Below, one piece after another: positions 1-26,904 of a stretch of DNA of 26,904 nt (the stretch's first letter is position 1; every line of letters begins with the position of its first letter). Under the pieces are notes generated by a model. That model saw nothing but the letters and a program-made list of their open reading frames with translations, was not told the DNA's origin and made no database searches. The position numbers and the translations under genes are program-made. Source of the stretch: a virus; the IMG/VR virus record IMGVR_UViG_3300026484_000467, positions 1 to 26,904 of that record, one strand, 5' to 3'.

Positions 1-259
1 ATATCATTTTATTTTAACAGAAGATTATAAATCAACAATGATGGCATTGGCTATTTCAGTTTTAATAGGACAAGTTGATAATTTATTCATAATTGATGCA
101 AACAATAATACAATTACATTAACACCAGAAGATGTTAAAGATTTAACTTTGAAAGCAAGTAATGAAGTAGGTAAAATATATCATCAAGCTCGTAAAGTAA
201 AAGATGCTATTTTAAATTGTAATTCAATTGAATGTGTAGATTCAGTAATTCCTTCATAA
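1..259 (+). CDS. C-terminal end of a tail-fibre-type protein (DUF4376-like), 5' partial
   Basis: The reading frame is open from the window edge (codons in phase from base 2) to a TAA at 257-259, so the visible 85 codons are the tail of a longer gene. An internal ATG at 38 has no convincing ribosome binding site and I do not treat it as the start. The end contains 'DNLFIIDANNNTITLTPEDV' followed by a helical stretch ending 'HQARKVKDAI'. This pattern (a D-N-N-x-hydrophobic segment, then a helix with a KDAI-type end) is typical of DUF4376, a domain at the C-terminus of many phage tail-fibre or tail-assembly proteins. Position directly before the lysis genes fits a tail-end structural gene. The assignment rests on pattern recall only. 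Confidence 0.55.
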   Translation, partial: YHFILTEDYKSTMMALAISVLIGQVDNLFIIDANNNTITLTPEDVKDLTLKASNEVGKIYHQARKVKDAILNCNSIECVDSVIPS

Positions 260-270
260 GGAAATAAAAA

Positions 271-600
271 ATGAATATATTTAGTAAAATTTGGGAGTTT
301 TTAACAGGGATTTTAGGATTAATTGCTGAGATACTTTTTATAAAAAATAAATTACAAGAAAACAAAATAGAAAAACAACAAAATGAACTTCATATTAAAG
401 ATGAACAATTATCTGCAAAAGATTCTGAACTTGAAGTCAAAGAAAAACAATATAAAAATGAAATAAATATAAAAGAATTTGAAGAAAATGTCAAAGAAAA
501 AGAACTTGAAAATATTAAAAAAGTTTCTAAATCTGAAAAAGAAATAGCTGATAAAGTAATTAATTTAACAGATAATGTAGAATACAAGGTAGAATTATGA
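271..600 (+). CDS. Probable inner-membrane spanin (Rz-like)
   Basis: A 109-residue protein with one N-terminal hydrophobic segment (about residues 5-24) followed by a long, highly charged coiled coil (about 25-95) rich in K, E and N. This is the layout of an i-spanin: anchored in the inner membrane with its helix spanning the periplasm to meet an outer-membrane partner, the pair fusing the membranes in the last step of lysis. The start has a GGAAATAAAA ribosome-binding context. Its stop overlaps the start of the next gene (ATGA at 597-600), and that next gene is a lipoprotein, as expected for a spanin pair. Sequence alone cannot exclude another membrane-anchored coiled-coil protein, but the partner and the holin/endolysin neighbours make spanin the best reading. 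Confidence 0.65.
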   Translation: MNIFSKIWEFLTGILGLIAEILFIKNKLQENKIEKQQNELHIKDEQLSAKDSELEVKEKQYKNEINIKEFEENVKEKELENIKKVSKSEKEIADKVINLTDNVEYKVEL

Positions 601-983
601 AAGGTCCAAGAAATCAAGAAAAATTTCGAATATTATACACATGCTTTCTTGTAATGTTTTTCATATCATTTTCTTCTTTTTTTGTAGGTTGTTCTCAAAA
701 GACAATCGCCATCACAAAATATAAATACATTGAAAAGAAATGTCCAAAACTTAAAACATTTGAAAAGCCACCTAAATTAATTTTAACAGCTTATAACAAA
801 GATAATAAAGTATGTATTAAAGAATGGAATGGATGTATAAAAAAAGATAGCTTTTTAAAACTAGTTCATTATATAAAAAGTTTACAATTAGTTATTAAAA
901 ATTATGAAGATGAAATTAATCTTTATAATAAAAGGTTCTTGAATGATGGATTGTCGAAGAACAGTTCAACAGCTTCAAAATGA
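597..983 (+). CDS. Probable outer-membrane lipoprotein spanin (Rz1-like)
   Basis: A 128-residue protein with a lipoprotein signal: basic N-terminus (KGPRNQEKFR), hydrophobic segment 12-30 and a lipobox-like F29-V-G-C32, with Cys32 as the predicted lipidated residue. Phenylalanine at -3 is less usual than leucine but tolerated. The mature part (33-128) contains three more cysteines and a C-terminal helix. It overlaps the upstream coiled-coil membrane protein by 4 nt, suggesting translational coupling and the typical i-spanin/o-spanin gene pair. At about 97 mature residues it is longer than classical Rz1, which is usually short and proline-rich, so this is a separate-gene o-spanin rather than an embedded one. 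The last 41 nt overlap the following GGDEF gene. Confidence 0.65.
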   Translation: MKGPRNQEKFRILYTCFLVMFFISFSSFFVGCSQKTIAITKYKYIEKKCPKLKTFEKPPKLILTAYNKDNKVCIKEWNGCIKKDSFLKLVHYIKSLQLVIKNYEDEINLYNKRFLNDGLSKNSSTASK

Positions 984-1437
984 AATAGATCAACTCAAAA
1001 AAGAAATTTATAAATTAAAACATGACAGATTAACAGGATTTGGAAATCGTTATAAATTAGAAGATACTTTAAATTACATACAAAATATTGAATGGGATTT
1101 TCATCCAAATAAATCTTATTATGTTTATTTGATAGATTTAGATGGTTTACATGAATATAATAGAACTTATGGTTATAAAGAAGGTGATAATTTTATAACT
1201 AATATTACAAATAAAATTTTTGAAATTATCAAAGATACATCAGCTCTTCCTTTTAGAATAGGAGGAGATAAATTTGTATTAATTTTACACAAACATGATA
1301 TCAACAAAGTTTCTAAAATAGAAAAATTAGATAACATAACTTTTGCAAAAGGTGAATTAACAAAAAATAAACCTTTCAATGTTTTATTGAATGAACTTGA
1401 TGAAGAAATAATAAAGAAAAAGAAGGAAAGACAATGA
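943..1437 (+). CDS. GGDEF-domain protein with degenerate GGDKF active site
   Basis: A 164-residue protein with a short N-terminal coiled coil (7-27) and a GGDEF (diguanylate-cyclase) fold. Visible landmarks are D28-x-L-T-G-F-G-N35 (family D.LTGLPNR), the metal/substrate segment D65-L-D67...N73 and G81-D82, and the signature R105-I-G-G-D-K-F111. In active cyclases the signature is GG[D/E]EF, and its fourth residue (Glu) takes part in catalysis or metal binding. Here it is Lys110, while the nucleotide-contacting Asp65, Asn73 and Asp82 equivalents look intact. The part after the signature is about 40 residues shorter than usual. It may therefore bind GTP or c-di-GMP without making it, or act as a structural remnant. 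The start at 943 has AAAGG at 931-935, so the 41-nt overlap with the spanin gene looks genuine. It lies inside the lysis cassette. Confidence 0.75.
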   Translation: MMDCRRTVQQLQNEIDQLKKEIYKLKHDRLTGFGNRYKLEDTLNYIQNIEWDFHPNKSYYVYLIDLDGLHEYNRTYGYKEGDNFITNITNKIFEIIKDTSALPFRIGGDKFVLILHKHDINKVSKIEKLDNITFAKGELTKNKPFNVLLNELDEEIIKKKKERQ

Positions 1438-1703
1438 CTCAAGAAAATTTTAAAAAATTTCTTAGTAAATTAAATGCTACGTGGAAACCAGTTGGATTTT
1501 GGGGAGTCACATTAGGTTTATTGTATGTTGTTCTTGTATATCCTGTTATTTTTTCTATTTTGTCTATTTGGGATATTAAAATAAGTATTCCTGATTATTT
1601 GACAACTAATATGATGGCTTTAGTAACAATATTTTTAGGAAGTGCAGGAATTCGTTATTTAGAAAAGAAAAATAATATTACTGATAATCATGGAGATTTT
1701 TAA
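1434..1703 (+). CDS. Holin (GTA_holin_3TM-like)
   Basis: An 89-residue membrane protein. A hydrophobic stretch at about 17-46 could hold one or two helices, and a second lies at about 57-74, followed by a charged tail. The pattern 'WKPVGFWGVTLGLLYVV' near the N-terminus and 'FLGSAGIRYLEK' near the C-terminus matches the 3-TM holin family named for gene-transfer agents (R-P-x-x-G-W..., ...G-x-x-G-x-R-x-x-E-K). A holin forms the inner-membrane hole that times lysis and gives muralytic enzymes access to the wall. The gene overlaps the GGDEF gene by 4 nt (ATGA) and touches the next gene by 1 nt (TAATG), so the three are likely translated together. Confidence 0.8.
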   Translation: MTQENFKKFLSKLNATWKPVGFWGVTLGLLYVVLVYPVIFSILSIWDIKISIPDYLTTNMMALVTIFLGSAGIRYLEKKNNITDNHGDF

Positions 1704-2173
1704 TGAAAACAATTAAAATTGCATTTTATAAAAAAACTGCTCCAAAAGCCAATTGGATTGATAAAATAATAGCATGGTGGACAAAGGGTTTATATTCTCA
1801 TGTAGAATTAATCGTAGAAAATGAAATGTATTCTACATCTCCAAGAGATGGACATGTTAGAAAGAAAAAACATATTTATGACAAAAATACATGGGATTAT
1901 TTAACATTAAAAATAACAGAAAAAGATTACAAAAAATTTTTAAATTTTTTTGAACAAACACAAGGTTTGAAATACGACTGGTTTGGTATTTTTGGATTTA
2001 TAAGTCCTATTTCAGACAGAGAAGATAAATATTTTTGTTCTGAATGGGTTACAAAAGCACTAATTATTGTAGGAATAAATAAGTTATTTCCAATAGAACC
2101 ATCTAAAACAAGTCCTAATAGATTGTATAAATTGTTAAATAAAAATGAATCGGTATTTAAGGGGGTTAAATAA
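1703..2173 (+). CDS. Permuted NlpC/P60-like (YiiX/LRAT-type) papain-fold protein
   Basis: A 156-residue protein with the motif order of the circularly permuted NlpC/P60 superfamily: a histidine in 'YSHVELIV' (His33) before a cysteine in 'YFCSEWVTKAL' (Cys112), plus 'LKYDWFGIFGF' between them. These are the presumed catalytic His and Cys. Family members act as peptidases, amidases or acyltransferases. In a phage lysis cluster, cell-wall peptide cleavage is a reasonable inference, but cytoplasmic phage members of unknown substrate also exist. No signal peptide is visible. It starts one base inside the stop of the holin gene. Confidence is high for the fold and low for the substrate. Confidence 0.7.
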   Translation: MKTIKIAFYKKTAPKANWIDKIIAWWTKGLYSHVELIVENEMYSTSPRDGHVRKKKHIYDKNTWDYLTLKITEKDYKKFLNFFEQTQGLKYDWFGIFGFISPISDREDKYFCSEWVTKALIIVGINKLFPIEPSKTSPNRLYKLLNKNESVFKGVK

Positions 2174-2204
2174 ATAAAATATTTTTAAGTTAAGGAAAAA
2201 CGTT

Positions 2205-2717
2205 ATGGATGGTGTTATTTTATCTTTTTTAAGCTTTTTAAATAAGAATATCCCTTCAGATATAATGATAATAATTATTGCAGGAAGTCTTTTTTTAATT
2301 TCAAAATTTTATGTTTTACCAATGTCAAATGAAATAAAAAATATAATTAAAAAAATTGATTTTATTTCAAAAAGTATTGAAAATATAGAACATTCTTGCA
2401 CAAATAAATGCAAAAATGACTTTGAAAAAATTATCAAAATAATTGAAGACTTAAAACATTATTTTAACGAAATAGAAAATAAAAATAATTTAACAAAATT
2501 AGAAAACAAAAATGTTTTAGATCAAATAAAATTAAAAATAGAAGAACTTTCTAAAAAAATTGAAGATCTTATAGAAAAATATGAAAGAAATCGTGATATG
2601 TCTAATTTAGAAAAAAGCAACTTAAATAAAGAATTATTTGCGATTAAAAATGAAATTCAAGAATTAAAAAATAAAATAGAACCTATGTTCTATACAATAA
2701 ATGGTTTAAAGGTGTGA
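2205..2717 (+). CDS. Membrane-anchored coiled-coil protein, function unknown
   Basis: A 170-residue protein I do not recognise. It has a hydrophobic N-terminal region (about 18-40, 'IMIIIIAGSLFLISKFYVL') that should form one membrane helix, a C-x3-C pair in 'HSCTNKCKND', and then a long coiled coil (about 75-160) rich in K, E, I and L. The start follows AAGGAAAAACGTT. It sits between the NlpC-like gene and another unknown gene, with GH108 endolysin further down, so it is within the lysis region and resembles an i-spanin in outline. Because a clear spanin pair already exists upstream, I do not name it as one. A membrane tether or lysis regulator would fit, but nothing in the sequence proves it. 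Confidence 0.55.
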   Translation: MDGVILSFLSFLNKNIPSDIMIIIIAGSLFLISKFYVLPMSNEIKNIIKKIDFISKSIENIEHSCTNKCKNDFEKIIKIIEDLKHYFNEIENKNNLTKLENKNVLDQIKLKIEELSKKIEDLIEKYERNRDMSNLEKSNLNKELFAIKNEIQELKNKIEPMFYTINGLKV

Positions 2718-2718
2718 A

Positions 2719-3558
2719 ATGCTTAATGAATTGATTTATATGCCTGAAATACATATAGAAAATAATATAAAATTCAGAGCTGAGAGCTCTAAAGTTCTTT
2801 CTCATTTTAAAATTAGTCAAAGCACTGTTTTTTCAGAAATTTATCAAAATCCAATTCATGAATTCAGTAAAACTGCCAAAGAAATAATTTTGGCTAAATA
2901 CGACGCGTGGTTTGTATTTTTAATAGATACTGAACATTTATTGACATTAGTTTCACAAGATAATTTTAATAAAAATAAAAATATAATAAATTATATTCTT
3001 AATAAAATTAATAAAAAATACTTAAGAAGCGATGAAATTGAATTTTTTGAGAAAAGATTAGTAAAAAAATTGAATGAATCTGATGTAAAACAAATTATAA
3101 AAATTTTTGCACTTTATAGAAATAGAATTATGATGTCAATTTTTAAAAATGAAAAAATTTTTGATCAAACTTTTATAGAAATTTGGAAAGAAATGCATAA
3201 ATATTTATTTGAAGAATTTTTAAACAAAATAATTAATACAAATTATACATTTAATAGTCCTACAAATTATTTTATTGAATTAGGATATTTTTTGACATTA
3301 CTATTACATCATACATTGTATGAAGTATATGAAATTGATTCTTTTAATAAAAACTATTTTATATTAAATTATGATAAAGTTGTTGATGAATTATACAACA
3401 ATAAAATTAATTTATTAATTGAAAAATTAAAAATTTTTAAAAAGTATAAAAATATAAAAGAATTAACCCTTATAACATATTATAACAAAAATGAATCATT
3501 ACTTAACGAATTAAAAGAATATTGTCAGAAAAATAATATTGAATTAAAAATGAAATAA
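2719..3558 (+). CDS. Hypothetical protein, mostly helical
   Basis: A 279-residue protein with no motif I can assign. It is rich in I, L, N, K and F, predicted to be largely helical, with a hydrophobic segment around 'LGYFLTLLLHHTLYEVYE' (about residues 191-208) that is probably a buried helix rather than a membrane anchor. There is no signal peptide. It begins one base after the stop of the coiled-coil gene (TGAAATG context) and ends shortly before the endolysin, so it is probably co-transcribed with the lysis genes. Function unknown; a structural or tail-associated role is equally possible from its position. Confidence 0.5.
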   Translation: MLNELIYMPEIHIENNIKFRAESSKVLSHFKISQSTVFSEIYQNPIHEFSKTAKEIILAKYDAWFVFLIDTEHLLTLVSQDNFNKNKNIINYILNKINKKYLRSDEIEFFEKRLVKKLNESDVKQIIKIFALYRNRIMMSIFKNEKIFDQTFIEIWKEMHKYLFEEFLNKIINTNYTFNSPTNYFIELGYFLTLLLHHTLYEVYEIDSFNKNYFILNYDKVVDELYNNKINLLIEKLKIFKKYKNIKELTLITYYNKNESLLNELKEYCQKNNIELKMK

Positions 3559-3578
3559 AAATGAAATAAAGGAACATA

Positions 3579-4154
3579 ATGGATGAAAAGTTTGAATGGA
3601 TACTTAAAAAGTTATTAGGAATAGAAGGAAAATTTTCTGACAATAAATTTGATCCAGGAGGAAAAACAAATTATGGTATTACTCAAAATACATTAGATAT
3701 GTTAAAAATTAACAAAAAAGTAGAAGATTTAACATTTGAAGATGTAAAAAATATTTATTATAATCATTTTTATAAAAAATACAATTTTGACAAAATCAAA
3801 AATAAATTAATTTCTTATGAATTGTTTGAGTTTACTGTTAATACAGGTAATCCAAAATTAGCTGTTAAAAACTTACAAAGAGCATTTAATGTATTAAATG
3901 AAAATATACTTTTAAAAGAGGATGGTATATTAGGTCCAAAAACAATAAATTTTATAAATAATTATAAATTTTATAAATCTCTTTACAACATTTTAAATAT
4001 AATTCAAGGAATGTATTACATTGCTTTAGCAGAAAATAATGACACTCTTAAAAATGATATTATTTCTCACAAAGAAACACATGGTTCAAAATGGGCAAAA
4101 AAATTTATAAGAGGATGGATAGATAAAAGAGTAGAAATTAAAAATAGAAAATAA
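3579..4154 (+). CDS. Endolysin, glycoside hydrolase family 108 (muramidase)
   Basis: A 191-residue protein with the GH108 signature near the N-terminus: E16-G followed by 'FDPGGKTNYGIT' (25-35). Glu16 is the expected catalytic acid in the family's E-G-x...D-x-G-G-x-T-x-x-G-I-T motif. A C-terminal part containing 'DGILGPKT' and ending 'FIRGWIDKRV' matches the PG_binding_3 region that accompanies GH108 in phage endolysins. Length is as expected for the family. It cleaves the glycan strand of peptidoglycan. No signal peptide is present, so it would depend on the holin at 1434-1703 for export. RBS: AAAGGAACATA just before the ATG. Confidence 0.88.
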   Translation: MDEKFEWILKKLLGIEGKFSDNKFDPGGKTNYGITQNTLDMLKINKKVEDLTFEDVKNIYYNHFYKKYNFDKIKNKLISYELFEFTVNTGNPKLAVKNLQRAFNVLNENILLKEDGILGPKTINFINNYKFYKSLYNILNIIQGMYYIALAENNDTLKNDIISHKETHGSKWAKKFIRGWIDKRVEIKNRK

Positions 4155-4163
4155 GGGTTTAAA

Positions 4164-4367
4164 ATGAGAAAAATTGATTTAAGTGAATTACCTGAAGAAT
4201 TATTGATATATTTTATAAACAATTGTTTAAAAGAAAAATTTCAAGAATTTTTTTATGATGATGAAGATAATATTGTTGGATTTTTTGGAAAAAACAGTAT
4301 AGTTTTTCTTGATGATATCAACATTAAAAAATATCAAAAATGCTTAGAAGATTTAATTAAAAAATAG
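4164..4367 (+). CDS. Small acidic hypothetical protein
   Basis: A 67-residue protein, nine bases after the endolysin stop, with AGGGTTTAAA before its ATG. It contains an acidic patch ('YDDEDNIV') and is otherwise a mix of short helices and strands. No membrane segment, signal peptide or known motif is visible. It may belong with the lysis genes upstream or the packaging genes downstream. Function unknown. Confidence 0.5.
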   Translation: MRKIDLSELPEELLIYFINNCLKEKFQEFFYDDEDNIVGFFGKNSIVFLDDINIKKYQKCLEDLIKK

Positions 4368-4375
4368 GATAAAAA

Positions 4376-4975
4376 ATGAGAATAAATTTTCCATTAGAAC
4401 CACAGCCTCAATTAGATTTATATACATTAATAAAAATGACAGAAGAGCCTTTTTTTAAAATTCCTATTAGTGAAAGATATAAACGTGTTTCTAGACCTAA
4501 ATATTTAGGTTGGGACTACAAATTTTATAAATCAGCTGATGAAAAAGTAAAAGTTTGGGTAGAATTATATTTTTCTATAAAAGGTGCTAAATATAAAACT
4601 AAAAAAGGAATAAAAAGAAATACTTACATAGTTGCAATTGAATTTCCTTATAGAAAAAATATCAAAACATTTCAAAAACTTTATAATTTACCTGTTAGAG
4701 TATTTTCTTCTGATCCATCATTTATGTTTTATTTTGCTTATGCATTACACACAAAAGATGCTGTTATAGATGATAGACCAGAATTCAAAGCATGGATACA
4801 ATACGCTATAACTCATTATCCTCATATAAGAAACCCTAAACTAGTAACTCAATTAGTAAAACATTTGTATAAATTAGTAAGATATATAGCTAAAGAAAAG
4901 CCAAGAAATTATTTGCATAAAACTAAACGTATTAAAGTTAAAAGAATAAATATTCCAAATTGGAAAGGAAAATAG
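4376..4975 (+). CDS. Conserved-looking phage protein; possible degenerate SWIM-like domain
   Basis: A 199-residue basic protein upstream of terminase. The C-terminal half has 'VRVFSSDPSFMFYFAYAL', then 'HIRNPKLVTQLVKHLYKLV'. I recall a phage family in which this layout reads V-R-V-x-C/S-x-C/S-P-x-F-x-Y-x-x-A-x-x...R-N-P...C-K-H-L, a SWIM-type zinc-binding arrangement. Here the metal-binding cysteines are replaced (S-S-D-P; Q-L-V-K-H), so zinc binding is probably lost. The remaining KH and aromatic residues support a common fold. The role in such phages is unknown to me; DNA or head/packaging association is suggested only by the position before terminase. The TAG stop is followed directly by the ATG of a short ORF. 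Confidence 0.55.
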   Translation: MRINFPLEPQPQLDLYTLIKMTEEPFFKIPISERYKRVSRPKYLGWDYKFYKSADEKVKVWVELYFSIKGAKYKTKKGIKRNTYIVAIEFPYRKNIKTFQKLYNLPVRVFSSDPSFMFYFAYALHTKDAVIDDRPEFKAWIQYAITHYPHIRNPKLVTQLVKHLYKLVRYIAKEKPRNYLHKTKRIKVKRINIPNWKGK

Positions 4976-5101
4976 ATGAATGTTAAAAATCTTTCAACAA
5001 AAGAACTTTTTGAAAAAGAGCAAAAATTTAAAAATTCAGGAAAAACAAAAGAATTAAAAGAAATTCAAAAAGAAATTAAAAAAAGAAGAATTTTTGAATA
5101 A
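4976..5101 (+). CDS. Short ORF (41 aa), lysine/glutamate-rich helix
   Basis: An ATG immediately follows the TAG of the preceding gene (TAGATG), with GGAAA upstream as a ribosome-binding context. The 41-codon frame ends in TAA. The peptide begins MNVKNLSTKELFEKEQKF and ends KKRRIFE; it is a charged amphipathic helix resembling the small helical proteins often found in large phages. Codon use matches its neighbours. It fills most of the gap before terminase, which supports a real gene. Function unknown. Confidence 0.45.
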   Translation: MNVKNLSTKELFEKEQKFKNSGKTKELKEIQKEIKKRRIFE

Positions 5102-5134
5102 ATCCAACAAAATTAAAAGCTTTAAGAATTTGAC

Positions 5135-5160
5135 AAAGGATTTTAATAAAGGATTTTAAT
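5135..5160 (+). repeat. Exact 13-bp tandem duplication carrying two Shine-Dalgarno copies
   Basis: AAAGGATTTTAAT occurs twice back to back (5135-5147 and 5148-5160); the last two bases of the second copy begin the terminase ATG (5159). Each copy contains an AAAGGA ribosome-binding core, but only the second is correctly spaced from the start codon. This may be a simple duplication by slippage or a standby ribosome site. Confidence 0.6.
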
Positions 5161-7027
5161 GTCAATGGATAAAATGATAAACAAAGATGAAATAAAAAAA
5201 ATTTTTAATAGTTATGCATTAAAACACGGTTATTCAGAACCTCCTCCAACAATTATTGAATTTATTTGTGATGATTATTATCTTGGAAAAACATTTAACA
5301 ACGGTAAATCAATTTATAAGTATTGGTTAGAGACTCTTGTGAAAATGTTTCCAACGCCATTTCCAGAGTTGAATAAAATCAGAAATAATGCATATACAGA
5401 TAATTACATTATTTTAAATACATCCGCAATTTCTACAGGAAAAACAACTGTTTCAAACATTATTTTTCTTTATGATTTAGCTCATGTTTTATGTTTAGAA
5501 AATCCACAAGCATTTTATAAATTATCTCATAATACAAAAATAGATTTTATAGTTTCAAATTCAACAAAAGAAAACTCAGAAACAATAAACTTTGCACTTA
5601 TTTTAGGAATGATAAGAAATAGTCCTTTTTTTCTAAGTAAATTAAATAACAAAACAAAAACTAGTATGTTTGAGAAAAATATTGATCTTCTTCCAATTTC
5701 TCCATATAGACGTCAATTAACTGGTAGAGCAGTTTTTAGTATTTTAATGGACGAATTGAATAGACATCCTCAACCAAAACAAGCATTAGCATATGTAACA
5801 GAAGCAATTAATAGGCTTCCGTCAAGGTTTCTTTCTGAGAACAAAGGTAAAAAATATGTTCCGGGACATATTTTAATTATTTCATCAGCTGATACAGATA
5901 CTTCATTAATTGAACAAATTAAATTCTCATTGACTAGTGAAGAAAATGAATCAACAATAAAAAATCCTTTACTTTTGATAAATGCAAAACAATTTGAAGT
6001 TCTAAAAGAAAAAATAAATTTTTCAGACAAATATTTCTACGTATTTACAGGAACTTATAATTTAGAACCTAAAATTTTGGAAGGTGATGAATTAGAATAT
6101 TACAAAAATAAATATCCTGATAAAATAGAAAAAGTTCCTTATGATTATTATCTAAGTTTTAAACAAAATTTGCGCCAAGCAATAGGTGATATTTTAGGTA
6201 TTCCTGTTATAAGTTCTTCAAGTTTTATAAGTGATAAATCTGTTATAACACAAGCATTTAAACATAAAAATCCTACGACAAGTATCATTGAATATGATAA
6301 CAATGTTCCATTGATAAATTATTTCAATATTGAAATTTTAAAAGAATTATTAAATAATTATAAAGGTAAACAGTTTGTTCTGGGATTAGACTTAGCATAT
6401 AGTAATGATAAACTAGGTATTGCTTTAGGATGTATCAAAAAAATTGAAAACAATCAAAAATATGTTGATGTAATTTTTGCTACTGCATTAACACCTGCCT
6501 CAGGGCAAAAAATCAAATTTTCTAGAATTAGAAAATTCATATTAGATTTAAGAGAAAAATTTGGAATACATATAGCAAAAATTTATGCCGATACGTTTCA
6601 ATCTTATGATTTTATTACAATAATGCAAGATTTAGGGTTTGATGCAAAACAACATTCTGTCGACAGAAAAAAAGATTCATATTATGCTTTAAAAAATGCT
6701 CTTTATGAAAACTTAATTGATTTACCTGAAAATAGTTTGTTAGAGAAAGAATTAATATTTTTAAAAGAAAATGAGAAAAAAATTGATCACCCTGATACTT
6801 TTCCTGATGGAACTCCTGGTAGTAAAGATATAGCAGATGCTGTTTGTCAAGTTTATTCAGCTATTCTTGATTTAGAATACAAAGAATTTTATGAGAAAAA
6901 TTATCTCAAAGAATTGGAAAAACAATTAGATATAGAAATTGTAAAAACTGAAATGAAAGTTGAAGAAAATGATTTTTATAATAATCTATTAAAAGGAAAA
7001 ATAGAAAATATTTATGATTACATATAA
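5159..7027 (+). CDS. Terminase large subunit (T4 gp17-like)
   Basis: A 622-residue packaging motor. The N-terminal ATPase has a Walker A-type loop 'SAISTGKTT' (Lys95) and a Walker B 'FSILMDEL' (Asp199-Glu200). The C-terminal RNase H-like nuclease begins at 'LGLDLAYSNDKLGIALG' (Asp411), followed by 'KIYADTF' and an acidic D-A-V region near 'SKDIADAVCQV'. These are the hallmarks of large terminases, which pump DNA into the prohead and cut the concatemer. Length is in the T4 gp17 range. The next gene is the portal, its docking partner. In T4, sheath and tube genes lie between 17 and 20; here there are only 11 bases. No small terminase (gp16) was recognised upstream. A second in-frame ATG lies two codons downstream; I use 5159 because of the AAAGG at 5148-5152. 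Confidence 0.9.
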   Translation: MSMDKMINKDEIKKIFNSYALKHGYSEPPPTIIEFICDDYYLGKTFNNGKSIYKYWLETLVKMFPTPFPELNKIRNNAYTDNYIILNTSAISTGKTTVSNIIFLYDLAHVLCLENPQAFYKLSHNTKIDFIVSNSTKENSETINFALILGMIRNSPFFLSKLNNKTKTSMFEKNIDLLPISPYRRQLTGRAVFSILMDELNRHPQPKQALAYVTEAINRLPSRFLSENKGKKYVPGHILIISSADTDTSLIEQIKFSLTSEENESTIKNPLLLINAKQFEVLKEKINFSDKYFYVFTGTYNLEPKILEGDELEYYKNKYPDKIEKVPYDYYLSFKQNLRQAIGDILGIPVISSSSFISDKSVITQAFKHKNPTTSIIEYDNNVPLINYFNIEILKELLNNYKGKQFVLGLDLAYSNDKLGIALGCIKKIENNQKYVDVIFATALTPASGQKIKFSRIRKFILDLREKFGIHIAKIYADTFQSYDFITIMQDLGFDAKQHSVDRKKDSYYALKNALYENLIDLPENSLLEKELIFLKENEKKIDHPDTFPDGTPGSKDIADAVCQVYSAILDLEYKEFYEKNYLKELEKQLDIEIVKTEMKVEENDFYNNLLKGKIENIYDYI

Positions 7028-7038
7028 AGGATATATAA

Positions 7039-8502
7039 ATGTTTTTTGATGGATTTTTTTCAAAATTGTTTAGAAAAAATATAGAAAAATCATTACAAAA
7101 TACGAGTTTTAATCATGAATTACCACAAATTAATCCACTTCAGCAAATAGATATTTATAAAGGTGATACCACTGTAAATAAATTTTTAATTGCTAATTTT
7201 TTTAACATAACAAGAAATAAAGAAGAATTAGTAAAAGAAATTGATGAAATAAAAGATTTTTATTTATCGCAATTAATTGTTAACAGAATTATTGAGGATG
7301 CATTTACACCTACTATTGATAATGATTTTTTTAGGCCAACAGTCATTATAAATTCTCAACAAGATAATACTTTAACTGAATTATTAGAAGAATTTACTCA
7401 TGAATTCAATCTTAAAAAGATTGTTTTAGATATTTCAGCTGATATATTAAATTATGGTGAAACATTTTTGAGACTAGATGTAAAAAGTGGCGAAGGTATT
7501 ATAAATATTCATGATGATGTTGATATAACAAAAATAATTCCAGTTTTCAGAGATAGTAATATTTCTTATTTTTTAAAATACGACAAAAAAGAGAAGAAAT
7601 TAAAAAGTGTTCAAAATTCAAATTATGCTTATTTTCATTTACCATCTAACAGAATTAAAGTTAAAATAAATGGTTTAGATGACAAAATTTTATATGTAAG
7701 AATGGGTCAATCAATTTTGTATCCTATTTTTGGATTACTCAAAGAATTAAAATTTTTAGAAGAACTTTATCCTATTGCATTAATCAAACAACTTCAAAAA
7801 ACTAAAATTGTTGGTGTATCTATTCCAGCAGGAACAAAACCCGCTGAAGCACTTGAAATAGCGAGAGTTTATCAAAAAATGATAGATAAAACAATGATAA
7901 ATGATGAAAATTATTCTAGTCCTGAAGAATTATTACGTCATATTCAATCAAAATTAGGTTCTGTCAAAGTTATTCCTGTATGGAATGATAAAGGTTCATT
8001 GGAATCACAAGATATTAATAATGAAAATGATTTTGAAAATTTACAGCAAAAAATTGAAGATTTAAGAATATTAGCATTAAAAACATTAGGCATGCCAACT
8101 AGTCTTGTTACTCAAGAATCTGATTTATTGAAATCAGATATTATAAAATCGTATAACATGTATAACAAAAAATTAAAAATGATACAGGATGCTATTTCTT
8201 TTGGATTGAAGCAAATATATACAATTCATCTTCAAAATCTTGGATTTACTGATATTTATTTAGAAAATATTGAAATTGTTTGGAATAATACATTAGATTA
8301 TGAAGCTCTTCAAAAAATTGAATTAGTAGATATTTTAGTTGCAAGTTTTGAAAATATTAATAATTTTATTAACGATTTACATGATAAAGAAAATATCAAA
8401 GTTAATGAAAAAGAATTTACTAAATATATGAATACTCAATTTAAGAATATAATGGGATTCAATTTATTTGAATTTGATGAAAAGGAAGAAGATGAAGTTT
8501 AA
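7039..8502 (+). CDS. Portal vertex protein (T4 gp20-like)
   Basis: A 487-residue protein immediately downstream of terminase. Recognisable portal features are an N-terminal region with 'KDFYLSQLIVNRIIEDAF', a central strand-rich part, the segment 'FGLLKELKFLEELYPIALIKQL' that resembles the clip/stem helices of T4-type portals, and a C-terminal 'LKTLGMPTSLVTQESDLL' followed by a crown-type helix. Twelve copies form the ring through which DNA enters and to which the tail joins. Gene order terminase-portal-core-protease supports the call. It overlaps the next gene by 11 nt. Confidence 0.82.
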   Translation: MFFDGFFSKLFRKNIEKSLQNTSFNHELPQINPLQQIDIYKGDTTVNKFLIANFFNITRNKEELVKEIDEIKDFYLSQLIVNRIIEDAFTPTIDNDFFRPTVIINSQQDNTLTELLEEFTHEFNLKKIVLDISADILNYGETFLRLDVKSGEGIINIHDDVDITKIIPVFRDSNISYFLKYDKKEKKLKSVQNSNYAYFHLPSNRIKVKINGLDDKILYVRMGQSILYPIFGLLKELKFLEELYPIALIKQLQKTKIVGVSIPAGTKPAEALEIARVYQKMIDKTMINDENYSSPEELLRHIQSKLGSVKVIPVWNDKGSLESQDINNENDFENLQQKIEDLRILALKTLGMPTSLVTQESDLLKSDIIKSYNMYNKKLKMIQDAISFGLKQIYTIHLQNLGFTDIYLENIEIVWNNTLDYEALQKIELVDILVASFENINNFINDLHDKENIKVNEKEFTKYMNTQFKNIMGFNLFEFDEKEEDEV

Positions 8503-9211
8503 AGAAGAAATTGATAGATTATATTATGAAGCTCTTGAATTAAATGATTCAATTATAAGAAATAAATTACAGTTAATTGCAAAAAATATAAAAGATAGAA
8601 AAAAATCTCTTGCAGCAAAAAATTTTTGGAGAAGAAATGCATATAAAATGAAAAAAGCCATTCAAAAGTGGCATCAATCAACACAAGGAAAAAGGTTTCA
8701 CAGAAACCTTGGGAATTTTTTGGCAACACATCTAACAAAAAGTGATTTAGGATTATTAAAAAAAGAAGAATATCCAAATAAAGAAATAGAAATTTCGTTA
8801 GATGATATAGCTTCAATTCTTTTAGGACTAAATAATATTAAAACTCATTTAATTATAGAAATGCAATATTTTGAAAAAGATAGTGAAGCTCTTGAAGAAT
8901 TTTTAGAGATTTTCTTTAAGTTCCTTGAAGATTCATATGAAATAGAAATTGAATTATTAAAAGCATATATTAATGGAACAATAAATGAAGAAATATTATT
9001 TAGAATAATTGATATTTTTATTTATTTTATAGATGAAAATCAATTTCTTTATGAAGTTAGACAAATAAATGGTTTATCTAATGATAAAAATGTTGACAAA
9101 ACAGTTGTAGAAGAATTAAATGAATTAAAAAACATAAACACAAAACAAGACAAAATATTTTTTATTATTAATAAATATAATAAAAATATAAATAAAAACA
9201 AAGGACAATAA
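8492..9211 (+). CDS. Probable prohead core/assembly protein between portal and protease
   Basis: I start this 239-residue protein at the ATG at 8492, preceded by AAGGA at 8482-8486. Upstream in-frame ATG (8477) and TTG (8468) codons would enlarge the overlap with the portal gene and have poorer ribosome-binding contexts. The N-terminal part has a strongly basic helix, 'FWRRNAYKMKKAIQKWHQST', of the kind seen in small core proteins of T4-like phages; the rest is acidic and helical with a lysine/asparagine-rich tail. Its slot (after gp20, before the protease) is where T4 has core proteins gp67 and gp68. No specific match is recognised, so the role is inferred from position and charge. It overlaps the protease gene by one base (TAATG). 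Confidence 0.5.
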   Translation: MKFKEEIDRLYYEALELNDSIIRNKLQLIAKNIKDRKKSLAAKNFWRRNAYKMKKAIQKWHQSTQGKRFHRNLGNFLATHLTKSDLGLLKKEEYPNKEIEISLDDIASILLGLNNIKTHLIIEMQYFEKDSEALEEFLEIFFKFLEDSYEIEIELLKAYINGTINEEILFRIIDIFIYFIDENQFLYEVRQINGLSNDKNVDKTVVEELNELKNINTKQDKIFFIINKYNKNINKNKGQ

Positions 9212-11178
9212 TGCAAAGACTTTTCGATACATTTGAAAGTTATGATGTAGAATTTTTTGATTTAAATGATATAAAAGAATCAGGTGATTTGAGTGATTTA
9301 GGTGAAATACCAAAAGGTGTTTTAGGTATTTTTAAAGTTAAACATGCATTTGGCGCCGGTGTTCCTTTCGGTATTTCAAGAAATGGAAGATTGTATACAA
9401 AAGAAGCATGGGATAATGCTTTAAAAAAAGATCCTCAATTCAAAGAAGCTTATGAAAACAAAATGGTTGTAGGAATGCTTTCTCATCCTGAAGAAGATTT
9501 AAGTTATGATGATATGTTAAGAGAAGAATTAGCATCGCATTTATTAAAAGAAATAAAATATAAAGAGATAACAAAAAATTCAGGAATTTATGAAGCAACA
9601 TTTTATATTTTAGATACAAAAGCTGGAAGAACTTTAAAAGCAATTCTTTCAGCAGGAGCAAAACCTGCTGTTTCTACAAGAGCATATGGATCTTTTAAAG
9701 AAGATGAATTTTTTGAATATAAAGGCAAAAAACTTTTTGTTATTGATGAAAAAGATTTTAAATTAGTAACATTAGATGTTGTTGCTACTCCTGGAATAAA
9801 AAATGCAAGATTTAGTGAAATAAAATTAACAGAACAATTAAAAGAAGATTTAAAATATCTTGAAGAAAAAAGTAAAGAATACAAATGTGATTTTGGATTG
9901 TGTGAATTGTTGATTGAAAATTCAAATTCAAACACAAATAAAAATTTAGAAATAAATGAAGAAAAAAATAATGATGATTTAAAAACAAAATTTAAGGAAG
10001 CTATCAAAGTTTTATCAGAAGAAAATAAAAAATTGTTAGAGCAAATAAATAACAAAGAAAAAGAGTTTGATGAGGTATTTGTAAAAACATTTTTGTCTTT
10101 TGTTGAACTTTTAACTAAATTGTTGAGATACAACAAATATTTTGAAAAAGAATATGAAGAATTGATTGAAATATTAGATAAAGATAACAAATTTGAAAAA
10201 CATGATATTGATGTTGTGAAAAAAGTTTTAGATAAAATAGAATCATATGAATTTTCAAGTGAGTCTTTAAAAACTTTAGCGAATAAAATTCGTAATTTTT
10301 TAGATACTATAAATGATGATGAAAATTCTAAAAAAGAATCTCTTAAAAAAGTGATTGAATCAAGTATTTTATTCTTTTATGATTTAATCGCAAACAATAA
10401 TGATTTGAATAAAAAAGTTCAAGATTTAGAAAAAAATTCAGATTTTTACAAGATTTACATAGATAATTTGAAAAAAATGTTAAAAACACTCGGAATTAAT
10501 TTGAGTGAAAAAGTTCTTCATGAAAAAGAAAAAAATACACATCTTATCAAGAAAATTAAAAAATTACATGAAAAACTAGAAGAAAATAAAAAAATTAATG
10601 AAAAGCTTGGAAAACTTGAAAATTTTGAAAAACTCTTGGAAAACACTGAATTTTTTGAAGAACTCATGGAATTATCAAAAAATCCTACACTCCTTGAGAA
10701 ACTTGAAAAATTACTAAAAAACCCTGAATTCTTTGAAAAATATGATAAATTCATGGAAAATACTGAATTTTTTGAAGAACTTGTGGAATTATCAAAAAAT
10801 CCTAAATTCTTTGAGAAACTTGAAAAACTTTTGAAAAATCCAAATTTTTTTGAAAAATTTTTAGCTTTTGAAGAAATTTTACAAGAAAATGAAAAATTAA
10901 AAGAAAAAATAGAAAAAAATTTAGAATTAGAAAAAAAATGTAAAGAACTTGAAAAAGAAAAAGAAAAATTAAAAAATGAAGCAGAAACTTTCAAAGTCAA
11001 ATTTTTAATTCAAAAATACAAAATTTCTGAAAGTCAAGCGCAAGAATTAAAAAAATTGAATTTAGATGTAATAGAAAAAAGAATTAAAGAAATGAAAAAA
11101 GAAAAAATTTCTTTTGAAATAAAAGAAGAAGAAAAAACAAATGAAATTGAAGAAAGAATATTGAGATTAATAAAATAA
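9211..11178 (+). CDS. Prohead protease fused to a coiled-coil scaffold (gp21/gp22-like)
   Basis: A 655-residue two-part protein. Residues 1 to about 230 look like a T4 gp21-type prohead protease of the herpesvirus-assemblin class. They have a His in 'VVGMLSHPEED' (His92), a Ser in 'AKPAVSTRAYGSF' (Ser155), and a conserved substrate-side region 'PFGISRNGRLYTKEAWDNAL'. Residues about 250-655 are almost pure coiled coil, broken by six 13-residue repeats (477-554), and resemble a scaffold such as gp22. In T4 the protease and scaffold are separate genes; fused protease-scaffolds are known in other phage types. It would shape the prohead and then cleave core proteins before DNA filling. The major capsid gene that usually follows is not here; endonuclease VII is next. 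Confidence 0.78.
   Translation: MQRLFDTFESYDVEFFDLNDIKESGDLSDLGEIPKGVLGIFKVKHAFGAGVPFGISRNGRLYTKEAWDNALKKDPQFKEAYENKMVVGMLSHPEEDLSYDDMLREELASHLLKEIKYKEITKNSGIYEATFYILDTKAGRTLKAILSAGAKPAVSTRAYGSFKEDEFFEYKGKKLFVIDEKDFKLVTLDVVATPGIKNARFSEIKLTEQLKEDLKYLEEKSKEYKCDFGLCELLIENSNSNTNKNLEINEEKNNDDLKTKFKEAIKVLSEENKKLLEQINNKEKEFDEVFVKTFLSFVELLTKLLRYNKYFEKEYEELIEILDKDNKFEKHDIDVVKKVLDKIESYEFSSESLKTLANKIRNFLDTINDDENSKKESLKKVIESSILFFYDLIANNNDLNKKVQDLEKNSDFYKIYIDNLKKMLKTLGINLSEKVLHEKEKNTHLIKKIKKLHEKLEENKKINEKLGKLENFEKLLENTEFFEELMELSKNPTLLEKLEKLLKNPEFFEKYDKFMENTEFFEELVELSKNPKFFEKLEKLLKNPNFFEKFLAFEEILQENEKLKEKIEKNLELEKKCKELEKEKEKLKNEAETFKVKFLIQKYKISESQAQELKKLNLDVIEKRIKEMKKEKISFEIKEEEKTNEIEERILRLIK
10639..10872 (+). 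repeat. Six 39-bp (13-residue) repeats within the scaffold region
   Basis: Residues 477-554 of the protease-scaffold protein consist of six 13-residue units with consensus K-N-P-E-F-F-E-K-L-E-K-L-L. Units begin at 10639, 10678, 10717, 10756, 10795 and 10834. Units 1 and 4 share E-N-T-E-F-F-E-E-L, and units 2 and 5 share K-x-x-E-K-L-E-K-L-L, so a 117-bp block of three units appears to have been duplicated. The two phenylalanines at fixed phase give a regular hydrophobic stripe. Confidence 0.85.
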
Positions 11179-11203
11179 AAAAATATACAAATAAAGTCAA
11201 AAA

Positions 11204-11713
11204 ATGAAATTTTTAAAAAAGTCTGAATTAAAATCGTTTAGAGAAAAAAAATTAAAAGAAAACAATTTTAAATGTGAGATTTGTGGGAGAACAATTGATT
11301 TTTCAGAAGCTGTTGTAGATCATATTCATAGTTCTCACAAATCTCTTTATCCTGAAACATACAAGTTAATAAGAGGAGTGATATGCTCTGATTGTAACAT
11401 TTTATTAGGAAAAATAGAAAATCAATTTTTACGTTCATCTAAAAAATACAAAGAAGAAATTGAATTAGAAAATGTTTTAAAAAAAATTTCTATATATATA
11501 AAAAAATATAAAAACAAAAACAATTTTAAAGATCAAGTTGTGCATCCGTCTGAATGGAAACCTAAAAAAATAAAAAAATCAAGTTTTAATAAATTTAAAA
11601 AAATAATAAAAGAAAAATTTAACAAAAATGTAGAATATCCAAAAAGTGGCAAATTGACTAAGCAATTAGAAAAATTAGCTAAAAAAATAAATTTTGAATT
11701 TGAATATTATTAA
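11204..11713 (+). CDS. Recombination endonuclease VII (T4 gp49-like)
   Basis: A 169-residue structure-specific nuclease. It has the full endonuclease VII zinc site and active site: C24-x2-C27 and C61-x2-C64, with D39-H40-x-H42 and Asn65 between and after them (the segment 'RGVICSDCNILLGKIEN' is diagnostic). T4 endonuclease VII uses the same arrangement to cut Holliday junctions and branched DNA before packaging. The C-terminal half is lysine-rich, probably for DNA binding and dimer contact, with weaker similarity. Its place between the head genes and gp55 recalls the 55-49 neighbourhood of T4. The start follows AAATAAAGTCAAAA, a weak ribosome site. Confidence 0.9.
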   Translation: MKFLKKSELKSFREKKLKENNFKCEICGRTIDFSEAVVDHIHSSHKSLYPETYKLIRGVICSDCNILLGKIENQFLRSSKKYKEEIELENVLKKISIYIKKYKNKNNFKDQVVHPSEWKPKKIKKSSFNKFKKIIKEKFNKNVEYPKSGKLTKQLEKLAKKINFEFEYY

Positions 11714-11720
11714 TATTAAA

Positions 11721-11740
11721 AAAATACAACAATGTATTTT
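11721..11740 (+). terminator. AT-rich hairpin after endonuclease VII, possible weak terminator
   Basis: AAAATACA (11721-11728) and TGTATTTT (11733-11740) form an 8-bp stem with an ACAA loop, eight bases after the endonuclease VII stop. There is no separate run of Ts beyond the stem, so termination would be weak. A second AT-only stem lies at 11768-11795. Both separate the late genes from the promoter at 11806. Confidence 0.3.
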
Positions 11741-11805
11741 AGTCAGATGAGTGAATTAAATTAAATGATAATTTTTATTAAAGGAAAAAAATTATTGATT
11801 ATAAT

Positions 11806-11834
11806 TTTACTTTTTAGCAAAAACATGTTATAAT
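11806..11834 (+). promoter_or_regulatory. Promoter P1 (host sigma70-type) upstream of the gp55 operon
   Basis: A T-rich element TTTACT (11806-11811, within TTTTACTTTTT), exactly 17 nt, then TATAAT (11829-11834) preceded by TG. It is one of five sites in the window with the same design. Initiation about seven bases downstream (near 11841) would give a leader of about 184 nt before gp55. Confidence 0.75.
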
Positions 11835-11840
11835 TATATT

Positions 11841-12000
11841 GGTTTTGATAATTTATTTATCAGGGCCTCTCTGAGAGGCTTTTACAAATTTGAAATATAT
11901 TTTTATTTCAAATTATAATTTTTTCACCAGAGAGGCCCGAATAAGTAAATTGATGTATTTACAAATTTTATAATTAATAATTTTATAATAAACAATTTGT
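11841..12000 (+). promoter_or_regulatory. Structured 5' leader of the gp55 operon
   Basis: This occupies most of the 311-base gap between endonuclease VII and gp55. Elements in order: a small GATAA/TTATC hairpin (11847-11861); GGGCCTCTCTG (11863-11873) perfectly complementary to CAGAGAGGCCC (11928-11938); inside that long-range stem a 10-bp hairpin AATTTGAAAT/ATTTCAAATT (11887-11896/11905-11914); and ACAAATT/AATTTGT (11961-11967/11994-12000). The left arm can instead fold locally as GCCTCT-CTG-AGAGGC (11865-11879) followed directly by TTTT, like an intrinsic terminator. The two folds exclude each other, as in attenuators. The GC-rich arms stand out sharply from the AT-rich surroundings. Confidence 0.7.
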
Positions 12001-12024
12001 AATCACAATGAAAAGGAAATTAAA

Positions 12025-12477
12025 ATGGAATATTTTAATGATAAAGAAATAACAAAATTACTTATTAAAGAAAGTAAAGAAAGGCTTGAAGGAAAACGAA
12101 AAAATCCATCTGACGAAGTAGTGAAAGCTTTTTTAGATGTATTAGAACATACATTAACATCAAGAAAATATTCAGGTTATTCACCTGAATGGAAAGATGA
12201 ATTTCGAGGTTTAGCTTATGAGAAATTTGTAAAGCATTGGTATAAGTTTAATCCAAAAATGACTCAAAAAAATTATTATCAAAAAAATGGTAAAAAAATT
12301 TTAAAAGATGAAAAAGAATGGGTTGGAGCACATGGATTTTTTACAACAATAGTAGTTTCATCTATACATGATATAATAAGAAAATTTAAAAAAGAAAGAC
12401 AAAGCAGAGAAGAAATGGCTGTTTCATATAATCAATTATGGGAACAGGAATGGTTTAAAAATCTTAAAAGGGGTTAA
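12025..12477 (+). CDS. Late-transcription sigma factor (T4 gp55-like)
   Basis: A 150-residue protein resembling T4 gp55, the minimal sigma that directs host RNA polymerase to late promoters. Matching features are 'YSGYSPEWKDE' (49-59; T4 gp55 has F-S-G-Y-T-x-x-W-K-x-E), then 'AYEKFVKHWYKFNP' and 'HGFFTTIVVSSIHDIIRKFKKER', which parallel the sigma region-2 helices of gp55. The C-terminus 'SYNQLWEQEWFKNL' may serve as the short clamp-binding tail, but I cannot confirm this. It is the first gene after promoter P1 and its structured leader. Being transcribed from a host-type promoter fits its role as the switch to late expression. RBS AAAAGGAAATTAAA. It heads an operon of five genes. Confidence 0.85.
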   Translation: MEYFNDKEITKLLIKESKERLEGKRKNPSDEVVKAFLDVLEHTLTSRKYSGYSPEWKDEFRGLAYEKFVKHWYKFNPKMTQKNYYQKNGKKILKDEKEWVGAHGFFTTIVVSSIHDIIRKFKKERQSREEMAVSYNQLWEQEWFKNLKRG

Positions 12478-12478
12478 A

Positions 12479-13672
12479 ATGGGTGGAAATTTAGGAGTTA
12501 AAGGATTTAAGGCGCAAAAAATACCTGTAAAAGAATTAGGTCTTAAAAAATTTCAAAGGGATTTCAAAAAATTATTTTATAAATTAGATGAATTATTTTT
12601 TAAACAAAATGGAGAATATATTTGGAAAACTAAAAGAATAATAGATGATGGATATGTTTTTGACGGATCAGCAAGTCTTTTAATGAAAAATGATGTTTCT
12701 TCGAATATTTTAGAATTGAAACCTTTTATTGGTGATATAGATATTATGGTTCCTAAAAATTTAAAAGAAAAACTTTGGGAATTTCTTGAAAATATTGAAA
12801 ATAAACAGATAGAAAATTTTACATACATAGGAAATAATAAACCTAGTATTTCTAGTATCGGTGAACAAATAAATGCTTTATTTGAATATTATTACAAAAA
12901 AGACAAATGTATTTATGTTCAAGTTGATTTCAGATTTGTTGAGTTTGAAGAAAAAAACATAATAAATAAAAAAGAATATATTCCAACAATGTGGAGTAAA
13001 TTTAGTCATTGTGCGTCTATTGAAGATTTAAAAATAGGTGTAAAAGCTGTATTTCATAAAATTTTATTAAGAAGTTTAGCGTATGCATCATCATACACAG
13101 ATAATGCTATTTTTGTAACACCTTCAGCAAATTGTGAAAATTGGGAAAAGAAAATTTCAAAATCTAAAAAACGCGATAATCATTTATTAAAATTTAGTGT
13201 TTCAAGAGGTATTAGAATTGCTTATGAGCCTTTAATTTGCGATGGAAAACATGTTCAAAAAGATGGTAAATTTGTTTATAGAAAATTAAAAACAGATGAA
13301 AGCATATATTACACTGATATAGATAAAATATTTGAAATGATTTTTGGAATTAAACCAAATGATGAAGATATAAATAATTTTTGGTCATTTATGGGACTTA
13401 TAAAATTAATGAAAAAATATTTTGATGAAGAAAAAAATAAGTTAGCATTTTACAGATTTTTAGAGCTTCTTTGGGATAATGATGAAAAAAATATTGCACA
13501 AGAATTAGAAAGAGATAATCCTGAACTTGATTATCAAATAAAAATTAATTCAGTAAATTATTTATTAAAAGAATTTTCTTTTTTGAAAAATGAATATGAA
13601 AAATGGTTATCTAAGATAGATTCTTATTATAAAAAATACGGTTTAAGAAAAACAAATAAAATGTTTAAATAA
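12479..13672 (+). CDS. Pol-beta-type nucleotidyltransferase, unknown substrate
   Basis: A 397-residue protein starting two bases after gp55. It shows the nucleotidyltransferase core: G63-S64 in 'VFDGSASLLM', D86-I-D88 in 'PFIGDIDIMVP', and a third acidic residue Asp150 in 'VQVDFRFVEF'. Further conserved-looking segments are 'PTMWSKFSHCASIEDLKIGV' and 'FHKILLRSL'. I recall similar uncharacterised proteins in marine T4-like phages (GS...GDID...QVDF...FSH...FHK). All three metal-binding acids are present, so activity is likely: transfer of a nucleotide to a protein, RNA or small molecule. The C-terminal half is helical and unassigned. Its neighbours, a nuclease-like protein and a ligase fusion, suggest a shared pathway. 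Confidence 0.7.
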   Translation: MGGNLGVKGFKAQKIPVKELGLKKFQRDFKKLFYKLDELFFKQNGEYIWKTKRIIDDGYVFDGSASLLMKNDVSSNILELKPFIGDIDIMVPKNLKEKLWEFLENIENKQIENFTYIGNNKPSISSIGEQINALFEYYYKKDKCIYVQVDFRFVEFEEKNIINKKEYIPTMWSKFSHCASIEDLKIGVKAVFHKILLRSLAYASSYTDNAIFVTPSANCENWEKKISKSKKRDNHLLKFSVSRGIRIAYEPLICDGKHVQKDGKFVYRKLKTDESIYYTDIDKIFEMIFGIKPNDEDINNFWSFMGLIKLMKKYFDEEKNKLAFYRFLELLWDNDEKNIAQELERDNPELDYQIKINSVNYLLKEFSFLKNEYEKWLSKIDSYYKKYGLRKTNKMFK

Positions 13673-13703
13673 TTTAATAAATAAATAAAAATAAGGATTT
13701 TTA

Positions 13704-14642
13704 ATGAGCTATATAAGAGAAGCACTTAAAAAGATAGAAGAATCAAATGTTGATGAGATTTTTTTATCTCCAGATCAAGTAAAATTAGCAGAGTCTGATT
13801 TGTTGGAAGATAAACAGAAATTAAGAAAAATAGTAGCTAAAAAATTAAAAATTTCTGTCAATGATCTCCCTCCAATGCTTACAGAGAAAAAACAAAATTT
13901 AAAACAATTTGTAAATTATTATAACAAAAACATTTATCCTAAATATGAAGATGTTATTATCAAGTTAATGAATGTAATTGGAAAAGAAATAGGACATGGA
14001 GAAATTTTATTAGCCATTCTTCATCAAAAAATAACTATTTCTCGTAATAATAATCCATTTGATATAATATTTGGTGATGAATATGCAGAACTAAAAGAAG
14101 TATTTAAAAGTGGAAATAAATTAAAAAATTTTAGGTTTGGAACATTTATGAAAGAAGCTCTTAATAGTGCTTATGAAGATATTGTAAAATATATAAAAAC
14201 AATGAGTTTATTAGATCCAAAAACATTTCCACCTGATCAAATAAAAAAGGCAATAAATAAAGGTGAGTTGACAAAGTGGCTTACATTAGCAAAGAGTAAT
14301 GAAAAAAGAATTGCAATAGATAAAAAATTTTTAAATGTAGAAATAGATAACTTTTTAAATATATATTATGATAGTGAAAAATTGGGTAATTTACAAGATA
14401 TTTCAACAATTAATAACCTAAAGAGATATTTTGAAAAAATGGATGTTTTAACATATTCAAAAATACTTAAAAAAATAAATGATATTGTTAGAAAAGAAAA
14501 GATGCCATACATAATGATTGTTGGACAAAGATCACCAAAAAGTGAAATTGGTAAATTGTATTATTTTGAAAATTTAGCACCAGTAGAAATAGATGCTATT
14601 ACTCAAGGAAAAATTAAGATTTGTAAAATTATCGATAAGTAA
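13704..14642 (+). CDS. Putative PD-(D/E)XK nuclease-fold protein
   Basis: A 312-residue protein. A helix with 'IGHGEILLAILH' (Glu100) is followed by 'NPFDIIFGDEYAELKEVF', giving Asp120 and Glu129-x-Lys131. This E...D...ExK order, with the G-x-G-E helix first, is the layout of PD-(D/E)XK nucleases, the fold of many restriction enzymes and phage nucleases. The downstream 'LKNFRFGTFMKEAL' could be the following strand and helix. No other domain is recognisable; the N-terminal 90 residues are charged and helical. It is 61 nt upstream of no other promoter that I can see and follows the nucleotidyltransferase by 31 nt, so it is probably in the gp55 operon. The assignment is from motif spacing only. 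Confidence 0.5.
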   Translation: MSYIREALKKIEESNVDEIFLSPDQVKLAESDLLEDKQKLRKIVAKKLKISVNDLPPMLTEKKQNLKQFVNYYNKNIYPKYEDVIIKLMNVIGKEIGHGEILLAILHQKITISRNNNPFDIIFGDEYAELKEVFKSGNKLKNFRFGTFMKEALNSAYEDIVKYIKTMSLLDPKTFPPDQIKKAINKGELTKWLTLAKSNEKRIAIDKKFLNVEIDNFLNIYYDSEKLGNLQDISTINNLKRYFEKMDVLTYSKILKKINDIVRKEKMPYIMIVGQRSPKSEIGKLYYFENLAPVEIDAITQGKIKICKIIDK

Positions 14643-14650
14643 GGAAAATT

Positions 14651-16192
14651 ATGAAAAATTATATCGATGTGTCTGTAAAATCAGCGAAAAATGTTTTAAA
14701 AGATAAAAGAAAACTTTTAACTTTTCTTGAAACATATCAAATTGTTGAAGAAAAGCTTGATGGAGTAAAAGTTACTTTGATATTAAAAGAAGATGCTAGT
14801 TCTGATAAATCATTTACTGAAAATTGGATAGTTGCATATAAAGGAAATATTATTTATCCTGAAGAATTTGGTTATAATTCAGATGAAGAAATTAAGAAAT
14901 CTATAGGAAGTTCTCAGTTTAAATTTATATTTGATATTTTGAAAAATATCAATGTAGATATTCTTCCTAAAGGCTATCAATTTTTTTGCGAATATCTTAT
15001 TAAAAAACCAACATTAATGAGTCAATACAGTAATCTTTATAATCTTATTTTACTTTCTTATGGAAAAACTTCTTATAAAATAAAAAATGGAATGTTAATA
15101 ACTTCTAATATAGAATTTAATTTTGATTTTGATGAACGTGCTGAATTAGCAAAGAAAATGGGAATTCAAGTTCCACCTATTGTTTTTAAAGGTATTCTTT
15201 ATCCAACAAAAGAATTATTGAAAGGTATAAAATACGAGGAACTTTTTAAGGTTGTTGAAAATAATTTAGAAAAATTGAAAAACTCTGAAAATGACATAGA
15301 ACTTTATTGGAAGGTTTTAAATAATACATTTCTTTCTGTAGAATCAGTATTTGGTGGAAAACCTGAAGGTTTTATATTTTGGAACAGTCAATTTCCTCCT
15401 TTAAAAATTCAACAAGAATATCAATTATCAAAAGAAGAAAGAGAAAAAATCAAACAAAAATACAGAGCAGATCCATTTTTAGAATCACTTTATTGGGCTG
15501 AAATAAAAAAATTAGTAAAAGAACTTATTAAAGAATTAAACGTATCAAACAAAGATGCAGTTGACTTTAGAAGAGTTTTATTAAAGGCATCAAATTTAAT
15601 AAAGAAAATTCCTAAAGATTATATTAAACATTCAAAAAAATCATGGGAAATGATAAAAGATGATATTTTTTTGACATTAAAATTAGAACTTATAAAAATG
15701 TTTGCAGATAAATATGCATTAGTAATAGGTAAATTTAGAATTTTTACAAATGCTCATAAAAAAATAATTGATAAAGCTCTTCAAAAATATAATGGTGTTG
15801 TTATAGCAATAACTTCTAATAAAGATACATTAAAAACTCTTCAACTAAGAAGAAAAGTAATTGAAGAATGTTATAAAAAAGAAATTGAAAATGGTATTAT
15901 AAAAATAGTTGAAACTAGAAGTGCAAATATTGTGACAATTATTGATAAAGCTCTTCCAATAATTATTGGTGGGATAGTTACAGGATCTGATAGAGTTGTT
16001 GCATATCAAGAACAAATTGAAAAAATAGGAAGTGATATACATATTATTGAAATTCCAAGAGATGATAATTCTATTTCTGCAACAAAAATAATAGAAAATA
16101 TTTATGATGAAAAATATTTTAAGAAAAATACACCAAAATGTGTTTGGAAATTTTATGATGAATATTTGAAAGTATATGGAGGAAATGAATGA
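14651..16192 (+). CDS. Nucleic-acid ligase fused to a HIGH-type nucleotidylyltransferase
   Basis: A 513-residue, two-domain protein. The N-terminal domain (about 1-260) has nucleotidyltransferase-ligase motifs: motif I K35-L-D-G38 with the AMP-accepting lysine, a motif III-like F-F-C-E114, motif IV P-E239-G-F and motif V L-K252-I-Q. This is an RNA/DNA ligase core, closest in style to RNA ligases. A helical linker leads to a C-terminal Rossmann domain (about 353-513) with 'GKFRIFTNAHKKII' (T366-N-A-H369, a variant of (H/T)xGH) and 'ISATKI' (475-480, compare ISSTxI). These are the two signatures of NMN/pantetheine/cytidylyl-type transferases. So both halves handle nucleotidyl transfer. The start codon follows AAGGAAAATT. 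Substrates cannot be read from the sequence. Confidence 0.75.
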   Translation: MKNYIDVSVKSAKNVLKDKRKLLTFLETYQIVEEKLDGVKVTLILKEDASSDKSFTENWIVAYKGNIIYPEEFGYNSDEEIKKSIGSSQFKFIFDILKNINVDILPKGYQFFCEYLIKKPTLMSQYSNLYNLILLSYGKTSYKIKNGMLITSNIEFNFDFDERAELAKKMGIQVPPIVFKGILYPTKELLKGIKYEELFKVVENNLEKLKNSENDIELYWKVLNNTFLSVESVFGGKPEGFIFWNSQFPPLKIQQEYQLSKEEREKIKQKYRADPFLESLYWAEIKKLVKELIKELNVSNKDAVDFRRVLLKASNLIKKIPKDYIKHSKKSWEMIKDDIFLTLKLELIKMFADKYALVIGKFRIFTNAHKKIIDKALQKYNGVVIAITSNKDTLKTLQLRRKVIEECYKKEIENGIIKIVETRSANIVTIIDKALPIIIGGIVTGSDRVVAYQEQIEKIGSDIHIIEIPRDDNSISATKIIENIYDEKYFKKNTPKCVWKFYDEYLKVYGGNE

Positions 16193-16428
16193 AATTTGAA
16201 AAAGAACCTGGCAGTATTAGAGAAGTTAGTTTTAAAACTTTTAAAATTGGAAAAAGATTTTTAAGAGGAATTTTAGAAATCATATTTTTTGTTTTGTATG
16301 TTATTGGTTTTATTATTCAATTACCATTTTATATTTTGGTTGTTAAAGAATTTGAAAGAATATTTTCTGATTTTAAAGAAATTTCAAGAAAAACATTGAT
16401 AATAATAAAAGAATATTTTACTTTTTGA
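16189..16428 (+). CDS. Small membrane protein ending the gp55 operon
   Basis: A 79-residue protein overlapping the ligase fusion by 4 nt (ATGA), hence probably translationally coupled to it. Residues about 27-51 are strongly hydrophobic ('GILEIIFFVLYVIGFIIQLP' onward) and should form one long or two short membrane helices, flanked by basic residues on the N-terminal side. The C-terminus is a charged helix. No family recognised. Coupling to a cytoplasmic ligase/nucleotidylyltransferase raises the possibility that it tethers that enzyme to the membrane, but it may be unrelated. The promoter for the next block begins inside its last codons (16417). Confidence 0.55.
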   Translation: MKFEKEPGSIREVSFKTFKIGKRFLRGILEIIFFVLYVIGFIIQLPFYILVVKEFERIFSDFKEISRKTLIIIKEYFTF

Positions 16429-16445
16429 AAGAAATTTGTTATAAT
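16417..16445 (+). promoter_or_regulatory. Promoter P2 upstream of the small-protein block
   Basis: TTTACT (16417-16422, within TTTTACTTTTT), a 17-nt spacer and TATAAT (16440-16445) preceded by TTTGT. It overlaps the last codons of the preceding gene and lies about 30 nt before the ATG at 16476. Confidence 0.75.
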
Positions 16446-16475
16446 TATAAAAATAAAAAATAGAAAGGATTTGGT

Positions 16476-16715
16476 ATGATAAAAGAAGTAATAGAATCAG
16501 TCAAATGTAAAAAAGTTTATTCATTAAGTTATAATGAAGAAATTTTTGATATGATGCTAGACAAAAAAAGACGTATAGGTGGAAATTATCCTTTTGGTGG
16601 TGAAGTGAAAGCAAAAGTAGATGAAGAGCTTTTAAAAGCTTTGGAAAAAGCTGGTTATGAAAATATCAAAGTTGGTGATTGTGTTGTTATGAGGAATGGG
16701 TGGTCTTTAGATTAA
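16476..16715 (+). CDS. Small hypothetical protein with MIKE-type leader
   Basis: A 79-residue protein, first in the P2 transcript, with AAAGGATTTGGT before the ATG. It begins 'MIKEVIESVKCKKV', very like the N-termini of the proteins at 17717 and 18520. The rest includes 'RIGGNYPFGGEVKAKVDEEL' and 'VGDCVVMRNGWSLD'. No domain recognised. The leader resembles the N-terminal capsid-targeting sequences that T4 internal head proteins carry and that the prohead protease removes, so an injected internal protein is one possibility. This is an inference from the shared leader only. Confidence 0.55.
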   Translation: MIKEVIESVKCKKVYSLSYNEEIFDMMLDKKRRIGGNYPFGGEVKAKVDEELLKALEKAGYENIKVGDCVVMRNGWSLD

Positions 16716-16725
16716 AAGGAAATAA

Positions 16726-16911
16726 ATGAAAAAGAAGACTCTTAATCAAATTAAAAAAGAACTTAAAGAATTAAAATACAAAAGAAGAGATAAAAATATA
16801 CAAAGACACATTCGTAGAGAGATTAGTCTCTCTACTAGAAAAATTAAAAGTAAGAAAAAATATACACGTAAAGTAAAATATAAAAATAATAATTTTACAA
16901 AATTAATTTAA
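16726..16911 (+). CDS. Small, highly basic hypothetical protein
   Basis: A 61-residue protein, ten bases after the previous stop, with AAAAGGAAATAA before its ATG. About 40% of residues are K or R, so it is strongly basic and probably binds nucleic acid or acidic partners. The N-terminal half looks like a single helix (LNQIKKELKELKYKRR) similar in style to the short helical ORFs at 4976 and 23086. No known motif. Function unknown. Confidence 0.5.
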   Translation: MKKKTLNQIKKELKELKYKRRDKNIQRHIRREISLSTRKIKSKKKYTRKVKYKNNNFTKLI

Positions 16912-16955
16912 AATAGAATTAGCTTTGTAAAGTTGATATATGTTAAGGTGGTATA

Positions 16956-17720
16956 ATGAAAAATTTAATTATCATAATGATGATAATTTTTAATTCTTTC
17001 AACATTTTAAATGCATTAGATAAAAATCAGTTAAATATATTGAAAATTGCATATAAAGAAGCATCTAAGTATAAAGCTAAAAATGGACATGTTTTTAATG
17101 ATACAGTTTGTGCTATTATTTTGACAGAAAGTTCTGCTGGTAAATATTTAGTTGGTGATAATTATTTGAATGGAAAAGAAAAACCATTTATATTAAAATC
17201 ATTAGGTGTTGGACAAATTAAATTAGAAACAGCAATTTTTATAATTTCTAAATATCCAAAAGAATTTAAAAAATATTTACATTTTATTCACGAAAATAAA
17301 TATGCGTTTAAAGAATATAGTAATTATTTACAAAATATTAGATATTTTTCTTATCTTAAAAATAAATATAAGAAAAGAATAAGATTACATATAGGCAATC
17401 AAAAAAGAAATAAAAAAGTTTTAAAATGGATAAAAAGAGAATTAAAATATAATAAATTAAAATTCAAACCATTTAAAAAGTATTATTATAAAGATTTACG
17501 GTTGGCACAATTACTTTTAAGTGATGTGAAATTCAACATCAAAGTTTCTACATTTTATCTTATTTATAATTATGAACATGCATTAAAAAAGAGATTTAAA
17601 AATCCATGGTTTATAACTATAAGTAAATATAATGGAGGATATAATAATATTAAATATTATAAACGTGTATTGAATAACATGAAGATTATTAGAAAAATTA
17701 AAAAGAAAGGAAAAATATGA
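16956..17720 (+). CDS. Secreted lytic transglycosylase (SLT-like)
   Basis: A 254-residue protein with a clear N-terminal signal peptide (hydrophobic 4-18, probable cleavage after Ala20, 'ILNA|LDK'). The mature part has SLT-type motifs: 'CAIILTESSAGKYLVGDN' with catalytic Glu58 in the E-S-S triad, 'SLGVGQIKLETA' (family G-x-x-Q) and 'SKYNGGYNN' near the C-terminus (family Y-N-G-G). A long lysine-rich insert (about 110-180) separates the second and third motifs. Such enzymes cleave peptidoglycan between MurNAc and GlcNAc. Because it carries its own signal peptide it could act without the holin. It is far from the main lysis cassette and sits among small proteins, so a role in superinfection exclusion, wall remodelling or the virion is also possible. 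It overlaps the next gene by 4 nt. Confidence 0.78.
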   Translation: MKNLIIIMMIIFNSFNILNALDKNQLNILKIAYKEASKYKAKNGHVFNDTVCAIILTESSAGKYLVGDNYLNGKEKPFILKSLGVGQIKLETAIFIISKYPKEFKKYLHFIHENKYAFKEYSNYLQNIRYFSYLKNKYKKRIRLHIGNQKRNKKVLKWIKRELKYNKLKFKPFKKYYYKDLRLAQLLLSDVKFNIKVSTFYLIYNYEHALKKRFKNPWFITISKYNGGYNNIKYYKRVLNNMKIIRKIKKKGKI

Positions 17721-18163
17721 TTAAAGAAATTATTGAAGCAATTAAAAAGAAAGATGTAAAAGTAGGTGTTATGATTTTAGTGAATGGTAGATGGTATCAT
17801 GTTGAAAGAATTGATGGTGATGTTATATGGGCATCAGATGAAGATGGTGAAGAATATGAATTCAGTATAAAAGATATAGAAGCTGTAGAAGAAAAAATGG
17901 TTAAAGAATTTTTAAATCAAATTAAAGAAAATAAAAATGAAGGATTAAATGTTTTTGATTTGGTATCAAGAAGCGAAGTTGAAGAGTTAATTAAAAATAT
18001 AAAAGATATAAAAGATAAAAATCCCCTTTGGTCAACAATGAAAAAGAATGGAAAAGAATTTTTTGTGTTACTTGATAGAAAAACTGGGACTATTATTGGA
18101 TTTCAACTTGATGAAAAAACTGGATTAGGGAAAAAGCCTGTGTTTGTTCATGCTTTTTTTTAG
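17717..18163 (+). CDS. Small protein: MIKE-type leader plus SH3-like domain
   Basis: A 148-residue protein starting within the stop of the transglycosylase gene (ATGA). It opens with 'MIKEIIEAIKKKDVKVG', then a strand-rich segment 'ILVNGRWYHVERIDGDVIWA' ending with 'EEYEFSIKDIEAVEEK'. The same leader-plus-domain arrangement occurs in the gene at 18520 (D-V-G-D-V-V-E-L-N-G-K-E-Y-L-V...S-I-S-D-L), so the two are paralogous over about 55 residues. The fold looks like a small SH3/KOW-like barrel. The C-terminal part (about 60-148) differs between them. IIE-A in the leader fits the consensus (hydrophobic)-x-E-(A/G) cut by T4 prohead protease. Function unknown. Confidence 0.6.
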   Translation: MIKEIIEAIKKKDVKVGVMILVNGRWYHVERIDGDVIWASDEDGEEYEFSIKDIEAVEEKMVKEFLNQIKENKNEGLNVFDLVSRSEVEELIKNIKDIKDKNPLWSTMKKNGKEFFVLLDRKTGTIIGFQLDEKTGLGKKPVFVHAFF

Positions 18164-18186
18164 TTTAGATAAATTAAAGGATTAAT

Positions 18187-18453
18187 ATGATTAGAGAAAT
18201 ATTACAAAAATTACATGAAGAACAATGGTTAAATAAAGTTAAACCTAAATGGCATCCACCTGAAGGAACGTTTTCAAAAGATGCAGATCCTGCTAAAAGT
18301 GCTAAAATAATTTGTCAAGGACATAAAGGGGATTATAAAAGCGCTGTTGCATCAGTGAATTTTTTCTTTAATAGGTGTGGTGAAAAATGTAAAGATTGGG
18401 GTGAGAAAAAACGAAAAGAAATTATCAATGCTTTGCAAAAAATTTGTAAATAA
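18187..18453 (+). CDS. DUF3175-like small protein
   Basis: An 88-residue protein starting 'MIREILQKLHEEQ', again a helical leader, then 'WHPPEGTFSKDADPAKSAKI', 'YKSAVASVNFFFNRCGEKC' and a final helix 'EIINALQKICK'. The order of a WxPPEG(T/L)F(T/S)K entry, a serine/alanine-rich middle and an 'N-F-x-x-N-R-x-G' helix recalls DUF3175, a small bacterial and phage family of unknown function (typically ...FYINRAGKNL...). Here three cysteines replace parts of the usual sequence, so the match is approximate. AAAGGATTAAT before the ATG. Confidence 0.5.
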   Translation: MIREILQKLHEEQWLNKVKPKWHPPEGTFSKDADPAKSAKIICQGHKGDYKSAVASVNFFFNRCGEKCKDWGEKKRKEIINALQKICK

Positions 18454-18460
18454 TTTTTGT

Positions 18461-18500
18461 AATTAATATTTTTGAATTAATATTTTAAAATTAATACTTA
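18461..18500 (+). repeat. Three 14-bp tandem repeats before the 18520 gene
   Basis: AATTAATATTTT-type units start at 18461, 18475 and 18489 with a strict 14-bp period (the third reads AATTAATACTTA). They lie between two genes and about 20 nt upstream of the next start. They could be an operator, or an AT-rich slippage product. Confidence 0.6.
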
Positions 18501-18519
18501 AACTAAATAAAGGGGAAAA

Positions 18520-19035
18520 ATGTTAAAAAAACTTATTGAAAAAATAAAAGGTAAAGAATTAGATGTGGGTGATGTAGTAGAATTAAATGGGAAAGAATAT
18601 CTAGTTACATCAATTTTTAATGATTATGTATTTTTATATGATGAACAAACAAAGAAAGAAATTAAAAAATCAATATCAGATTTGAAAAATGCTAAAATTA
18701 AAAATAAATTTTCAGAAGCAAAAGATGTTCAATCAGATTATTCTGAACAATTCCAAATAGCAATAATTCCTAGTAAAGAAGCAATAGTTGTTAAACAATT
18801 ATTTGGATATTATACAAAATATCCAATTTTTATTACTAATATTGACTCTGAAATTAAAAATAAAATTAAAACGTTGGAAAAATATGATATTGATGTTACA
18901 TCTGTAACAACTATTGGTGGAAAAGATGATATTGCATTACAAGTTACTGTAAATGTTGATTCAAAGGATTTGGAAGATACATTGACGTTTAATATTGTTT
19001 TAAGAAATGGGCAAGAGTCTGTTAGAAAAGTTTAA
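18520..19035 (+). CDS. Paralogue of the 17717 protein with a different C-terminal domain
   Basis: A 171-residue protein: leader 'MLKKLIEKIKGKELDVG', then an SH3/KOW-like segment 'VVELNGKEYLVTSIFNDYVF' to 'KKSISDLKNAK' that parallels the product of 17717. A short linker with 'KFSEAKDVQSD' follows, then a C-terminal domain (about 78-171) of mixed strands and helices ('QFQIAIIPSKEAIVVKQLFG', later 'IALQVTVNVDSKDLEDTL'). AAGGGGAAAA is a strong ribosome site. F-S-E-A in the linker also fits a prohead-protease-type cut site. It is the last gene of the block and is followed at once by a terminator. Function unknown; possible internal head protein. Confidence 0.6.
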   Translation: MLKKLIEKIKGKELDVGDVVELNGKEYLVTSIFNDYVFLYDEQTKKEIKKSISDLKNAKIKNKFSEAKDVQSDYSEQFQIAIIPSKEAIVVKQLFGYYTKYPIFITNIDSEIKNKIKTLEKYDIDVTSVTTIGGKDDIALQVTVNVDSKDLEDTLTFNIVLRNGQESVRKV

Positions 19036-19063
19036 AGGGAATTTAATAATTTTTCCCTTTTTT
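19034..19063 (+). terminator. Rho-independent terminator
   Basis: AAAGGGAA (19034-19041) and TTCCCTTT (19053-19060) form an 8-bp stem with an 11-base loop, running into a T tract to 19063. It overlaps the stop codon of the preceding gene and closes the P2 transcript. It is the clearest terminator in the window. Confidence 0.85.
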
Positions 19064-19066
19064 AAT

Positions 19067-19137
19067 TCTTCAAAAATCTTCAAAAAATCTTCTATGTATC
19101 TTCAATATTTAACTTCATTTTGATTTCATTATTCATT
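19067..19137 (+). repeat. Phased TCTTC/A-tract repeats between terminator and P3
   Basis: TCTTC occurs at 19067, 19077, 19088 and 19099 (spacing 10, 11, 11), with runs of five and six A between the first three. TTCATT then occurs at 19114, 19125 and 19132. A-tracts at helical spacing suggest intrinsically bent DNA. No gene is visible between 19064 and 19205. Confidence 0.5.
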
Positions 19138-19205
19138 CTTAAAAACATTTTCTTTAAATTGTTAGTTGTTTTTGAAAACTATACTGTGAAAATTTTTCAA
19201 GATAT

Positions 19206-19234
19206 TTTACTTTTATGCAATTTTTTTGTATAAT
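19206..19234 (+). promoter_or_regulatory. Promoter P3 upstream of the gp47-gp46 operon
   Basis: TTTACT (19206-19211), a 17-nt spacer containing a run of seven T then G, and TATAAT (19229-19234). The T7-G directly before the -10 box is like the -16 region described for Campylobacter sigma70 promoters. Predicted start near 19241, only about 15 nt before the GTG at 19256. Confidence 0.78.
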
Positions 19235-19255
19235 TATATAAAAAAAGGAATTGCT

Positions 19256-19492
19256 GTGAATAAAGTGTATGTTCATGTTTTGAAAGAAATAGAAAATTTG
19301 ACTCCACAAGAAATTATAGAAAAAATCAATAAAACAGAAAAATATATTTGTTCGTATGAAAATGGAAAATACTATCTTAAAAAAAGACATAAAAGAAAGG
19401 GATATGAATTTATAAGAAATGTTGGTGAATTTTCAGATAGTGCTATAAGAAATTTAATAAAACATATTACTGATTATAAAATTCATTTTTAG
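19256..19492 (+). CDS. Small hypothetical protein, GTG start
   Basis: A 78-residue protein. The reading frame is open further upstream to a TTG at 19226, but that codon overlaps the promoter -10 box; the GTG at 19256, with AGGA at 19246-19249, is the likely start. The protein begins MNKVYVHVLKEIENLTPQEI and contains 'KYICSYENGKYYLKKRHKRK', a strand pair followed by a very basic turn, then two helices. It looks like a small nucleic-acid-binding protein but no family is recognised. It ends eight bases before gp47. Confidence 0.55.
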   Translation: MNKVYVHVLKEIENLTPQEIIEKINKTEKYICSYENGKYYLKKRHKRKGYEFIRNVGEFSDSAIRNLIKHITDYKIHF

Positions 19493-19500
19493 GGATAAAA

Positions 19501-20514
19501 ATGAAAATAGCTTTACTTGGTGATACACATTTTGGTAAAAAAGGATTTTCTGAAAAATTTTATGAAAATCAAATGATTTTTTTTAAAAAACAATTTTTTC
19601 CTTATTTAAAAGAACATAATATAAAAACTGTTATTCAATTAGGTGATCTTTTTGACAACAGAAAAATAATTGATATAAAATTTTTTCAAGATTTTATACA
19701 AGATTTTGGAGAACTTTTGAATGATTGGAATGGAAATTTTATTGTTTTAACAGGTAATCATGATATTTATTATAAGAATACAAGAGAATATTCTTCTCTT
19801 AAAATTTTGAAACAAATATTAAATTTTCAATATATAGAAGAACAAACAGTATTAGAACTTGAAAATAAAAAAATAGGTATAATACCTTGGCTTATTGGAA
19901 AAGAAGAAATAAAAGAAGAATTACTAAATTGTGATTATTTGTTTGGTCATTTTGAGTTTTCTAATTTTGAAATAATAAAAGGTGTAAAAAGTCAATACGG
20001 TTTTGATTATAAAAAAATTCCCTTTAAAGGAAAAAAAATTTTTTCTGGACATTTTCATATAAAACAAGAAAAAGATATAGTTCATTATATAGGAACACCA
20101 TATCAACTTGATTGGAATGATGCAGGTGATGAAAAAGGATTTTATATATTAGATTTGTCAAACAGTAAATTAGAATTTATAAAAAATAAATATTCAAAAA
20201 GATTTATAAAGATTTATTTAGGAAATACAATTTTTGGATCAGAAAAAGATATTTCTATTGAAAATTTAAAAGGAAATGAAATAAAAGTTTATTTATTAGA
20301 AGATAAACAAGAAAATTGGGAATATATCAGTATTTTAAAAGAGAATAATATTAATTTTACATTTATAGATAAAACATTTAAAATACAAACAGAAATTTCA
20401 GAAGAAAATGTTAAATCACCTAAAAAAATGCTTTTAGATAGTGTAAAAGATAAAGAACTTCAAAAAATTTTAAAGGAATTAATAGATGAAGCACAACATC
20501 ATATGAAGGCATAA
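19501..20514 (+). CDS. Recombination nuclease subunit (T4 gp47, SbcD/Mre11-like)
   Basis: A 337-residue calcineurin-like metallophosphoesterase. All Mre11-type motifs are in order: 'LLGDTHFG' (Asp8, His10), 'QLGDLFDNR', 'LTGNHDIY', 'LFGHFEF' and 'FSGHFHIK'. These bind two Mn ions and hydrolyse DNA. With gp46 it forms the nuclease-ATPase that resects ends and feeds recombination-dependent replication. The usual gp47-gp46 pairing is present: gp46 starts two bases after this stop. Length agrees with T4 gp47 (about 340). The last 90 residues form the capping region and ATPase-binding helices. Confidence 0.92.
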   Translation: MKIALLGDTHFGKKGFSEKFYENQMIFFKKQFFPYLKEHNIKTVIQLGDLFDNRKIIDIKFFQDFIQDFGELLNDWNGNFIVLTGNHDIYYKNTREYSSLKILKQILNFQYIEEQTVLELENKKIGIIPWLIGKEEIKEELLNCDYLFGHFEFSNFEIIKGVKSQYGFDYKKIPFKGKKIFSGHFHIKQEKDIVHYIGTPYQLDWNDAGDEKGFYILDLSNSKLEFIKNKYSKRFIKIYLGNTIFGSEKDISIENLKGNEIKVYLLEDKQENWEYISILKENNINFTFIDKTFKIQTEISEENVKSPKKMLLDSVKDKELQKILKELIDEAQHHMKA

Positions 20515-20515
20515 A

Positions 20516-22219
20516 ATGATAGTTAAAAAAATTAGATTTAAAAATTTTTTATCGTATGGAAATAATTTTACAGAAATCACATTTGAAAATGGACTTGATA
20601 TTGTAGTAGCTAAAAATGGAAGAGGAAAATCTTCAGCATTTCTTGATACATTAATGTTTGCCTTTTTTGGTAAACCTTTTAGAAAAGTAAAATTAGGTTC
20701 TCTTGTTAATGATAAAAATAAAAAAGAGCTTCTTGTAGAAGTAGAATTTAAAATCGATAAACTATATAAAATACGAAGAGGTTTAAAACCTTCTATTTTT
20801 GAAATTTATTACAAAGAAAAAGATGAATGGAAATTAATTCCACAAGATGGTCATTCAAAAAATTATCAAGAAAAACTTGAAGAAATTTTGGGTTTTAATG
20901 AAATTCTTTTTAAGCAAATTGTAGTATTAGGTGCAAACATTTCTAATGTAAAAAATTTTATGGATTTAAGTCCTAAAGAAAAAGAAGAAGTATTTCAAAA
21001 TTTAACAAACACATATATTTTCAATATAATTATTCAGCTAGCTAAAGAAAAACGTAATTTACTTCAAACAGAAATAACAAATTTGACTTATAAAATAAAT
21101 TCTTTAAATGAAAGTATAGAAAATTTAAAAAAAGAATATGAAAAAATTGAAAGACAAAATGAAGAAATTGTTAAAAATAAAAATCAAAAGTTAAAAGAAA
21201 TAAATGAAGAAATAAAAACATTATTAGAAAAGAAAAACAAAATAGAAAGTAAAAAAGATTTAATAATTGAATTAAAAGATAAAATGAATGAAATTTTAAT
21301 CAAGAAAAACAATTTGCAAGAAAAACTCAATAAAATTATGAATGCTAAAGCGATATTACAAACAAAAATTGATTTATATGAAAAATCTGAAGAAATTACA
21401 TGTCCTAAGTGTAATTATAAATTTAAAAGTGAGTTTATAGATTTAGAAGATATAAACAGTAAACTTTCTTTGTTGGATAAAAAATATCAAGAATATTTTA
21501 AAAAATATGAAGAAATTTTAGAAGAAGAAAAGGTAATTTTAGAAAAACAAGAAAAAATAAATAAATTAATGAATACACTGTCTAATATTGAAATAACTAT
21601 TAATCAATTAGAACACAAAAAGAAAATTTATGAAGAAACACAATTAACTGAAATTGATTATAATTATTTGAAAGAAAAAGAAAAAGAACTTGAAAGATTA
21701 AAAGAAGAATTAAAAAATAAAGAAAAAGAAAAAGAAAATTATGAGAAAATTATTTCTTTAATTGTTGATGGAAAATTGAAAGAACAAATTCTTTCTCAAC
21801 AATTACCTATTTTGAATAAGTATATAAATGAATATTTAGAAAAGTTTAATGTTGAATACAATTTTATAATTGAAAGTAATCTCAAAGAAAAAATTATAAA
21901 AAGAAATGAAGAACAAGAATTTAATGCTTTGAGTAATGGACAAAAACAAAGAATCGTTTTGAGCTTGTTATTCGCATTTCTCAAAATTATGGAATATAAT
22001 GGATATAAAATAAATATTCTTGTCCTTGATGAATTTTTAGATAGTTCTATCGATGAAGATGGTATTGAAATAATTATTGACATTTTATCAACTGAATTTG
22101 CAAATAAAAAAGATATAATAATTATAACTCATAATCCAAATATTATAAATAAAATAAATCCTAATAGAGTTTTTAAAATAGAACAAGAATTTGGATTTAG
22201 TAAATTAATAAAGGAGTAA
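20516..22219 (+). CDS. Recombination ATPase subunit (T4 gp46, SbcC/Rad50-like)
   Basis: A 567-residue SMC-like ATPase. Walker A 'AKNGRGKSS' (32-40); two long coiled-coil arms (about 170-290 and 315-430) joined by a zinc hook C296-P-K-C299; ABC signature 'LSNGQKQRI' (472-480); Walker B 'ILVLDE' with Asp505-Glu506; and a final 'ITHNP' switch histidine. It is the partner of gp47: ATP binding closes the heads and gates the nuclease, and the zinc hook links two arms. Length and arm size match T4 gp46 (about 560). It overlaps neither neighbour, but only one base separates it from the next gene. Confidence 0.93.
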   Translation: MIVKKIRFKNFLSYGNNFTEITFENGLDIVVAKNGRGKSSAFLDTLMFAFFGKPFRKVKLGSLVNDKNKKELLVEVEFKIDKLYKIRRGLKPSIFEIYYKEKDEWKLIPQDGHSKNYQEKLEEILGFNEILFKQIVVLGANISNVKNFMDLSPKEKEEVFQNLTNTYIFNIIIQLAKEKRNLLQTEITNLTYKINSLNESIENLKKEYEKIERQNEEIVKNKNQKLKEINEEIKTLLEKKNKIESKKDLIIELKDKMNEILIKKNNLQEKLNKIMNAKAILQTKIDLYEKSEEITCPKCNYKFKSEFIDLEDINSKLSLLDKKYQEYFKKYEEILEEEKVILEKQEKINKLMNTLSNIEITINQLEHKKKIYEETQLTEIDYNYLKEKEKELERLKEELKNKEKEKENYEKIISLIVDGKLKEQILSQQLPILNKYINEYLEKFNVEYNFIIESNLKEKIIKRNEEQEFNALSNGQKQRIVLSLLFAFLKIMEYNGYKINILVLDEFLDSSIDEDGIEIIIDILSTEFANKKDIIIITHNPNIINKINPNRVFKIEQEFGFSKLIKE

Positions 22220-22220
22220 A

Positions 22221-22460
22221 ATGATACAAGAAATTTTAAATTTTATAGAAAAAAATAATTTGTATGATCATTCAATGCTTGATGTCATCACGGAATATGC
22301 TGATAAACATAATTTAGATATTTTAGAAATAGCAGAAGAAATAAAAAACGATAAAACGTTTAAAGAAATATTTTATAATGATCTCGTAAAAAATGGAGAA
22401 ATTTATTTTCTTGAAAATGGACGAATGCATAGACCTAAAAAAGAAACTGAAATTTGGTAA
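22221..22460 (+). CDS. Candidate late-transcription co-activator (gp33-like)
   Basis: A 79-residue protein starting 'MIQEILNFIEKNN'. The core 'SMLDVITEYADKHNLDILEI' followed by an alternating charged helix ending 'YNDLVKNGEIYFLENG' resembles the gp33-type pattern seen in T4-like phages (D-A-h-x-x-Y-C-E-x-x-x-h-D/E...A-x-x-I...h-K-x-K-I-x-x-E-A). gp33 links the late polymerase to the sliding clamp alongside gp55, which this phage has. The protein is shorter than T4 gp33 (112 residues). A C-terminal clamp-binding tail is not evident. AAGGAGTAAA precedes the ATG. Moderate to low certainty; otherwise an unknown small helical protein. Confidence 0.42.
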   Translation: MIQEILNFIEKNNLYDHSMLDVITEYADKHNLDILEIAEEIKNDKTFKEIFYNDLVKNGEIYFLENGRMHRPKKETEIW

Positions 22461-22464
22461 AAGT

Positions 22465-22493
22465 TTTATTTTTCACAAAATTTTTGATATAAT
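22465..22493 (+). promoter_or_regulatory. Promoter P4
   Basis: TTTATT (22465-22470, one change from the TTTACT of the other sites), a 17-nt spacer and TATAAT (22488-22493) preceded by TTTTTGA. Predicted start near 22500, about 24 nt before the ATG at 22524. Confidence 0.68.
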
Positions 22494-22523
22494 TTTATAA
22501 AAATAAATTATAAAGAAGGAAAA

Positions 22524-23075
22524 ATGAAATATTATGACATGTATCAAATTTCTCATGGAATGTTTTTAACTTATCAAAATTCTTTGGATAAAAGACTTTT
22601 ACATACAAATCATAAAAAAACAACTATAGAAAAGTTTGAAAAGTTTTTTCCTGTAGAAAAATATAAAAGAAAAACTAAAGAAACTTTTGTTGTATGTTGT
22701 TTGTATGTATTATTTGAAAAATCACCATCATCATTCCATAAAATGGTAGATGAATTAAGAAATTTAGATTTTGATGAAGTAATAGATTTCAAACGAAAAA
22801 TAATGAATTATGAACATTACATTAAAAGAGATGTAAAATTAATAAAAGAAAAGGGATATGTAACAAAAGAAGATATTATAAATATGTATATTAAGAAAGA
22901 AATAATGTTTTATACATTGTATTTTTATTTGAAATTTACAAATCAATTTGAAAGTTTGAAGAATTCAAGAGTTTATAAAGTTATCTACAAAAAATTGAAA
23001 TTTATAATGCTTTTTATAACATTTAAAAAAGAATCTGTTGAAAAGATAAAAAAATTAATCAGTGAAATTTTGTAA
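22524..23075 (+). CDS. Hypothetical helical protein
   Basis: A 183-residue protein directly under promoter P4 with AAGGAAAA before the ATG. It is basic and helical, with 'VVCCLYVLFEKSPSSFHKMV' in the first half and aromatic-rich helices ('EIMFYTLYFYLKF', 'KLKFIMLFITF') in the second that are more likely a hydrophobic core than membrane spans. Its length and place among replication genes made me consider the clamp-loader small subunit gp62 (187 residues in T4), but I see no convincing sequence pattern. Function unknown. Confidence 0.5.
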   Translation: MKYYDMYQISHGMFLTYQNSLDKRLLHTNHKKTTIEKFEKFFPVEKYKRKTKETFVVCCLYVLFEKSPSSFHKMVDELRNLDFDEVIDFKRKIMNYEHYIKRDVKLIKEKGYVTKEDIINMYIKKEIMFYTLYFYLKFTNQFESLKNSRVYKVIYKKLKFIMLFITFKKESVEKIKKLISEIL

Positions 23076-23085
23076 AAGATTAAAA

Positions 23086-23241
23086 ATGAATAATTGGGAA
23101 ATAAAAAGAAAAATAAAAAGACTTGAAGAATTAAAAGAAGCAAGAAGATTTTCTAGAGATTTATATGAAAGCAAAGATATAACAAAAGAAATAGAAAAAA
23201 TAAAAGAAGAAATAATAACAAATAATTTTACTTTTTTATGA
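23086..23241 (+). CDS. Short ORF (51 aa), charged helix
   Basis: A 51-codon frame opened by ATG at 23086, ten bases after the previous stop, ending at TGA 23239-23241. The peptide starts MNNWEIKRKIKRLEELKEAR and forms one charged helix with a second short helix; it is similar in style to the ORF at 4976. The upstream AAAAGATTAAAA is a weak ribosome site. The last codons overlap the -35 element of promoter P5, as the gene at 16189 does with P2. Plausible but unproven. Confidence 0.42.
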   Translation: MNNWEIKRKIKRLEELKEARRFSRDLYESKDITKEIEKIKEEIITNNFTFL

Positions 23242-23255
23242 AATTGTGTTATAAT
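23227..23255 (+). promoter_or_regulatory. Promoter P5 with long structured leader
   Basis: TTTACT (23227-23232, within TTTTACTTTTTT), a 17-nt spacer and TATAAT (23250-23255) preceded by TGTG. Predicted start near 23262, giving a leader of about 168 nt before the ATG at 23430. Confidence 0.75.
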
Positions 23256-23261
23256 TTTATT

Positions 23262-23420
23262 GTTAATTTTATAGAGGTAAAAATTTATTCATTTTAGTAA
23301 AGAGAATTTAATTTTACCTCTATTTACATCTCTGGTGTGTTCTGAGATGTTTTCTACAATTTTATATAAAAATATATTTATTGTCATATAAAACACCTCA
23401 GAACACACCAAATATTACAA
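23262..23420 (+). promoter_or_regulatory. Structured 5' leader with 20-bp long-range stem
   Basis: Stem A: ATAGAGGTAAAAATT (23271-23285) pairs with AATTTTACCTCTAT (23310-23323) with one bulged A. Stem B: positions 23334-23353 pair with 23390-23409 over 20 bp with one A-C mismatch (left arm GGTGTGTTCTGAGATGTTTT). Within the left side, ACATCTC (23326-23332) can instead pair with GAGATGT (23344-23350) and is followed by TTT, a terminator-like hairpin that cannot coexist with stem B. The loop of stem B is AT-only. The leader is preceded by P5 and followed by AAGGAGTTAAA and the first of two paralogous genes. Stem B is long enough to be an RNase III substrate. Confidence 0.72.
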
Positions 23421-23429
23421 GGAGTTAAA

Positions 23430-23822
23430 ATGTTTGTATATCAAGATGATAAAATTATTGATTTAGATACTGGAAAAGCTATTGAAGAAATTGTTGAAGA
23501 AACACGTGGTAAAAAATATTCAAATTTTACAAAAAGCGAAAAATTGGCTAAAATATTTGTTGTTATTTTTTATGAAGATGAGTCGTTAGAGTTGTTTGGA
23601 AAATATTTAGAAGTTTTGATAAATTTTTTTGGTATAAAAGATAAACCAGAAAAAATAGATGACTGTGTGAATATTATTTTGAATATACAAAATTCATCAG
23701 AAGATTTAATTGATTTTATATTTTTTGATATAATTACATATGAAGATGAAGTAATTTTTAGAAATATGTTTAAAAATGTGATTAAAAGTGTATTTGAAGA
23801 ATTCAAAGAAAATCAAGAATAA
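23430..23822 (+). CDS. Hypothetical protein, first of a tandem paralogous pair
   Basis: A 130-residue acidic protein with a strong ribosome site (AAGGAGTTAAA). It starts MFVYQDDKIIDLDTGKAIEE, a small strand-turn-strand with D-x-D-T-G-K, followed by helices ('SEKLAKIFVVIFYEDESLEL', 'NIILNIQNSSEDLIDFIFFD'). The next gene encodes a protein alike over its whole length. No known domain. It is expressed from P5 through a structured leader, so its level may be controlled at the RNA level. It lies between recombination genes and the clamp loader, which suggests, but does not show, a replication or regulatory role. Confidence 0.6.
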   Translation: MFVYQDDKIIDLDTGKAIEEIVEETRGKKYSNFTKSEKLAKIFVVIFYEDESLELFGKYLEVLINFFGIKDKPEKIDDCVNIILNIQNSSEDLIDFIFFDIITYEDEVIFRNMFKNVIKSVFEEFKENQE

Positions 23823-23832
23823 AGGAGTTAAA

Positions 23833-24204
23833 ATGTTTGTATATCAAGATAACAAAATCATTGATATAGATACAGGAAAAACTGTTATTGACATTCTCAA
23901 AGAAATAACTAAAAAATCTTTTAGAGAACTTACGGAAAAAGAGAAATTGGCAAGAATATTTTTTATTATTTTTTATGAGGATGAGTCTTTAAAATTATTT
24001 GAAAAGTATTTAGGAATTTTGATAAATTTTTATGATATAAAAGATAAACCCGAAAAAATTTCTGAAGCTGCAAATATAATTTTAAGTATTCAAAATTCAT
24101 CAAAAGATTTAATTGACTTTGCATTTTTTGATACAATTATATATGAAGACAAAGAAATTTTAAGTAAATTAACAGAAGAACAAAAAAGAAAAGTATTCAA
24201 ATAA
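23833..24204 (+). CDS. Hypothetical protein, second of the tandem paralogous pair
   Basis: A 123-residue protein. The frame is open further upstream (TTG at 23788), but the ATG at 23833 is the right start: it has AAAGGAG at 23821-23827 and the same bases around the start as the first copy, including identical 'ATGTTTGTATATCAAGAT'. By eye about half of the residues match the upstream protein, with conserved 'FYEDESL', 'IKDKPEKI', 'NIIL.IQNSS.DLIDF' and 'YED'. The C-terminus differs ('LTEEQKRKVFK'). Near-identical ribosome-binding regions with diverged coding sequence indicate an old tandem duplication whose start context has been kept. Function unknown. Confidence 0.62.
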   Translation: MFVYQDNKIIDIDTGKTVIDILKEITKKSFRELTEKEKLARIFFIIFYEDESLKLFEKYLGILINFYDIKDKPEKISEAANIILSIQNSSKDLIDFAFFDTIIYEDKEILSKLTEEQKRKVFK

Positions 24205-24248
24205 TATAATTCAAATAAATATATAAAATATTGAAGTGGGAGAGTTTA

Positions 24249-25196
24249 ATGAAAAAGATAGGTAATTCAAGTATTTGGGTTGAAAAATATAGACCTCAAA
24301 CAATCGATGATGTTATTTTACCTGAAAAAATAAAAAATAAATTTAAAGAATATGTAGAAAAAGAAACATTACCAAATATTGGGCTATTTGGAGGTCCAGG
24401 TATTGGAAAAACGTCTCTTGTAACAGCTATAAAAAATGATTTAGATACTGAAACACTTTGGTTAAATGGTTCAAAAGAAAATAATGTAGATACATTTAGA
24501 TTTAAAGTATCTAATTTTGCAAGTAAAATTTCATCACATAGTAAATTTAGACTTATTGTAATTGATGAATGTGGATATATTACACAGAATGCTCAAGCAC
24601 TTTTAAGGGGAGATATAGAAGCATTCTATGAAACTTCTAGATTTATTTTTACAGAAAATTATCCAGAAAAAATTATACCACCACTTTTACAACGTTTAGA
24701 AGTTTATAATTTTGATGAAATATATCAAAATCACAAAAAAGAATTAGCAAAACAAATTTATGAAAGACTTGTATTTATTTTGGAAAATGAATCAATAAAA
24801 TTTGATAAAAAAGATGTAGCAGAAATAGTTAAAACATTTTTTCCATCAATAAGAGAAATGATAATTTTTGTCCAAAAAAATGTTTTTAATGGTGAATTGA
24901 AATTGTCACAAGCACAAATGATAGAAAATGATTATTTTATTAAAATTTTTAAAGAAGTAAAAAAACATGATTTTTATGCTGTAAAAGAATTAGTTGATAA
25001 TATTATAAATCCTGAAGGATTTTATAGTTTTATGTGGAAAAACCTTGAAAAAATTATTGATGAAAAAGATTTAGCAAAAACTATAATTCTATTAGCTGAT
25101 TACTATGAACAGCACACAAAAGCCAAAAACAAACATATACCTATAATGGCTTTTTTAACTAGACTTATGTCAGAGAATGTGTCGTTAAAGGTGTAA
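24249..25196 (+). CDS. Clamp-loader ATPase subunit (T4 gp44-like)
   Basis: A 315-residue AAA+ ATPase. I choose the ATG at 24249 (GGGAG at 24238-24242) over an in-frame TTG at 24231; the protein then begins near the conserved 'WVEKYRPQTIDDVILP'. Walker A 'GGPGIGKTS' (48-56), Walker B 'LIVIDECG', sensor region 'FIFTENYPEKIIPPLLQRLE' and a C-terminal collar domain follow. 'LNGSKENNVDTFRFKVSNFA' corresponds to T4 gp44 'NGSDCKIDFVRGPLTNFA'. It opens the sliding clamp and loads it on DNA with gp62. The arginine-finger segment, S-R-C in most clamp loaders, reads L-Q-R-L here, keeping the Arg but losing Ser and Cys. Length matches T4 gp44 (319). Neither gp45 nor gp62 was recognised nearby. Confidence 0.9.
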   Translation: MKKIGNSSIWVEKYRPQTIDDVILPEKIKNKFKEYVEKETLPNIGLFGGPGIGKTSLVTAIKNDLDTETLWLNGSKENNVDTFRFKVSNFASKISSHSKFRLIVIDECGYITQNAQALLRGDIEAFYETSRFIFTENYPEKIIPPLLQRLEVYNFDEIYQNHKKELAKQIYERLVFILENESIKFDKKDVAEIVKTFFPSIREMIIFVQKNVFNGELKLSQAQMIENDYFIKIFKEVKKHDFYAVKELVDNIINPEGFYSFMWKNLEKIIDEKDLAKTIILLADYYEQHTKAKNKHIPIMAFLTRLMSENVSLKV

Positions 25197-25197
25197 T

Positions 25198-25497
25198 ATG
25201 TATATTGATTTGACAAAATATTGTATTGTATTTGAAGGATACAATCAATTAAAATCGTGTATTGTTAATTTAGATGATTTGTTTATATCTTGTGATTTAG
25301 ATATGAAAACTATAATTGTTAATGATAAATATATTTGTGTATTTTTTTCTTTGATTGAAATTGAAGAATTTATAAAAGATTTGAAAATAATTTTTAAAAA
25401 AATTTATAATGAAGATGTTTTTGATGAAGTATTAGAATTAATTGAAGAAGAAAAATATAATTTATTGGAGGAAAGTGATGATTTATTTAGGGAATGA
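25198..25497 (+). CDS. Small acidic hypothetical protein
   Basis: A 99-residue protein starting one base after the gp44 stop, so likely translated by ribosomes leaving gp44. It begins MYIDLTKYCIVFEGYNQLKS with alternating strands, then acidic helices ending 'EEEKYNLLEESDDLFRE'. The position next to gp44 is where many T4-like phages have gp62, but at 99 residues it is much shorter and I see no pattern to support that. The last 20 bases overlap the next gene. Function unknown. Confidence 0.5.
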   Translation: MYIDLTKYCIVFEGYNQLKSCIVNLDDLFISCDLDMKTIIVNDKYICVFFSLIEIEEFIKDLKIIFKKIYNEDVFDEVLELIEEEKYNLLEESDDLFRE

Positions 25498-25816
25498 AAC
25501 ATATGAGTTTAGAAATGGTATGAAATTAAATCTTGAAGAAATAAAGTTGATAATAGAAGAACTGAATGAAAATTATGAACAATTTTATGATATTTTAGAT
25601 GAATTGTTTGGTAGGTTTTTTGAAGACAAAGAAAAAGAAATATATGATAGTGGATATGATGATGGATATAATGAAGGTTATAATAATGGGTATGATGAAG
25701 GATACACTGATGGGTATGATGAAGGATATAGTAAAGGATACGATGACGCGTACATGAAATATAAAAATAAATGTGATACAGATACTGTTGTGGGTTATAA
25801 TGCTTGGATGTATTAA
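25478..25816 (+). CDS. Hypothetical protein with GYxx tetrapeptide repeats
   Basis: A 112-residue protein. I place the start at ATG 25478 because GGAGG lies at 25467-25471; a longer reading from TTG 25442 would overlap the previous gene more and lacks a ribosome site. Residues 1-55 form a normal-looking domain (MIYLGNETYEFRNGMKLNLE onward). Residues 59-92 are eight Gly-Tyr-x-x units, with x mostly D, E or N, then 'AYMKYKNKCDTDTVVG'. A run of GxxxG is seen in the Yae1/Lto1 family and various bacterial proteins, where it makes a helical or glycine-zipper assembly. Function unknown; oligomerisation is likely. Confidence 0.6.
   Translation: MIYLGNETYEFRNGMKLNLEEIKLIIEELNENYEQFYDILDELFGRFFEDKEKEIYDSGYDDGYNEGYNNGYDEGYTDGYDEGYSKGYDDAYMKYKNKCDTDTVVGYNAWMY
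25652..25753 (+). repeat. 12-bp tandem repeats encoding GYxx
   Basis: Eight units of 12 bp, each starting GGATAT/GGTTAT/GGGTAT, and one degenerate Ala-Tyr unit encode residues 59-92 of the preceding protein. Third-position changes between units show that the protein period, not just the DNA, is under selection. Such an array could vary in copy number by slippage. Confidence 0.75.
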
Positions 25817-25860
25817 TAAAACATTGAAAAATATAATAAAAACAAAATAAAGGGTTTAAA

Positions 25861-26904
25861 ATGTCAATATATGAAAAATTAGCTAAAAACAAAAATTTGA
25901 AAAATTATATTACAGATATTTCAGAAAAATCATTGTCTTTAAGAGAGGATTTTATTTCAACGGGAATAGCAACTTTGAATATTCTTTATTCTGGTAGAAT
26001 TGATGGTGGTATTCCTAAGCATAAAATTTCTATGATTGCTGGTGAAACTCAGTCAGGTAAATCACTTCAATCAATATATCTTGTAAAACAAGCGTTGAAA
26101 AAAGGTATGAATGTAATTTATATTGATACAGAATTTGCTATAAATGAAATTATGATTGAAAATTTTGATTTACAAAAAGATATAGAAGAACATAAATTAA
26201 TAATTATTCCAGAAAATGATATAACACAAGTAAAACAAATTGTGGCAAATCTTAAAGAAGAATTAGATTTTGATGAAAAAGAGAATACTCTATTAATAAT
26301 TGATAGTTGGGGTGGTTTAGTTAATGCTAAACAAATTGATGATGCAATGACAGGAAAAGATGTTGCTGATTTACAAACTACAAGAGCTAAAAATGGATTG
26401 GCTAATTTACTTTTAACGTTACATCCTATGACAATTTATGTGAGTGCACATGTTTATAGCAGTATAGGTTCATTTATACCTACTCCAGGTGGCGAAATTT
26501 CAGGAGGAAGTAAAATACAATATGTTTCAAGTGCTATTGTAAAAACTACATCACAAGCAAAAGATAAAGATGGAAACAATGTAATTGGTAAAGTTGTTAC
26601 AGCTATTGCAGAAAAGGGAAGGTATGTAAAACCTGGTACAAAACTTAAGTATCTCATTAGATTTGATGGTGGAATTCATCCGTATTATGGTATTTTAGAA
26701 GATGCTTTAGAAGGTGGATATGTTGAAAAAGTTTCAAATGGATGGTATACACGTCCATGTGTAGAAAATGATAAAAAATGGAGAGAAAAAGAAATTTGGG
26801 AAAATTCTAAAGAATTTTGGTTACCGATTTTTAAAAATACGGATTTTAAAGATTATATTAAAATGAAATATAGTCTCATAAACAAAGATAAAGAAAAAAG
26901 TAAT
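25861..26904 (+). CDS. uvsX: Recombinase UvsX/RecA-like, 3' partial
   Basis: The frame is open from ATG 25861 (AAAGGGTTTAAA upstream) to the window end, 348 codons with no stop. It is RecA-like: Walker A 'AGETQSGKS' (60-68), 'VIYIDTEFAI' with the catalytic-type Glu, Walker B 'TLLIIDSWGGLVNAK', and a loop 'PTPGGEISGGSKIQYVSSAI' as in T4-type UvsX. The C-terminal 'FWLPIFKNTDFKDYIKMKYSL' matches the ending of UvsX proteins in T4-like phages. It forms the strand-exchange filament that, with gp46/47 upstream, supports recombination-dependent replication and repair. T4 UvsX has about 390 residues, so only the last few dozen are missing. No promoter of the P1-P5 type is seen just upstream. Confidence 0.9.
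   Translation, partial: MSIYEKLAKNKNLKNYITDISEKSLSLREDFISTGIATLNILYSGRIDGGIPKHKISMIAGETQSGKSLQSIYLVKQALKKGMNVIYIDTEFAINEIMIENFDLQKDIEEHKLIIIPENDITQVKQIVANLKEELDFDEKENTLLIIDSWGGLVNAKQIDDAMTGKDVADLQTTRAKNGLANLLLTLHPMTIYVSAHVYSSIGSFIPTPGGEISGGSKIQYVSSAIVKTTSQAKDKDGNNVIGKVVTAIAEKGRYVKPGTKLKYLIRFDGGIHPYYGILEDALEGGYVEKVSNGWYTRPCVENDKKWREKEIWENSKEFWLPIFKNTDFKDYIKMKYSLINKDKEKSN

Follow-up and report, generated by a model that had tools for sequence, protein, structure and literature searches.

Our results suggest that a Polbeta-like nucleotidyltransferase (NTase), a ligase-like enzyme and a HIGH-superfamily nucleotidylyltransferase (CT) constitute one functional module of T4-like phages, acting in nucleic-acid end-processing and sealing and delivered from the head in some lineages, a reading to which we give roughly even chances. 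The window, a stretch of 26,904 nucleotides of viral DNA (IMG/VR record IMGVR_UViG_3300026484_000467), encodes all three. Across distant phages, the three predicted core domains are found as neighbours or fused to one another, with their catalytic motifs kept, and a further neighbour, possibly a nuclease, differs from phage to phage. The function that suits this set best is predicted to be the end-processing or repair of nucleic acids, with RNA slightly favoured as the substrate.

That NTase, ligase and CT belong together is strongly supported by comparison of loci. Among 26 NTase loci surveyed in IMG/VR, including the window's own contig (L096), 19 hold both a ligase and a CT and 12 encode NTase, ligase and CT as a single polypeptide, near-identical loci (L111/L112 and L113/L114/L118) being counted separately in both figures. 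Three further loci are from Campylobacter phages with the ligase-CT elsewhere; no ligase was found at four (L103, L104, L105 and L117), three of these on short contigs. The NTase adjoins separate genes for a KxDG ligase-like protein and a HIGH-type CT in Xanthomonas X1 and Menderavirus, and a ligase-CT fusion in the window and in Vibrio phages; in X1, four adjacent genes encode NTase, a nuclease-like protein, the KxDG protein and CT, and Mendera is arranged likewise. NTase and ligase-CT share a record in 13 Campylobacter and 6 Vibrio records, lie on two records of the genome of Campylobacter phage IBB_35 and are about 65 kb apart in CP220, while the Mendera ligase occurs in 16 Stenotrophomonas records, the same number as the NTase. 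In independent profile checks, a fusion-ligase profile finds the ligases of X1, Mendera, L119 and L120 (E = 9e-22, 3e-7, 5e-36 and 1e-37), and a window-type CT profile finds the CTs of X1, Mendera and L120 (E = 3e-16, 7e-10 and 4e-26). Related fusions are present in PHROGs (phrog_455, DUF6267 ligase-like plus CT; phrog_12709, nuclease-like plus ligase). In L062, a HAD protein between ligase and CT matches phrog_415, 'polynucleotide kinase' (E = 5e-8), and similar ORFs occur in L081 and L090. The initial annotation had proposed that the products of the window's genes work together; homologues of NTase, ligase and CT do co-occur, by adjacency in distant phages and by fusion, so that the proposal is supported for these three, less firmly for a 312-amino-acid protein, and not for a membrane protein.

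In the window, five ORFs on the plus strand encode a gp55-like late sigma factor (12025-12477; phrog_234, E = 1e-9), the NTase (12479-13672), the 312-amino-acid protein (13704-14642), a 513-amino-acid ligase-CT fusion (14651-16192) and a 79-amino-acid membrane protein (16189-16428). The distances between them are 1, 31, 8 and -4 bases, which bears out the close succession first described. A sister contig (L007) keeps the first four genes and carries an additional ORF (5287-5826) separating gp55 from NTase, and in S-CREM2 the late sigma gene gp153 directly precedes the CT gene gp154. The promoter placed before the run by the initial annotation exists as a sequence, TTTACT-17-TATAAT (11806-11834, plus strand, 5' of gp55), and a similar one is seen by eye 5' of gp55 in L007, but such matches are no commoner than chance (45 versus 42.3 in shuffles). 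A T4-type late promoter (TATAAATA) is absent before the run, the nearest match lying at 13369 inside the NTase gene. The window gave no Rfam match at gathering scores, and none of four window proteins matched a PADLOC anti-phage defence family at E ≤ 0.1. In the membrane protein a single stretch is hydrophobic (maximum Kyte-Doolittle 2.45), and tblastn of L007 found no counterpart; the protein was rejected as a member and probably lies outside the set.

Polbeta-like NTases are recognised by a GS followed by a DxD and, on a later strand, by a third acidic residue. The window NTase (397 amino acids) presents G63-S64, D86-x-D88 and D150, and an alignment of 17 sequences, window included, that reaches down to 23% identity to the first row shows no variation at GS, GDxD or the third D. 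The GS/DID/D motif noted earlier is thus genuine, and on motif grounds we assign the protein to this superfamily. The motifs of L110 are G75 S76, D100, D102 and D156; in its AF2 model, D100/D102 stand at the start of a predicted strand (101-106) and D156 lies within another (151-160). The window NTase matches phrog_19290, of unknown function (E = 1.3e-59), and has relatives in 22 phage records by tblastn. It matched no Pfam family at E ≤ 1 and no NCBIfam model at E ≤ 0.1, nor RlaP, and a PDB profile search with the NTase alignment gave no informative match. PA5oct gp253 has NTase-like motifs, but is not linked to the NTase by profile (E = 3.3; hhalign 8%), so that its annotation as 'structural protein, ESI-MS/MS' was dropped as virion evidence. 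Its KIDG neighbour has no profile link either, and a scan with the PA5oct protein gave seven stretches, none confirmed.

The ligase-like domain of the fusion (14651-15715, border approximate) carries a KLDG motif I, YK64, E114, E239-G240 and K252. Covalent nucleotidyltransferases (DNA and RNA ligases, capping enzymes) combine a KxDG motif I with a later conserved Glu, an EG and a Lys. K35xDG (K35, D37, G38), E114, E239-G240 and K252 do not vary among seven sequences, the window and six others 36-79% identical to it, and the X1/fusion-type family shows the same pattern. The KLDG ligase motif of the initial annotation is therefore upheld, and the domain has the motif signature of this superfamily. 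No ligase was retrieved from the PDB by profile searches with either ligase alignment. The window-type, X1/fusion-type and DUF6267 ligases could not be linked by hhalign (1-6%), which does not support a single common ligase family, and agree only in motif order. The remainder of the fusion (15716-16192, border approximate) matches CTP_transf_like (PF01467; 25.0 bits, cut-off 21.0) and contains GKFRIFTNAH, whose TNAH is a T/HxGH-type motif (TNGH in L007), and ISATKI. By this score and motif it is predicted to be a HIGH-superfamily nucleotidylyltransferase. The usual ISSTxxR motif closes with an Arg, which is absent from the window CT.

The role of the 312-amino-acid protein is less clear, and its working with NTase, ligase and CT has weaker support than their working together. 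The initial annotation proposed a nuclease fold: the E...D...ExK residues (E100, D120, E129, K131) are present and kept in L007 (75% identical, the two being one lineage), but no family in Pfam, PHROGs, NCBIfam or PADLOC names the protein, and an AF2 model from two input sequences has a mean pLDDT of 42.1, which does not confirm the fold. Significant relatives lie within the window clade only. The same residues align in a protein near the Vibrio ligase-CT, with no significant similarity by blastp (E = 0.37) or hhalign (10%). Elsewhere, other families of similar guessed function adjoin the set, none linked by sequence to the window protein; the nuclease-like neighbours fall into four sequence groups (window; Vibrio; marine/X1/PA5oct; Mendera/L120/L068) instead of one family. 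S-CREM2 gp156 was rejected as a marine nuclease on its sequence. The N-terminus of the 312-amino-acid protein, MSYIREALKKIEES, resembles a tag common to other small proteins of this phage and is a candidate tag only; the MI[K/R]EI pattern was composed after viewing example sequences and its counts are descriptive, not blind.

A link to the virion, absent from the initial annotation, is suggested by N-termini. Among 29 distinct NTases (distinct in 40 residues, with some close relatives such as those of three Campylobacter phages), 13 start MGGN and 16 have a GGN immediately preceded by [L/I]xE, the site of the T4 prohead protease; the motif precedes GGN in all 16 NTases with an N-terminal extension. 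PA5oct gp253 was left out, as were fragments in L001 and L102 (7983-8702) and the L054 match described below, which have no intact N-terminus or are not NTases. L104 (MGGN...ISE-GGN) and L120 (MIMGGN...LQE-GGN) carry a further GGN at or close to the N-terminus, and the inner GGN was counted. In the window, the NTase starts MGGN and the ligase-CT starts MKNYIDVS, neither with a capsid targeting sequence (CTS) ending in L/I-x-E; hence, in this lineage both may be made inside the cell.

A related set of 80 marine loci (L016-L095, up to 20 kb each) is tied to the NTase set by CT only, as the NTase was found in none of the 80 (one match on the other strand of L054, E = 0.0075, was disregarded); marine and fusion CTs are linked by hhalign (98.9%). 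CTS-like N-termini occur in 28 of 36 marine CTs, 19 of 24 DUF6267 ligases and 5 of 458 other ORFs; with a looser pattern the counts are 20/24 for ligase, 23/36 for CT, 9/56 for nuclease-like proteins and 44/458 for other ORFs. This pattern was likewise composed after viewing example sequences, so that the counts are descriptive rather than blind, and the background ORFs include non-genes. CTs, called NMNAT-like, have been reported from cyanophage virions (PMC9602691, PMC10665884), and a virion protein table lists the S-CREM2 CT gp154 and its neighbour gp156 (PMC10665884), although the authors allow for carry-over in CsCl preparations (PMC10665884, PMC9602691). By eye, gp156 is NTase-like. No virion protein list was found in the accessible part of PMC6950013.

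How might these enzymes act? We infer that they would work in sequence on nucleic-acid ends: an end would be created by a nuclease or by host damage, the NTase would put back missing nucleotides, the KxDG enzyme would adenylylate and then seal, and the CT domain would make or regenerate a nucleotide cofactor or activate the end. As the N-terminal extension of many NTase relatives ends in the prohead-protease motif, extended NTases may travel inside the head and leave it with the DNA, available ahead of phage gene expression. Most likely, they would help to reverse the cuts that host defence nucleases make in tRNA or other RNA. In a more specific version, to which we give well under an even chance, a head-loaded add-and-seal pathway would repair host-defence cuts in RNA (or DNA) before phage expression; a free GGN N-terminus, from Met removal or the prohead protease, would be needed, so that capsid maturation activates the NTase, and the HIGH domain would regenerate the ligase cofactor, giving a self-sufficient kit.

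Almost as plausible as that version, and likewise doubtful, is repair of DNA ends or breaks, in which the enzymes would mend or protect the incoming phage genome (headful ends, nicks, light damage) in the manner of non-homologous end joining or base excision. Nucleotide adding and sealing are equally parts of end joining, and head targeting would put the enzymes beside DNA; African swine fever virus repairs with polymerase X, a ligase and an AP endonuclease. The ligase comparisons lean towards RNA without being decisive. The nearest Pfam ligase model to the window fusion is RNA_ligase (PF09414), at 22.1 bits, below its 27.0 cut-off. For the L110 triple fusion, modelled with AF2 (pLDDT 81.0), Foldseek ranks an archaeal RNA ligase first among the ligases (prob 1.00, E 6e-3); its list also contains a yeast tRNA-ligase domain, a ligase of a Rhizobium phage and, weakly, human LIG1 and the ASFV ligase. 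Only two of 1,343 Foldseek matches reach E ≤ 0.001, both CT-type enzymes, and the folds of NTase and ligase were barely tested by the L110 search because matches to the CT domain took up the VIA-align list. Firehammervirus CP220 has a separate gene annotated as a possible DNA ligase, which also argues, not decisively, against DNA repair.

A cofactor-directed counter-defence is less probable again: the CT would be an NMN adenylyltransferase restoring NAD+ depleted by host defence, with ligase and NTase performing nucleotide or cofactor chemistry. The virion CTs of cyanophages are called NMNAT-like (PMC9602691, PMC10665884), residues ~713-915 of the L110 model match the NadM fold (Z 12.2), and in some Stenotrophomonas records the ligase gene is followed by one named nicotinamide-nucleotide adenylyltransferase. 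Phosphopantetheine adenylyltransferase, however, matches as well or better, in structure (Z 13.7) and in the PDB search with the ligase-CT profile (E = 2.8e-5 versus 0.018 for NMN adenylyltransferase). NCBIfam equivalog models for both enzymes score far below cut-off (24.3 versus 198 bits and lower for NMNAT on the fusion), and FAD synthetase is a weak best match for the fusion. For the NMN/cytidylyl transferase suggested initially, PF01467, TNAH and ISATKI are present, and these scores do not single out NMN adenylyltransferase; the CT may nonetheless work like one. Every NadM-bearing phage is stated to carry NadV too (PMC9503650), and the constant company of ligase and Polbeta-like NTase would go unexplained. 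Internal head or core proteins with a relic enzymatic look, or a fortuitous grouping within a late-gene cluster, would fit the CTS-like starts, the structural genes nearby and possible contamination behind some virion reports, but are very improbable given catalytic residues invariant over deep divergence and repeated fusion with the same partners.

To our knowledge, most described phage nucleic-acid repair relies on enzymes synthesised after infection. If virions of several lineages bring in an NTase, a ligase and a HIGH-type enzyme, repair would begin at time zero, and phrog_19290, 27149, 455 and 12709 and DUF6267, now of unknown function or called 'cytidyltransferase', would acquire a role open to testing. 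With the single-polypeptide fusions, three activities could be tested on one protein, and the GGN N-terminus would be a clean genetic handle on activation of an enzyme by capsid maturation.

Among the papers listed by our searches, none describes, by title and abstract, an NTase, ligase and CT set, and no literature was found on DUF6267 or on Firehammervirus with RNA ligase. Among known systems, phage RNA repair employs Rnl1/Rnl2 or RtcB together with a kinase, a phosphatase and the Polbeta NTase RlaP and is predicted to repair RNA that host defence has cleaved (PMC7824862). Such systems, like the window set, bring a KxDG-type ligase and a Polbeta NTase together. Unlike them, the set described here has, in the window, an NTase with no Pfam match at E ≤ 1, includes a HIGH-type CT domain, can be a single protein and, in relatives, has a prohead-protease motif before the NTase. 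DUF6267 (PF19782, phrog_455) resembles the window fusion in that a KxDG ligase-like domain adjoins or is fused to a CT in marine phages, but it has no assigned function and no detectable sequence relation to the window ligase. The cyanophage virion 'cytidylyltransferase' or NMNAT-like proteins have a CT domain of the same superfamily as the fusion CT; the accessible text of these reports treats them alone, as NAD enzymes, and does not discuss ligase-like or NTase partners (PMC9602691, PMC10665884). The T4 internal head proteins IPI, IPII, IPIII and Alt have capsid targeting sequences that gp21 removes by cleaving after L/I-x-E (PMC9026906), the same cleavage rule as in the extended NTases. The window NTase and ligase differ from these proteins in having no tag, and in the extended relatives the cargo would, unlike that of T4, consist of nucleotidyl-transfer enzymes.

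The run of five genes proposed in the initial annotation was borne out, with all five found as described. Its first gene encodes a gp55-type late sigma factor (phrog_234, E=1e-9). The 397-aa Polbeta-like nucleotidyltransferase (NTase; 12479..13672, plus strand) belongs to phrog_19290 (E=1.3e-59) and has no family in Pfam or NCBIfam, and the 513-aa fusion of a ligase with a HIGH-superfamily nucleotidylyltransferase domain (CT, PF01467; ligase-CT, 14651..16192, plus strand) belongs to phrog_27149 (E=1e-85); neither PHROG has an assigned function. Against Pfam, the ligase-CT matched CTP_transf_like above the cut-off and RNA_ligase below it. The nuclease-like candidate between these genes, a 312-aa protein (13704..14642, plus strand), gave no above-background match in Pfam or PHROGs. 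The sister contig L007, the window's closest relative, keeps the NTase, 312-aa protein and ligase-CT at 72-78% identity and has no counterpart of the 79-aa membrane protein. Upstream of the run lies an endonuclease VII homologue (11204-11713; phrog_423, E=2e-23). The leader 5' of gp55 contains a strong predicted hairpin (11851-11950; -40.2 kcal/mol for 11851-11960) for which Rfam at gathering scores gave no match; L007 has a hairpin at the matching position too (-28.9), with different letters. Two adjacent window genes (23430-23822 and 23788-24204) start alike (MFVYQD.KIID.DTGK) and are probably a tandem duplication.

A search of IMG/VR with the NTase alignment returned 26 loci, 19 of which hold both a ligase and a CT. 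In 12 of these (L106-L116 and L118, some being identical copies) a single protein of 987-1,439 aa carries the NTase, then a ligase of the type seen in Xanthomonas phage X1, then the CT. In five others the NTase lies near a window-type ligase-CT (L011, L097, L101, L102 and L096, the last being the contig of the window itself), and two (L119 and L120) encode NTase, ligase and CT as separate genes within ~4 and ~8 kb. L098-L100 are Campylobacter phages; a ligase-CT lies elsewhere in the record of L098, and tblastn found one elsewhere in CP21 and CP220. No ligase was found in L103, L104, L105 or L117 in the 26-locus survey, or in a follow-up check of L103, L104 and L117; L103, L105 and L117 are contigs of 15.1, 6.5 and 24.0 kb, and L104, a contig of 128.8 kb, has a PF01467 match. 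PHROGs holds two further fusions, of a DUF6267 ligase-like domain (a KxDG domain of marine phages) with a CT (phrog_455) and of a nuclease-like domain with a ligase (phrog_12709). As this company is conserved at such depth, there is strong evidence for a joint function of NTase, ligase and CT.

Several loci have further features. Both the NTase and the ligase-CT genes of L102 are in pieces (6361-8702 and 11569-13221, two pieces each on one contig), and additional ORFs nearby resemble GIY-YIG homing endonucleases by eye; the breakage may be intron insertion or decay. Tandem NTase copies of one family precede the ligase-CT in L097 (6994-7998 and 8001-9194) and lie at the contig end in L105 (4770-5771 and 5829-6461). 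A second, different Polbeta-like NTase is visible by eye near the fusion genes of L107 (13110), L110 (11932) and L113 (12046); the motifs of such second NTases, read by eye in fusion-gene loci and in gp156, near the CT gene of phage S-CREM2, are GSNA.YSYT.HSDLDL or GGN...SDIDL. Marine loci L062 (12793-16314), L081 (13832-16990) and L090 (12815-16744) encode proteins of 1,052-1,309 aa in which an N-terminal CT domain (GRFQPFHKGH) is followed by a metallopeptidase-like HELVHHK motif.

A tblastn survey of 50,697 phage records found the ligase-CT in 21 and the NTase in 22, with both in 19 (13 Campylobacter and 6 Vibrio). They are split over two records of one genome in Campylobacter phage IBB_35, and the NTase that is left over belongs to X1. 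The two genes lie within ~4 kb of each other in the Vibrio phages, while Campylobacter phage CP220 has both ~65 kb apart. In X1, four consecutive genes encode first the NTase, then a nuclease-like and a KxDG protein, and finally a stand-alone CT; Menderavirus has four genes in the same order. The Mendera ligase is present in 16 Stenotrophomonas records and the NTase likewise in 16; the CT was verified in Mendera itself, the other records being judged by annotation names at the ligase match. The earlier proposal that the enzymes form one set stands for NTase, ligase and CT, which are linked more widely and tightly than could be seen at first reading; membership of the nuclease and the membrane protein was not secured. 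Phage PA5oct has clustered KIDG, nuclease-like and NTase-like proteins (gp253, gp255 and gp256; L014 5660-8969) that look like the NTase-ligase set, and its NTase-like protein, gp253, is marked as detected by mass spectrometry. Because profiles link neither the KIDG nor the NTase-like protein to the ligase and NTase families of this set, we do not count PA5oct as a carrier.

The NTase is one family across the set by HMM and tblastn. The window-type CT profile matches X1 (E=3e-16), Mendera (7e-10) and L120 (4e-26) and, weakly, L119 (E=0.025); hhalign gave 93.9% for X1-type against fusion CTs, 98.9% for marine against fusion and 15% for window against fusion directly. The fusion ligase profile matches the X1, Mendera, L119 and L120 ligases and did not find the window ligase, and hhalign gave no link among the window, X1/fusion and DUF6267 ligase types. 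KxDG is present in all ligase types, and E, EG and K follow in equal order in two aligned families. The nuclease-like neighbours form at least four groups, none with a significant link to the window 312-aa protein, for which AF2 gave no usable model. Slots may have been refilled by different proteins of like function, or the "nuclease" label may be mistaken.

AF2 modelled the L110 triple fusion well (mean pLDDT 81.0); how its domains are placed was uncertain (pTM 0.43). Residues ~713-915 of this model matched phosphopantetheine adenylyltransferase at Z 13.7 (2.8 A over 151 residues) and NadM/NMNAT at Z ~12. Foldseek with the whole model returned 1343 matches at E<=10, of which two, both CT-type enzymes, were at E<=0.001; several ligases are among the best 50 of the 1343: the RNA ligase 5d1o from an archaeon (E 6e-3, prob 1.00, TM 0.30 of target), one from a Rhizobium phage, the domain of a yeast tRNA ligase, and DNA ligases. 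Most likely, the set is a predicted end-processing pathway in which the NTase would add nucleotides and the ligase would adenylylate and seal. A cutting or trimming step, the least supported part, may also belong. In marine L062 the ligase and the CT flank a HAD protein that matches phrog_415, 'polynucleotide kinase' (E=5e-8), and L081 and L090 have ORFs resembling it; such a protein would fit the stripping of end phosphates. The CT may either make a cofactor, by chemistry like that for NAD+, CoA or FAD, or activate an end. RNA rather than DNA is favoured as substrate, on weak evidence: RNA_ligase is the nearest Pfam ligase model, the top ligase among the Foldseek matches listed is an RNA ligase, and CP220 has a separate possible DNA ligase.

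Beyond the earlier claim, predicted N-terminal features link the set to the virion. Of the 29 distinct N-termini counted for the NTase, 13 are MGGN (that of X1 by its annotated start), and 16 have an extension with [L/I]xE immediately N-terminal to GGN; the MSGN start of PA5oct was left out of this count, having no profile link. L/I-x-E is the cleavage motif of T4 gp21, which cuts off capsid targeting sequences (CTS) of 10-19 residues (PMC9026906). The MGGN starts and [L/I]xE-GGN extensions would lead to one shared mature N-terminus. A start of the [L/I]xE type is also present on the ligase-CT of L101. Marine loci L016-L095 carry a related set of nuclease-like protein, DUF6267 ligase and CT, and the NTase of the window family was not found in the up to 20 kb covered of each. 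A strict CTS-like pattern, drawn up post hoc, occurs there in 19 of 24 DUF6267 ligases, 28 of 36 CTs and 6 of 56 nuclease-like proteins; for the remaining ORFs, counted from 150 aa upwards, the figure is 5 of 458. The CT of S-CREM2 (gp154) and gp156 are both listed in the virion protein table of PMC10665884; by eye, gp156 (L123 6013-6726) has GGN...SDIDL and resembles a Polbeta NTase of another family. NMNAT-like virion proteins are reported for S-SCSM1 and S-CBWM1 in PMC9602691, and the authors of both studies concede possible carry-over (PMC10665884, PMC9602691).

In the window phage, the NTase (MGGN) and ligase-CT (MKNYIDVS) starts lack a CTS. The N-terminus of the 312-aa protein is MSYIREALKKIEES. 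Starts of the MI[K/R]EI[I/L] type, a post hoc pattern, are found in 6 of 38 listed window genes (starting at 13704, 16476, 17717, 18187, 18520 and 22221) and 7 of 31 plus-strand ORFs of L007; elsewhere they number 6 among 1,586 plus-strand ORFs of the marine loci and 0 among 28 window minus-strand ORFs. This start may be a candidate capsid-targeting tag of the window phage group. Virion delivery and GGN maturation, both predicted, stand a real chance of making the set something new in phage nucleic-acid repair.
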